Below are positions 1-64,000 of a stretch of 64,000 bases of DNA, one piece after another. A program made the translations under genes and the position numbers. The stretch is from contig MDYQ01000002.1 in assembly GCA_003024175.1 (NCBI GenBank), forward strand, positions 124,001-188,000, read 5' to 3'. The stretch's first letter is position 1, and every line of letters begins with the position of its first letter. This DNA is from Planoprotostelium fungivorum. Its lineage: Eukaryota; Evosea; Variosea; Cavosteliida; Cavosteliaceae. The notes beneath the pieces are model-generated. The model was given only the letters and a program-made list of their open reading frames with translations, was not told the origin of the DNA and did not search any database.

Positions 1-3000
1 GTGGTCTTCCCTCTGATATCGGCAATCTACAACGCTTGCAAGTGTTGGATCTATCTTTCAACTCGTGGGTGAAATGAAATTTTGAGCTACGCTGACTCGT
101 TGTAGTTTGACAGACAGCATACCGAGGAGCATCGGATCGTTATCCTCTCTGACTTATCTTAACCTCACCAACAATCAATTCACGGGTGAGAAAATTCGTG
201 AAATCTTGGACTGAAGATTCCAGGAAAAATACCGAGAGAAATGTCAAAATTGTCCAAGAAAATTCGAACGATCTCCCTCAGTCAAAACCACTTCACCGGC
301 CCCCTCCCTGACATCAGCAGTATGTCCCTCCTGCAGGTGATCATCCGTCGAGCGTTGTAGATGGTGAAATTTCATCAGCGTTTCCACGCTCGCTCCAATT
401 CTTTTTCGGGAGATTTTCCCAGCCTGGATAACTGTACATCCCTCGTAGAGATCCACTTGGAAGTCAACCTGCTCGACGGGTAGAACTCGATGAGAATTCG
501 CGTAGAACTGACGGAAATTTCAGAATCGTACCACAAGGTACGTGCGGAGCGGTCAACCTGAGCGGACTGTACTTCCACACGAATCAATTGACCGGATACT
601 TACCCCAATGCCTGGGAAATCTCAACAACTTGTCCATTATCATGGGCAGCAACAACATTCTGGAGGGCCCCGTGAGCGAAATTTCAAGTAGATCTATCTG
701 ACATCTGTCAGATCCCCTCCATGATCGACTGTCCACGTCTCGAGCGAGTCTTTCTCGGTCAGAATCACTTCACAGGAGGAGTTCCTGATTTTTCCGCCTG
801 CAGTCGGTTGAACTCCTTCCAAATACCGGATAATCCGCTGGGAGGTGAACCGATCTACAACGTTGTAGACGAGCTGATCGTGCGTCGCAGGAACGATACC
901 CGATTGGTTGGGCACCATGAAGAACCTCGTATCACTCGATTTGGGGTGAGAGAATTCGGTGAAATATGGAGTTGACGTGTCTAGTAATAATATGCTGGAG
1001 GGCGGTGTACCCATTACATTGGCCAACATCACTAAATTAGAAATGTTATCTCTACCTTCGAACAACCTGAACGGAACGGTGATGTGACGTGTGATGACGT
1101 CATCTGACGTCATCAGCTCCCCGAGATCTTTTTGAACATGCCGAATCTGAAGACCATCGATCTACAATCGAATCAGCTGTCCGGACAATTACCCAATGGT
1201 TTGTTTCAGATCGGCTCGCTGGTCGTCATGAGGTGAAATGTCATCGAAATTCCTCGATCTACAACGTTGTAGATTGAGCTTCAATCAATTCTCCGGGTCC
1301 ATTCCTGCGAACATTGGTGGAGGCCCGTCGAACAACCTGGCCACTTTCATGATCGATCACAACAATTTCTCTGGGATATTCCCAGCACTGCCCAATCTGT
1401 GGAACTGCTCCGTATTTGTCATCGGCGACAACAATTTCGTAGGAAGCGAATGGAGGTGGCTGGCGTCTGTCAAGAAGCTGCAGTACTTGGGTGAGATGAC
1501 GTGTACGGTGGAAAACTGAATGAAAATTTGTAGATCTATCGTACAATATGTTCAGTGGAACGTTACCCTCCCTGGTCAATCTGAAGTCTCTCACGGGGTG
1601 AGTAGAATCATTCGTTCATCTTCTCACTTTTTTCACAGATTCATCGTACGTAACAACAGTTTTACGGGAAAATTCCCAGAATTGAACCCTTCTGCCCCCA
1701 TTGACTACATCGATCTGGTTCGTTGTAGATGACTGTCACTCTCACTCACCTTTCCAGTCTTGTAATGCATTCTACGGAACATTGGACTCCGCAGTACAAT
1801 ATCAATCACAAGTACAGACCCTCCTGCTCAACAATAACAGGTGAAATTTCATCGGATATTCTCCACTCACTCGACAGTTTCTCCGGTGTTATTCCACCCC
1901 AGATAAAAAATCTGATCATCCTACAAAACTTGGACGTACGGAGCAATGACCTATACGGTATGTCGCGTTGTAGATGTAGATCTGACCTACCGACAGGGTT
2001 GATACCACAGACCATCACCGATCTGACGCATCTCGTCAGTCTCAAAATGGACGATAACATGTAGGGCACATCCATGTGAAATGTCACTGAAATTTCGCAG
2101 GTTGAAGGGACCCATCCCATCTCTCGATGCATTGAGCCTGTTGGAGGTACTCGTTGTAGTCTGACGTCGACTGATTTTTCCAGGAATTTACGGCCTCGAA
2201 CAACGACCTTCGTTCTGACATCACTCCTCTCACCCGTCTACCCAGACTCCAGGTCTCCATCTCTCGAATTCTCCCCGAATTTTCACACTTTTCCTCGAAA
2301 TATCTGACGTCATCGTAGATCCTCGATCTCTCTAGCAATCTGAATTTGAATACCACCATTCCAGACAGCATTCAGAATCTGCCTTATCTCAGCGTGCTCA
2401 AAATGTCACGCTGCAAGCTGTACGGAACGATTCCCAGATCTCTCCTTGGCCTACGTCAGTTGACCATCATCAACCTCGAAAACAATCGATTGGTGGGCAC
2501 TTTTCCCGCCATCCAGGTGCGTTGTAGATGGTGATGACGTCACGTGACGTGGCACGCAGTCCAACCCCATCTCACTCGTTCTGTCGAACAATCGACTGAC
2601 TGGTTCCCTGGATTTTCTCAATCCGATGACAACGGTCTCAAATCTGCGACTCCGAAAGAACCGTTTCTCCGGTAGCATTCCGGATTTATCCGGTAAGAAG
2701 GCGTTGAAGCAAGTGGACTTGTCGTACAACCAGCTGACGGGTGAGAATTCGAGAAAACTCGTGGAAAACTCAAGACGAACAGGTACCGTGTCTGATTTCA
2801 AGGACATGCCGTTCCTGAATTTGGTCAATCTGGTGAGCGGGAACATCGAGATTCAAATTTTGAATTTCGAAAAGGAGCAGAACCAATTGTCCGGGGAACT
2901 ACCTGCCTTCACGAATAGTGCCCTGCTCAAGGTGAGTTGGCACGTTGTAGATGGTCAGATATTCACCTCCACAGCATGTCAGCCTAAGCAACAACAACTT

Positions 3001-5262
3001 CACGGAAGCCTTTCAGTGGCCTCCCCTACCTTCGAAAGCCCGTTCGGTGAGTTTTCATCCGAATTTCCATCTTCTCACTCCCTCTAGGACTGTGGGGTGA
3101 TGGGCAACCCTCTCGTCTGTCCCGTGTCCTGGGACGCCATTACGTACTGTAATGCCACCTGTTACGTCGAAGATGGAAACCCCGGGAAATTTCAGATGAG
3201 AATCGAGGGAGACGTACATTCGTTCGACCGCACAAATTTCATCCGAATCTTAGCCAAGGTGAGAAAATGAGAAGAGAAGAGGAGAGTGATACAATGCAGG
3301 TGGCCAATGTGAGCGAGGCGAGATTGCACATACTGAATGTGAGGGCGGGAAGCGTCATTGTAGATGTAGGATTAGATGCACCGGCACCAGGGTACGCCAT
3401 CACACGTCATCACACGTCATCACATATGGTTGTAGATGGAGAAATTGATGAAAAACAGGAGCATTAACGAGGGATCTTCCACTCGAATTCTCAACTTTTT
3501 GGGCACACCCCTCGCCACGTCATCTCTTCTCAACAACGGTATCAACGTCTTGAACTACACAATGTACATCCCCGGTGAGATTCCACCAAAATTTCATCGA
3601 ATAACACGTCATCAGTCGTGCCATCCCAACCTCAGGATGATTCGAAGCTGAGTCCCTTTCTTATCGCTGGACTCAGCGTCGGTGGATTTTTCATTGTCTT
3701 GCTATTGGTGGTCGTCGTGTATCTGTTCAGAAGGAAGAGGTGAAAATTGGAATTCCGATGATGACGTCACGTGACGTCACAGACTGATGGAGGTAGGGTG
3801 ACCAAGTTGGTGATGGCACAGACCATCGACATGACCGATATCAATCTGGGTGTGGCGAAGAAATCACTGGTGAGTGACAGACTACAACGAGGCAGAACTG
3901 AAACGAGACAGATTAACTATGATGAATTGAGAGACATGATTGTGAGAGGAGAGAGAATGTGAGGGGAGATTGACAGAGAATAGGAAGTAGGATCGGGTGC
4001 CTATGGAATTGTATTCAAGGCCGTGTGGAGAGAGCTCAATGTGGCTGTCAAGCAGGTGAGATGTCGTGGAAATTTCACTAGAACTAACTCTGGAGTAGAT
4101 TCGATCGGAACACGTCAGCCGAGAGCAATTGGAAGATTTCTTGAAAGAGGTATGACATCATGTGACATCATGTGACATGTCTGATATGATATGATAGGTA
4201 GCCATCTTGCAAGGACTGAGACCCCATCCTAATGTGGTCATGTTCATGGGTGAGATAAGACAAGAGAGAAGGAGAGAGACTGACAGAGACAGGAATGACA
4301 ATACCACCACAGCCACTGACTATGATCACGTGAGAGATGATAGATGGTGTAGAGGAGGTAGGACTGATGAGATACAGTGAGTACTGCGAAGGAGGAAGTC
4401 TGTATCATTATCTGAGAGAAAATCGAGTCAACTTCGAAAACAAGTTCAAATTCATCGTCGGTATTGGTGAGTGTGACCAACTCTGTATGATGACATATAG
4501 TGACGTGATACAGCCCTGGGCATGTTGCATCTGCACAAGGAAGGCATCGTGCACAGAGATCTTGCAGCCAGAAACATCTTGCTGACAAAGTTCTTGGAGC
4601 CAAAGGTGTCCGACTTTGGACTGAGCAGAGAGACGACAGCGTCAGAGAACAGTGGGGCAAGGACAGCACGCAGAATAGGACCGATCAAGTGGATGCCGCC
4701 TGAGGGTGAGCGAGAGAGAGAGAAGGAGGGAGATGATGCTGACGTGAGGGACAGCACTGCGAGACTTGATCTACTCGCACAAGTCAGACGTGTGGTCGTT
4801 CGGTGTTGTCATATGGGAGATTATCACCGAAGAGGAACCGTTCGATGAGATGGCACCAGTAGAAGCAGCCGTATCCATCGTACAAGGTATGTCATCATCA
4901 ACATCACATCGCGCATCATCTCGATCATGATGATGTTCATCGGTTGACATTCAAACAGGAAGTCGTCTTCGTATTCCTGAAACGGATAGAACACTCCAGA
5001 TACTGATGGGAGGTGAATGAAATCTCCACGACATTTCATCTGATCCACGTCAGCCTGCTGGGAGACCGATCCAGGGGACCGTCCCAATTTCTTGAGCATC
5101 ACCAAATTGTTGACTCCACAGAACGATGAAGTGCCTGAACAAGACAAATCTACGAAAGGAAAGAAGTTCCTCGATGATGATGATTACGTCGTAACAGAGA
5201 GAGATCACGATCACGATGGGGTGAATGATGATGATGATGATGAGTGGACTGAAACCGTGTAG
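1..5262 (+). CDS. LRR receptor-like protein kinase (5' end outside window)
   Basis: The exons give a long run of about twenty leucine-rich repeats (cores such as LDLSFN and IPDWLGTMKNLVSLDL), then a juxtamembrane stretch, one membrane helix near 3655-3740 (LIAGLSVGGFFIVLLLVVVV, followed by RRKR) and a cytosolic kinase domain from about 3985. Visible kinase motifs are the glycine loop VGSGAYGIVFKA, the VAVKQ lysine, IVHRDLAARN, SDFGLSR and GPIKWMPPE. HRDLAARN and the PIKWM-type activation segment are typical of tyrosine kinases and of amoebozoan TKL kinases, so substrate specificity is uncertain. The protein ends in an acidic tail (DDDDYVV, HDHDG) with stop at 5260-5262. About 30 short introns interrupt it, many carrying the shared palindromic words. 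It is probably a surface receptor; the ligand is unknown. It converges with the sugar transporter and has a paralogue at 8829-15801. Confidence 0.88.
853..870. repeat. Intron palindrome ATCTACAACGTTGTAGA(C)
   Basis: 17 of 18 positions of the self-complementary word, inside a receptor-kinase intron close to its 5' splice site. Confidence 0.85.
1257..1274. repeat. Intron palindrome ATCTACAACGTTGTAGAT, perfect
   Basis: Perfect copy. The best splice acceptor for the LRR frame (giving LSFNQFSG) is the AG inside its right arm, TTGTAG|AT. Confidence 0.85.
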
Positions 5263-5368
5263 GAGGCCAGTCGATACGCGTCTATCTTTGCCGATGAAGA
5301 CCTCGATAATCAACCTCTATTGTGACGCCAGAGATAAATTGAAACTTTTACAATTCGTCTGCGTTCAT

Positions 5369-7402
5369 TCATTGCACTTCGCGAGGTTGTGCAGATTCTC
5401 TCTCTCCCTTGGTCAGGCCCTCCTCTTCGTCCTTCTTCTCTTTTCCCTCCCTCTCCTCCTGCAATTTCTTCGCGAATCCTTCACTCTGCCATGCCTTGAT
5501 GCCACTGTGATACATCGCATCGATCTCCTCCAATGATAAACCCTTTGTCTCCATGGCAAAGAAGAAGATGATCAGCGCGGCGATTATACTGCAGGCTGCA
5601 AAGACGTAACCGTACTGCTTCGAGTCAGATGACTTGTAATGGATGAAAGGAAATCTGACTCACTCGATAGTCGATGGCCTCCACGATGAAGCCGGTGAAG
5701 AAGGTGATGAGGAAACCCCAGAAGAAGTTGGCTGCCGTGGACAGGGCGGCACACTTGGCCCGGACTCTCAGGGGGAAAGATTCGCCCACGATGACGTAAG
5801 CGGCGGGAGCCCAAGTGGTAGAGAATGCGGCGATGTAGAGGCAAGTGAAGACGATGAGCACGATGCCTGACGATGGGGTCAGATGATGTGATCGGCATAG
5901 TGATGACTTTCACCTGATGTTCTCTCTGTGGTGGGATCGGCTGCCAGAGCGATCTTGAAATGCCCCACGGAGGCGAAGATGAGAAGACAGAGACACATCC
6001 AGAGTGCTCCGATGATGAGGGGCCAGCGTCTACCGAAGCGCTCGAGGATGTAAAGTCCTGCAAAGGTACCTGGTAGTTGTGAGCATAGCAGGTACATCAG
6101 ATGATGATCGACTCACATCCAAAGTTGACGGCACCCAAGATGATCTGAGCGACATAGTTCTGTGCGATGTTGACCTCGGTGAAAGTGCTGGTACCGAAAT
6201 CTGAAGAGGTCAGGAGGACGGATAGAGGTGAAATGCTCACAGAAGAAGAAGTTGGCACCGACCAACTGCTGGAAAGACATGACTGCGATTCCGAGGAAGG
6301 TTCTGTACCTCACGTCCTTGTGAAAGACGTCCTTCCACTTCGATGGGCCACCTGCACATCGTCATCCTCCATTCCATGCATCATGTAACGAACCTTCAGT
6401 CTCTTTGTGAACAGCTTCTTTAATCTCTTCGAAGTCGGCCTCCACATTGGGATCACTGACATCGGTTCCTCTGATCTTGGCCAGCACCTGCATCACCATC
6501 AACTTCGAGACTCCACTCGTATCCTCCTCACCTTCTTGCAACCTTCTTCGTCTTTCATCTTGTATAGTCTTGCAGGTGATTCGGGTAAGAAGATCATCCC
6601 GACGGCCAAGAAAATGCCCCAGAGAAAGTTGATTGCGATGGGGACCCTCCAAGATGCCTCATTTTCGGTGCGATACGTTCCGTAGTTGATGAGATAGCCA
6701 GCAAAGATACCTGAGAGAGTCAGATGTGATGTGATGGGCGCGATCTCTCACCGAGCGTGACGAAGAGTTGAAATGTGCAGACGATGGCACCACGAATGGC
6801 TTTCGGAGCCAATTCAGATTGATAAGATGGAGCGTTTACGGTGAGTGCTCCGATGGATAGACCTGTTTGAAGACGTAAGAGATCATAGGACGATAGATGA
6901 ATGTTACCTGTTATGATACGTGCGATCATCACGTGGACCCAAGTGTTTACGGCAGTCAGCTGCAGCGTGAGACCTAAGAAGTAGACGAGACACCATCCCA
7001 TGATGCTCTTCCTCCTTCCAAATCTCTCCGTGGGATAAGCGGAGAGAAGGCATCCAAAGAAGGTTCCAGCGTTGACCATACCGACCACCAGACCTTGTCT
7101 CGGTGGATCAAAATAGTAAGTGCCATCCCCTCTAGCCACTCTGTTCCGTCGTCAGAAGAAGACTCTGCTGAAGAGGTAGCTCACCCAAATCGTTGCTGAT
7201 AGTCTGCCATCTGAGTCAGACCAGAGATGGTACCTGTGTCGGCTCCGAACATCCATCCCGCCATGGACACAAAGACCAGAGGAATGACGATGCCCATGTT
7301 GAACTGTTTGTCAGGTTTGTCCCCCGCTTGACCTTTGTCCGCCACTTGCATGGGCCGGGTGTCTTCCGGGCTCTTGGTATCCGGTGATGCTTTTTTCCCC
7401 AT
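5369..7402 (-). CDS. MFS sugar (hexose) transporter
   Basis: This is a 12-helix major facilitator of the sugar porter family, most like fungal HXT/quinate-type carriers. Signatures seen: GTISGLTQM after helix 1, ERFGRRKS in the first intracellular loop, PESPARLY after helix 6, [12 protein letters not shown] in helix 7, ERFGRRWP in the second half, [14 protein letters not shown] before the last helices, and [14 protein letters not shown] after helix 12. The start at 7402 gives a hydrophilic Lys/Pro/Asp-rich N-terminus ([10 protein letters not shown]) before helix 1. The tail is Glu/Lys-rich and the stop is at 5369-5371. About eight short introns have CTCACC-type borders on the plus strand. It should be a plasma-membrane proton-coupled or facilitative hexose carrier; the sugar cannot be read from the sequence. 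Confidence 0.92.
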
Positions 7403-7874
7403 CGTTACGTATAGTATAGGTGATGTGTGATCGTCTTTGTGATGCGTGCGTAGTGATCTCGACGATCGCCAAGGTCTGTAGATTTGTAGCTCTCATAGCA
7501 CCATCCCCGGTCGCTGTCTTTAGTCGAAATTTCGGTTACGTATCTCCGTCAAGTTCCAAAAATCCGAAGATGAGAGTCGTCAATCTGCCAATCGGTGTGC
7601 AACTGTACGCATTCCATGTTCGCGAGACGGCAGTCACGTCAACAGCAGGGATGCAGTTTAAATCAGCAGGAGGACATCTCCCTGGTTTATCCAGAGAAGC
7701 GTCAGCTGCACAAGAACCATGGCCCGTCGTAATGATCCGGAATCGCAGCGTGCATCGTTGAGATGTGAATTCTCCTTCTAAACAGAGACTTCGCGATGGA
7801 TTGAGCTTCAGACGGTGAGCGATTCTCTCTGTTGTCATAGGGGCGTAGCAAGATGACGAGCTCATGGTGTGTCT
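7403..7874. other. Gap between sugar transporter start and charged-protein end
   Basis: These 472 bp should hold the transporter promoter/5' UTR and the 3' UTR of the upstream minus-strand gene. An open frame of 109 codons on the minus strand (7536-7865) and a similar one on the plus strand overlap each other. Neither shows a domain or intron signals, so I call no gene. Confidence 0.4.
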
Positions 7875-8715
7875 TCAGGTGTGAAAATGAACCTCTAAGC
7901 TTCGTTTGGGGTGTTTCGCGGCCACATTTCCACACACCAGCGTAATACAAATCCCAGTGCTTTTATCTTTAAGATTACCAGAGATCTCGACCCGCAGTCC
8001 CTCTCTACTTCCTCTTCGGTCCAAGATCATCAACTTCATACAGAAACTTGGTACCTCCGATGAGCTTGCGGTTGTTGCTGCTCGACTGAACGAAACACGT
8101 GTAGTTCTCAAATTTCTCGGCTTCGACTTCAACATCCTCGCTGTATCACTGTCAAATGGGCTACGATGGACGACGTCATACTCATCGGGGAGATCGAAGA
8201 GAGCTCTGGCGCCTCTTCCTACGTGGAGTGCACCTTTCTTGTCTATGACCAAGAATTCTTTGTACTTTTGGATCTTCTCTTTCTTGGTGAACTCATAATA
8301 ACCGTGACCCTCACGAAAGTGCAAATCTAGATCTCTGACGAGGTCTGATATCTTCGAGTCGCTTTCGACATTGATGGCAATGAATCGTCTTCCCTCCGTC
8401 TAAAAGGTGTCAGACGGACATAACGGAAAGAGATGTGACCTCGTAGGTCTCTTCTGCCTTATCGAAAGCTTCTTTGTTCTCTTTCTCTTCCTTCTGTTGT
8501 GGTGTGACATGCTCTGTTTCCTCATTCTTTGGCTTGTGCCCCTGCGACAGGTCAACACTTTTGCGATCAGTTACATCACCTTCTCTTCTTTGTGATGTTC
8601 CTGCGATGACGTCAGCCATCTGACGCACACGATGTGAACGTACCTCTTTCGTAACTCTTCCTTTGTGATCCTCTTCAGAGGATTTCGCCTTCTTGGTGTG
8701 AGCACTCTTGCACAT
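7875..8715 (-). CDS. Charged protein of unknown function
   Basis: I do not recognise this family. Reading in frame from ATG 8715 (MCKSAHTKKAKSSEEDHKG) and splicing three short introns gives a Lys/Glu/His-rich N-terminus (EEHHKEEKGHKPKNEE) followed by a more globular part containing TEGRRFIAINVESDSK, ISDLVRDLDLHF and FLVIDKKGALHVGRGARALF. The C-terminal exon runs to the stop at 7875. It contains no membrane helix or signal peptide. A further open stretch up to 8819 (MCSLFLDKDEDVEE, then HHEHEHEGG) lies in another frame and could be an additional first exon. It sits between the sugar transporter and the receptor kinase on the same strand. The gene is likely real because its introns keep one frame; the function is unknown. 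Confidence 0.5.
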
Positions 8716-8828
8716 GTTCCTCCTTCGTGTTCGTGTTCGTGATGATATGTCCCACTAAGGGTTTTCTCTCGCGAAATTTCCTCTACATCCTCATCCTTAT
8801 CAAGAAACAACGAGCACATGCTGTTTCT

Positions 8829-11800
8829 TTATATCACGGAACCATACTGAGAAGGCTCATGCTGCTGTGGAGTGGGGCGAATTGGTGCTGGACGTTGACC
8901 GGGTGTCGGACGTTGACCCGCGGCTGGTCTTTGGTTCGGAACGGGTGGAGGCGTTCTCGTTGGAAAAATCGCCGAGTGATATTGCTCCGTAGCTAGATCA
9001 TTCGAAGGGGCATAGTGAGTCTGATTGGAGGTCTCCAGAGAGGCAGAGGGTTGAGTGACTCGAGAGTCGTCGAAGCCATCGACTTTGAGGATGCTGGAGA
9101 GGGTCTCGCAGATGCTGGGGAAGAGAGGTCTTCTCGATGGTTCTGGCACCCAACAGTCTGAACGTTCGCATCAGCATGGGTTGATGTCAATGATGATGAT
9201 GTCGATGATGATGTCTATGATGATGATGTCTGTGATGGTGATGTTGTTGATGTGGGGTCACCTCTGATCAGATTGGCCAACCAAGTCTCCACGCTCGATG
9301 GGATTGGCATCCTCTCCTTCTGTTGAATCACCTTCATGGCTGCCTCCATTCTATCGCATGCGTCAGAAGACAATCTTCGGTCGTTAGACTCACGGATTGA
9401 GACCCGTCCAAGGCTCTTTCTCCGTCAAGATCTCCCACACGGTCACTCTGTTCGTACGTCACATTTCACATTGAACTGTCTCTTGTATACGATGTCCTCA
9501 CCCATAAGAGAAAACGTCTGTGGCTTTCGAATAGACGCGACCGGTCATGGCCTCTGGTGCCATCCACTTTAGAGGTCCCACATTGTTCTGTGTCTGTGCC
9601 GCCTGATTTTCTCATCAGATGATGATCGATGATGATGATGATGGTCACATCGTCTATAGCTTGTGTTTCTCTTGACAGCCCGAAATCGCTGACCTGTCCA
9701 CACGGTCACTCCATCGTGTCACAAACTACAACTCACCTTCGCCTCTAGATATTTCGACAAGAGGATATTTCTGGCGGCCAACTGCGATGACGTCATCACA
9801 CGTCATCGATACAAATTCAACACTCACATCTCTGTGGATGACTTTCTCTTGGTGAAGGTGATACATACCCAGAGCTGTCGTTCTCTCAGTTTTCTTTCTT
9901 CTCTTTCATCTCACCGATTCCATAAATCCACTTGTACTTCTGCTCGACGGAAACAGATTTAGACTTCATGTAACCTGTTCATCGGATGAGTCTGTTTCAT
10001 CGATGGTTCGTTGTAGAAGAACTCACTCAGTAGAGAACCACCCTCGCAGTACTCGCTTTGATATCATCAGTCGATGTCCTCTACTACTACTACTCACGTG
10101 ATCTACAAATAGAGTCAGACGAGCATCGAATGAAACGACTCACCAGTGATAATGGATCGGGAGGGAAGGTAACGGCCATGCTGTGAATCGTTTGTCAGTT
10201 TGAATTCACACTTCACCATGTCATCTCACAAGAGTACTACGTTCTGTCATGATGTCAGCTCGTGATCATTCATCGATTCGTGTGACGAAAGTGTTTCTTC
10301 ATTGTCTGAAGGATGAGAGATGACACTCACAGGATGTGGCCTGAGTCTCTGCAACAATGCCACCTGTTTTCATTCGTTACGATCGCTGATAACGAATGTT
10401 CACTCCTTCACCTCTCCCTGTACATGGATGAGAACACGATCGATGTACGTTCACACTCACCATGAAATCGTTCAACTGAGTCTGCGTCACGTGTTCGGCT
10501 CTAATCTGTTCAAATCGTCAGCGCCACCCTCTTTCGAATGATACGGAATCACCTGCTTGACGGCCACTTCTAAACTTCTCCACTCGGCCTTGTAGACGAC
10601 ACCGAAAGCACCTATGTTCCATCGATACAATCGTTCTCCTCACTACAACTCACCACTTCCCACTTCTCTCATGTGTTTCAATTCGTTAAAGGGTGTCTGT
10701 CTCTGTCACTCTCCTCTCTCCACTACATCACTCACTATGGAATTCTTCGCTTCACCCAAGTTGATGCTCTTCAGATCGATGTAAGAGAGTTGATTCTCCC
10801 AGACACCCTTTCCTCGATGTGATCTCATGTAAAGGAAACCAGAGATGGCAACGATGACTACGATGAGGAAGACGGAACCTAACACGACACCGATGATGAG
10901 TGCCTTGTTGTCCGCTTTTCCCTGGAGGTGTGAGTGTCATGATGTCACACGTGATGTCTCACTTGGCCCTCGGTGGAAGGGTTGATGACTGCGGGAGATA
11001 GAACCTGGACGTCACATCAATCGAGAATCACATCGAGATCACATCAATCAGAGATTACATCCATCGAGAATCACATCGAGATCACATCAATCAGAGATCG
11101 CATCGAGATCACATCCATCGAGGATATCGTCCGTAGACTCACCGCATAAGAACCGATCGAGTTACCAGGTTGAGCCAATTGTGATATGATCTCTGCTCTT
11201 CTCATGGCCGTACCATCTGTTGATCCTTCCTTCGCCGGCGAGATCTTCACATCAACGATGACACTGTCCACTCTCAGTCAACGAACGACATCGAGATGTC
11301 CATCACCTTCCTGATGTGATGGATGCGATGGACAGACGATCGAGTTGTGTGTTCGATGCTTGCGACAGCGACTGCAAGAATTGATTCTGATCAAAGTTTG
11401 AAACTTGTCCTTCCACTCGAATGCGTACGGTGACTGATGGATCGTCACCGGTGGTGGTGCACCTATCACGAGTCACGTGATCATCGTGACGTCATCACTA
11501 CGACTCACACTGCGGAACATACGGAGGAGGATTGAGTTGTGATGGGACATTGGAACGGATTGCCACTCATGTCACACGATATGTTCACGGGTAGGCTGCC
11601 ACTGAAGATATTATCGATCAAGTGGTTGTTGCTGACGTTGAATACGGTGAGAGAGTGTAGTTTGGTCAGCGAGGGGACGGAGCCATTCAAGAGGTTCGAT
11701 TGGACTTGGAAGTTCTGAGACGTGTCACGAGATGTCACGTGTCAGATTGACATCTCACCTGTAGATTCGAGAGAGCAGATAATGGAGAGATCGTCCCGTT

Positions 11801-14800
11801 GATCTGATTGTAAGATAGATCTACGGTCGTCAACTTCAGTTTCTGTGAAATATCCGGGAGATTTCCTGGAATACGATCAGACTTTTCGGAGAAGGTTCAT
11901 CGTACCGGAGAACGAATTACGGCTGAGATTGAGGTAAGTGACCGAGACGAGTCCGTTGATCAAACTCAAATCTCCCGAAAATTCATTTGAGCTAGTAGCA
12001 TGTCAATCTACAACGAGCCATCTCCTCTCCATGTCACCTGAGGTCTACTTCGTTGAGGTCGGCGGCAAACTCAGACACTTGACCATACAAGTGATTGTTG
12101 TTGACGTAAAACTTTGTCAAAACTCTCATCTCATACATAGAGGGTGGGATGGTACCCATGATGCTGAGATCTCCTTCAGTTTTCTTCGAAAATCACGAGG
12201 GTCTGACCTATTGTGTGAGATATCGAAGGTCTCCAAGTGGGTCAGACTGTTGATGTTGTCTGGAATACGCGCCCCGATTTCATTTCTCGAAAGGTTCAAC
12301 AACTTTTCCCGTCAGTTTCGTGGAGAAAATCGTTATTTTTGTGGAATATTGCGACTCACTTGCAGCTGATTCAGCTTGCCGACAAAGGAGAAATCATTCA
12401 CGTACAAGCGGTTCGATCCCAAATTGAGCTCGGTCAGCCCCACGAGATTTCCCAGAGATTTCGGTATCTGTCAGATGGTCTCAGAGTCTCTTAAGTCGAC
12501 GTGATGTCACCTCGGAGGTCAGTTGATTGTCTTGCAGTGAAAGCTTCTTCAGCTGACTCAATTGCCCGATAGTAGGGGGGATGGGACCGATGAGAAAATT
12601 ACCGGAAAGATCCAACTCGGACAGCTGTGGGAACCTACAGCTCCATCAGCTGCTGGAGGAAGAGATGAAATTTCACTGACCTTCCCCGGGTGAAAATAGA
12701 GAGGATGTAGCCCCTCAGCATATTGTTAGCGATCCTGCAGGTCACGAGGGCGGGGTAGGATCTCAATATGTCCGGGTTCACCTTCTCTGGTGCCTGATGA
12801 CGTCATCACACGTCATCACACGTCATCACACTCACGTTACCATCGACGAATTGATTGCTCGACGCGTCGAAATAGATCAGAGTGGGAGGTAAGTTCCACA
12901 GGATCTTTGCAGTGAAAGCGTTGAACGAGACATCCAAATAATTGAGATTCTTCATATTCAAGTTGATGTTCTGATTGTCAAATAGATCACCAGAGAATCG
13001 ATTGTGAGATATGTCCAACTGTTATCATTAGATGAAGTCACATTACATTTACCCTACTTGTCTGAGTTGGAGGCAACCTTTCAACCATTCCACTGTGCCA
13101 CTGAATTGATTGTTCGCGAAAGAGGCCGTCTGCAAGCTGTTGAAATTGAGATCACCGGCGGGCATGTACGTGAATTGATTGGAGGACAGATCTAACGTCA
13201 CGAGATCTGCGTTCGATCAGATCCAACAGAGATCGATGGTTGACCCACTGACTAATAGACTCATCGAAGAAGGGAGGACACCGCTGAAAGAATTGTCGTC
13301 TAATTTGAGGGTGACGAGCGGAGCTTTGGGATAATATGGAAACGTGGTGACTTCAGGTACCTAGCGGTGGGTCAATCTACAACGATGTAGAATCCCATGA
13401 GATACCTTTCCGGAAAAGTTGTTACCGCTAAGGATCAACGTGGAGAGGTTGTTCAGGTTGGCAAAGACTTCGGGTAGCTGTCTCTGTCACGTCTCTGTCG
13501 CTGGGATGATCTACTCTACCTGTCCTCCCAGCTGATTGTTACTGAAGTCGATGACAGTGACTTGCGTGTTGTTCACGAACGAAGCGGGAAAATTACCGGA
13601 GAAATCGTTTCCTACCCCATGTCATCGGATGTATTTACGTACAGTACGCCTCACCTGCCAGATGTATCTCCGATATTCCGGTCCAGAAGGAAGGTAATTC
13701 GCCACTCAACTGATTGAATTCTGAATTCTGTCAGCCAAAGTGATAAGAATTTCACAGATGAAAAGTTTCACCCAGAGTCAATTTGGATACACGGAGTCTG
13801 TCACTTAGCTCTTGGCTGAATGGTCCGCTCAACTTGTTCTTAGACTGAATTCTCTTCAATGTCTCTCCACGTGATGAACTTCACCATGTCTAACGATTGG
13901 ATGTTGACGTTACGCGAGGGAATAGGTAGACCACCACTGAAGTTATTGAAAGAGAGATCCAGTGTGGTCAAAGCGGGCAGCTCTAGCAGCCAGGACGGTA
14001 TCTACACGTGTTATCAGTGTCTACGTCTACATCGAGGTCCTTCACCTGTCCCGCCAGAGAATTATCCGATAGGATGAGAGTCTGCACGGAAGTCAAGTTG
14101 TTGAAGCTGTCCGGAATATTTCCTGTCGGTCGTGTTATTTCGGAGAATTGATGACGTCACACCTGTCAGGAGGTTGTCACCCAAGTTGAGGTAGGTGAGG
14201 GGTAACAGTCCAAGGTCCGAAGGTATATCTCCGTGGAGATCGTTTGCCACTGTACATTTGAGTTTAATTGAATGCAACGTCCACTCACGCAGGCTGAAAA
14301 CGGTCAAGGTCTTGATGGTCGACAGGTTCTGTGGAATTTCACCGAAGAATCGATTCGATTGGACTTGGACCTGGAGACCTTCAGACTTGCTCCGTCAGAT
14401 GTGTCCCACCGTAGCGAGTTTCTGGCAACTGGACAGATCCGGTGGGAATTGGGACTTGATCACGTTCATCTCCAAGTTCATGTATTGCAGGCTCGTCAGA
14501 TTTGCGAAAGAGGAAGGCATGGAAGAGAAAAAGTTGAAGCCGATGTTGAGATAAACCAATCGAATACAAGTCATGAGGCTGTCTGGTATGATACCTACCT
14601 CCGTCACATTCGTCCATTCGATAAGATTCACCGGACAGTTTGTTGTATTGCATGCCCAAGAGGATTAGGTTGGGGTTAAAGATACCGCTTGGTACAGCTC
14701 CACTGACTCTGTGCGAGGGATGAGATGATGACGTCATCACACGTCACTCACCCGTTGAAGGATATGTCGAAGGCGATCAGGGGAAGGTCACCCATGGTGG

Positions 14801-15801
14801 GGGGGATGGTACCACCCAACTGTGCAGCTGCTTCGTTAGAAAAGAGGTGGGAGTAGATTGTCATGACTCACAAGATGCGAAGAATTGGTTGATCACCATG
14901 CCTGTGTAGTTGCAGGGGGATATGTAAGCTTTCTTCCTGTTGTTCGACATATCGAACACCCTCAATTTTCTCATGGTGCAGATGTTTGGCATGTTTAACG
15001 AATTGCTACCGATATACAACGTCTACACGTTCGTCATGAACTCGCATCGTTCGTGATGATGGAGAGGTGCTCACCTGCAGATTGACTAAACTCTGCATGG
15101 TGCCGGGATAACCGGCCAAGTTATTAGAGGCCACATTCAAATCGGTCAGCTGGGTCAATTGAGAGATGCAATCGGGGATGTTGCCAGACAGCATGTTGTT
15201 TCCGAGGTACAACTTCTGAGGAGGTATCAGTCTCACGACACCATGCGACACCACACCGTCAACTTCGTAAGGGAACACAAAGGTGAGAACTGCGAGGGTG
15301 TTAGTTTCACATCGAAGGATGGAATCACATACATCTCCGCTGATGGCATTTCCTGATAATCATCAGAACATGTTGTGACGATCGACTGGGAGAGCTCACC
15401 CGTCAGATTGAGAAATTGGAGGTTGGAAAGATCAGTCCAGACGTTATTGGGGAGAGTGCCAGAGAGTCCATTACTCCCCACGTTGATCATGTAGACCTGG
15501 GATCCTGCTCAAAGTTTAATCTCCCATATGTTTAGAGAGCCAATCACCACTAAGACATGATACACCCGGGAAATTGCAATAATCGGTTCCTATTCTGTGT
15601 CATTATGCATTACCGAATCATCCTGTGTCTGTCTCACCGGTCCATTTGTTCTTCCAGTTGTTACCTACATCGGTCAACCTTCGTGATATACAGACAACCC
15701 CCACCATTCAATTGACTCGCAAACGATTGCAGGGCCGACAGCTGATCGGCAGCCACGAGAGACAGACAAAGGAGGTACGAAGTGAGCACCAGCCTTCTCA
15801 T
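8829..15801 (-). CDS. LRR receptor-like protein kinase, complete
   Basis: The start at 15801 gives a clear signal peptide (MRRLVLTSYLLCLSLVAA). The ectodomain holds more than twenty leucine-rich repeats (for example LDISHNRFSGDL, LYLGNNMLSGNIPDCI). A single membrane helix lies near 10800-10925 (ALIIGVVLGSVFLIVVIVAI) and is followed by basic residues. The kinase domain has VGSGAFGVVYKA, VAVKQ, IHRDLAARN (split by an intron), SDFGLSR and VGPLKWMAPEAM. The tail is Pro/Arg/Gln-rich (PPPVPNQRPAAGQRP-type repeats) and ends at 8829-8831. Domain order and catalytic motifs match the gene at 1-5262, so the two are paralogues flanking the sugar transporter on opposite strands. The proline-rich tail could bind SH3 or WW partners (inference). 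Its introns are numerous and short, and two are expanded by tandem repeats (about 9187-9255 and 11008-11130). Confidence 0.9.
9187..9255. repeat. GATGAT-type microsatellite in intron
   Basis: An imperfect run of GATGATGAT/GATGATGTC units sits in an intron of the minus-strand receptor kinase, lengthening an otherwise short intron. Confidence 0.7.
11008..11130. repeat. Intronic minisatellite of CATCGAGATCACATCAATCA-like units
   Basis: About six imperfect copies of a 16-25 bp unit (CATC[A/G]AGATCACATC, AATCAGAGAT, ATCCATCGAGA) lie in one intron of the receptor kinase, just on the ectodomain side of its membrane helix exon. This is one of the longest introns of the gene. Confidence 0.75.
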
Positions 15802-16111
15802 GTTCGTCCGATTATTTCTGTACCCTGCCCCGCTGTGTGACAGGAAGACGTTTCCCGCTCGGTATCCTTAGAGCCGCTCTTGAATTCGACACCAGTATGT
15901 CTATAAACAACCCACACAAACACAAGACATCTTCACACATAGACAATGGTTTCACACCGGTGCTCACAGACAGAGGGCCTTGTCTGACAAATGGACATCT
16001 TTGCGAAAGTAGAAACTAAGGAACACAACCGCCTCAAAAGCAACGTAAGGCGAAATATGCAACACACGATGATGATGATGAAGAGAAGGAGAAAGAGACG
16101 ACAACAATGCT
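15802..16111. other. Gap upstream of receptor kinase
   Basis: The 310 bp should contain the receptor-kinase promoter and the RhoGAP gene's 3' UTR. A short GATGATGATGAAGAG stretch is the only simple sequence. I see no gene here. Confidence 0.4.
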
Positions 16112-19100
16112 TTAATTCTTCTTTCCCGTCTCAGGTGATGCACCAGGTCGAGGGCCCATTTTTAGGGCAGATTCCAGCCCCGATACAAAGTCACCTCTCG
16201 TCTGCATGATACTCTTTCTCGCCGTGGTCGGTGTCGTGATGGGCGTCGTCTCACTACTCGACTTGGGGGACTGTTATATGTCATCTACAACGTTGTAGAC
16301 GATCGAACCCACAAATTGTTGGAGTTTGGAGGTGTTGGGTGAACGCTCCATCTCGTTGACGGAGGGTGATCTTCCCGTCTCAGATAGCCTGGGAGCGACT
16401 GGAGAACCAGCTCCACGACCCAGGGCGGCAGCCAGACCGGCCGGTGGCGTCACCTTGGGTCCCGCTGTGGAGAATGAGTGGGAAATCTAAGAAGATGGAG
16501 ACCCACTGGGAATGGCCGACATGGACTGTGCCATCGGAGAATTCTTTGATATCTCCGGTCTGCTGAAATTACCCGAAGTGGGTCTAACCGCTGCCTTCTG
16601 TGATACGTAAGTTACGTAAGATGTTAAAGGACTCACGGTGACCTTAGGAGCCGTGTTAGAGGGTGGAGCCGTGTTGTTCGGCGCTGCTGGTGGAGGTGCG
16701 AAGGCAGGGGGTGGAGTGTGGGTGAAACTTCCCGAATTCTTCTGTCCCACCCTGGGAGATAACTTGAGCGTCTCCTCCAACTTGACCGATAAGCGACGGG
16801 TCGTTGTAGATGGATCGACGGCGGGGGGAGGTACCAGAGCGGCCGGTGGTCCCATGTTGCTCAACGGTGGGGGTGCGACCAAGGACGGAGGTGGAGCTGC
16901 GAACGCGGTGGGGGGCGTAAACACGGCCGCGGGGGCGGGGTGGGAGTGCATGGACAGGGGTGGGGGAGTGGCCAGAGCGGGTGGGGGGGATAGGATGGGA
17001 GGGGGGGTGTGGAGGGGGGGTGGACTCATCATCGCCGGTGGAATCGCTGTCACTGGAGGAGGTAGAGTGACAGCCGCCGGGGGCGGCGCGAAAGTGGGGG
17101 GAGGAGCAAAGGCGGGTGGGGGCAAGTGTGACGCGGCGTTGACCGGTGGAGCTGTGGGAAGGTCAACGGAGCGGTGGGACAGTCAACGGTCACCTTGGTT
17201 ACGTGTGATGACGGGGGAGCTGACGAAGGCGACGGGAGGTGGTATGGCGAGAACCGATGGAGAGGGGAGGGGAGGTGCGGCGGTCATGGGCGTTCCCGTG
17301 GTGATGGGTGCACCGGAGCCCAGGCTGAGCCGCGTCGCTGTACAAATGAGTGAAATTTCGACGGAATTTCAGCTCACGGGGTTGGGGCAGCGATACGCTC
17401 CCGGCAGAGTGGCTACTCAGTGCAGAGTGCGGCCTGGCTGGTGACGTCATCAATTCACGTGAAAGAATGAGTGTGGTCACCTGGCATAGGTAGACCCTCC
17501 AGAGTGGGCTTGGCTGGCTTCAATTCGACTGCAGCGATCCCTTGGACAATATTTCCCAACCCACGTCCGGCACCGACCTGCGGTGGTGCTACACGGTTTC
17601 AGTCACGTGACCCACGACCATCTACAACGCTCACCCGCAGTACCACCGGACATCTTTCTGACGACCGGAGGATTGAAAGAGGAAGTAAGAGGTGGTGGTG
17701 GTTGGACTGAGGGTGGAGGCAGTGTGGGAGGAGGAGCCTGCATCACAATGGTTTGCTTGACAGGTTGAGGTAGGGTGGGGGGTGCGTGAAACACGGGAGG
17801 TGGTGCTTGGAACACAGGGGGTGGTGCTTGAAACACGGGGGGTGGGAGGGAGGGGGGAGCGTGTACCACGGGAGGGGGTTGTCTGACGGGTTGGGGTAGG
17901 GTGGGAGGGGCCTGGAACGTGGTGACCGGGGGAGGTACCATGGCAACAGGTTGGACTGGGGTGACTGTACGGTTCGGTTGAGAGCTACCGCCTGAATGGG
18001 ACAGAGAACTACCGGCTGAATAGGACAGAGAGCTCGCGTTGTAGACGCCCGATGTCGCCCGGGCGGGAGTCATGATCGTACTGCTGAAAACGATGGAAGA
18101 ATAGCTGATCATGATTTTGGCGGCGGTGTTGACCAACTCGTTGTTTCCTGTTGTAGACGTCAGCTGTCACATGTCATCTCGTGTGACAGTCACCCATGGT
18201 AGTGAAATTCTCCTCCCTGGGCTTTAGAATGGTGGGACCGAAGCAAACGGACAAGTTGGTCGGTGTCATTCTGTTCTTCTCTTGTTTGTCGGCGACTGTC
18301 TTCAAAAACTGTTTCTTTTCGTCAGAGGATGCATCATCGGAGACACGATCGTCATCACCTTCATGATGTAGGCCAGTGTGGCCTGATGCACGGGGGGTAA
18401 CGTATCTACAAGCTTCTTGATGTCGTGGGACGCAGCCTCTTCGTTCTCGTTTCCTTCTCAATGTCACAATCTCTTCCTCTCGGAGGAATGTTCTCTTCAC
18501 TCACTCGCTGCCCTCACAAATTCGGTGTACTTATCAAAAGTGAGGAGAGGCTCAGGGAGCTCCCTCAGTATAAGCTTCAGTTGATTCGCGATCAAGTGTG
18601 GATTGTTGTACGAGTTGAGGTCTGGATGCTCTCCTGTCCACCTCATCAGCTTCACGGCTCACACATCATCATCATCGGCACCTGCATCGATGAGACCTCT
18701 CAGTGCCTTCTCTTGGTCCTTCGAGGCACTCTCTCTGAAGATTCCGTCCGTCTCACGATCTGATGATCGTGAGAAGATGGAGGTGTGATGGATGTCTCAC
18801 AGTTGTCTAGATATTGTATGTATTGAGGGATGATGGTGGGAATGAGTGAGTTGATGCCCTTTTGAAACGCTTCTTTCTTGACCAAGAAGGTCAGATCGAC
18901 TCCAAATACGGTGGGCGACACTATGGAGGTGAATCTCGAGAGATATGTCTGATCTCATAAAGAGGAGGTGACATCATATGGGAGATGGTCGTGCAAATGA
19001 GACAGCAAACCGTGATGAACACAATGGGATGGAGTGTCCGTAGGAAGAAAGAACGAATGAGATGAAATTAGAATGTCACATACGTAAGAGAGCAGATTTC

Positions 19101-19545
19101 TGGAAGGCAGCGATCCATTTGTCTAGATCCTCTTCTGATGGGCATCGAAAATAGAAGTCCTTCATCTTTTTGGTGGGGGAGGAGATAGCTGCTATAGGAT
19201 CTTCCTTCTTCTTCCTCTCTCTCTTCGAGACATCGATTCCTTCGAACAATTTGATCGGGGATTCTACTTCTTTCTGTGTTATGTGAGAGATGATTAAGAG
19301 ATGGAGCTTGAAAAGAATGTAGTTTAAACCCATTACCTTGCCCTCCAGAGGAGATATTGTGATGGTGTCATCGCTCAGGAGAACCTGTAATAATGTGAAT
19401 AATGTCTCGTCACGGCTTCTCCTCACGTTGGCATCGATCCACTTGTCTTTGTGGTCTTTTACAGAGAGAACACCCTCTTTATATACCTGTCCAGCTGTCA
19501 TTCACCCCATAAACTCTCCATCCCCCTCACAGCCGGCTGAGCCAT
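16112..19545 (-). CDS. PH-RhoGAP-proline-rich protein
   Basis: The first exon is only MAQPA (ATG 19543-19545), spliced to VYKEGVLSVKDHKDKWIDAN, the first strands of a PH domain. The PH domain ends in the helix EEDLDKWIAAFQKS. A RhoGAP domain follows: FGVDLTFL, the arginine-finger loop GIFRES, PHLIANQLKLILRELPEPLL, and MTPTNLSVCFGPTIL. The second half is extended and Pro/Ala-rich with many repeats of the type PPPVFQAPPP and APPPAF, resembling profilin/EVH1/SH3 ligands. The C-terminus is PETGKKN, stop at 16112-16114. Known family role: RhoGAPs turn off Rho/Rac GTPases; PH domains give membrane recruitment. Inference: it links Rho inactivation to actin assembly factors. The poly-proline coding region creates long mirror frames on the other strand that are not genes. 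Confidence 0.85.
16283..16300. repeat. Intron palindrome ATCTACAACGTTGTAGA(C)
   Basis: Near-perfect copy in the last intron of the minus-strand RhoGAP gene. Confidence 0.8.
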
Positions 19546-19778
19546 TCTTGTTTACGATAGATAGACAGGGGGTTTAACGATGATCGTGTGTGTGTCTGCC
19601 TCCCTGTGTTCGCCTGTTAGGATAATTGTGTGGACCTGCCTCCGCAAGAATCGGCTGCTCTTGTCTCGTCCGATATAAAAAAAGTGTCACCCACACTGCC
19701 GAAGAAGCACAACATCATGATTCTTTCTTTATAGTAGACATTCAGGAGGTCATGGACGCTCTGTGGTCGGCCACGGAC

Positions 19779-20545
19779 TTATCTCCTTCCCTTTCTCACT
19801 GTCGTGGCCTTCTTCTTCTTTCCAAAGACGAGGTAGGCGGGGACGCTGAGGAGAGCGACCAGGATGATGAAGATGAACCACTCCCTCTATGGCTCCGTCA
19901 GGTCGTGTAAGGTTCTCGGTTTGATTCGGTGTAAGGAACGTAAGAGAGAAACGAGAGATGGAAAGATGATGTGGAAGGATGGGCATTCAACTCACGTAGC
20001 GGGGGGCAAGACGTCTGGCGTTCTCGGAGGCAGTCTCGACCCAGACACCACGGAAAGAGGTGGAGCGGACATACTGGACCTCAGCGTTCTCACTGCCGTA
20101 CTTGTATGAGACGTAAGCGGCGTAGTTCTCGAATCCTCCGGCCATGAGTGGCTTCAGGGTGTAGGTGTGGTTGATGCTCTCTCCACTGTGGTTGTTTCAT
20201 CAGATTAGAATGAAAAGGTGGATGTAGGTTGGTTGAGAGAGGACGAATGGTAGAGACTCACGGGCCGAGCTTCTCCCAGTTGGCAACGTGGAGACCCTCT
20301 TCATTGTGGAAGACTTCGGGAGCCCAAGTGGTATCGTTCAGGTTGATATCGTAAGCGACGCTGCAAGTAATGAGTTGATAAAGAAGGTGGGATCTCTCTT
20401 ACTTCTCTCCAACGTTGAAGATTTGAACGTTAATGTGGAGGTCCTGCTCCAAAATGACGTTCTCAGAGAGAACAGACTTGTGGACAATCAGGTGGGCCTG
20501 CGTGGCGATGGTGAGGGCCAACAGGGCAAAAATGAGTTTGAACAT
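19779..20545 (-). CDS. SSR2: Translocon-associated protein beta subunit (TRAP-beta/SSR2)
   Basis: Four exons give a type I ER membrane protein of the usual size for this family (about 180 residues). It has a signal peptide (MFKLIFALLALTIATQAH). The lumenal beta-sandwich contains VHKSVLSENVILEQDLHI, IFNVGE, NDTTWAPEVF, ANWEKLG, and SINHTYTLKPLMAGGFENY. One membrane helix follows (EWFIFIILVALLSVPAYLVF), then a short basic cytosolic tail (GKKKKATTVRKGRR; stop at 19779-19781). The spacing and the NVG and KPLxAG elements match TRAP-beta. The subunit is part of the TRAP complex at the Sec61 channel, assisting entry of secretory proteins. Confidence 0.85.
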
Positions 20546-21022
20546 GATCTGAACTTGGCTGTGAGTCTCACATATAGTAGGATCGGAACGATAAAAGGAT
20601 AAGAGAGGTAGAGTGACTTACCGATAGAAGATGTAGTTCGTGGCCTGATTCGGTCGATCTGAAAGGTGTCCCTGTGATGGTGCGATATCTCGGGTGAGTC
20701 AGCAGGTAAATTTTCGGTTGACACGGCAGTAAACTCCCAACACAAGGGTGCTCTCCTTCCCTTTCTATATCGCTCATAGAAGGATCCAACCAATGATCGA
20801 TTCAATAGATCCTTGTTCTCTTTATCGAGGAAAGATGGGAACCGAAACATGTTGCCATCATGTCACGGGTTTTGAAGCATCACATTCAGGCCATTTACGA
20901 CTATAGTCGTCGTATCGACAGATAGAAGAAGGGATACGTTTAGGTGGTGGCTCATCCTGGTTCATTATCTACTTCCTCCGTCTGTGCAACCTGTGAAGAT
21001 GCTGTAGTTTGACTCTCTATTG
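20546..21022. other. Gap between TRAP-beta and DUF4395 gene
   Basis: This stretch should hold the TRAP-beta 5' UTR/promoter and the 3' UTR of the next gene. Long open frames on the minus strand lack domain content. I see no further gene. Confidence 0.4.
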
Positions 21023-23037
21023 TCAAATTGATAGCACTTGCTTTCGCCTCTTGGACCTGAAATGCCGCCGTTGACCTCCACTAGTGTCAGTTTCACATCA
21101 CAAGCATCATCGTCTCACTTGGTGACGAGCCCTTCACTCATGAGGCCAGTCAGACTGAAAAGATGCCATGCAAAGCAACCCTGAAAGAGGTGAATGGAGG
21201 AAGAGGTTGTATGATGGATCGTGATCGATTGTGACATATGAGGTGAGCGAGAATAAGGTCGACTCACCACGCAGATATCGTGTCGGGCTTGGACGAAAGA
21301 TAAGACGAGAAGCATCCCCAGGATCCAGAAGGCCGCAATGCGTTGTTCGACCATGTATAATACAAAAGAAGCGCTGCAACACACGACGCCACAGAACTGT
21401 GCGAATCTTTTCGGTGGTCCCGCGACATAAATCGGTCTGAAGAGGTCAGACATGCTCCATCGCGATCGGAATGATCGGACTCACTTGATGTGCAGTCTGG
21501 GGACGATGAAGACAACGATGAACCAAGCTTGTGGGTCGAATCTGGGCCCAGCGGCGAAGCGAGCGACGAAACCGAAGAGCATGTAAGCGTACAGCCACCA
21601 ACAAGAGACCTCAGGTCGAACGGCTCCCACGATCATGATGATCCCACACATGATGCACACGAAGACGGCTGATGGACAACATCAGATGTCTCATCCGCCA
21701 TGATGATCTCGTCTCACCGTGGATTCTCGCTTCGTTCTCGTTGACGGGGTGGGGGAACGTAAAGAGGTCGGACCACTTTGTTGGTGGTCTCTTCCAAACA
21801 GGTGCTGCTATCTCTCTTGCCGTGGCCAAATTGACAATGTGTATTGGAGGACACACGCCAGACTCGCAGCGGGGCCCCGCACTGTTTGACTCCGAGATCG
21901 ATTCTGAAGGGGTGAATAGAGGGTGACGATGAGAGGGGCTCACCGTCGGCCACACGCACGACGGCATCTTTCGATGCACCACTCTGTGGAACCGTGATGA
22001 TCAACTGATGCACGCGTGAATAAAACGAGATGCGATGAGGAGATGATGAGATTTTTTCACTTTTGGCTTCAGCATCTGGATACCTTCGGCGGTGAATTGA
22101 TCTTTCGAGAGAGTCTTACAGATCTCGTTCATGCTCGAGACGGTAGAGAAGAGTTGAAGAGAGAGTAAGGTCATCCAGGCTGCGGGGGAGGATATAGAGG
22201 TGATGTTGTAGTAGGAAGATACGTAAGCTACGAATGATACGATCCAGATGATTTGGTACAGAAGACAGTAGCGCACGGACATCCAGATCTTCCTTCTGAA
22301 CCGACTTGATTTCTGCATGCATTTAGTTTCAAGACGGATGACATCACCACACCTTCTCAAGAGCTCGCATGAGGTGGAGGATGGTGACTACGAAGCCCAA
22401 CAAAACGACTGCGACGGGAGAGGCCGAGATGAGATAGGACCACCTTCCATTCTGCGGATGAAAGTGAAGGTAGACCACCCCCGCGATGAAACCAGAGAGG
22501 ACGATGATCTGTCTGTTTCAACATCATTCGATGGAACGTACGTATCTCACCGTCTGCATTCCTCCGATGATGGCGGCTCTCTTATACAGTGTTGTTGGTT
22601 TCTTCAGACGATCTGGCGATGCTCGGTGTATGAGAATGAGAAACGCTGCGAAAGTAGCGTGGGACCCCGCATTGAGAGCGGGGGGCAAAGAGAACAACAT
22701 TTCGGACACCACCACAGGAAGTCTTCCATTAGAGGTCGCCATACCAAAACTGTAAGCCACGAGTACCGCTGTGAATATATAAGACGATAGACGATGTGAA
22801 TATCCATCACCAGAGGCAAGGACTTCGGGGAAGAGGAGGACATCTAAAGATCGACTGAAACCTCTCCGCGAGATAGTGATGACCAATCTAGCTATACAAG
22901 TGATACATCCAGCAGTAGTCCATAGACACGCTGGAGATGTTGTAGGTGGGGTATGACATCACACCACTCTCACCCGCGTAGAAGAAAGTGCTTAACGGCT
23001 GGCTCCACGCGTCAGTCCAGCAGAGTCGAGGGTCCAT
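21023..23037 (-). CDS. Multi-pass membrane protein: about seven helices plus C-terminal DUF4395-like domain
   Basis: It begins MDPRLCWTDAWSQPLS at 23037. The first part has about seven hydrophobic helices (for example YIFTAVLVAYSFGM, HATFAAFLILIHRA, IIVLSGFIAGVVYLHF, YLISASPVAVVLLGFVVT, YCLLYQIIWIVSFVAYVSS). The layout resembles THH1/TOM1-like or GPCR-like proteins, but I cannot fix the family. After a soluble linker comes a second membrane block with PVNENEARIHGAVF, ARFAAGPRFDPQAWF, GPPKRFAQFCGV and RHDICVGCFAW. That pattern fits DUF4395, known mainly from bacteria and some protists. A probable last 38-nt intron gives a basic tail (RRHFRSKRRKQ) ending at 21023; without it the stop is at 21115. 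The linkage of the two blocks rests on phase-compatible introns. Confidence 0.6.
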
Positions 23038-23139
23038 AGCGCTGTGGCGGAGTCTTTTATGGCCATAAGCTAACCCAATTGTCAGCTCACTTGTCTGTCA
23101 TCTAACACGTCAAAATGTCAGCCGTTTACCCAACTTGGT

Positions 23140-24235
23140 TCTTACGCCCGCCGATCGTCGTTCCACGGAAGACTGCGGGAGTAAGTAAGCGACGTCAAGA
23201 TTCTTTGGTGAGCAGAAGAAGACAAGATATTCTGTAAGTTGGCATCGTATTGGTGACTGTCAGTGTTGAACCACGGGGGAGGGATGGGTTGGATAAGTGG
23301 TTCTAATTTGGTTGTCAATTCGTTCCACATCTAGTATCGAGGATGATTTTGTGCGATAGGAGTGGGAACCAAGATGAATCTTGTGGGTTCTTAGACGTGT
23401 CCAAGAGGATGGCGATGAAGCGTTTGTATTCATCGTGTAGTTTGGGGCTTGTACATAGAATGGTAAAGTATGTCGGGTAACGTCTTCTGGTGGTCTCTGT
23501 CGGGGATCGTGTGATGGTTTCAACGTGATTGATGTAACCCCATTCTTTTACTTTTTGGATCACATAGTTGCATCGTGGGAATGTGTGTTTGCCGATCACG
23601 TGTGGAGAGGATGGATTCACAATATTTAGTTTGATGATCGACAACGAGCGGTTGAGTGTTTCTGTGTGGGGTGTCATGATGTGTCGCACGCGAAGTTCAT
23701 CGTAGATGTTAACATTGGTGGTGGCAATGGCGAGTTTCATGTGCTGTATGGATTTGAGTCCACGGTATGTCCACCACATAATTTTTCCTGAACTCTTGTG
23801 TATTCGGCTGGAGATTTGTAATTGGCTGATCGTCCATTTATCAAGTCTCTCAGTGAAAGATTTCTCCATTGGTAAAGCTGTCATTCGATATTCGATCAGG
23901 GGATGGCTACGGTATTGATCAGTTTGATGTGTAGGTTTGTACCGAAGTATTTCTTCCTTAGGATCATTCCAACAATTCTTTTATATGATGTTTCTATTTG
24001 TTTGTACATTGGCGTTCAATCCAGAGAGCGTGTGATTAGCCAACCAAGGTATCGATATGGTGTACAGTTTCCGATGGTGGTGATGGGTTTGTTTTGTGGT
24101 TGTATCATGATGGGTTCTTCTTTTTTATCATGTTTCCAGGCATACACTGATTTCTCTTCGTTGATCATCAAGTGGTTAGTTGGACAAACAAAAAACTGGA
24201 GAAATGAAACATACATCTACAACGATATATCACCA
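23140..24235 (-). mobile_element. Degraded LINE (non-LTR) reverse-transcriptase fragment
   Basis: The minus strand encodes the C-terminal part of a non-LTR reverse transcriptase: CPTNHLMINEEKSVYAW, then CTPYRYLGWLITRSLD, then YKRIVGMILRKKYFG, INTVAIP and IEYRMTALPMEKS, followed by a downstream region ending near 23142. The MINEEKS, RYLG and thumb-like spacing are those of LINE reverse transcriptases. The 5' part (fingers, YADD palm) is missing, and the remaining frame is interrupted at least twice, so this is a 5'-truncated dead copy. It fills most of the 1.2 kb between the DUF4395 gene and the TACC-like gene. It contains none of the short palindrome-bearing introns, except one ATCTACAACG at 24215-24224 at its edge. 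The family below LINE level is unclear. Confidence 0.7.
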
Positions 24236-24267
24236 CATGGCGCGAACACGAGTATTTGAACATCATC

Positions 24268-27200
24268 ATGGACGACGAAGTCACACAATTATTGAAGGGA
24301 TTGAATATACCCGATTCATCAGATGATTCTGTTGAACAAGATGAAGGTACGTGAGAAATTGGAAGAATCAATCGCTGATGAGTCTCAACAGTTCAGAAAC
24401 TACTCGCTAATATCGAAGCAAGCAATGATTTTGCAGATATCGACGCTCAGGTGAATCTCCTCTTCATATCTTCATATCATTTCTGATGCGAACGAACAGA
24501 TCGCAGACACGCTCTCTGGCGGCTCCGCTTTTGATCTAGATTCAATTTTGAATTCAACCAGTGCCCCTTCCACTGATTTCACATCACATCCAAAGGTCTT
24601 TCAACCTGCAGGTAACATCAGAGCCAATCGATTTATGGCACCTTCAGAATCGGAGGAAGAAGAAGAAGCAGGTGATCTGTTTGAGGTGTATCATCTGTAC
24701 TCACGCGATCCCCAAGATGAACCTGTAGAAGAGGACCAATACAATGAGGAGGAAGAAGACATCGACAGAGACGAAGATTACGAAAGACAAATGAGAGAAC
24801 AAGATGCCCTCTTGGCCGAGTTGGACGGAGTGAGCTATTACAGTTTCCTCTCGCATGTCTGTCTTCCATATCTCATGTGATCTCACAGGACGAAGAACAA
24901 TACGATGAAGATCATGTTCAAGACGAAGAAGGTGGGGAAGACATCGCTCACGAAGAGAACTCTCAAGAGGATGGAGAGGGATCACCGAGAGAAGAAGATA
25001 TCGATGAAGATGAAGAGACAGCCATCATGAACCGTCTGGAAGAGGAAGAGAAGAGAGAAGAAGAAGAGAAGAAGGCTGCTGAAGAAAAAAAGCGTCAAAG
25101 AGAAGAGGAGAAGAAGAGAGTGGAGGAAGAGAGAAGGACCAGAGAAGATGAGGAAAAGAAGAAGAGAGTAGAAGAGGAGAAGAAGAAGAGAGAGGAAGAA
25201 GAGAAGAAGAAGAGAGAAGAAGAGGAGAAGAAGAAGAGAGAAGAAGAAGAGAAGAAGCAGAAACAAGAGATGGTGAGTGTCATCATCGCTTAGATGAGGC
25301 GAATTGATGTATACAGACCCCTCCGGGAGAGAAGAAGAGCTACAAGAGTGAGCTAGAGAGAATTCGTGCGGAGAGAGAAGCACTGGAGAAGGCCAGAGCG
25401 GAGAGAAAGGCTGAGAGAGAGCAAGAGAGGAGACAGTCTGGAGGAATGCCCAGACACAGCATAGAACAGTCTGAATCTGAGCGTGTAGCTGCAGATCAGG
25501 CCAGGGCTGAGAGAGAAGCGAAGGAGAAGGAGGCGCAGGAAATCAAGCAGAAGGAAGAAAGAGAAGAGAAGGAAAAGAAGGAGAGAGAGAAGAAGGAGAG
25601 AGAAGAGAAGGAAAGGAGAGAGGAGGAATTGAGGGTGAAGGAGAGGGAGGACAGAGAGAGGGAAGAGAAGAAGGTTGCACAAGAAGCCAAGGAGAAAGAG
25701 AGAAAGGAGAGGGAGAGGAAGGAGGCAGAAGAGAAGGAAGAGAAAGAGAGAAAGGACAGAGAGAAGAAGGAGGCAGAAGAGAAGGAAGAGAAAGAGAGAA
25801 AGAACAGGGAGAAGAAGGAGACAGAGGAGAGAGAGAAGGAAAGAGAGAAGAAGGAGAAGGAGGAGGAGGAGAGAGTGGAGAGGGAGAGAGTGGAGAAGGA
25901 GAGAGTGGAGAGGGAGGAGAGAGAAAAGATTGCAAAGACAGAGAACGAGAAGAAGGAGAGAGTGGAGAAGGAGAGAATGGAGAGGGAGGAGAGAGAAAAG
26001 ATTGCAAAGACAGAGAACGAGAAGAAGGAGAAGGAAGAGAAGGAGAGGGCTGAGAGAGAGGAGAAGGAGAGAGTTGAGAGAGAGGAGAAGGAGAGAGTTG
26101 AGAGAGAGGAGAAACTGAGAGCCGAGAGAGAAAAGGAGGAGAAGGAAAGAGAAGAGAGGGAGAGAGAAGAGAGAGAGAAGGAAGAGAAGGAGAGAGAAGA
26201 AACAGAGAGGGCTGTGATGGAGAAGATCAAGGCACAGAAGGAGGCACAGATCCAAGCGACAAGAGAGAAGGAAGAGAAGGACAGACAGGCCAAAGAACAA
26301 GCCGAGAGAGAGGCAAAACAGAGAGGAGAAGAGGAAGAAAGAAGACAAGCGAGAGAGAAGGAAGAGAAGGAGAAGAGAGAGAAGGAAGAGAAGGAGAAGA
26401 GAGAGAAGGAAGAGACAGAGAAGAAGGAGAGAGAAGAGAAGAAGAAGAGAGAAGAGGAGTTAGAGAAGATAAGAGTAGAGAGGGAAGCGTTAGAGAAGTC
26501 CAAGGCAGACCGAGAGAGACAGAGGTGAACGTTCGAAGAAAATCCACGGAAAATTCACGGAAATGTAGGGCGGCAGAGGAGGCCGAACATCAGCGACAAT
26601 CAGAGGCACAGGTGAATCTCATGATATCTCGACGAGACATCACACCGACACTTGTAGGTCAATCTACAACGAGCCACGTCCACCTCATCGGTACGTACGA
26701 TACTACATAAGATCACCGCGATATCATCTAACTACAACGTTGTAGAACGGAAACCACTCAGACGACAACACACCCTTATACAGTGACCGTGACGTAGAGA
26801 AGGTCCGCTACATGATCATACGTAACGTGAGTTCTCCACCACTTTCCTCTCTCATCCCCACAGGGCATGGAGGACGCCAGCTTCATCCACGCAGAGATAC
26901 AACAGTGTGAAGAGAGGCTGAGAGAAGACGAGAGACAGAGAGAGAAGATGTCAGCCTTCATGAGAGAGTGCGAGAACACCGTCTTGTCTTACCTGGGTGA
27001 GCTAAAAATGGACACTGTCCGCTCAATGTCCGACAGCTCAATTGAGTGCGACGCCGCAGTCACCGTCGACTCGACCGATGGACGCCAGCAGGTGGATGGA
27101 TAAATTGACCGAGGTGGGTCATCTACAACGATGTAGATGGAGAGTAAGAGGGGACAGGTGGAGGGAGAGGTAACGAAGATGGCCCTCTCTGCACAAAAGT

Positions 27201-27655
27201 ACGAACAAGTGTCGGAGAAGATCACACAGCAGACACAGCAGTGGCAAGCGACCCGACAGAAGTCCATCGAGGTGCATCATCATCTGCATCGTCTACATCT
27301 TCTCTTCTATGTCCTCTACCCTCTCTACGTTCTCCTTCTCATCTCCATATAGAATCAGAACCTCCTCATGTCTCAGATCAAACATCACGAAGATGAAGGG
27401 GAGAAGTTGAGACAACACACGGCCATCCTCCAAGAGCATGCGAGAGAGAGGATCCAGAAATGCACCTCCGAGATCTCCACCGAGAGAGGAGCCCAGCAGA
27501 AGATCATACAAGATCTCATCTCTCAATTAAGAAGGGCCGAGATGGAGAACAACTTGGTCGAAGAGAACATCAAGGCGAAGCACCAGGAGAACCACCAGCT
27601 GGTTACGGTCTGCGATGAAGTCATCGCCACGTTGGAGTTGAAGGCTCAACAATAA
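24268..27655 (+). CDS. TACC-like coiled-coil protein with long ER/K helix
   Basis: The start MDDEVTQLLKGLNIPDSSDD leads an acidic, disordered N-terminus (EEEEED, EEDIDEDEE). From about 25030 to 26530 the protein is almost only Glu, Lys and Arg (REEEEKKKREEEEKK pattern), the composition of a single alpha helix or long coiled coil. The C-terminal 200 residues are a less biased coiled coil: NLLMSQIKHHEDEGEKLRQH, TAILQEHARERIQKC, IIQDLISQLRRAEMENNLVE, VTVCDEVIATLE. The periodicity and the ending CDEVIATLE closely resemble the TACC domain, which binds XMAP215/ch-TOG at centrosomes and microtubule ends. Inference: a microtubule-organising-centre or tip protein with a helical spacer of unusual length. 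Introns near 26570-26760 and 27110 carry the shared palindrome. The stop codon lies inside an AATAAA. Confidence 0.65.
25929..26031 (+). repeat. 72-bp tandem duplication inside the charged helix
   Basis: The same 31-base stretch, beginning ATTGCAAAGACAGAGAACGA, starts at 25929 and again at 26001, so a 24-codon unit (about three helical turns times two) has been duplicated in frame. It shows how the Glu/Lys/Arg helix may grow. Confidence 0.75.
27121..27138. repeat. Intron palindrome ATCTACAACGATGTAGAT
   Basis: One central mismatch to the perfect word; lies in a TACC-like gene intron. A related copy is at 26732-26748. Confidence 0.8.
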
Positions 27656-27656
27656 A
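27651..27656 (+). terminator. Poly(A) signal overlapping stop codon
   Basis: AATAAA spans the TAA stop (27653-27655) of the TACC-like gene. If used, the 3' UTR would be only about 10-30 nt, in keeping with the 164-bp gap to the next start. Confidence 0.5.
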
Positions 27657-27818
27657 GAGGATGTACAGAGAGTCCACGTGTGATGGTCTTTCGATCATGT
27701 AGAAGATTGGATGATGATGGTCGGTTTGGATTCGGAATTTCATCTAAAATGTCAAGCTGATCTACACTGGCACCGGGGACTGTCACTCTCCTCTTTACAA
27801 GCCAACAACCGCCACAGC

Positions 27819-28091
27819 ATGGGCGATCACAGCAACGATGAAGAGCTGCCGCAAGGCTACAACTGGGAAGACAACATCGCGGACGCCATAGATGCCCTCC
27901 GTGAGCAATATAGAAGATTGGCCGTCATCAAGAACGCCACAGCAAATCGAGTTGAACCACAGTGGAATCAATACTGGGAGGAGAAAGTGAGAGAGATCGA
28001 GCTATGGACGGATGGACTTCATCTAGAAGGAGAACGGTTGTTATTGCAGCATCGAACAACGTCATCGGCTCACGGTGACGTCCAATTCTAG
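27819..28091 (+). CDS. Small unknown protein, tandem copy 1
   Basis: An intronless gene of about 90 residues beginning MGDHSNDEELPQGYNWEDN. Its core aligns over its whole length with the next gene: LPxGYNWxDNIADAIDAL, then YRxL, IKxAT, QWNQYWExKVREIExWTD, and HLExExLL. I do not recognise the family. The core is rich in Trp/Tyr and acidic residues and looks like a small helical domain. An in-frame ATG at 27711 would add a segment absent from copy 2, so I prefer 27819. The lack of introns is unusual in this window. Confidence 0.65.
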   Translation: MGDHSNDEELPQGYNWEDNIADAIDALREQYRRLAVIKNATANRVEPQWNQYWEEKVREIELWTDGLHLEGERLLLQHRTTSSAHGDVQF

Positions 28092-28379
28092 CACAGGGTC
28101 ACAGACCACACCACCCGATCGAATTTCACCATTGAAGAACATATAAATAATGTATACTCTGCAAAAAAATGTAAATGTTCAGCATTCATTGACTCTTTTA
28201 CCACAATGATATTCTCTTTTATCGTGATGAGTCGTCGCTCGATGGATACAGAAGACAGCCCACAGACATGCTTTTATTGGTCTGGAAAAATAAAGAAATG
28301 TCGACAATTCCTTAGGGGGTGCATAAAAGTGACAGCGACCAGTGGTCGTCCAATTCTTTGCAGACCTCAACCGCAATAT

Positions 28380-28628
28380 ATGGACGGGCTCAATTCTGAT
28401 ACGTTACCTCCTGGTTATAATTGGACTGATAATATTGCGGATGCTATAGATGCCCTTCACGAGAGATACAGAAGTCTCGTCGCTATCAAAGAAGCCACAT
28501 CAAATCCATTGGATCTACAGTGGAATCAATACTGGGAGAGAAAAGTGAGGGAGATAGAGGCATGGACAGATAGAATACACCTCGAGGAGGAACAACTCCT
28601 CTCGGCGCACAGTCAAAGTCAGGGATGA
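28380..28628 (+). CDS. Small unknown protein, tandem copy 2
   Basis: A second intronless copy of about 82 residues (MDGLNSDTLPPGYNWTDN; stop at 28626-28628) lies 290 bp downstream of copy 1. The two proteins are about 60-65% identical by eye across the core and differ at silent sites, so the duplication is not recent and both copies appear to be under protein-level constraint. An upstream in-frame ATG at 28206 would add about 58 residues not matched in copy 1. Function unknown. Confidence 0.65.
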   Translation: MDGLNSDTLPPGYNWTDNIADAIDALHERYRSLVAIKEATSNPLDLQWNQYWERKVREIEAWTDRIHLEEEQLLSAHSQSQG

Positions 28629-28707
28629 GCCTGGGACACTTCTATCGATGACCGTCTCACACACGCCATCTGCATCGTCACAGAATGCTCATAAATATGT
28701 CGTTCAA

Positions 28708-28713
28708 TTTATT
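28708..28713 (-). terminator. Poly(A) signal of the alternative oxidase gene
   Basis: TTTATT on the plus strand (AATAAA on the minus strand) lies 10 nt beyond the oxidase stop codon. Confidence 0.5.
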
Positions 28714-28722
28714 ACATCCCAT

Positions 28723-29960
28723 TTAGTGACCCGGTTTGTATGGATTTGAATCCGAGGGATTGAGGTTGGCGAAAGCATGATTGACCTCTCGGTGATGTGC
28801 CTCATCTGCTCTCGTGACAGCCACAACGTCTCTCATGGTAGAAGCCGGATCCATCTTCCAGTAGTCGATGGCGATGTCAGGTGCGGGAAGAGTAGCCCAG
28901 TTCTTCAATTCTCCGTGGTCGATCTGCAATAGCTGTCAATGACTGATCGATGAGAAATGAGATCGTGAAGATCATCCGATCGGTGAGATGATGTTTACCT
29001 CGTGTAAGATGTGTGTGTAGGTGGAGACGGCCTCCTCTTCGAGGTAACCGACGAGACGGTGACAGAAGGTGGGATTCACCAGATAAGCGGCAAAGAAAAA
29101 GTTGAAGAAGATACCCTGCGTGAGCCACACACAGCTGCGGAAAAATAATCCAGGGTCCTCCAATGATATGAGTTGATGATGTCGATGGTGAAAATGAGAC
29201 GACGGTGTTCACCTTCAATTTGAGGTAAGTGAGGAGGTGCATCCTCTCGTTCTCCGCCTCTTCCAGCAGAGTATGAATCCAACCGTGATCTCTCTTCATC
29301 CTTCTCAACGATGACAAGTGCCTCAAGATGGCCGCCACACTACCAGGGACACCTGCTACACTCTCGAGGAAGCAGATCCGGTTCAAAGCTTTGTCCTAGA
29401 ACTCTGATCAGTCGAGATGGTGTCTCTTTCGCCTCACCGTTGTGACTTTGCCAGTGGACCATCCACTCATCCAATCGAAGTTGAATCGGATGGCCTTGAT
29501 GGTCAGCAGTGCCAATCGATCGGATAATCCTTCGGTGGGCTTATGTGTCACCTGTTTCTGTTTGAGAACTTGACAGTCTATATGATGTCCTCACCTTGAC
29601 TCTCCAAATGTATTCATTACGCCATAGTGGATGAGGGAGATTGTAATTCTCTCCAAAATCAACTGAGGCGACTGAGTGTGGCGTGTTCTCCTGTGTCGCT
29701 GCATCGGTGAATCCCTTTGCATGTTCACGGATGTCTTCCGTTTTCTTCGACAGTGCCTCCTGGACTCTTGCCTTATCTTCCTTCGTTCCCGCGTCCTGAA
29801 ACCATCAGTCCGACATCGGATCACAAACACGATGCAGTACCTTTCCCTTGAACACGGCCTCACTGTACGCCCTCTTCTGTAACATCACGTTACGAGGGAT
29901 AGAGACACAACGGTTCAGACCGATAGGTGGCCTGAACGGAGTTGCTCTCAATAGCATCAT
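28723..29960 (-). CDS. AOX: Mitochondrial alternative oxidase
   Basis: It begins [18 protein letters not shown] at 29960 (adjacent ATG at 29957), an Arg-rich, acid-poor mitochondrial targeting sequence. The diiron helices are complete: [29 protein letters not shown] and [12 protein letters not shown] carry the conserved Glu/His ligands. [19 protein letters not shown] and the [10 protein letters not shown] loop also match. The stop is at 28723-28725. Known function: ubiquinol oxidation with oxygen reduction to water, without proton pumping, on the matrix face of the inner membrane. It is divergently arranged with the CoA-synthesis gene starting at 30122, leaving about 160 bp of shared promoter. 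Four to six short introns interrupt it. Confidence 0.96.
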
Positions 29961-30121
29961 GTTGTGGTGGGTGCTTCTTTTTTTGTGATTTCGAATTGAC
30001 TTACCCGAGACGGAAGCTGCTAGACGCCGAAACGCCGAGAGGCCTGGAAATTTCTCAACGGAGGTTGACAGTCAAAGTCAGAAAGCATAGAACACCCAAC
30101 CCACGTCACGCTCCAAAGAAC

Positions 30122-30756
30122 ATGAGCGGTACCGCAGCCACATACGATAAGGTCGTCGTTGGGGGAACATTCGACCACCTGCACGATGGGCACCGAAGAC
30201 TTTTAAGGTATGCTGCGAACGTGACGTCGAAAGAGCTGGTTGTGGCCATCAGTGCAGACGAACTGTTGCATTCGAAAGACTACAGAGAAGAGATGCAGCC
30301 ATTTGAGGCCAGAGTCGCTGCTGCTCTGGACTTTGTTCGATTCACAAATCCACGCATCACTTTGAGGGTGATTATCTATCGTGTAGAGTGTGACAACTGC
30401 TGAATGATTGTTCAGTTTCATCAGATCAAAAGTCGAACAAATCCAGATGGGCCAAGTGTGAAAGAACAAGATGTTGGTACAGATGATGATGTCAATCACG
30501 ATTGACGTGAACAGACGCCTTGGTGGTATCAGAGGAGACGAAGAAAGGTGCAGAGAAGATCAATCAGATGCGAATGGACAAAGGATGGAAGGCCGTGAAG
30601 GTCTTAGTCGTCGATACAGTTACAGCGGACAAAGGGTGAGTGCTCTTCCACATCGAATGATTCACGATTGACGTCCCAATCAGATCGGAGGGACAAAAGT
30701 TGAGCTCCACAGAGATACGTAAAGAGCGTGCGCAGGAGAGACGATCGAAATTGTAA
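30122..30756 (+). CDS. Phosphopantetheine adenylyltransferase (CoA synthesis)
   Basis: The protein starts MSGTAATYDKVVVGGTFDHL and contains the nucleotidyltransferase signature GTFDHLHDGH (the T/HxGH motif), followed by VVAISADELL and MQPFEARVAAALDF. The next exons give RTNPDGPSVKEQDVD and ALVVSEETKKGAEKINQMR, typical of the eukaryotic PPAT domain of CoA synthase. It ends KLSSTEIRKERAQERRSKL, with stop at 30754-30756. The STEIR motif is the end of the fold. No dephospho-CoA kinase domain follows, so this is a monofunctional enzyme converting 4'-phosphopantetheine plus ATP to dephospho-CoA. Three introns. It converges with the amylase gene, leaving 84 bp. Confidence 0.92.
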
Positions 30757-30840
30757 ATATAAAATGTACAGATCGACATCCATCGTGCATCATCCTCCCA
30801 CAAAGAATCATTTCTTTATCATAATAAGACATGTAGTTGT

Positions 30841-33243
30841 TCACTGAGGTGGCAGTTTGACCCAAGCTCTCATCGCATTGATGATGTCCGCATCTCTGTG
30901 CACTCTCGTATACACTTCAGAGTCATACCCCTTCGACGCATCATCGTACGCAGCACTGAACCGTACGCTGCGGCAACCTTCACAAGTCTGTCCACAGAGA
31001 GAGCAGTCACTGAGGCCGTCCGGCATACCAAAGGACCCATTCTGCCAGTAGAAAGACGACAAGATAGTCCGAATCGGGTAATCGTCGTCGTTGTCCGTCG
31101 CTCCATTTGGGTCCTGGAAGAGACGGACTTCAAAAGCCCTGTGCTTCTCTGTGTCCTTTCAGTTTCGACAAGTTACGGGTGCTGACCTGGCGTACAGCCC
31201 TTGACGAGAACGCAGCCCCAATCTTGCATGTCTCTGCTGCTGCTGCCCGGCATCTGTTGATCGTGATCGTCGTTTTGTATGACAAATCTGACTTTGTCAA
31301 CGGTACCGCAGTCGGCCAGTGGTTCTTTTGGATAGCCACTGTTCCAGATTTTGATCTGATCGATCTCCTTCTCGCTGAAGCCGGCCGCGGCGAGGGATTT
31401 GACCAGGTACTTGCCGTAGTTGTATCCGCTGTCCTCGTTGCACATCAAGAGTTGAGCTTCTCCTCCCAGTAATACCTTTCACTCATCAGCATCTGGACCT
31501 CTCCACCGCCATCATGATCACGATCGCCATCACGATCATGATCGCGATCATCATACCTCCCACCAGGTGAAAAAATCTTCGGGCAGAGAACCACCCAGGT
31601 TCCTCTTCAATTTGGAGAAGATAGCGACGAGGTCGTCCGGTTTGATGTGCTTGGCCGCATCCACACGGAAACCGCTGAAACCGATGCTGATCAGCTCGGT
31701 CAGATAGTCTGCGATACGCTCCTGCACGTTCTCCCTCTCTGTGTTCAGATCAACTAAACTGCCACGTCATCAGTCAATGGATGAGATGAGATGTCACCCA
31801 GTCAGCCAGCCGGCGTTGAGAGCTGTGGAGAATCAGTGGAGAAATGGTGGGAAGATTACGCACCGATGGGATCGTTCCAAGAACTGAGGGATCTCTCGCA
31901 GTGGAAGTCCAAGGGGCCGTAAGCTGCGGCGGGAAATTCTTGTGAAGGTGGTTGGTCGGTGTCAGGATTATAAGTGTAGCTGAAACCTGTTCAGATCGTC
32001 AGACGTAAGAGTGTAGATACACATGAGCGTGTTTGTGATCGGTGATGGACGATCGATGATGATCGATGATGTCGATGCTGACCTTGTGTGTAGAAGGGAG
32101 AAGGACCAGGAGCACCGTTGTAATCCGCAGAAGTAGTCTTGTTACCCCACTTGGTGCAACCGTTGCTCGATCTGTGATCGTGCTAGACGTGCCCATCAGC
32201 TCGATCGACTCGCGATGAGAGACGAGAAATTTCAACTCACGTTGGCATCGTTTCCAGATCCAGTCATGTGATTGACGACTGCATCGGCATAGACTCTCAC
32301 ACCTGATGATCGTCAGATGTCGTTGATGATGGAAGCGTCTGACCCAAACTACGGCAAGTCTGTATGGTGTCTCTCAATTGTTCTCTCGTTCCCATTCTCC
32401 CGTGGAGTCTGTAGGACACGGGCTGATACATAAAGTACCACGGGTTCAAGTCATTGTTGAAAGGTTGGGAGGCCATCAGCTGTTCCATGGCGGGAAACAA
32501 CTTGGCTCCGAGATATCCTTTCGTTGTTTAGACGTCCGAGATGACGCATGGGATGGATGAGATGTGCACCGGCTTTGGCGAGGAAGGCACATTCTTTCGC
32601 GACATCGGCATGAGGCCAGCCGAAGAACTCGACGAGAGCACCTTTCTGTCCGTTCCTGTAATCACCGGTGCAGTTGATGATGGGGGCGGCCGTCCATATG
32701 AAATCATACGTTTCCATCTTGAGCTGGGATCCATCGGAACCTGAGATCATTTAGAGGTGTGAAGAGATGGACTTCACCTCGGATGAGAACGTCTACGGAC
32801 TTGGACTCGTTGCTAAAGAAGACGGCCGATGCGATCGTCTGGGCTTGTCTGCATTGCATGTCATGACTGCGTAAAAAAGTACGTCTCCTTTACTCACCCG
32901 TTGAATTTGTATTTCAGCTCCACAGTGGGGTCTTTGTGTGTGGCCTGCACAGTTACATTTGCAGTCTCCCTATTCGAATCGTACTCTACGTGAAGGACAG
33001 CTACAAGTCGACTGTAATCTTGATAGCTCGGCTGATATCTTCGATCGAGTGAGATGACAGCAGAAGAATAGACACACACCCAGTCGTATCTTTTGGAGGA
33101 GTGAACCAGCGACGTTCGGCCATGGCGGGATCGGTTTCGACATTGTTACCATTACATTGATTGTCACGGAACGTATCACATCCACCCAGAGGTGGTTTTC
33201 CCGCTTGAGATAAAGCGAGAAGGAGGAGGAAGATGTAGATCAT
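30841..33243 (-). CDS. Secreted alpha-amylase (GH13)
   Basis: The start at 33243 gives a short signal peptide (MIYIFLLLLALSQAG). The next exons hold an N-terminal region with a Cys-rich piece (GGCDTFRDNQCNGNN). The GH13 barrel follows: YLGAKLFPAMEQ, WYFMYQPVSYRLHGRMGT, VRVYADAVVNHMTG (conserved region I), GFSGFRVDAAKH (region II, catalytic Asp), LLGGEAQLL (candidate catalytic Glu) and VRFVIQNDDHD (region IV). The tail contains CSLCGQTCEGCRSVRFS, a Cys cluster; stop at 30841-30843. It should hydrolyse internal alpha-1,4 links of starch or glycogen outside the cell or in the digestive vacuole. One intron near 31500-31555 is filled with GATC-rich palindromic repeats. Confidence 0.9.
31504..31552. 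repeat. GATC-rich self-complementary simple repeat in amylase intron
   Basis: Alternating ATCATGATCACGATCG/CCATCACGATCATGATCG units make the intron almost entirely self-complementary. Confidence 0.65.
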
Positions 33244-33928
33244 CCTGTGGATACGCTGACTGATAAGATGTTCCACCTTGTCGTGCTGGGACAACGATAT
33301 GATATCATGACACATAGATATTTGCGGAATTACAACTCACACCGGCCTCATGAGCTCGTTCCTAAGTTATTCGTCCTCCTGTGGAAGGCACCTCATCCTT
33401 GTGTTAGCGTTGAGGAGCCCGCACGAAGCCATAGTGGCCGTGATCTGCTTTTAAGCACAGATACTGTGTGTTTGGAAACCGGAGATGGGGATTGTATCTG
33501 TTCTATCACCGTACAGCCAACGAACACGTTCGTTTCATCCACAGCAACACCACGTCGATAAAAACGAACGAAGAAGAGGCACAGTGACAGTCTGTGTACT
33601 TGAGAAGGTGTTGAGCGCCTGAGAACGATATAGATTTATATTCATTAATCGTAAGGTTCGTGACGGATAGATCTGTCGACGTTTCTTCTGGTTTCAAACG
33701 GGAAAGTTGAGCGAATCTACGCGGTTGCTACCGTGTTGACATCTCGTCCATCAACTTATGCGTCTTTGATAAAAAGATACCACTTTTCTCCTTCACACGT
33801 GCCAGCCCAGCAGGTACGACGATGAAGTTCTCACAATCATTCAATTTACCAAAGACGCAGGCGCCGAGCCACAGTGCTCTGTCCTTTAGACATTGTATAT
33901 ATATACACAACATCACAACGACTTGGAA
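33244..33928. other. Divergent intergenic region
   Basis: This 685-bp region lies between the amylase start (minus) and the Q-rich gene start (plus). It must contain both promoters. A TATATATATA stretch is noted separately. No gene is evident. Confidence 0.45.
33894..33909 (+). promoter_or_regulatory. TATA-like element before the Q-rich gene
   Basis: TGTATATATATACACA is the strongest TATA-like stretch near a start in this window, but it lies only about 20 bp before the ATG. It would imply a very short leader or an upstream start site. Confidence 0.25.
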
Positions 33929-34552
33929 ATGACGATCACTCTTAACGGCTCTATGGCTATGAAGAATACTTTGTGAGTGATTCTCATAAGGATCTCAGTC
34001 GACAACTTGATCGGGCTTGATGTGATGATTCTGACTCTCGGCAGCTACCCCACAAAGACACACTACAATGGTGATTTTCCATGCCACCAGAAGTTCGTCA
34101 ACGAAGATCTATTGACTCCTGAGGCCATCCTTTCTTTGGCCTCTTCTTCCAATGTCAACCTGCGTAAGCAAGAGCAGGCACCCAAACAACAACACTACCT
34201 CGATGAGATTCCCACACGCGAGAGAGACACCCACTCATTCCACGTCTACGACTACGAAGAAACGGAGGATGAATGTGAATCCCCTCACGGAAAAGAGCTC
34301 GACGGCTATGGAGAAGTCAGTGCTATATTCGCCACGTATGGCATCGTTATGCCCCAGGCCCATCTTCTGCAACAGCAAGCAACGTACCTCCAACAGCAGC
34401 AGATGATGATGCAACCAGAGCGATACGCCAGTTCATCTCTATACAACTCTCCAGCGGCCAAGTGTCTTCCCACACCATCGTTTCAATTGGATGGAAACGA
34501 GGACTCATTGACTAGAATGAGCCAAGAGCTCAAGGCGGTGCTGGGACTCTGA
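33929..34552 (+). CDS. Q-rich protein of unknown function
   Basis: ATG 33929 opens a first exon MTITLNGSMAMKNT, spliced over an intron of about 90 nt to YPTKTHYNGDFPCHQKF. The protein, about 175 residues, contains a Gln-rich segment (LLQQQATYLQQQQMMMQP) and ends LTRMSQELKAVLGL, an amphipathic helix. No known domain is seen. The composition suggests a partly disordered regulatory protein (inference). Stop at 34550-34552. Confidence 0.55.
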
Positions 34553-34984
34553 TAAAGGGCTGAAACATGATGTCTTCTCTGTTTTTATTCTCAAAAAGAG
34601 TCGACGTGTCTAATGAGATACACCAAAGGCTTATCGATTCTATCAATTCTGGTAAGTCAGGTGCCAGGCTTCTTTTCGTGTAAATAGACAGTCGAGAGCG
34701 CTGCATTCGATACCAACCACTCTTCAAGTCCTCACTGAAATATAACATGCTGAGAGGATGAGAAGAGAGCTCTTCAGAAGAGGTGAGAGGAATGTTACAC
34801 AAGCGAAAAGAACAAGTTGAAGAGGATGACTCGGATCTCTTCATCTTTGACTTCAGCCAGTTGATGAGCCCGAAAATCGTCTGATTGGTTGAGGTGAAAT
34901 CGAGGTCTCGTTCATCACTAAGTGTGATCGAACATGGCGGGAGAGGAGTGAAAGGGAAGAAAGAGAAGTATATTGAATCACAAT
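34553..34984. other. Convergent gap
   Basis: These 432 bp should be the 3' UTRs of the Q-rich gene and SDHC. A minus-strand open frame running into the SDHC exon region has no domain content. I see nothing else. Confidence 0.4.
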
Positions 34985-35649
34985 TTAGAAGGAAACGAAC
35001 GCGAGGGCAACGGCGATGACTCCAGAGGAAGCACCGAGGGCGATCGAGCTGCGACACAGTCAATAAAGAAAGCACACATCTAATGTCACCTCTTCTGAAC
35101 GGATACGAGGTCGAGTCCCTTGCTGGTGTAATCCCAGTACTATCATCACAGTGAGATTTTTGCATCATTTCACAGAGGTGAGCACTCACCAAATGTCTGA
35201 TGGCAGCGAGAGTGTGGTAGACGAAGGGGAAAGCGACTGTTCCCTTGACCACAGGGAGGAGAGCTCCGTGGCTCTTGATCGACTGCATTTGGTTCATATC
35301 GTCACGAGAGAAGACACATGTGAGGTGATCTACGCACCTCGAGGAAGATTGTGAGGTCGGCGGGGGATTTGAGTAAGACGATGGCAGAGGCTCCGGCTAA
35401 TCCAGCGGTGAGAGCGGCACTCGTGGCGCGGTTGGCGATGGAAGAGAGGGCAGGGGCGGGAAATTTGTAGATGCTGACGTGAGGAGACACGGGGAGATCC
35501 TTCCTTCGCTGAGTGATCTTCTTTACCTGCTCTTCAGGGGTGATGGCATCGATAGAGACCTTTCTGGAGCATGTGTTGTTGTTGATTCTGACTCTGTGAA
35601 GTGATCTCGTGGAGGAGACGAGACGGGAAGCTTGAGAGAAGGAGTTCAT
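34985..35649 (-). CDS. SDHC: Succinate dehydrogenase cytochrome b subunit (SDHC)
   Basis: A targeting-type N-terminus (MNSFSQASRLVSSTRSLHRV) precedes the family signature PVSPHVSIYKFPAPALSSIANR. Three membrane helices follow. The heme-ligand segment is VAFPFVYHTLAAIRHLVWDY, matching the YHTxxGIRHLxWD box of mitochondrial SDHC. The C-terminus is SSIALGASSGVIAVALAFVSF; stop at 34985-34987. The subunit anchors complex II in the inner membrane and helps bind ubiquinone and heme b. The usual SIxHR motif reads SIANR here: the Arg remains and the His is Asn. Three to four short introns. Confidence 0.88.
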
Positions 35650-35887
35650 GTTCGTTGATCTCTTGTCTTTGGGATGCGGGTCCTTCCAACTTGTAAAAGA
35701 GATAATTCATTTTATTTTTCTTTTCGCGCATCTCGATCATAGATCACATCATCAAGAGATGAACTCACTTTGGAGGGGAAAATTAAATGGACAATCGACG
35801 GGGACGAATCTGAACGTCAGACCACGTGTCCTTGTCGATCTTCGATCTGTGGGTGTGGTGACGAACCTGAGGAACAGACTGGCCATC

Positions 35888-36314
35888 ATGTCTGATAGGT
35901 CTTTCGGCCTTGTCATACTGAGTTTGTTGTTGGTCAACTCCGCCACCATGGTATATAGAAGGAAGGAGCAGGAGAAACATTCAGAGCTGCTCGCAGGAAG
36001 AATCAACAAGAACGTAGAAGAACAGGTGCATCACGTCTCATCCTCTATCCATCTCGTCACTCACCTGGACAGATATCACAAATTGTCCTTCAGAATCAAA
36101 GGGACATCAAAGATAAGATCGATCGTGCCGTGAGGGAACTGCAGGTCGATGCGAGCACCAAACGAAGCATCGAGGCCAAGTTAGATGGAGTATTTGTACA
36201 GAGTGGAGAAGAGTGGAAAGAGCAGAAGTCCTCCAAGAAGGAAGGTGAGTCATCTTCTGATCGTGTGGAGTGTCTAAATGAGACACAGAGAACAAGGGTG
36301 AGCTCGTGATGTGA
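35888..36314 (+). CDS. Small single-pass membrane protein with coiled coil
   Basis: From ATG 35888 the protein reads MSDRSFGLVILSLLLVNSA, an N-terminal membrane helix or signal anchor. A charged coiled coil follows (RRKEQEKHSELLAGRINKN, DIKDKIDRAVRELQVD), with the tail KEENKGELVM. Stop at 36312-36314. Two introns, with acceptors at CCTTCAG and ACACAG, keep the frame. An in-frame ATG at 35759 would add about 43 residues without hydrophobic character. Family unknown. It is divergent from SDHC. An AATAAA at 36363-36368 is a fitting poly(A) signal. Confidence 0.5.
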
Positions 36315-36400
36315 TCGCGATGGCCCTTGCGGGATGATCATCATTGGCATCGATTAGTTGACAATAAAGAATCAAGATATGTTTTGAAGAGAATTTTCGT

Positions 36401-37140
36401 TTATTTCGTCAAGTTCTTACGCACGTCCTGTGACATGATCAGTATAGGATCACATCGAGATGAAGATGAGAACACAATGGATCATCATCTCGATCGAGAT
36501 CAAGACGAAGGTGAAGATCGTGTCGATGATGCAAGCAAAGCTAACCTGGAGGTTGGACAGGAAGGACTTCTGGTTGTAAACGACAAAGTCGTTGGTGACA
36601 TCGGCACTGAAATCAGCGGACCACTCGACCAGGGTGTGGTTGTGCTCAGTGACTCTGTACAGAGTGATGGTGGTGATGGAAGCGGAGGCTGTGATCATCT
36701 TGAGAAGACGATCGGAAAGAGCCTCGTTCACCTTCGGCGGGGAAATTGGACTCGATCATCTCCCAGGTGAGAGTACGGTACTGATCGTTGAGAGCGATGA
36801 GTCTATCTTTTCTGATCTGAGATGGTGATTGAGAATGTGATACACGAAGAAGGAACGGACGAAAGTACCTCTCCGGACTTCCACTGGAGGGTTCTCACGC
36901 TTCCCACGGCGAAGGGAGATGCATTGTCTTCGATCTTGACGGAGTCGATGGTGGAGATGTGCTTTCCTATCATAATGTCAATAGATAGCTGGAAATGTGT
37001 CTAAAAGAAGAGACTGTGTGTGATGCACTGATGAATCATACAACGTAACACCCACCGACGAAGGTGAAGTCTCTCAACTCAGTCCAGACGCTCTCGATTG
37101 GGAGAGGGAACACGATGGAGGCTACTGCACGGGTACTCAT
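36401..37140 (-). CDS. SRPBCC (Bet v1/START-like) domain protein
   Basis: The start MSTRAVASIVFPLPIESVW at 37140 leads a single small domain. TELRDFTFVG and KHISTIDSVKIEDNASPFA correspond to the first strands and helices. AVGSVRTLQWKSGE, ALNDQYRTLTWEMIES and TITLYRVTEHNHTLVEWSAD are the curved sheet strands ending in the typical VEWSADF. The last exon is DVRKNLTK; stop at 36401-36403. This matches polyketide-cyclase-like SRPBCC proteins, which bind hydrophobic ligands in a central pocket; the ligand is unknown. Four introns. It is divergent from the ankyrin gene, with 98 bp between starts. Confidence 0.7.
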
Positions 37141-37238
37141 TGTCTTGCGTTTGGGAAGTGATGACGAAAAGAAGGGAAGTGGATCTACAACCCAAAAAAC
37201 AACCGGCTCAGACATTTTCATCCGATCCACACAGCGAC

Positions 37239-37908
37239 ATGTCTGACGATATCATTCTCAACCCCGTCCTCGAGGCTGCCAAGAGAGGATACACCGAGCA
37301 GATCAAAGAGGCCCTCGAACAGAAGCAGGGAAAGATTACCGATCTTGACCCACAGGTAAATCGGACGATATAGAGTATGGTTAGGAGAAACGAAATCAAC
37401 CTCTTTCAGAAAAACACTCCCCTGCACTGGGCTGCTGGAGGTGGACATTATGAAGCTGTCGAATTTCTCATTTCCCTCGGCTCCGACGTGAACCAAGGTG
37501 AGACTGCCCGATCTCTCGTTTGAATGTAAGAAATGATTCGATCGATAGCGAATGCCTCTGGAGACACACCACTCCACCGCTCCGCCTGGAAGGGACACGC
37601 TAAAGTCAGCGAGCTCCTCGTCCAAAAGGGTAAGTCGTCTCACGTCTTAGGTCATAACTCATGTTCGTGTGACTCATCCATTGGACACAGGTGCTGGACC
37701 TTCTAGATTGGCCAAGAACAGAGATGGAAAGATGCCCATCGATCTGGCCAAGGCAACAGAAGTCAAGAGAGCTGTGGCACCTCCCCCACAAGAGAGTGAG
37801 TACCCTCACATTGGCATCATTCAACACATCACATCATCCTTCACCTTCTGACGAGAGATAGCGCCCGAAGATGAAGCTTTCGATCAAGAGGAGGAGGACT
37901 CTGATTAA
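37239..37908 (+). CDS. Ankyrin-repeat protein
   Basis: The protein is MSDDIILNPVLEAAKRGYTE followed by three to four ankyrin repeats: NTPLHWAAGGGHYEAVEFLI, SGDTPLHRSAWKGHAKVSEL and RDGKMPIDLAKATEVKRA. It ends in an acidic tail (EDEAFDQEEEDSD; stop at 37906-37908). At about 145 residues it has no other domain and is likely a small cytosolic adaptor. Three introns are each placed at repeat boundaries. AATAAA lies 29 nt past the stop. Confidence 0.85.
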
Positions 37909-37936
37909 AGAAATCGATTGTTGAATGAGATGTATC

Positions 37937-37942
37937 AATAAA
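37937..37942 (+). terminator. Poly(A) signal of ankyrin gene
   Basis: AATAAA 29 nt beyond the stop codon on the gene's strand. Confidence 0.5.
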
Positions 37943-38196
37943 TACCTGTTCATTACCTGTCGGACATATCATCTCACCTTCACACATGCGATCCCATCTT
38001 ATAGTATCGTATAACGATTCGTGCGTCATTGATACGACCCAAACATGATATGAAGTGGTGATCAGCTCGTGCACAGAAGAGGACACAATCACATGTCGTT
38101 CACAGGCCGTCGCAGAAATTCGTGTATATTCTACAACTGAAGATTTCTGATCATCAGATCGATCCAGCAGCATCGGGTCCATCATCCATACAGAAT

Positions 38197-39191
38197 ATGG
38201 GTCGAATCATCTGCTTCTTGCTCCTCCTACTCTTCATCGCACCCGTTCAGAGTCACACTGATTCGTATTACGATGTCATCAATGCCATCCTGGGCGGTAA
38301 AGACCTGTATCAGATGTTGAATGTAACGACACAGAGTACAACAAAAGAGATCAAGAGATCATTCCGACAGTTGTCTCGCATTTAGTGAGCTCGATCAAAT
38401 CGGAACGACATCTGACTCGATCCAGCCATCCCGATAAATTAACAGGAGAAGATGCAGAATCGAAGAAGGGTCTTTACCAGCAACTCGTCTTCGCTGCAGA
38501 TGTGCTGACGGATGATGAGAAGAGGAAGGAGTATGATGATCTCAGAGTCAATGGAGTACCAAGAGCGGCGAGAATCTATTCACAATATGCATACTTTTAC
38601 GGGTGAAAGATCTCCTCGTCACATTGCAATGATGATGATGTGATGTTGAATAAGATCAGAGCACCCAACATCGATCTCCGTTACATCCTCGGCGTACTCG
38701 TCGCATTGATATCCGGCTGCCAGGTGATCATCGCCAGATCGATCCTGCCACTGAACCATCTCGTCAGTGGTTGTATGTCCTCCACAGACATCACAGGATG
38801 CATCGTCTGGCCAAAAACACCCAGAGATATCAATCCGCCCTCAAGATCGCCCAGTCCAACGGCGAAGACATGCCAGAGCTGGTGAGATCTCATCTCGTCA
38901 TCCATTCTCACTTATGGACAGCGCATCGTGGGGGCAGAGAAGCCACAACTGAAAGACATCTTCGTCCTGCGACTCATCTTATTACCTTACACCGTGACCA
39001 AAGGTCTCTTTTCACTCGTCTTCGGTCGTTCTCTGACAGCCGAGGAGGCCGATGAAGCGCTTCGGATCCGCATGGGTTTCGATACGAGAGAAGAGTGGGA
39101 GGAACACAAGAGAAAAGACGAACAGAGATGGGAGTCGAGGAAGAACTCGAACCGAGCGAAGCAGTATCGAAGATGGATGAAGAAGCAGTGA
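38197..39191 (+). CDS. DNAJC25-like ER membrane J protein
   Basis: The N-terminus is a signal peptide (MGRIICFLLLLLFIAPVQSH). A lumenal J domain follows: DLYQMLNVTTQSTTKEIKRS, FRQLSRIYHPDKLTG and DDEKRKEYDDL. The HPD motif is formed across an intron (TA|C CAT CCC GAT). Next come a membrane helix (LRYILGVLVALISGCQV), a basic cytosolic region, a second hydrophobic segment (FVLRLILLPYTVTKGLF) and the conserved end TREEWEEHKRKDEQRW...RWMKKQ. This order matches the DNAJC25 family. It should stimulate an ER Hsp70 ATPase. Stop at 39189-39191. Confidence 0.85.
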
Positions 39192-39659
39192 AGAGTTGGA
39201 AAAGAGATTTACATTCTCGTATAAACGTAACAATTCAATCTCCCGAGGCAAATAGCCGTTACAAATATCCGTTTTCGGACGAAAAAGCCGGCCACGGGGA
39301 TTTAATTGAACCGATGCCGTCAGAACGCGGAGAATTGTACCAGAGTTTGTATGGGCCGGGTAATTTCCGACCAAAATGTGGGGCGGTGTCGTGGTCTCTT
39401 CGTAACAACAAGAGCTGAAAGCACACGAGCATTCAAAACTGAGTACTCGTCGGTACCTCCACAGCTCAGCCTCAGAATAGAATATGCCTGGTGAGAAGAG
39501 CATTCGCAAGTAGAGAGACTCACGGCAAAACAGAACACAGGATGCGATCGAGTGAAAAGAAGACAGTCATCGTGAAGGGGGAGGTGTGTAGAGCTGGCGA
39601 ATTCGATCGAGTTGAGCTGATGATAACAACAGAAACATTCGGTTCTCTTCCTCGATTGG
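39192..39659. other. Gap after DNAJC25-like gene
   Basis: These 468 bp contain overlapping open frames on both strands without recognisable domains. They may be the UTR and first non-coding part of the hypothetical gene that follows. Confidence 0.3.
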
Positions 39660-40091
39660 ATGGCAAAGACGAAACAAGCAGACAGAGAGCGCATGATGGG
39701 AATACAGAAGAAGACGAAGAGTAGCTCACTCTCCAACATTGTTCAGGAGCTCCCTCGTTACCTGTCAACACTTCCCAACCCAACCCCATCGACGGCCACA
39801 CCAACCCAGCGCAAACACACGCCATCCATGCGATTACCAACATCCATCAACCACCTGAGCTTACTGGTTCAGAACTATCAGAATCAAGTCAACCCCACCG
39901 TCACCATCACATTAAGAGAATCACCACCATCTTCCCCGCCACTTGCCAATTACATACCTCCTTCATCACCAACGACCGAAGAGGTCATCGAGAAGGAGAC
40001 AATCACAACGATAACTCCAGAAGAGAACGGTCAAGTGACCAAGCTCGTCGGATCATTCCGCATGTTTGGAAGAGAGATCCTCAACGTGTGA
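39660..40091 (+). CDS. Hypothetical Ser/Thr/Pro-rich protein
   Basis: An uninterrupted frame of 143 codons begins MAKTKQADRERMMGIQKKTK. It continues with a Pro/Thr-rich middle (LPNPTPSTATPTQRK) and a region VTITLRESPPSSPPL, and ends QVTKLVGSFRMFGREILNV. It looks disordered, with possible phosphorylation sites (SPPSSP). There is no family match from memory. The codon pattern is plausible, but the lack of introns and of a conserved domain keep confidence low. Confidence 0.4.
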   Translation: MAKTKQADRERMMGIQKKTKSSSLSNIVQELPRYLSTLPNPTPSTATPTQRKHTPSMRLPTSINHLSLLVQNYQNQVNPTVTITLRESPPSSPPLANYIPPSSPTTEEVIEKETITTITPEENGQVTKLVGSFRMFGREILNV

Positions 40092-40574
40092 GGACAAGTC
40101 TCACCCAATCCCATCAAGACGATGGGATTCAATTTTTTCGTGAGGCAGGGCTATCGCAGCACGGTGTATTCGTTTTGTTATATAAAATTAGGAGTGAAAA
40201 GAGTCATCTTCTGCCTTTCATGCGCTGCTCTAAACGACGTGAACCCCTCATGTGATCATATGTTGTTGTTTGCATGGACCTTCTCAACGGATCATGCATG
40301 TTCATCTCGACACAGATTCCCATGAGACATGCGGACGAACCTTGGGCCGTTCATACATCAGATTTGATATATCAATTCGCTCTCTATAAGCTATCACGAG
40401 ATTCGATTTCGAGTCAAGTTGAAACCCAACATCGCACATCTCATTAAGAGACTCCCTACAGTGGCACATCCAATCACTCATACACACCACCCGGGCGACC
40501 CTTCCAACTATAAATGAACCAACAAACGAGAGAATCGATAACAATCAACAGCTCTATTTCAGCGAGTTTCATCC
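40092..40574. other. Gap before STAT/CudA-like gene
   Basis: This 483-bp convergent region shows no domain-bearing frame. It should hold two 3' UTRs. Confidence 0.4.
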
Positions 40575-43143
40575 TCTAAAAGCTGTCGGGGTCCTTATAC
40601 TTGGGCTCTTTCAGCGTCTCCGTCTGCACCTGCTTTCTCTCAGTCTACTTCTCCTCCTCTACCTCTTCACCTTCTCCAATGGAAAAACAAGGATGGACTT
40701 GTAGTCTGCATCATTGATGAACTCATTGAGAGAAGCATACTCCTTTCCACGGAAGATGAACATTCCAGAATCGGCCGAATAAGGTAGAGAGTAGTTCTCT
40801 ATGATGTCTCTGTATCCACTACCTGTGGAAGGTGAGACGGTGATGACGATGAGAAACTGACCCTTGTTGACGTTGAAGGCGTAATATCCGTTTCTCAGTT
40901 GGCTCTCGCTGTAACGGAAGAGGAAGTAACCAGGTCTGCCCTTTAAGAGTTCGACTGCATCAGAGTGTCTCGCGAAGCCGTGAAAGTACCTACGTCCATC
41001 AGATGGATAGAGGTGATGTCCGTGATGTCCATCAGATGGAGGTAGAGGATGGAGGGTGAGAACGAGAGGTCACCTCTCTTGGTATACGCTCTTGACGCGG
41101 TTGAAGATGTCTTGCGTTCCAAAGAACTTGAGGAACAACTTGAAATCGTCCAGGGTCACCCCACCACCGTTCTTCTTCGACGAAGTGTTGGCTGATTGTA
41201 GATGAGACACATCTACAACGAACCAAATCATATTCACCGAAAAAGTGTGAGACTCCGACGTTGATGATCTGGAGGACGATCGGATCGTTCGAGCTGATTG
41301 TAGATCGATAGACAGTGTACATCGTCTGCAGTAACATCGGCACCGGCACCGTCGCATCATCTTCAGATCTTCCCGCCCATAGATCGAGTATCTATGACAC
41401 GATCAACTCGATGTCTATACGTGTCTCTCACTCTCTTGTCGATGTTCTGCAGGGAGACGTCGAATGGCTCGACCAATAGATTTGGTTTGTCCGAATTTGC
41501 ATCGAAGACTTCTTGTACTTTCATCGTTTCTTCTTGGTAGGGCTGCACGATGGTGCCCACCTTACCGTACCAGAATCTAAATATAGAGTCAGATTCGATA
41601 GAAGGTACATCATCGTAGAGGGAGTGAGGGTACCTGAATGTCTTTGGATAATTCGGTGACTTCTGTATCTCTTCTCTTGCTTCCTGCAGGGTAGAAGAAT
41701 TTCCTAATACGATGAAACCTCGCGGGCCGCCTTCACCTCTAACGGTGACTGTGATGTAGTGTGTCTCTTCTGCTTCAAGTTGAATTTCGTCCGTCTACAA
41801 CGATCCACTCACCGTCGATCGTGAGGTCATCTACGGCCCTCCTCTTGGTGGATTTGTTCGGTGTAGATGCAGTCGAGACTTTCGATTTAGTGGATATTTC
41901 CTTTTCCTTGTTGTTCTTACGAGGACGAACGTTCATACCATCGGGGATCTGTTTCGTTCATCAGCGTCGATCGACATGAGCATCATCAAAGATGTCGATG
42001 GAGATGCAGATGATGAGATGATGATGCTCACTCGGTTACAAGCGGAGACGAGATTGAAGTTTGTGGAGATCAATCTGGCCTCTTCGATCTGCCTCCGTGT
42101 CGGTCGAATGTCTGACTCCTCGTGCTCACCTCGAAGAGAACGGCGAAACCTGGGCCGAGGCTCAATTTGTGGTGTTGTAGAGTAGCCTTGATGGGTGTCA
42201 TCCGACTCAGATGAAGAGCAGGAAAGGCAATGCGAGTCTGACCGGCCTTCAAAACCTCACGGAAAGTCAGAGATAATTCGTTAGAGGACGTTTCTCACTT
42301 GTATGTCTCCGTTGGTGAAGCCCTCTTTGATCTTGATGACATCACCATTTCCTCGATCGTCGCAGTAGACGAGGAAAGCGGCGACGGTGATAGAGACTTC
42401 GTGGGGGTTGACAAATTCGATCTCTGGGGCGGGAAAGATGTTGTAATTGACGACCTGCATCGTGTCAAATGGTCATCCGAGGGGTGTCTTCACCTGGTAT
42501 TCGTTCGGTTGGACGACGATTCGAATGTTTCCAAAACGGCTGTGTGTGTTGAGAATGGAATGCTGCCCTCCGTAATGCATCGGAGCGGGCTCAAAAGTCT
42601 ACAGAGGTTAGACTTGAGAAACAAAGAAGAAGCTCAAAATCTACCTGTGCATAGAGAGGATAATTGTCTTCTTGGATGTGTGTGATGGTAAAGGCAGGCA
42701 TCTGAGGGGAGGGAGGATCATATTTAATTCTCATACCATCCATTCTGCTGAGTTCGGCTATCATTGTATCGGGATACGAATCCATCTATATGGATTATAC
42801 GTCGGCACGAAGGGGTATAACCTCTCTCACCTGGAATGCTTCTGAGGAATAAGGACTACTATCTGGTGGTTGTGTGGGTGTCGTTCCGCTGCTGGATGGG
42901 TCAATGATGCATCCGACACCTTCCATTGTCTCACCTTGGAGAGGGATAATAGTTGGTGTGTAAGTAAGGTCGGTCTGGGTACTCGTGTCCAGACATGCTT
43001 CTGTCGCGATGGAGGGCGAAAAAGGAGTGAAGTTCGCGATTGATCTTGAACGATCGGGTCTTTCTGTTGCTCCGCAACTTCAAGTTGATAAAGATCGAAA
43101 ATTCTTTGAACATCTGACCAGCCTGAGATCGCATCTCGGCCAT
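40575..43143 (-). CDS. STAT/CudA-like transcription factor with C-terminal SH2 domain
   Basis: I choose ATG 43143 (MAEMRSQAGQMF). The N-terminal helical part includes FKINRELHSFFALHRDR. A beta-rich core follows: RIKYDPPSPQMPAFTITHI, QEDNYPLYAQ, HYGGQHSILNTHSRFGNIRI, VVQPNEYQ, NPHEVSITVAAFLVYCDDRG. It resembles the DNA-binding region of Dictyostelium CudA and distant STATs. Then come a basic, likely nuclear-localising segment (RPRKNNKEKE, STKRRAVDD) and a helical linker (VTLDDFKLFLKFFGTQDIFN). The end is an SH2 domain: YFHGFARHSDAVELLKGRPG, YFLFRYSESQ (the FxxR phosphotyrosine-binding Arg), YYAFNVNKG, MFIFRGKEYASLNEFI. Stop at 40575-40577. Inference: a phosphotyrosine-regulated transcription factor, possibly downstream of TK-type kinases such as those earlier in the window. 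Confidence 0.65.
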
Positions 43144-43157
43144 TGAAAGAGGAGAAG

Positions 43158-43483
43158 ATGTCTTCAGGATTTGGAAACCACGGAACAACGGGAAGATGCT
43201 GGTTCATCTGGAAGGTGAGACAAGGAGGAGAGAGATGAGATTGAATCGAGCAGGATCTGGCCAACTGCATGAGAGTGCATTCCGATAAATTAGAGCGCGC
43301 TAGAAAGTGTGTCGATTTTGAAGACGATTACCAAGAATGTTTATCACAAGAGAAGGAGGTATGAGCCAGATGATGATATGTCGAGCTGATATCGAACAGT
43401 ATGATCGTGTCAGCGTCATTGGTGAGCAACTGAGACAGAACAAGAAGAAGGGAATCGCACCACCTAAGAGTCAGCCTTCGTGA
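43158..43483 (+). CDS. Twin CX9C protein, NDUFS5-like (complex I 15-kDa subunit)
   Basis: Exon 1 reads MSSGFGNHGTTGRCWFIWK and is joined over a 41-nt intron to DLANCMRVHSDKLERARKCVDF. Together they give two CX9C pairs (C-WFIWKDLAN-C and C-VDFEDDYQE-C), the disulfide-bonded helix hairpin of CHCH proteins imported by Mia40. The following YDRVSVIGEQLRQNKKKG resembles the NDUFS5 C-terminus (RRxxAIRxQRDKLxKEGK). Stop at 43481-43483. The first exon lies directly against the start of the divergent STAT-like gene. AATAAA at 43512-43517 fits as poly(A) signal. COX-assembly CHCH proteins are the alternative. Confidence 0.75.
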
Positions 43484-43918
43484 GGTCTCACTATGACGGA
43501 TGTACATCAACAATAAATCAGTCAACAACTTTTATTCCTCATGGAGATCGCTCATGTCCATCACCCTTTTGATCCAAATTATGTCTCTGTTCTTGAATGA
43601 CGATGCATCCACCTTAACCTCTGTCTCACACGTTGTGATGGACGATCGATGGACGTCTCTGTCATGCCATCACCCGTACAAAAGAAGTCCACGCAGCTCT
43701 CAACTATGTTGATCCTGCATAGATTCACACTGACATCCTGTACGATAAATATGGGTCAGGTCTTTAGAGGCGGTTTGTGTAAGGGTTCTCTGCACTTGCC
43801 CACGCAAGGATTTATAGAAATTTGCTGGAAAAGTCAGGCAAATGAAAGAGTCTCGGGAGGGAAGAGACAGCCGCACCTGATCGATCTGCATTGGGTTAAG
43901 GAGGATGCGTGAGAGAGG
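43484..43918. other. Intergenic region before the hybrid histidine kinase
   Basis: This 435-bp stretch contains a poly(A) signal for the CHCH gene and presumably the kinase promoter. No coding signal is seen. Confidence 0.4.
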
Positions 43919-46900
43919 ATGGAGGGGACATTATTGAAAACATCTAATCTGGACACACCAGTGAGGATGAATACGTCTGGCCGTTCTTTGTCCAGCTCAT
44001 TCGGGTCACAGGGCTTTATAACACCTAATATAACAGTGACAAGCACCAGTGACGATAGCGAATGGAGTGATTCGAACAATTCGGTCAGTGACGTCCATAC
44101 CGATAAAGATTATGAGGTCACCGAGCTGATCTCACAGAACAACAATTCATCCATTTACCGAGGTTACAATACAACTTCTGGAACTAGTGTCATCATCAAG
44201 GTAACGTTTTTTAGCGCCTTCATCTCGTGTATCATCACTGATCCCGATAGGTACCCAGAGAAGCCAATAAGAAGATCCTTCACAAGTACTCGAAAGAATA
44301 TGAATTCGGAAAGAAGATGGCCGACGTGCCTTATGTCATGCAGTATCTTTCCATGAGAAAATACAGGAGATCGTTAGCTCTCATCATGGAAGATTTCCAC
44401 GGTGTATCCCTGCAGAAGTTACTGAGTCAGGTCCGATACTGACATCACCACCATCATCGACTCACATAATGTTCCAGGAAATCCTGGGTCTAACGGAGGC
44501 TCTCAAGATCGGAATTGAAATGGCAGAAGGTATCGGACAGATCCACCAACGCGGTGTCATCCACCTGGCGCTCAGCCCGATACATGTGATGGTCAATCGA
44601 AACACATCCATCACGAAGATCATCGACTTCTCGAGCGCCTCCGTGTTGAATCGACTCACGGCCGTATTGAAATCGTCTTCTCCTGTTCAGATGGAATGGA
44701 TGGCACCAGGTGATTGGACAATGCAACATTACATCTGTCATCTCCTCTCCTTCATCTCTTCTTCATCTCTTTTCATCCACGTACGATGAGCCTCAAATAT
44801 TATGATATTTTTGTATAATTTTCAGCTGCTGAATCTTCCAACAGAGCAGACCGGAAGAATGAACAAAGACGTAGATTACCGCACAGATTATTACAGTTTC
44901 GGCGCCATACTCTATCGGGTGTGTCTCTTTTCATCACGTGATAGAAACTCTTCTCACCCGGTTCAGATGATCACAGGCTGCATGCCTTTCGTCTACCCTG
45001 ATTTTTCAAAGATGATGTACGCTCTCATCGCAAAGACACCAGAGGCACCTCACAAGGTGATCTTCCCGCCACGATACGTGATTTGAATTTTGAAAGGTCA
45101 ATCGAAGTGTCCCACAGAGCGTCAGCGACATCATCATTAAGTTGATGTCGAAAAATGCGGAGGATAGGTGGAACGAGGAGAAAATGTGGAGAAAACTCAA
45201 CGGAATATCAGGTATCAGTCCACGTATGGAGTGAAGATGGATCTACAACGCTGCCTGACTGAATTATTAACCGGAACAATTTCAGACTTTCCCCCAGGCC
45301 AAAAAGACGTCAAGAGCACGTTCCAAGTGAGATATCACGACGGATATCCGAGACATCATACTCAACATCGACATCGTGATGCGACGTCGAGACGTCTCAA
45401 TTTTTGTAGGTTGTACAGAAATTGTACGGCAGAGACAAAGAGATACAGACTCTCCTCTCTAGTTACGAACGTATATCCCAGCAAGAGATCAACAGCAGTC
45501 TCGTGTTAGTCGCAGGCTACAGTGGAATCGGTGAGATATCATACGGAATGTCGTAGTGACATCCAGCAGGTAAGACGTCTCTTATCAATGAAATCCACAA
45601 GCCTTTGAGTAAGAGCTGCGGTTATTTTGTATCTGGTAAAATCGATCAATTCAACTGTGGTGTACCCTACAGCAGTCTCGTACAGGCCTTCAAGCAATTG
45701 ATCAAGACAGCTCTAACGGTAAGTCGATGAAGATATCTCATACGATATCATGGGATGTCACGTGTCACACGGATCTTCTTATGACATCATACGTTCCCAC
45801 GCGTGATGTGATGTCTGATATCATGACAGGAGAGTCAAGAGCAAGTAGCTTACTGGAAGACTAACCTGCTGAACGTTCTCAACGGAAGGGGCCAGATCAT
45901 GATAGACGTCATACCCGATCGTAAGTAACTTCCCACGCCTTCTCCATCTCCCTACGTATCTCACCCCTCCCAGTGGAGCTCATCATCGGCCCGCAGCCCG
46001 AAGTCATCAAATTGGCACCGAAGGAGAACAGTATCCGATTCAAACTGACGTTCGTCGATTTCGTCTCCGTCTTCACAAAGGCACAGCACCCCCTCGTCTT
46101 ATTCCTCGACGATCTACAAGTGAGACACGTTCTTCACGAGAGGGAGATGAAACTGAACGCATGTAAAGTGGTCGGACTACGGTACATTGAATCTCATCGA
46201 GGAACTGCTGACCAACGATCACATCAAGAATCTCATGATCATCGGTGCATATCGAGACAACGAGGTGAAATACGTTGGCTCGTTGTAGTCTGACACTTAC
46301 GGAGGTGGGCCCCGGACACCAGTTGAACTTGGTCATCAGCAATTTGGCGGGAAAAGCGGAAGTCGTTACGATCCAATTGAAGACGTTGGCGCTCGATCAC
46401 ATCAACCATCTCATCTACGATTCTCTCAATACCAGCCCATCTGTGAGCATCTACAACGATCCGATGACGTGTGATGACGTCATCACAGAGGGCACTGTCT
46501 TTGTCGGAGATCGTGACAGACAAGACGAAGGGAAATCCTTTCTTCGTGAACGTATTTCTCAACAATCTGGTCAACGAGGAACTGTTGACCTTTCAATCTA
46601 CGATGGGACAGTGGATGTGGGAACCAGATCAGATCCGAGCTCGACAGATCACAGATAACGTGGTACGTAAAAATGATTCCATCCCTACGTATCGTACGCA
46701 CGGTAGACGTGTCGTACGTACGGTGTACGTAATCATGGGTGACGATCAATCAGGTCCACATGATGACAGATCGCATCAAGAGATTGAACGTGTCGACTCA
46801 GCAAGTCTTATCCATCGCCGCTGCCATCGGAAACCAATTCAAATTGAGTATCTTATCTTACATCGCAAAGAAGACACTCGACGAAATCGTCGACGCCGTG

Positions 46901-49900
46901 TGGCCCGCCATACAGGGTGAGCTGCATCTACAACGAGCTACGTCTCAATCGAGCAGACGAATTGTTGGTGGCTCAGGGAGAAGTCACTTCGGTGTGTTTC
47001 ACGAACGCAACGTTGAGAGAAGAGGCACCGAATTTGAACATGAAATTTCTTCACGATCGAGTGCAGCAGGCCGCGTACGAGATGACCCCCGAGGAAGATA
47101 GAGCGAAAATTCACTTGGAGATCGGTAGAAAACTCGTGGAAATCACGCCACCTTCGGAATTGGACGACTGTCTCTTCGATATCCTCGGACACTTCAAGGT
47201 GCGTTACCTTTCACATCGACACGCACCACATCTACCTCTTCACCTATAGACATCACGTTCGATCTACACGATGAATCTACAATCGATCTGACAGATCCAG
47301 TTGGGATCTGCACTTCTCGTGGAGCCGGAGGAGCGTCTGAAGATGGCACACTTGTGGACACAAGGTACCGAGCGCGCCAAAATGAGCAATGCAGTGAGAG
47401 TGGGTGCAGAGTATGCCGCTTACGCCGTTGGAATGCTACCCCCCAACCACTGGGACACCCTCTACGATCTATCCCTCCGCATCTTCAAGGTGATGACGTC
47501 ATATGACGTAATCGCTGACCGTGAAAAGTTGAGAACGGAGTGTGAGTACCTGTGTGGGAACACAGAATTCGCGGCGTCTCTGTACCCCATCATGCTGTCA
47601 AAGTGCAAGAGCCTGAAGGATAAGACGTCCGTATATTGGATCAAGATCTTACAATTGGAGGCACAACAAAAGTATGCAGAATCCATCGTGGCTTGTGTGG
47701 AGTGTGTGGACATGCACGGAGTCCAACTGTTGAGGCCGGACGCACCAGACGATGTAGTCATGAAGGAGTTGGCTTATCAACTGGATCAATTGAAAATCAA
47801 TATGAATGGGAGAAGTGTGAGTCGAAGAGAAAAAAAAGTGTGTGACCGGGATTCGAACAGGTGGCCGATCTGTACAATGCTCCAGACATGGAAGATGAAG
47901 GGCAACAGTCTGTCTTAGCCATCATGTCGACAGTATGGACGTCGACATTCTGCGTCAGTAGGAAGTATTACATGGCAACCATATCCACCATCGTCCTCAA
48001 TTACACGCTCAAATACGGAATCAGCAAGGTACATCGTTCATCTACAACGTTGTAGATTGACGCGAATTACAGTTTTCGTCGAGAGTCTTCTGCAATTGGT
48101 CTATGTCAGCGGCAGATATGGACATCGATTACAAATTCGCACACGACATGGGAGTCTTAGGCTGCTCTCTCCTGGAGACACATCCCAACGAGGCCATACG
48201 CTATCACTGCTACTTCAGTTTCTCCATCGGCATCTGCAACAAGGTGAGAAAAGAACGGAGGGGACGGGAATCGAACCCGCGACAGGTCATGCCCCTGAGC
48301 CACTCGTTCACGTTGATCGATAGAGCATTCGAATCATCACAAGAGCACGGAGACATACCTTACACTTGTTACTCGGCTCACCACATGATCACCCTTCGCT
48401 ACTACAAGTGATCCATCTACAACGAGACGATTCTCACATCACACAGGAGTGTCAAATTGACCGAACTGCACAAGATGCTGCGTTCGAATTGGACATATTT
48501 GAACAAACACAATCCGTTCATCTACAACTATGGTACGGGAGCCACTCTGGCGATGAAATGGCATCTCAAGTCTGATGTCATGGGAGAAGAAGAATTCATG
48601 AACAGACCCATCAGTGGAGCCATCAATTACAGTGCGTACTATGCCAGCTTGCTACAGGTGATCTACAACGAACCATCTTCATCTTCGATCGTCACGATGA
48701 TGATCGTGACATGTCGATGATCATGTGTCGATGATGATGATCATGATGATGATCATGATGATGATCATGATGATGATCATGATGATGATCATGATGATGA
48801 TCATGATGATGATCATGATGATGATCATGATGATGATCATGATGATGATCATGATGATGATCATGATGATGACTCTGAGAACAGATCGAGATGTGGAGAG
48901 ATGGAGAAGATCCGATGGAGCAGATGAGATTGATCGATCTCAGCATCCAATACACCCTCGAGGGCTGCACTGGATTCTACGCCGAAGTCGAAACTCAATT
49001 TTGCATCGGAATCGTCATCATGAGGCTCTACCAGAACAAGGACGGTGAGTCGATGAGATTTCCGCGACATTTCTCTGACTTTTCAGTGATACCCGCCGAC
49101 AAAGTGGAAGTTTACGAGAATCTTCTCCAGCACAGTGTTCGATTCATGAAGAAGGAGAGTGAAAATTGTCCATCAAACAACGAGCACAAGTATCTATTAT
49201 TGCAAGCTCAGAAGGCTAAGCTCGAGGGCAGACACATGGAAGCCGTCGTCCTCTACAACCAGGCCAGAGAATCCGCCAGGAGCCACCAATTCACCCAGGT
49301 ACACCCCCTATGACGTCACCTTCCATATCGATGACGTCATCTGACGTCACTCAGTACGAAGCTCTCTGCAACGAACTCGTCAGCAAGTTGTGGCACTCTC
49401 TCAATCAACCCAACTACGCCAAGACACACTTGGAAGATGCTCTCTACTTGTATCACGAGTGGGGATCCATCGTGAAGGAAGAACAACTCTTGTCGAGATT
49501 CTCCGTGTATCTCAGCGAAGCGGAGAGGAACATTCTGGACACGAGGATATCCCTGGGCCTTCTAAAGAACCCCATGCACGTCCTGTCGAAGGCGAGCGCG
49601 TCCTCTCTGAGTCCGATCGTGAAGAACAGGATGGATGTCATGGATGTAGATTCTGCCTCCGTGTCTTCAACTGAAATGGATAGTGCATCTGTCGATGTTC
49701 AGGTGATGATCATGATCACCATCGTCGTGTGATCGTGTGATGGTGATGACTGATGACGACGTGCAGATCATGGCAAAGGTATCACAAGCTACATCGATGG
49801 ACATGTCATTAGAGCAATATCTAGACTCCATGATGAAGTTGATCATCGAATCTGTTGGAGCACACAAGGGAATCTTTTTATTGGCCGAGGTGATCTATTT

Positions 49901-52376
49901 TCCATCCCCTCTCTTCTGATGACGTCATCAGAGCGGTGGAGAGCTACTGGTGGTAGCCGAAGGTGACATCGATAAGACAGAGGTGACAGGCCTACGATGA
50001 CATCTGACACGTCTCTGACGTCTATCTGACAGGTCGACTTGAGAGCAGTATCTCTTTCGAGCATGGTGAGTTATCCCCACACGGTGATCAATTACGTGGC
50101 GAGAACGAAGGAGACAGTCATCGTGGGCGACGTGAAGAAGAAGGTGAAAGGGTGGGAAATTTTCCGGGAAATTTGACGGAAAATAGAGCGATTTTTCCTT
50201 CGAGACGAGTCACTACATGCAGAACAGCCAAGTCAAATCGCTCATGTGTGCACCCATTCTGAAGAACAACAAATTCAAAGGTGTCATTTACCTCGAAAAC
50301 AATCTAACCAACGACGCATTCACCGATCAACGGGCCAAGGTGAGACATCTCAAAAGATGGCACGACGTCGACCGTCTACAACGAGCCCTGACATGCGTCA
50401 AGATCGTCAACGTCATCGCAGTACAGATGGCCCTTCAGATGGACAATGCGAAATTTTCGCAATTGTTGGAATCGGAGAGGAGATACAGAAGTCTGGCCAC
50501 CGAGTTGGAAGTGGTCAAGAATGGATTAGAAGAATTCATCGATGTCCTCTGCCACGGTGACCTGTCGAAATCGAAATTTCACTGACTTTTCACCAGAATT
50601 ACGTAACCCCCTCAACGGTATCTACGGAAGGTGATGAGAGATGGTAGAGATTTCATCTGAATTTCTGTAGTAAACAGTTGATGGCGTCTCAGCTGCAGAC
50701 GCTGAAAGAGACTCTACAGCCCTACCTACAGGCTCTACCAGCAGCTGATGTCTCAGCCTGTCTATCTGATTTAGAAGACATGCTCGGTGCTGTGTCCATA
50801 TCTGCCGATCACCTCAAGGTAAGTGCACGTCGTAACGACATGTCTGATGACGTCGCAGGACATTGTAGATACCGTGTTGACCGTTTCGATGCTGGAGAAT
50901 TCTGCGATTAAATTGAGGAATATCGTATTCAAGCCCATGCAGGTCGTCGACAAAGTGGCTCTCATGTACAAAGCTAAATTACTGGAAAAAGGTGATTTAT
51001 TCTATTTTATTCTAGTCTCAATTCTTCCAGGGTTGACATTTACGGTCGACGTTCCCAGCGAAGATGTCGTTTGCATTGGAGATCCTTATCGTCTCACTCA
51101 GGTATCTACAACGTTGTAGATCACGTCACACTGACACTCGACAGGTCCTCATCAATATCGTGTCCAATTCCATCAAATTCATGGACAAGGGAGGCATCAC
51201 CATTCGATACCGCTCCGCCGTGGAGGGCGACAAGGTGACGTCATCACACGTCATCATCCATCTACAACCTGACATGCATAGATCCGCCTGGACTTCACGG
51301 TGAAAGATACGGGCATCGGACTCTCCGAACAAGAGATTGCGAGATTGTTCCAACCGTTTACTCAGGCCAACTCGAACATCTACACCAAGTACGGTGGATC
51401 TGGTTTAGGTTTGAAGATATCGAAGGTGAGAGGTCACGAGATACAGTCTTGTTCAATGTCTGTAGGAGATCATCGAATTGATGGATGGGAGGATCTATTT
51501 AGAGAGTCAGAAAGGTGATCACATCATCACGTGACATCACATCACCACATCAACATCAGAGCATATGATGAGCTTCCATCACATCTTATCACATCATCTC
51601 ATCTCATCAACATCATCTCATCAACATCATCTCATGATCCCTCCTACCACGAGACATCTAACGTAGAATCCATAGGCGTAGGAACCGACTGCCACTTCCA
51701 CATCACGTGTGCTCCCGCCAGCAAGGCAGAATCGAGTCCCAACATCGTCACGGCATCAAGAAAGAGACTCAACACGAGCAGAGAGGCTCTTCAGACGGAA
51801 GCCATGAAGAGGGCAAAGACGCAACACCAGCAACGGAGACACATTCTCATCGTAGAAGACAACGTCATCAACCAGAAGCTGATGAAGAAGATCTTGGAGA
51901 CGGATGGATATATGACCGACTTGGCGGACAACGGCAGAGAAGCGTTTGAGAAGGTGGATGATGATGGAGGTGATGGATGGTGATGGTGTCGCAGGTCAGA
52001 AATGCATATGGATCGGGGCAGGCATATGATGCCATCTTGATGGATTTCGAGATGCCCATCATGAACGGTATAGAGGCCACACAGAAGATAAGACAGTTTG
52101 AAGTAGAGAACAATATGTCCCCCGTGCCCATCATCGGTGAGATGTAGAGGATGGAGGATGTATCTGATGGACGTAACAGGTGTGTCCGCCAATGCAAGAG
52201 ATACACATGCACAGACGGCGCAGGGCATTGGAATGAACTGCTACATCACGAAGCCCTTCCAGAAGAAAGACATCTTTGATGCCATAGAGAGGTGGAACAA
52301 CCATCAGACGGGGTCCAATCCAATCAGTCCCGCACCGATGGAAATGACCTCTCAATCGGTTGACTCGAAGACGTGA
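43919..52376 (+). CDS. Giant hybrid histidine kinase: pseudokinase-AAA-helical repeats-GAF-HisKA-HATPase-receiver
   Basis: Over 30 introns separate a protein of about 2,000 residues. Order: Ser-rich N-terminus; kinase-like domain whose catalytic loop reads [12 protein letters not shown] (no HRD) and whose DFG reads DFSS, so a pseudokinase; AAA-type ATPase with Walker A AGYSGIGKTSL near 45525-45590 and Walker [10 protein letters not shown]; long alpha-helical region ([33 protein letters not shown]); GAF domain ([20 protein letters not shown]); histidine box [15 protein letters not shown] (His codon about 50553); HATPase with [16 protein letters not shown] and GGSGLGL; receiver with [14 protein letters not shown], phospho-acceptor in [13 protein letters not shown] (about 52043) and CYITKPF. 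Stop at 52374-52376. This architecture matches S. pombe Mak2/Mak3 and fungal/amoebal group kinases that feed Ypd1/RdeA-type phosphorelays. The input signal is unknown. Confidence 0.93.
47817..47860 (+). other. Intron made of antisense tRNA-3'-end-like sequence (1)
   Basis: This 44-nt intron reads in reverse complement as a T-loop (GTTCGAATC), the 3' T-stem strand CCCGG, a 7-nt acceptor strand, a discriminator base and TTTTTTT, the order of a tRNA gene's 3' end plus Pol III terminator. The 5' T-stem strand is not preserved. Confidence 0.55.
48040..48057. repeat. Intron palindrome ATCTACAACGTTGTAGAT, perfect
   Basis: Perfect copy in a histidine-kinase intron, followed at once by the branch-like TTGAC. 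Confidence 0.85.
48244..48285 (+). other. Intron made of antisense tRNA-3'-end-like sequence (2)
   Basis: The reverse complement of this 42-nt intron contains a foldable T-arm (GCGGG-TTCGATT-CCCGT), an acceptor-like strand CCCCTCC, a G discriminator and TTCTTTT. As in the intron at 47817, the splice acceptor CAG abuts the T-arm. No matching 5' acceptor strand (GGAGGGG) is present nearby, so it is not a whole tRNA. Confidence 0.6.
48721..48870. repeat. 12-bp self-complementary minisatellite (GATGATGATCAT)n
   Basis: About twelve near-perfect copies of GATGATGATCAT fill the intron of the histidine kinase that begins near 48658, making it about five times the usual intron size. Each unit contains the palindrome ATGATCAT, so the array can fold on itself. 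ATCTACAACG at 48661-48670 sits at the 5' splice site. Confidence 0.9.
51104..51121. repeat. Intron palindrome ATCTACAACGTTGTAGAT, perfect
   Basis: Perfect copy beginning two bases after the donor GT of a histidine-kinase intron (exon ends ...LTQ). Confidence 0.85.
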
Positions 52377-52469
52377 CCCGATGGCCGATCCCGAGCCGGA
52401 AGAGAGGATGTTTGTGAATGAAGTTGCATCGGGAATGTTGAATCGATCTTCTTCATATGCACAAACGTT

Positions 52470-52754
52470 TTATCTCCCTCCCTTCGTTACCGAGAAAGAG
52501 CTGACCTTCCCGTTCGATCCCTTTGTCTTCTTCATTTTCTGCATCAACCTCTCTGCAGCAGTGGCGGGCTGCTTGGCGGGGGCAGATGTTCGCGTGAAGG
52601 AGGATGAAGTTGCCTTCATAGTGGACCCTGTCGTCTTTCGGATGGTCTTTGTTGGAGCGTCAATCATAACGATGGCCTTGGACTTCTTATCGCTCTCAAG
52701 GGCACTGTATTTCTTCTGCAGTCTGCTCCTTGCGATTTCTATGTCTTCGCTCAT
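52470..52754 (-). CDS. Small basic Ser/Thr/Lys-rich protein
   Basis: A 94-codon intronless frame begins MSEDIEIARSRLQKKYSALE and continues DKKSKAIVMIDAPTKTIRK, TTGSTMKATSSSFTRTS and PATAAERLMQKMKKTKGSNG. The AAG/GCC-rich codon use fits the neighbours better than the longer frame on the opposite strand. A short helical start followed by a disordered basic tail is likely. The family is not recognised. Upstream sequence (QLYDALAQKLVYSPNDLQRK) in another frame could be part of a further exon. Confidence 0.45.
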   Translation of the reverse strand: MSEDIEIARSRLQKKYSALESDKKSKAIVMIDAPTKTIRKTTGSTMKATSSSFTRTSAPAKQPATAAERLMQKMKKTKGSNGKVSSFSVTKGGR

Positions 52755-53154
52755 GGTGTTCTGTGTGCTCTCGGGTAGTGATCTCCTTTGTGGCCAAACA
52801 TATGGAATTTCCTCTGGAGGTCATTCGGTGAATAAACCAATTTCTGGGCCAAGGCATCGTACAGCTGAAACCAGCTGCTCACACATCAAGTAGCTATATT
52901 CCCTGTCGATCATGTGTATCAAAGTTTCACTAGGTTTCAGACAGAGATCGTGAGTGAACGTTCTTCTAGTCAGGTGTTGTCGTGAGAGTCATGTCTATGT
53001 CCAGCTAGCAAGATCGTGGTATGTATGTTCGGATGTGAGTTGAGGTCGTGTGATGCTGCTCTGTGGTATAGCCTTTTGTACAGCGGGCGAAAATGTTCCC
53101 ACTACAACGAAAATACGGATGTGCCAAATCGAGACAATCATCAATCGTCAGGTG
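52755..53154. other. Divergent gap before RPAP3
   Basis: This 400-bp region holds two promoters. Coding-like minus-strand sequence near 52780-52870 (LYDALAQKL...KFHMFGHKG) might belong to the small basic gene. Nothing else is evident. Confidence 0.35.
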
Positions 53155-55162
53155 ATGCAGGTATAAGAATATAAAGTTATCTCTTCTAATACAATCAATT
53201 CAGAAACAAGTGAGAGATAACGCACAGGCTTTACAAGAGTACTTGAATGGCTTATACGCTTGGCAATCTGAAGCAGATGAGAAGCACAAGAAGTTATTAG
53301 CTGCCTCCACTATCGCCAAGAAGGTGAATCTCACGTTCAAATGAAAATCATCATGATGGTTGATAATCGAAAAGGACACTACTCCCGTTCGCAAGGGAGG
53401 CAAGTTTTCCTTCTCTTTGGGTTCGAATTCATCAGAGAGTAACTCTAACACACCATCTGTTCCCGATCTGGAGGAGGTATGTGTGATGTAATCACTTCAT
53501 CCTTTCACTCATCACACGTTCAGGTGCCCAGTCTGAAAGCCAAGGCCGAAGTCATCAATTCGAAATCATCATCGAATCGATCCAATCCAATCACCTCCGA
53601 TGCATCTAAACCGAAACCACTTCCCTCTCAATTTGTGGGCTCCAGCGACCAATTGAAGAACAATCGCGAGGAATCCATCGCGGAAAAAGACAGAGGAAAC
53701 GAATACTTGAAGAAGAATGAGATGGAGAAGGCCATGCAATGCTACACGAAGAGTATCGAACTTGATCCTCTCAACGCTCTCTCCTTTGCCAATCGTGCTC
53801 TGGTGCACATCAAAGAGAGCAGGTGATGATCACGAACATCCGATCATCACGATGTTGATGTTTGACAGATGGGAATTAGCAGAAGAAGACTGTAACGATG
53901 CCATCATCATCGATCCCAAGTACAGTAAAGCTTTCGCCAGGAGAGGCACGGCCAGAATGAATTTGAAGAGATATCCAGAGGCCATCGATGGTGACCTCAT
54001 CATCACCTCATCATCACCTCATCCTCTACAGATTTCCAGGAAGTGCTCGTGTTAGAACCAGGGAACAAAGAGGCTATCTCGCAGTTGGCCAAAATCGATC
54101 AAATTCTCCACCCCAAAAAGAGTCAAACTACAACGAAGAAGGTACAAGAGGTTGAAACGATCAAGGCTCCATCTACAACGAAGAAGATTCAAGAGATCGA
54201 AACGGTGAAACCTGCACCCGCACCTGCTTCTGTAGATCCTCCCAGGAAAAAGGTGACGTTTATTCTTCATCTACAACGCACCCATTTATTCCCCAGATTA
54301 TGATCGAAGAGATCGATTCTACTGTCAGAGAACAACCTGCACCATCGAAACCGAGAGAAGAACCAAAGACATTGATTGTAGAACAAGTGAAGGAGAGAGA
54401 AGTGAAGGAGAGAGAAGAGAAGGCAACACCTCCCGTGGAGAAAGAAGAGAAGAAGGTAGAGAAGAAGGAAGAGAAGAAAGAAGAGAAGAAGGTAGAGAAG
54501 AAGGAAGAGAAGAAAGAAGAGAAGAAGGAAGAGAAGAAGGAAGAGAAGAAAGAAGAGAAGAAGGTGGAGGAGAAGCCGATGAAGAGCGTCAACGTGCAAG
54601 TGAACGTACCGACACAAGTACCGAGGACATCTTATGAATTCGAAGCGGTGTGGAACAGTCTAAAGAGCGACACTTCTCTACTGTATCGCTACGTCAAGGT
54701 GACATCATCATCATCATCTGTTCATCGTCCTCACGATCATCATCCTCGTCCATCATCACGATCATCACGACATCCCTCTGACAAGAAGAAACAGATGATT
54801 CCACCCGTTGAATTCAAGAGCATCTTCAAAGGATCCATGAATAGCGACATCTTCTGCTCCATCCTCTCTGTCATGGAAGAACATTTCCTACCCAAGTGAA
54901 GTCATTCAACATCTTCTTTCTCTCACAACATTTACAGCCAAGAGATGAAAGAAGTGAGAAGCATATTGGATCAATTGACTGCCGTACCAAGATTCGACAT
55001 GAACGTCATGTTCATGAGTCAAGCACAGAAATCGAGTGAGAGAAGAATAAGAGGATGCAGCTGACGTAGATAGTTGTCACGAGGTTGATCGCTGCGTTGT
55101 GGGCGAACAACATGATGACCGAAGGAGATTACGATGCAATGAAGAAGAAGTATAAAATTTGA
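53155..55162 (+). CDS. RPAP3: RPAP3 (R2TP/HSP90 co-chaperone)
   Basis: The first exon is just MQ (ATG 53155), spliced to KQVRDNAQALQEYLNGLYAW, which matches the conserved RPAP3 N-terminal helix. A disordered stretch precedes one TPR module: ESIAEKDRGNEYLKKNEMEK, AMQCYTKSIELDPLNALSF, ANRALVHIKESRWELAEEDC, AFARRGTARMNLKRYPEA. A Lys/Glu repeat follows (KKEEKKEEKK; 54420-54570) and then the RPAP3 C-terminal domain: YEFEAVWNSLKSDTSLLYRY, PPVEFKSIFKGSMNSDIFCS, LDQLTAVPRFDMNVMFMS. Stop at 55160-55162. RPAP3 bridges HSP90 to RUVBL1/2 and PIH1D1 for assembly of RNA polymerase II and snoRNPs. The Lys/Glu insert is unusually long; the human protein has two TPR blocks, and here I see one. Confidence 0.9.
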
Positions 55163-55363
55163 AGGACTGAATCTCTTATGCATTGTTACATGGTGCTCTC
55201 TCTCGTCTATCCTCTATCGAGGGAGATGTAGTTGTCTAATGTACAGATTGTTCTTCTGAGCCTGAAGTGGAAGAGAAAGAGTCTTTCCTCGTCTGTGATC
55301 TTACTAGCCGTGGTGATCTCGGCACGAGAGGAGATCGTTTCTTAACTATTTCATCGTCAGTTC

Positions 55364-57854
55364 TCATTCGTATTCATTTCTCTCACAATCGGACACAGAG
55401 CTAGTTTCTCCATCGACTGACGTCTTCAATCTCATGATCATCTGTCTCCGTTTCAGTCTCATCACTCACGATGTCACACTTACCCTCTCTAAATCGTTCG
55501 CTCTCTTCTTCTGTAGTTCTTCTGGAAAAGGTATGCTTGCCCTGATGATCTGTTGATAGACCGCGATCGTCTTATCTTCGATCAATTCCTCTACGATCTG
55601 CAGCGTCATCGGATGCAACCGAGTCACGGCTTCGTTCAGGCAAGTCGGTTTGTCTGCAGAGAAGGAAGTGTCGTTGGCGATCTGTTGGAGCATTCGAGAG
55701 AAGACTTGAATGGATCGTTTGTGACCGGGGAAATATTCCTCTAATGTGGTGTGAGTGAAACGATGGATGTCGAGATTCACCATCGATGAATCCACTGGAT
55801 GCGGGATCAGCCAAGGGCGGCACGATGAATTTCAAGAATAGGATGCTGGTCGTGACGCCCAAGGCGTTCACGTTGGGTAATCTCGATGCTAAGATCTTCC
55901 TCATGATGCTGAACGTCTCGCGTACGGCACTATTGTTGACATTAGAAACGGATGTGATGTGAGATACGTACAGAGGACAACTGTTGATGGTGGATCTGAG
56001 TCGTTGCAGAAATTCATCAGCTTGGGCGGAGAGCCATTCACAATTGTCAATGATATCCTGCGATCCAGAGTCTCCCAGAATCGATATCTGTGATGGATCA
56101 GATGTTTCATCATGCTTCTCTTCACCTCGATCGTCTTCCTTCTGCTGCGAATGGCATCCAGAGTGGGCTTGGAGATATCACTGAGATAAGTATGGCACCC
56201 GTGTGAGCGAAGTACGGCCGAGACTAATCTTGAAGGTATTCCATCCATACGAAACAACGTATTCGCTCCCGCTGCAATGAATCAATATCACGATATCTAT
56301 AAGTTGATCGATGTCTCACCTTGTTCATCGATTTCTTTGTGAATGGCAAACTCGATGAGAGAAGAGATACTGTTATTACATTGAAAGAAACGGAAGAGTG
56401 TGTTGATGAATTCGGGAGACTCTTTGAGATGAGGATAATTGGCAAACAGTTGCTCTAAAGCTTTCTTACCACTCAGCAGCTCTTGCGTTGTGGTCTGTCA
56501 TCATGTCAAACCGAGCCTTGGAACGATGGATCACCTGCACCGTGGAGAATAGCTCCAACGCGGCGTTCGATCGAGACGGATTCTCCATGGAATTTCGTAC
56601 TGGAGTGAGAACGACAGTCAGAGAGCTTTGAGTCTGTCTGTCGATGTGTCAATCGCCTCGTTGTAGTTTGACGTCTCACTCCATCCACTGGGCCCACAAC
56701 TCCTTGGTTGCTACGATACCAGTGTAGGCCGTCTTCACCATGAACTCTTGCTTCATCTCTCGACGGAGCGTGCGGAGAAACCGAATGAATTTCGTCTTAC
56801 GTCTGACCCTGAATATTCTGGGTTGATGGTCCAGGTAACACTTTACGCTGATGGTCTTCTTCTTCTCTTCCATGATGTCGCTGTCACTCTGACACCTCAC
56901 GTCAGCCACCTTCCTCCTCCGATAGTTCTCACCAGTGTGGGTGTGGCTCTGTCGCGTTGTAGATCACTCACGCCTGAGAACTGTGGAATGTCAGATGAAA
57001 TTCGAACGAAATTTCTCACGAATCTCCAGGTCTCTTTGAAGGACATACCCATCTCCAACAGCTCTTGTGTCTTCAGGCCGCCCAGTCGATTTCCTGGAAT
57101 ATTCTTCTCCATAAATTTCTTGGAAAAGTCTCCCAGGTCGAGAGTGATGAGCCAAGAGCCAACTTCTCCAGGTGTCCACTTGTTCCAGAATCTGTTGATG
57201 ACGTCACTCTACGTCATCGTCCGTCGGCCTCACCGGCTGGTGTCCTTTAGAATCGTGATATCGTTCTGTATGGCTACAAAGTGTGTGACGTATATACTGT
57301 CTCTATCGTAGACAGGAAGGATCTTGAATCGATTCCAAAATGCGACACCGTCCTATCATCGTGTCATCACATCACATCGTGGCACGATGATGAACGTCCT
57401 TCACCTTGCGATAGTTGAGAATCTCTACGTCAGAAGGCTCTCCAGATAACACGGCCCTCTTGATGCCAGCCACCATCTCTCGGCTCGTTCCTGGTCCCTG
57501 CAAGAACCTGCAGTTCCTTCCGATGATCTCTTCTCTCGGATACAGAGTCATGCTCTCGAACTCTTCGTTCACCCAGATCTATCACTCTTCAGTACGGTGG
57601 TTCGATTCAGAGTTGCACTTACGATTGGATTGTCAGGTAATTCGTTGTCGGTGACTGTGCATGACTGACCACCCTCGGCGAGGAAGGGATACTGCTCGTA
57701 AGCTCGACTTTGGATGTCTAATAGGACTGACTCTGTAGTTGATGTCAGCGCTCGTGAAAAGTGGAGGGGTATCACCAAAGTCTTTACTGTAGACTGGTCG
57801 GTCTCTGCTATCTGTGACCTGTCGAATTGACTCCACTGACACCTTCTGACCCAT
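55364..57854 (-). CDS. LOV-SAM-ubiquitin-like-RasGAP fusion (putative blue-light-regulated Ras inactivator)
   Basis: ATG 57854 gives MGQKVSVES, a textbook N-myristoylation signal (Gly2, Ser6). After one intron comes a full LOV domain: TVTDNELPDNPIIWVNEEFE, REEIIGRNCRFLQGPGTS (flavin-adduct Cys codon 57510-57512), EILNYRKDGVAFWNRF, HFVAIQNDIT. A phase-matched intron joins it to a SAM domain (FWNKWTPGEVGSWLITL, KNIPGNRLGGLKTQELLEMG). Then a beta-grasp-like segment (KKTISVKCYLDHQPRIFRV) and a RasGAP domain: SLIEFAIHKEID, NTLFRMDGIPSRLV with the arginine finger (56249-56251), HGCHTYLSDI, STINSCPLYV, and TSILFLKFIVPPLADP (the FLRF motif reads FLKF). Stop at 55364-55366. I followed every junction from LOV to RasGAP in frame. 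Known roles: LOV senses blue light; RasGAP stimulates Ras GTP hydrolysis. Inference: light control of Ras at the membrane. Confidence 0.88.
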
Positions 57855-58522
57855 GGTTTCTCTCTTCTAATGGTACGATTCTGCCGCTGTTTCGAATGCG
57901 GAAATCATTTATGAAATCGTGTACGTTTGGCCCATCATCTGCGGAACTGCCTACTGTTTCTAAGCGACACAACTCCGGTGCGTGATCCTATGGAGGCTAA
58001 CGACACGGAGTTAGTGTCTACTTTACATCTTAAACAGGAAAGAGTCAAAGGTGACATGGGAAGGTGTCGGGTTTTCATCTCGGCATGGAATAAGAGGTAC
58101 GTTGATAATGAGGTTTTCGCACTCCCGCCGTGATGGGCCCGTTTCTATGGTCGGTCGACTTAATTTGCGAGAAAATAGAACTGTTTTGGTTCGCATGAGA
58201 GTGTTTGAGGCGACGACTGATGCAGTTGTGCGATTCCCTCATGCATCCTGGAAGCGGAAATGAACCTGACCATATCTGATCGATCTGATCTATGAGAATA
58301 TGTCATATATCACTTCTCAATTTCATCTACGCGATGATATCGAGTTGACTCGCTGGTTGTCTGTGTGTTTTAGAGTGCGTGACTGTGGATTCACATAGGA
58401 TGACGACTTCTGACCTTGTTTTAGAAGTCACGACCCCACGGACGGAACAGGGCTTCCACTCTTTTCAGCCAGCACGACCGCATACATAAAATTCATTTGT
58501 CTTCCTTCTACAGTTCTCTTTC
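57855..58522. other. Gap between Kir gene and LOV-RasGAP gene
   Basis: These 668 bp are upstream of the photoreceptor-like gene and downstream of the channel gene, and so contain the LOV-RasGAP promoter. Short open frames on the plus strand show no domains. I see no gene. Confidence 0.45.
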
Positions 58523-60230
58523 TCAGTGCATGGCCGAAGCGAGAGCTCTCTCTACAGATATGGACTTGCGCTCCAACAGCTCCGTGTCCATCTCAATCGA
58601 ATCTGACTTTCTCGCCACCAAGTCTCTATCCTCCGGGATGATCGTGTTCGCATGCTCATCCATCGGCACCTGCATCATCTCGTCACCATCACTCGACGAG
58701 AAACGATTCTCACTTGATCTAATTCAACGTAACAACTGATGTCTGAATAATGCACTTCGTATTTTCCAGTGTCATGATTCGGTCTGACCATGGGGGTGAA
58801 GTATGAATTCCATCGGATGTCTGATGGAAGGTAAGACCACCTGCCCTGCACGTTCATCGAGACTGCCTCGTCGACTCCATCGAGCACGATGATGATCTCG
58901 AAGAGGTTGTTGGGGTCTTTCAGTGTTTGTTTGGAGATACCCCACAGGGGTGATTGCTGGTGTCACCGTCAGTACACTCTTCACGTTCCCGATGATGTGG
59001 CGATGCTGATGTGATGGACAATGATGTGATGATGGACGATGATGTGATGAAGCGATGGAACTCACTGGATTGATGGTGTGGAACAATACCCAAGGAAGGG
59101 GAAGTTGCGGCGTAGAATAATTGAGTTGACGCGGCCGACCAAACTGCTGAAACAATTCAAAGTCCAACTCGTGCACCCTGTCATCATCATCATCTCTTCG
59201 TCTCCCGCTCTCTCACCTCAACACGAAACGCGTGTCCACCGGTACCTCCTGCTCGTGCTCTTCCAACACTTGAGGTAAAGTCCTGCCATCCATCGTCTCT
59301 CTCCTCAACAGCAACAACTTCATGGAACTGGAGATCAAGAGAGGTTTTCTCACGTTCACGCAGCGAACCACTAGAGTGGGAAACTGACCTACGTCAAAGT
59401 ATCCTTTTGTCAGTCGATCCGACGGATCATCGATGAAGTCGGATGTCAACTGTCGCATGTGAGTTGGTGATTCGAGCGATGATGGACGATGAGATATCAT
59501 GGTGACTGATGTGGTGTGATGAGAGAAGGTGATGCGAGATGATGAAGAACGGAGTCACCTGGTTGACGACAGCTACGGTCGAGAAGAGGATGTTCCTGGA
59601 TATACGAGTGGGTCTCTGTAGTTTGTTGACGATGAAGGCTGTCTACGTCAGTGTGATCATGCAAAGAAATGAGATTACCCGTGAGGACAGCGATGAACAA
59701 GATGCTAAAGTAACTCTCGACGATAACGATGGTCTGGATGTATATAGAGCTCGGTGCCAGAGGGCTGCCATAACCGACCGTGGATAAAATTTGGACAGAG
59801 AAGCAGATGCAGAGATAGTATTTACCACCTGTGGTGTAAGTATCATTGACTCCAATGATTCCCTCCGTATCTACAGAAAATCAATGGCGGAAGAGATTCT
59901 TCTCCAGCACCTGCGAATAATAGAAGAGCGAAAACAATGTGAATTATGATGTAGACGATGGTAGTTGCTAGCAGGAGCTGCCACCACGTCCATTCGAGCA
60001 TAAGATGGTACAAATCGCCTTTACCGATTCAGATTCTGGGATGGTGATGTATACATACCGATTTGGCCTTGGACCGGAACATTCTGTTGGATGATGTTAA
60101 ATTTTCTGTTGGGCTTCCTTGATACGAGTCGAATAGGGGTCGTGTTCTTGATACAGAAGCTTTCGTTCATCACCTGATGTGATGTGTATGATTCCTTCCA
60201 CACGGAAGTTGTGTATGGAAATAAATCCAT
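58523..60230 (-). CDS. Inward-rectifier (Kir-type) potassium channel
   Basis: The N-terminal region is MDLFPYTTSVWKESYTSHQ, then RLVSRKPNRKFNIIQQNV, similar to the RFV.KxGxxN slide-helix entry of Kir channels. Helix 1 is WWQLLLATTIVYIIVHIVFA. The pore loop is CICFSVQILSTVGYGSLAP, with the TVGYG filter. Helix 2 is VIVESYFSILFIAVLTG. The cytosolic immunoglobulin-like domain follows: RISRNILFSTVAVVN, TLVVRCVNVRKPLLISSS, PWVLFHTINP, SPLWGISKQTLKDPNNLFEI, GRWSYLPSDIRWNSYFTPMV, YEVHYSDF. Stop at 58523-58525 after an acidic tail. It should be a tetrameric plasma-membrane K+ channel. The usual acidic helix-2 rectification residue is not obvious. Eight or more short introns. Confidence 0.88.
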
Positions 60231-60612
60231 TTAAATCGCATTCCCGCGAATTACAGCCACCACACAGTCTGGCGCCAACTTCATCAGTATCAGTATGGAT
60301 CCTTCACCTCTAATTGGTGCAACGACTGTGATACCCATCGTTGGTTCGTTGAAAACGAAACAGATGGTCTATCTTATAACACTCGATGTTGAAATGATCT
60401 CACAATGTTACTGCGGGCAACCAATGCGCTCAAATAATAATGAGCTACTTGTACATGGTGCATGATGTAAGAATTCAGTTTATTCATCTATGATGTAAAC
60501 TATAAACTGAATTTGATGGAGTTTTCACCTCGCGATGCCTGACAGATAACAATTGTAAAGCAGCCACACGTCTTTTGTGACACAGAAATATAATCCTACC
60601 CTAAACGGCAAC
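60231..60612. other. Divergent gap between Kir channel and helical-bundle gene
   Basis: This 382-bp region holds two promoters. It is relatively AT-rich near 60460-60530. No coding signal is seen. Confidence 0.45.
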
Positions 60613-63600
60613 ATGGCTATGGAGCTCCTCGACGCCGTTGTCAGTGCTGTAAGCGAGCTGATGCTAGTCTTCGAGGTAGCTCAGAGAGATGAAGGAAAAT
60701 CGGTTCAGATGAAGAAGGCCAACTTCGAGCTTCTCCTAACAGAGATTCAGAATCTAGTCATCCTACAGGTATGCGATCTCATGTTAGCGAATATCTGACC
60801 CTCTATAAGGCATCACAAACGCAGAACATGGACGATGCAATGGCAGCCGATATGATGGACTGCGTCGATGAGTTTAGAAGGGTGAAAGCGGAATTTCCCG
60901 CTCGATCTGAACTCTTTGTCACAGACGACGCATGGAATGCGGAACCTTGTTCAAACGAAGACGAGGCACACGGATGATGCTTACATCATACCGAGGGAGA
61001 TCTTTGGAGACCTTCATTCCTTCTTAAAGTCCTTGATTGGTGCAACGGTCAGACAAGCACAGGTTACCGACAGATACAACGTCTCTATCATGATCAAATC
61101 GACTCAACAAGTGGCGGAAGTCCTTAGAAGGCTGAAGGTGCATTCACATCGACCAAAATGTCCGACTGATGATTGCATTTAGCACTGCCACAGCGCAGAA
61201 GAGATCGAATACGTCAGCGAAGAACTCAACAAGAAATACATTCGATTCAAGCAGATGATCGACCACAGGAGAAACGACGCAACCGACATGACGATCAAGA
61301 TCTCTCTGGGTGAGCTTCGTCACCATCCACCCTCGCTCATCCATCTCTCTAGCGACAAGTTTGGCCGAATTGGACGATTCCGTCCCCCACATCCCCTACA
61401 TGTGCTCTCGTGCTCTATCCACCAACGATCCCCAACATCATCAGCAACGAGATGATGTCTTCGCGCATTTCATCCAGGTGACCTTCTCCTCTCGTTCCTG
61501 ACTGACCTCTCTGCAGCAAATCCACATCATATTGAAGGGCCTGGACGACTCTGCACGATACATCCGAGAGTTCTCTCTCTTCTTTGACCTGCCCGCCGGA
61601 TACGAGAGATCACCTGACTTTATAGCTGCCTTTATGGCTCTCCTGGCAACCTCTCCCAAGAAGATGGAAGAGTTCACGCTGGGTTTAGATCATCTGTTAC
61701 AACAATTGGACAAGGAATACACTCGTGCGCTCATCACGGCCAGGTGAGTATCTACAACGGTGTAGATGGATGACGGAGAACAGTCGAATGAAAGATCCGG
61801 TCTTGCAGCAGCAGATGAGCCGGGACGTCGTGTATCTACAATCTGCCATGACGTCTCTCAAGAAGGCAGCGCAAGATTTTGCGTCGGATCCTACGAACGA
61901 GGCTTATGCGTTGGCTTATCACCAAGCGATGACTCAAGCTAAATTGGCTGCCTTGAAAGTACAAGTGAGTTGTCACCATCGTGTCGTCATCACATTCATC
62001 ACCGACAATGACATCTTCTGATCACGTTACAGGCCTGGCAGCACTTGCACAAATCCGTCGCAGAAAATACGGAGAAGATCTCCAAATTGATTCACAGTTC
62101 TCCCATGTCCGCAGAGGCTGAAGCCGAACTGATGGAAACTCTACAGATTCACTCACGCATCGCAAAACATATGACTGAAGGTATAAATCAGATCCTCCAT
62201 GCATTTCTGGCTGACTGTGACATAGGAATGCAACCAGAGGAACGAGAGATGGTCATGAGAGCTGTGGACAGCCTCCAGAAGAGTATTCAGCAATTGATGA
62301 CTCATACCAAAGCGGCTGCAAGTGAGAGGATTTGTCGCGTTGTAGATTGATGAAGACAGATGATCCACAATACGACAGGAGCTTGATCTCGTCGGCACAA
62401 GCGAGGGCGGAGGAAGAAAATAGGTTACTCGCGGCGGTGATCATTCAAGGCCAACTTGCCAAAAACTTGGCAGACATCGATCAACAATTGGACCAGTTGC
62501 GAGATGCTTCTCTTCGCAAAGGTAGATCTCATACATCTACAAATTCATCATTAACCTGTCACAGATGGAGCTGCCGTGGAGAATCTGACCGCAGTTCTCC
62601 AAGAGAGCATCGGTGTACAGAGGGACTTGGGAAGGTGATCCCGCGTTTCGCACGAAAACCGACGAAATTTCAGATGCCTCGAAGGGTACCTGTCTGATCC
62701 CAGGATCAAGCGACAGATCAGAGATGCCATCAGTGACGTGGCACAGACTCTTCAGACTCTAGGGGAGAAGGCAGCCGAAAAAGATTACGCCAACTTACCT
62801 GAAATCGCCGAACTGTTGAGGAGTGGTGTATACCGTATCTCCCCTGATCTCCAGGTGAAATTTCCATGTCATCTACAACGAGGCGAATCTTACATATGAC
62901 AGTCGAAGCGGGAGGGTCATTTAGATATCATCGAGCAGGCACAAAGAATCGAGACCGCTACGGCCAAGTTGCTGGCATCGATTCGGGCGGGAAATCTAGA
63001 ACAAGCGGAGAGAGAGAGGAAAGAACTATTAGAAGAGATCCAAGGACATCTCTTGTTAGCGAGAGAAGCTCTGAGAGAACATCCAAACGATCCCGCCCTC
63101 TTGCAGGCACTCGAACAACTGGAAACCGCTTACGCCATTCTATCCAGCCCAGGTGAAATCCATCGAAATTTCGATGGTCCATCTACAATGAACATACCGC
63201 GATAGAGCGTGTGAGTGAGGCTGACTCCTGAATAGAGTGTCTACGATCATCAGATTCTCATGGAAGAGCGGTGCAAGCCTTCATCACTTCCTTCCGCTCG
63301 TTTGACAAGAAGTTGTTGGAGGCACAACTGCGTGAAAACCACCGGAAGATTGCCGAAGCTGCTGAGCGCGTCCGTGGAGCCATCCTGGGAAATGGTGATG
63401 TCATTCCTGCCCTCGTCTCATTTTGAATTTCAAACCCAGATTTCATTACGGCAGCCAACATCGCCGCAGAGCTTCACAAGCTCAATTCCAAGCAGAGTGA
63501 GCTGGGATCAGCTTATCAGTATCACCAGGCGACACAATCTGCCCGAGACCACATCTCTTCAGCGGTGCACGAGTTGACTCTCTTGTCCAAAAAGTTTGCC

Positions 63601-64000
63601 GATCACATAAGAGAGTGAGTGTCGACAGTCATCAACTTGTCGACTGATGCGAACAGTGTACAAGGAGAAGAAGAGGCAGTGAGAGCTCAACTGAACGAGA
63701 TCACTGTGGCCTCTGCGGCCATACTGAACGAAGCCGATTTAGTCTTTGTGAAGGGAGCTTTAATCTGGGCACAATCGATCGAGCCATCGAGAAAGATCGA
63801 AGATGCGGTGAGATTTCCGTGAGATTTCATCCATGAATCTGACGCATGTCAGGTCCAGGGAGACGATGTCACGGAAGAATACGAGAGATTATCCGGTCTC
63901 CTTCTGTGAGATGATTCATTCTAAATGTCGACACCTACTCACACAAACAGTCGACAGATGAAACAGAGAGGTGAATTCCTCGAACCCTCCCAGACAGATC
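60613..64000 (+). CDS. Vinculin/alpha-catenin/talin-like helical-bundle protein (3' end outside window)
   Basis: The gene starts near 60613 (MAMELLDAVVSAVSELMLVF) and runs past the window end. All exons encode long amphipathic helices in bundle-like series: TVRQAQVTDRYNVSIMIKST, YVSEELNKKYIRFKQMID, FMALLATSPKKMEEFTLGL, QQMSRDVVYLQSAMTSLKKA, AWQHLHKSVAENTEKISKLI, RAVDSLQKSIQQLMTHTKAA, LAKNLADIDQQLDQLRDA, QRIETATAKLLASIRAGNLE, VRGAILGNDFITAANIAAEL. Spacing, Ala/Leu/Gln composition and the absence of other domains resemble vinculin/alpha-catenin or the talin rod, which connect actin to adhesions. An exact family cannot be fixed without a profile search. Introns are short, and several carry the shared palindrome (61749, 62338, 62871, 63181). 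Confidence 0.6.
61749..61766. repeat. Intron palindrome ATCTACAACGGTGTAGAT
   Basis: One mismatch to the perfect word; follows donor GTGAGT in the vinculin/talin-like gene. Confidence 0.85.

Follow-up and report, generated by a model that had tools for sequence, protein, structure and literature searches.

LOV domains occur together with many outputs, and in the LOV histidine kinases and the YtvA family the output is a histidine kinase or a STAS domain. Ras has been genetically linked to phototaxis in Dictyostelium, where the receptor is still unclear according to the available parts of two sources (PMC12503944, PMC12008035). The accessible portion of a paper on photoreceptor engineering names LOV-type natural receptors and RGS, and does not name RasGAP (PMC4469895). 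A natural LOV-RasGAP was not found in the open-licence literature searched, in agreement with a sequence-only reading of this DNA, which knew of none described. The terms 'LOV domain' and 'RasGAP' co-occurred there in one paper only, mentioned apart in the part of its text that was accessible. The same literature yielded nothing relevant on LOV in Amoebozoa or Protostelium, and no paper that treated RasGAP, the arginine finger and FLRF together.

In this study, we analysed a window of 64,000 nt (positions 124001-188000 of contig C90, from a genome of 471 contigs and 36,859,091 bases). It contains a gene that we rate as a putative LOV photoreceptor with a new output, RasGAP, where new means not found in the open-licence literature searched. 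For the taxonomic placement of the genome, its ribosomal protein uL3 was compared: among the best 60 of 110 matched sequences, yeast-type entries came first at 490 bits and Dictyostelium (5an9) followed at 435 bits, a result that does not discriminate an amoebozoan host.

Gene model and paralog

The gene was modelled manually at 55364..57854 on the minus strand, with 13 exons and a product of 657 residues. Its ATG lies at position 57854 and its TGA ends at 55364, the same ends as in the span given by the sequence-only reading, and an in-frame stop is located upstream of the ATG, separated from it by four codons. All 12 introns are GT-AG, measure 38-52 nt and keep the phase throughout. Exon 1 (57776..57854, minus strand like all the following) carries the start codon, MGQKVS and the N-terminal segment to aa 26. 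Exon 2 (57623..57732) carries the conserved pre-LOV stretch FESVLLDIQSRAYEQYPFL, presumably a helix, and the start of LOV. Intron 1 between them (43 nt, 57733..57775) was placed with the help of the paralog described below. A first model, made without the paralog, had intron 1 at 57731-57692, which would remove the conserved pre-LOV helix; it was rejected because VLLDIQSRAYEQYP inside it is conserved protein in the paralog. With intron 1 at 57775-57733, the conserved stretch that immediately precedes the LOV core is back in the protein, which reads ...KDFESVLLDIQSRAYEQYPFL.... In the RasGAP region, an intron at 56534-56495 was preferred to read-through to a stop because the frames on either side join in phase. 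Exon 13 (55364..55441) encodes the C-terminus and the stop codon, and the paralog gives this last splice no support.

The paralog is located on contig C388 (G000:C388:132781-130057, minus strand; 6282-3558 of L014), and has 12 exons and 659 residues. After an MGQKIS start it has the LOV and SAM domains, then the middle segment of the first gene, and last a more diverged RasGAP; its Pfam matches were PAS_9 at 2.3e-18, SAM_2 at 9.3e-6 and RasGAP at 4.8e-12 (46.6 bits). Identity between the two proteins was 75/107 in LOV, 18/25 in the stretch before it (aa 26-50), 29/68 in SAM, 30/98 in the linker and middle segment, and 65/256 aligned positions in RasGAP; the stretch before LOV is thus the best-conserved part apart from LOV itself. 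The faster divergence of the GAP than of the LOV part suggests that the paralogs share a light input, but may differ in GTPase or in strength. We considered whether the second locus is an assembly duplicate, and rejected this: 30% of the LOV positions and 75% of the GAP positions are not the same in the two copies, while true-looking duplicate contigs score identically. Contig pairs with matches of identical score (C333/C439, C153/C376, C24/C268, C13/C94 and C73/C272 of G000) were also seen, which suggests that these are duplicated or haplotype contigs.

The sequence-only reading had proposed a single LOV-SAM-RasGAP gene, and this was borne out by in-phase splicing and by the paralog, which repeats the domain order and the junction intron. 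The LOV/SAM junction intron (57192..57233, 42 nt) is in phase 2, and the paralog has an intron of the same phase in the same alignment column. By rank, the phases of 10 of the 11 paralog introns agree with those of this gene, with the exception in the LOV core; in some of these ten pairs the two introns fall in different columns, where the alignment is poor. An extra intron is present near the end of this gene. Both models were built manually with mutual guidance, which accounts for part of the agreement between introns but not for the protein conservation flanking the junction. Two neighbouring genes, one LOV-only and one SAM-RasGAP, could be misread as one where, as here, all splicing is inferred from sequence. 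Against this, the non-coding part at the LOV/SAM junction is only 42 nt, and a second locus has the same order and the same phase-2 junction intron. Because the domain order recurs in two diverged loci, we regard a false join of neighbouring genes as very unlikely, and the two-gene reading has hardly any probability left to it.

Hairpins were scored in the 23 introns of both genes, and z-scores against mononucleotide shuffles ranged from -3.5 to 1.3. Only one of the 23, a paralog intron of 126 nt, fell below -2 against these shuffles. Some paralog introns contain ATC/ATG-rich repeats.

The neighbourhood of the gene was also inspected. Upstream of it, the minus strand carries exons at 58675-59880 that belong to an inward-rectifier potassium channel (IRK_C, 6e-16); the pore exon matched Ion_trans_2 just under the cut-off. 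Downstream, an RPAP3-like gene converges on it from the plus strand at 53711-55064 (RPAP3_C, 2.6e-11; TPR below cut-off). Further away, a purine-rich repeat region at 25446-26528 is readable as a 360-residue frame rich in E, K and R, with a strong skew in A and G over 24000-28000, and a tandem repeat of TCATGATGATGA (12-nt unit, 15 copies) occupies 48692-48872. Scans of the 64,000-nt window detected no tRNAs and no Rfam families.

The LOV domain, the SAM domain and the middle segment

The Pfam scan was redone on the final 657-residue protein, and the LOV, SAM and RasGAP domains of the sequence-only reading scored above the curated cut-offs. PAS_9 matched aa 59-154 (5.6e-17), SAM_2 matched aa 166-211 (4.9e-6; 27.1 bits against a cut-off of 20.5), and RasGAP (PF00616) reached 8.4e-16 and 58.9 bits against a cut-off of 28.3, with its best stretch at aa 467-569.

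The LOV core is encoded by exon 3 (57405..57578), and exon 4 (57234..57352) contributes the LOV end (FWN, FVAIQND) and a short linker. The photoactive cysteine, C86, lies within GRNCRFLQG (codon 57510-57512), and the paralog has GHNCRFLQG, a motif of the same GxNCRFLQ type. Residues N118 (LNYRK), N128 (FWN) and Q150 (IQND), which we take to be the flavin-contact Asn, Asn and Gln of LOV, are kept at equivalent positions of the alignment in both paralogs. In the comparison with solved structures, the best match of the LOV part among the matches listed (best 60 of 149) was a LOV-type histidine kinase, at 1.9e-32 and 115 bits. This search was computed on the first gene model, and the match starts after the altered part. 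Phototropin and aureochrome LOVs scored lower in the same best 60 of 149, at about 84-91 bits, which is a hint of a bacterial source of this LOV. The YtvA family model gave 125.7 bits; its cut-off of 250 is set for the whole protein, and the shortfall is expected for a single domain. The intact LOV signature described in the sequence-only reading is thus present, and the domain has the signature residues expected of one that binds flavin and forms a cysteine adduct.

Light sensing by the LOV domain is very likely. Some LOV proteins respond to redox, and the domain here might signal by its flavin redox state, or be structural, and not be light-driven. This would have to be squared with a photoactive cysteine and flavin contacts that are kept in both paralogs while the remainder diverged, and we consider it improbable.

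We searched the genome for other LOV genes. The LOV protein matched the genome 5 times, always within the two loci, and the PAS_9 profile 15 times with E values up to 0.01. A scan of 30 loci for the LOV motif found it only in this gene; such a scan misses intron-split motifs, including that of the paralog, whose LOV motif is interrupted by an intron. A DNA pattern of the motif matched twice in the genome, in this gene and on contig C130, compared with four times for a reversed control. The match on C130 (G000:C130:45581-45600) reads NCRCFQ, and is probably due to chance. By protein, PAS_9 and motif scans, the last of which intron-split motifs escape, no LOV gene was found in the genome beyond the two loci.

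Other DNA collections were searched as well. In plasmid records, 345 matched LOV, all below 60% identity, with 49-53% for the ten listed. Peptide patterns were also used, which lie outside the photo-cysteine motif and carry little weight: in viral contigs 23 stretches fitted and none encodes a relative, and in prokaryote genomes one of 62 stretches does (37% identity, in an archaeal MAG).

The SAM domain is encoded by exon 5 (56933..57191). Its SAM_2 score is close to that of the paralog (26.2 bits), and SAM_1 gave 20.6 bits, under its cut-off of 23, compared with 25.3 bits in the paralog. The domain proposed in the sequence-only reading is accordingly present. Between the end of LOV, near aa 154, and the start of SAM at aa 166 lies a linker of about eleven residues, and the spacing is equal in the paralog. 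Phototropin LOV domains signal through a J-alpha helix, and a linker of this length leaves little space for a helix of that type.

The middle segment, which the sequence-only reading had called ubiquitin-like, is encoded by exon 6 (56680..56888) and by exon 7 (56535..56637), which carries the rest of the segment and a linker. An AlphaFold2 model of exon 6 alone predicted a strand-strand-helix arrangement with a mean pLDDT of 84.1. The segment matched no Pfam family, and none of the 133 fold matches of the exon 6 model reached E<=0.001. Among the best 50 of these 133, an unrelated viral nucleoprotein came on top, and weak matches included the MEKK2/3 PB1 domain, PI3K-gamma and ATG8.2. With an E limit of 10, a two-sequence profile of the segment found 5 matches, none of them a recognisable ubiquitin-like chain; the best, a MurC ligase (0.0027), was taken as chance. 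A ubiquitin-like (PB1/RA/RBD) identity of the segment is thus weakly supported. If it had a Ras-binding fold, it could provide a second contact with Ras. A search of the genome with the SAM and middle part matched only the gene's own locus and the paralog.

The RasGAP domain

The RasGAP domain starts in exon 8 (56320..56494), where it matches neurofibromin, and continues through exon 9 (56126..56271) with the arginine finger NTLFR, exon 10 (55972..56087, Pfam match), exon 11 (55781..55929) with FLKF, and exon 12 (55484..55740, Pfam match), which also holds a C-terminal part. Neurofibromin was the best solved-structure match of the GAP part, at 6e-15, and IQGAP1 reached 0.14. The finger-bearing half of the domain lies outside the best Pfam stretch, and aligns with neurofibromin within this overall match. 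The finger arginine R417 (codon 56249-56251) aligns with NF1 R1276, and its equivalent in the paralog is R430. The RasGAP domain with an NTLFR finger of the sequence-only reading is recovered by both profile and alignment, and the gene start, gene end, photoactive cysteine and finger coordinates given in that reading were all exact.

Both copies were placed in an alignment with neurofibromin and SynGAP, and the contact residues were taken from the available portion of PMC7437355. The second arginine of the FLR motif (NF1 R1391) is lysine here, K530 (codon 55830-55832), so that FLRF reads FLKF as had been noticed in the sequence-only reading; the paralog has arginine (ALRY). The equivalent of NF1 K1283 is Arg in both copies. 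The other charged contacts are Gly here and Ser in the paralog for R1325, Gln and Arg for K1419, Arg and Val for K1423, and Ala and Glu for K1436. Of the six charged NF1 contacts mapped, this copy has conservative replacements at three (R, K, R), has lost the other three (G, Q, A) and thus matches none exactly. The equivalents of Q1426 and N1430 are unchanged in both copies.

Mutations in NF1 help to weigh these changes. In the accessible part of PMC7437355, R1391A caused a 400-fold loss of activity, K1423 to Glu or Gln lowered activity 200- to 400-fold, K1436 to Ala weakened binding about 20-fold, and changing K1423 and K1436 to Glu abolished the NF1-KRAS interaction. Lysine at the second arginine is a milder change than the alanine of R1391A. 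The same part of that source terms the role of the second arginine secondary and structural (PMC7437355), and the lysine here thus weakens the claim of activity, not that of homology. By the same alignment, SynGAP, an annotated RasGAP, has Thr at the 1419 position and Ser at the 1436 position, indicating that not all NF1 contact residues are indispensable. Taken together, GAP catalysis is plausible for this copy and uncertain for the paralog, where Glu at the 1436 position is judged a point against Ras binding.

The substrate of the domain was considered in the same light. The neurofibromin substrate contacts are poorly kept, and differently in each paralog, and the best solved-structure match of the paralog is SynGAP (1.3e-5). 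These observations would suit a light-regulated GAP for a non-Ras member of the Ras family, such as Rap, a variant that overlaps with the reading we prefer. Neurofibromin is the best match for this copy, however, and sequence tools cannot read specificity. We hold this variant to be rather unlikely, and a real contender all the same.

A light-regulated scaffold was also weighed, in which the GAP-like domain would bind a partner, whether a Ras-family GTPase or not, without accelerating hydrolysis, and light would control clustering or binding. IQGAPs have a GAP-like domain that binds without speeding hydrolysis. The lysine at the second arginine in this copy would fit a scaffold, as would the loss of the K1423 and K1436 equivalents in the paralog, the loss of R1325 and K1436 in both, and a GAP divergence far faster than that of LOV. 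Yet both copies keep the arginine finger, Q1426 and N1430, and the IQGAP1 match is far weaker than that of neurofibromin (0.14 vs 6e-15). A scaffold thus appears unlikely.

The genome contains 33 exon-level RasGAP matches, a count that takes in probable contig duplicates. Exon-level matches to the Ras superfamily number at least 180 (150 of 315 candidates scored). When six other RasGAP loci were scanned, the FLR motif could be read in two, both of the Arg type, and a Lys was seen in none. A genome search with the RasGAP part reached, outside its own exons, no more than the paralog at E 0.066 and, at E 0.16-1.2, two stretches on contig C58 and one on C173. No close relative was found by this single-sequence search, in which the paralog itself reached only E 0.066.

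Proposed mechanism and comparison with known systems

We propose that photoreceptor and regulator are joined in one chain, in which blue light changes GTP hydrolysis by a Ras-family GTPase. N-myristoylation follows a Met-Gly start with a small residue at position 6. By eye, both MGQKVS and the MGQKIS of the paralog, which share MGQK, fit this pattern, and the signal named in the sequence-only reading is retained as a candidate site at an exactly placed ATG (57854). Myristoylation of Gly2, if it follows this pattern, would anchor the protein at a Ras-bearing membrane. Blue light would then produce a flavin-Cys86 adduct, and its signal may leave LOV through the conserved pre-LOV stretch and the short LOV-SAM linker. 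This exit is proposed because the space for a J-alpha helix is small and the pre-LOV stretch is the best conserved outside LOV. The signal might alter SAM-mediated assembly or free the GAP surface, and GTP hydrolysis by the Ras-family GTPase would change with light, in either direction.

This explanation is supported by the domain scores in both paralogs, by the LOV identity of 75/107 against 65/256 in RasGAP with the same start, order and junction intron, and by the likeness of the LOV part to photoactive LOVs (histidine kinase 1.9e-32, YtvA 125.7 bits). The arginine finger and the Q1426/N1430 equivalents kept in both copies, and the many Ras-superfamily matches in the genome, also speak for it. 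It is weakened by the lysine at the second catalytic arginine, by the lack of identity at all six NF1 charged contacts, and by the reliance of myristoylation on a sequence motif. Val and Glu at the K1423 and K1436 positions of the paralog weaken it further, since Glu there abolishes the NF1-KRAS interaction in the accessible part of PMC7437355. On balance, we consider a blue-light-controlled change of GTP hydrolysis fairly probable. The direct input of blue light to Ras that the sequence-only reading put forward is an inference, and several of the residues with which neurofibromin contacts Ras are not kept. The fuller picture, a natural duplicated switch from light to Ras-family GTPases, with a membrane-anchored LOV, a RasGAP output, a constant sensor and a GAP evolving toward other GTPases, stands at about an even chance.

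If active, such a protein would carry a blue-light signal to Ras within one molecule, and would offer a concrete photoreceptor candidate beside the Dictyostelium phototaxis field. Another use might be as a ready-made optogenetic brake for signalling by the Ras family.

Compared with known systems, the gene resembles the bacterial LOV histidine kinases and the YtvA family in its LOV core (1.9e-32; 125.7 bits; 49-53% identity to the ten listed plasmid-borne LOVs), but it has a SAM-RasGAP output. In fungal LOV-RGS proteins of the BcLOV4 type, too, LOV is fused to a domain under whose action a G protein hydrolyses GTP faster; RGS, however, is a different fold with heterotrimeric G-alpha as its target. 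The GAP-related domain of neurofibromin is the best structure match of this RasGAP, and its R1276 corresponds to the finger; neurofibromin differs in having neither LOV nor SAM, and its six charged contacts are R, G, K, Q, R and A here. The RasD phototaxis pathway of Dictyostelium ties Ras signalling to light as the protein described here may do, but the available part of its description does not name a LOV photoreceptor, and states that the photoreceptor needs clarifying (PMC12503944).
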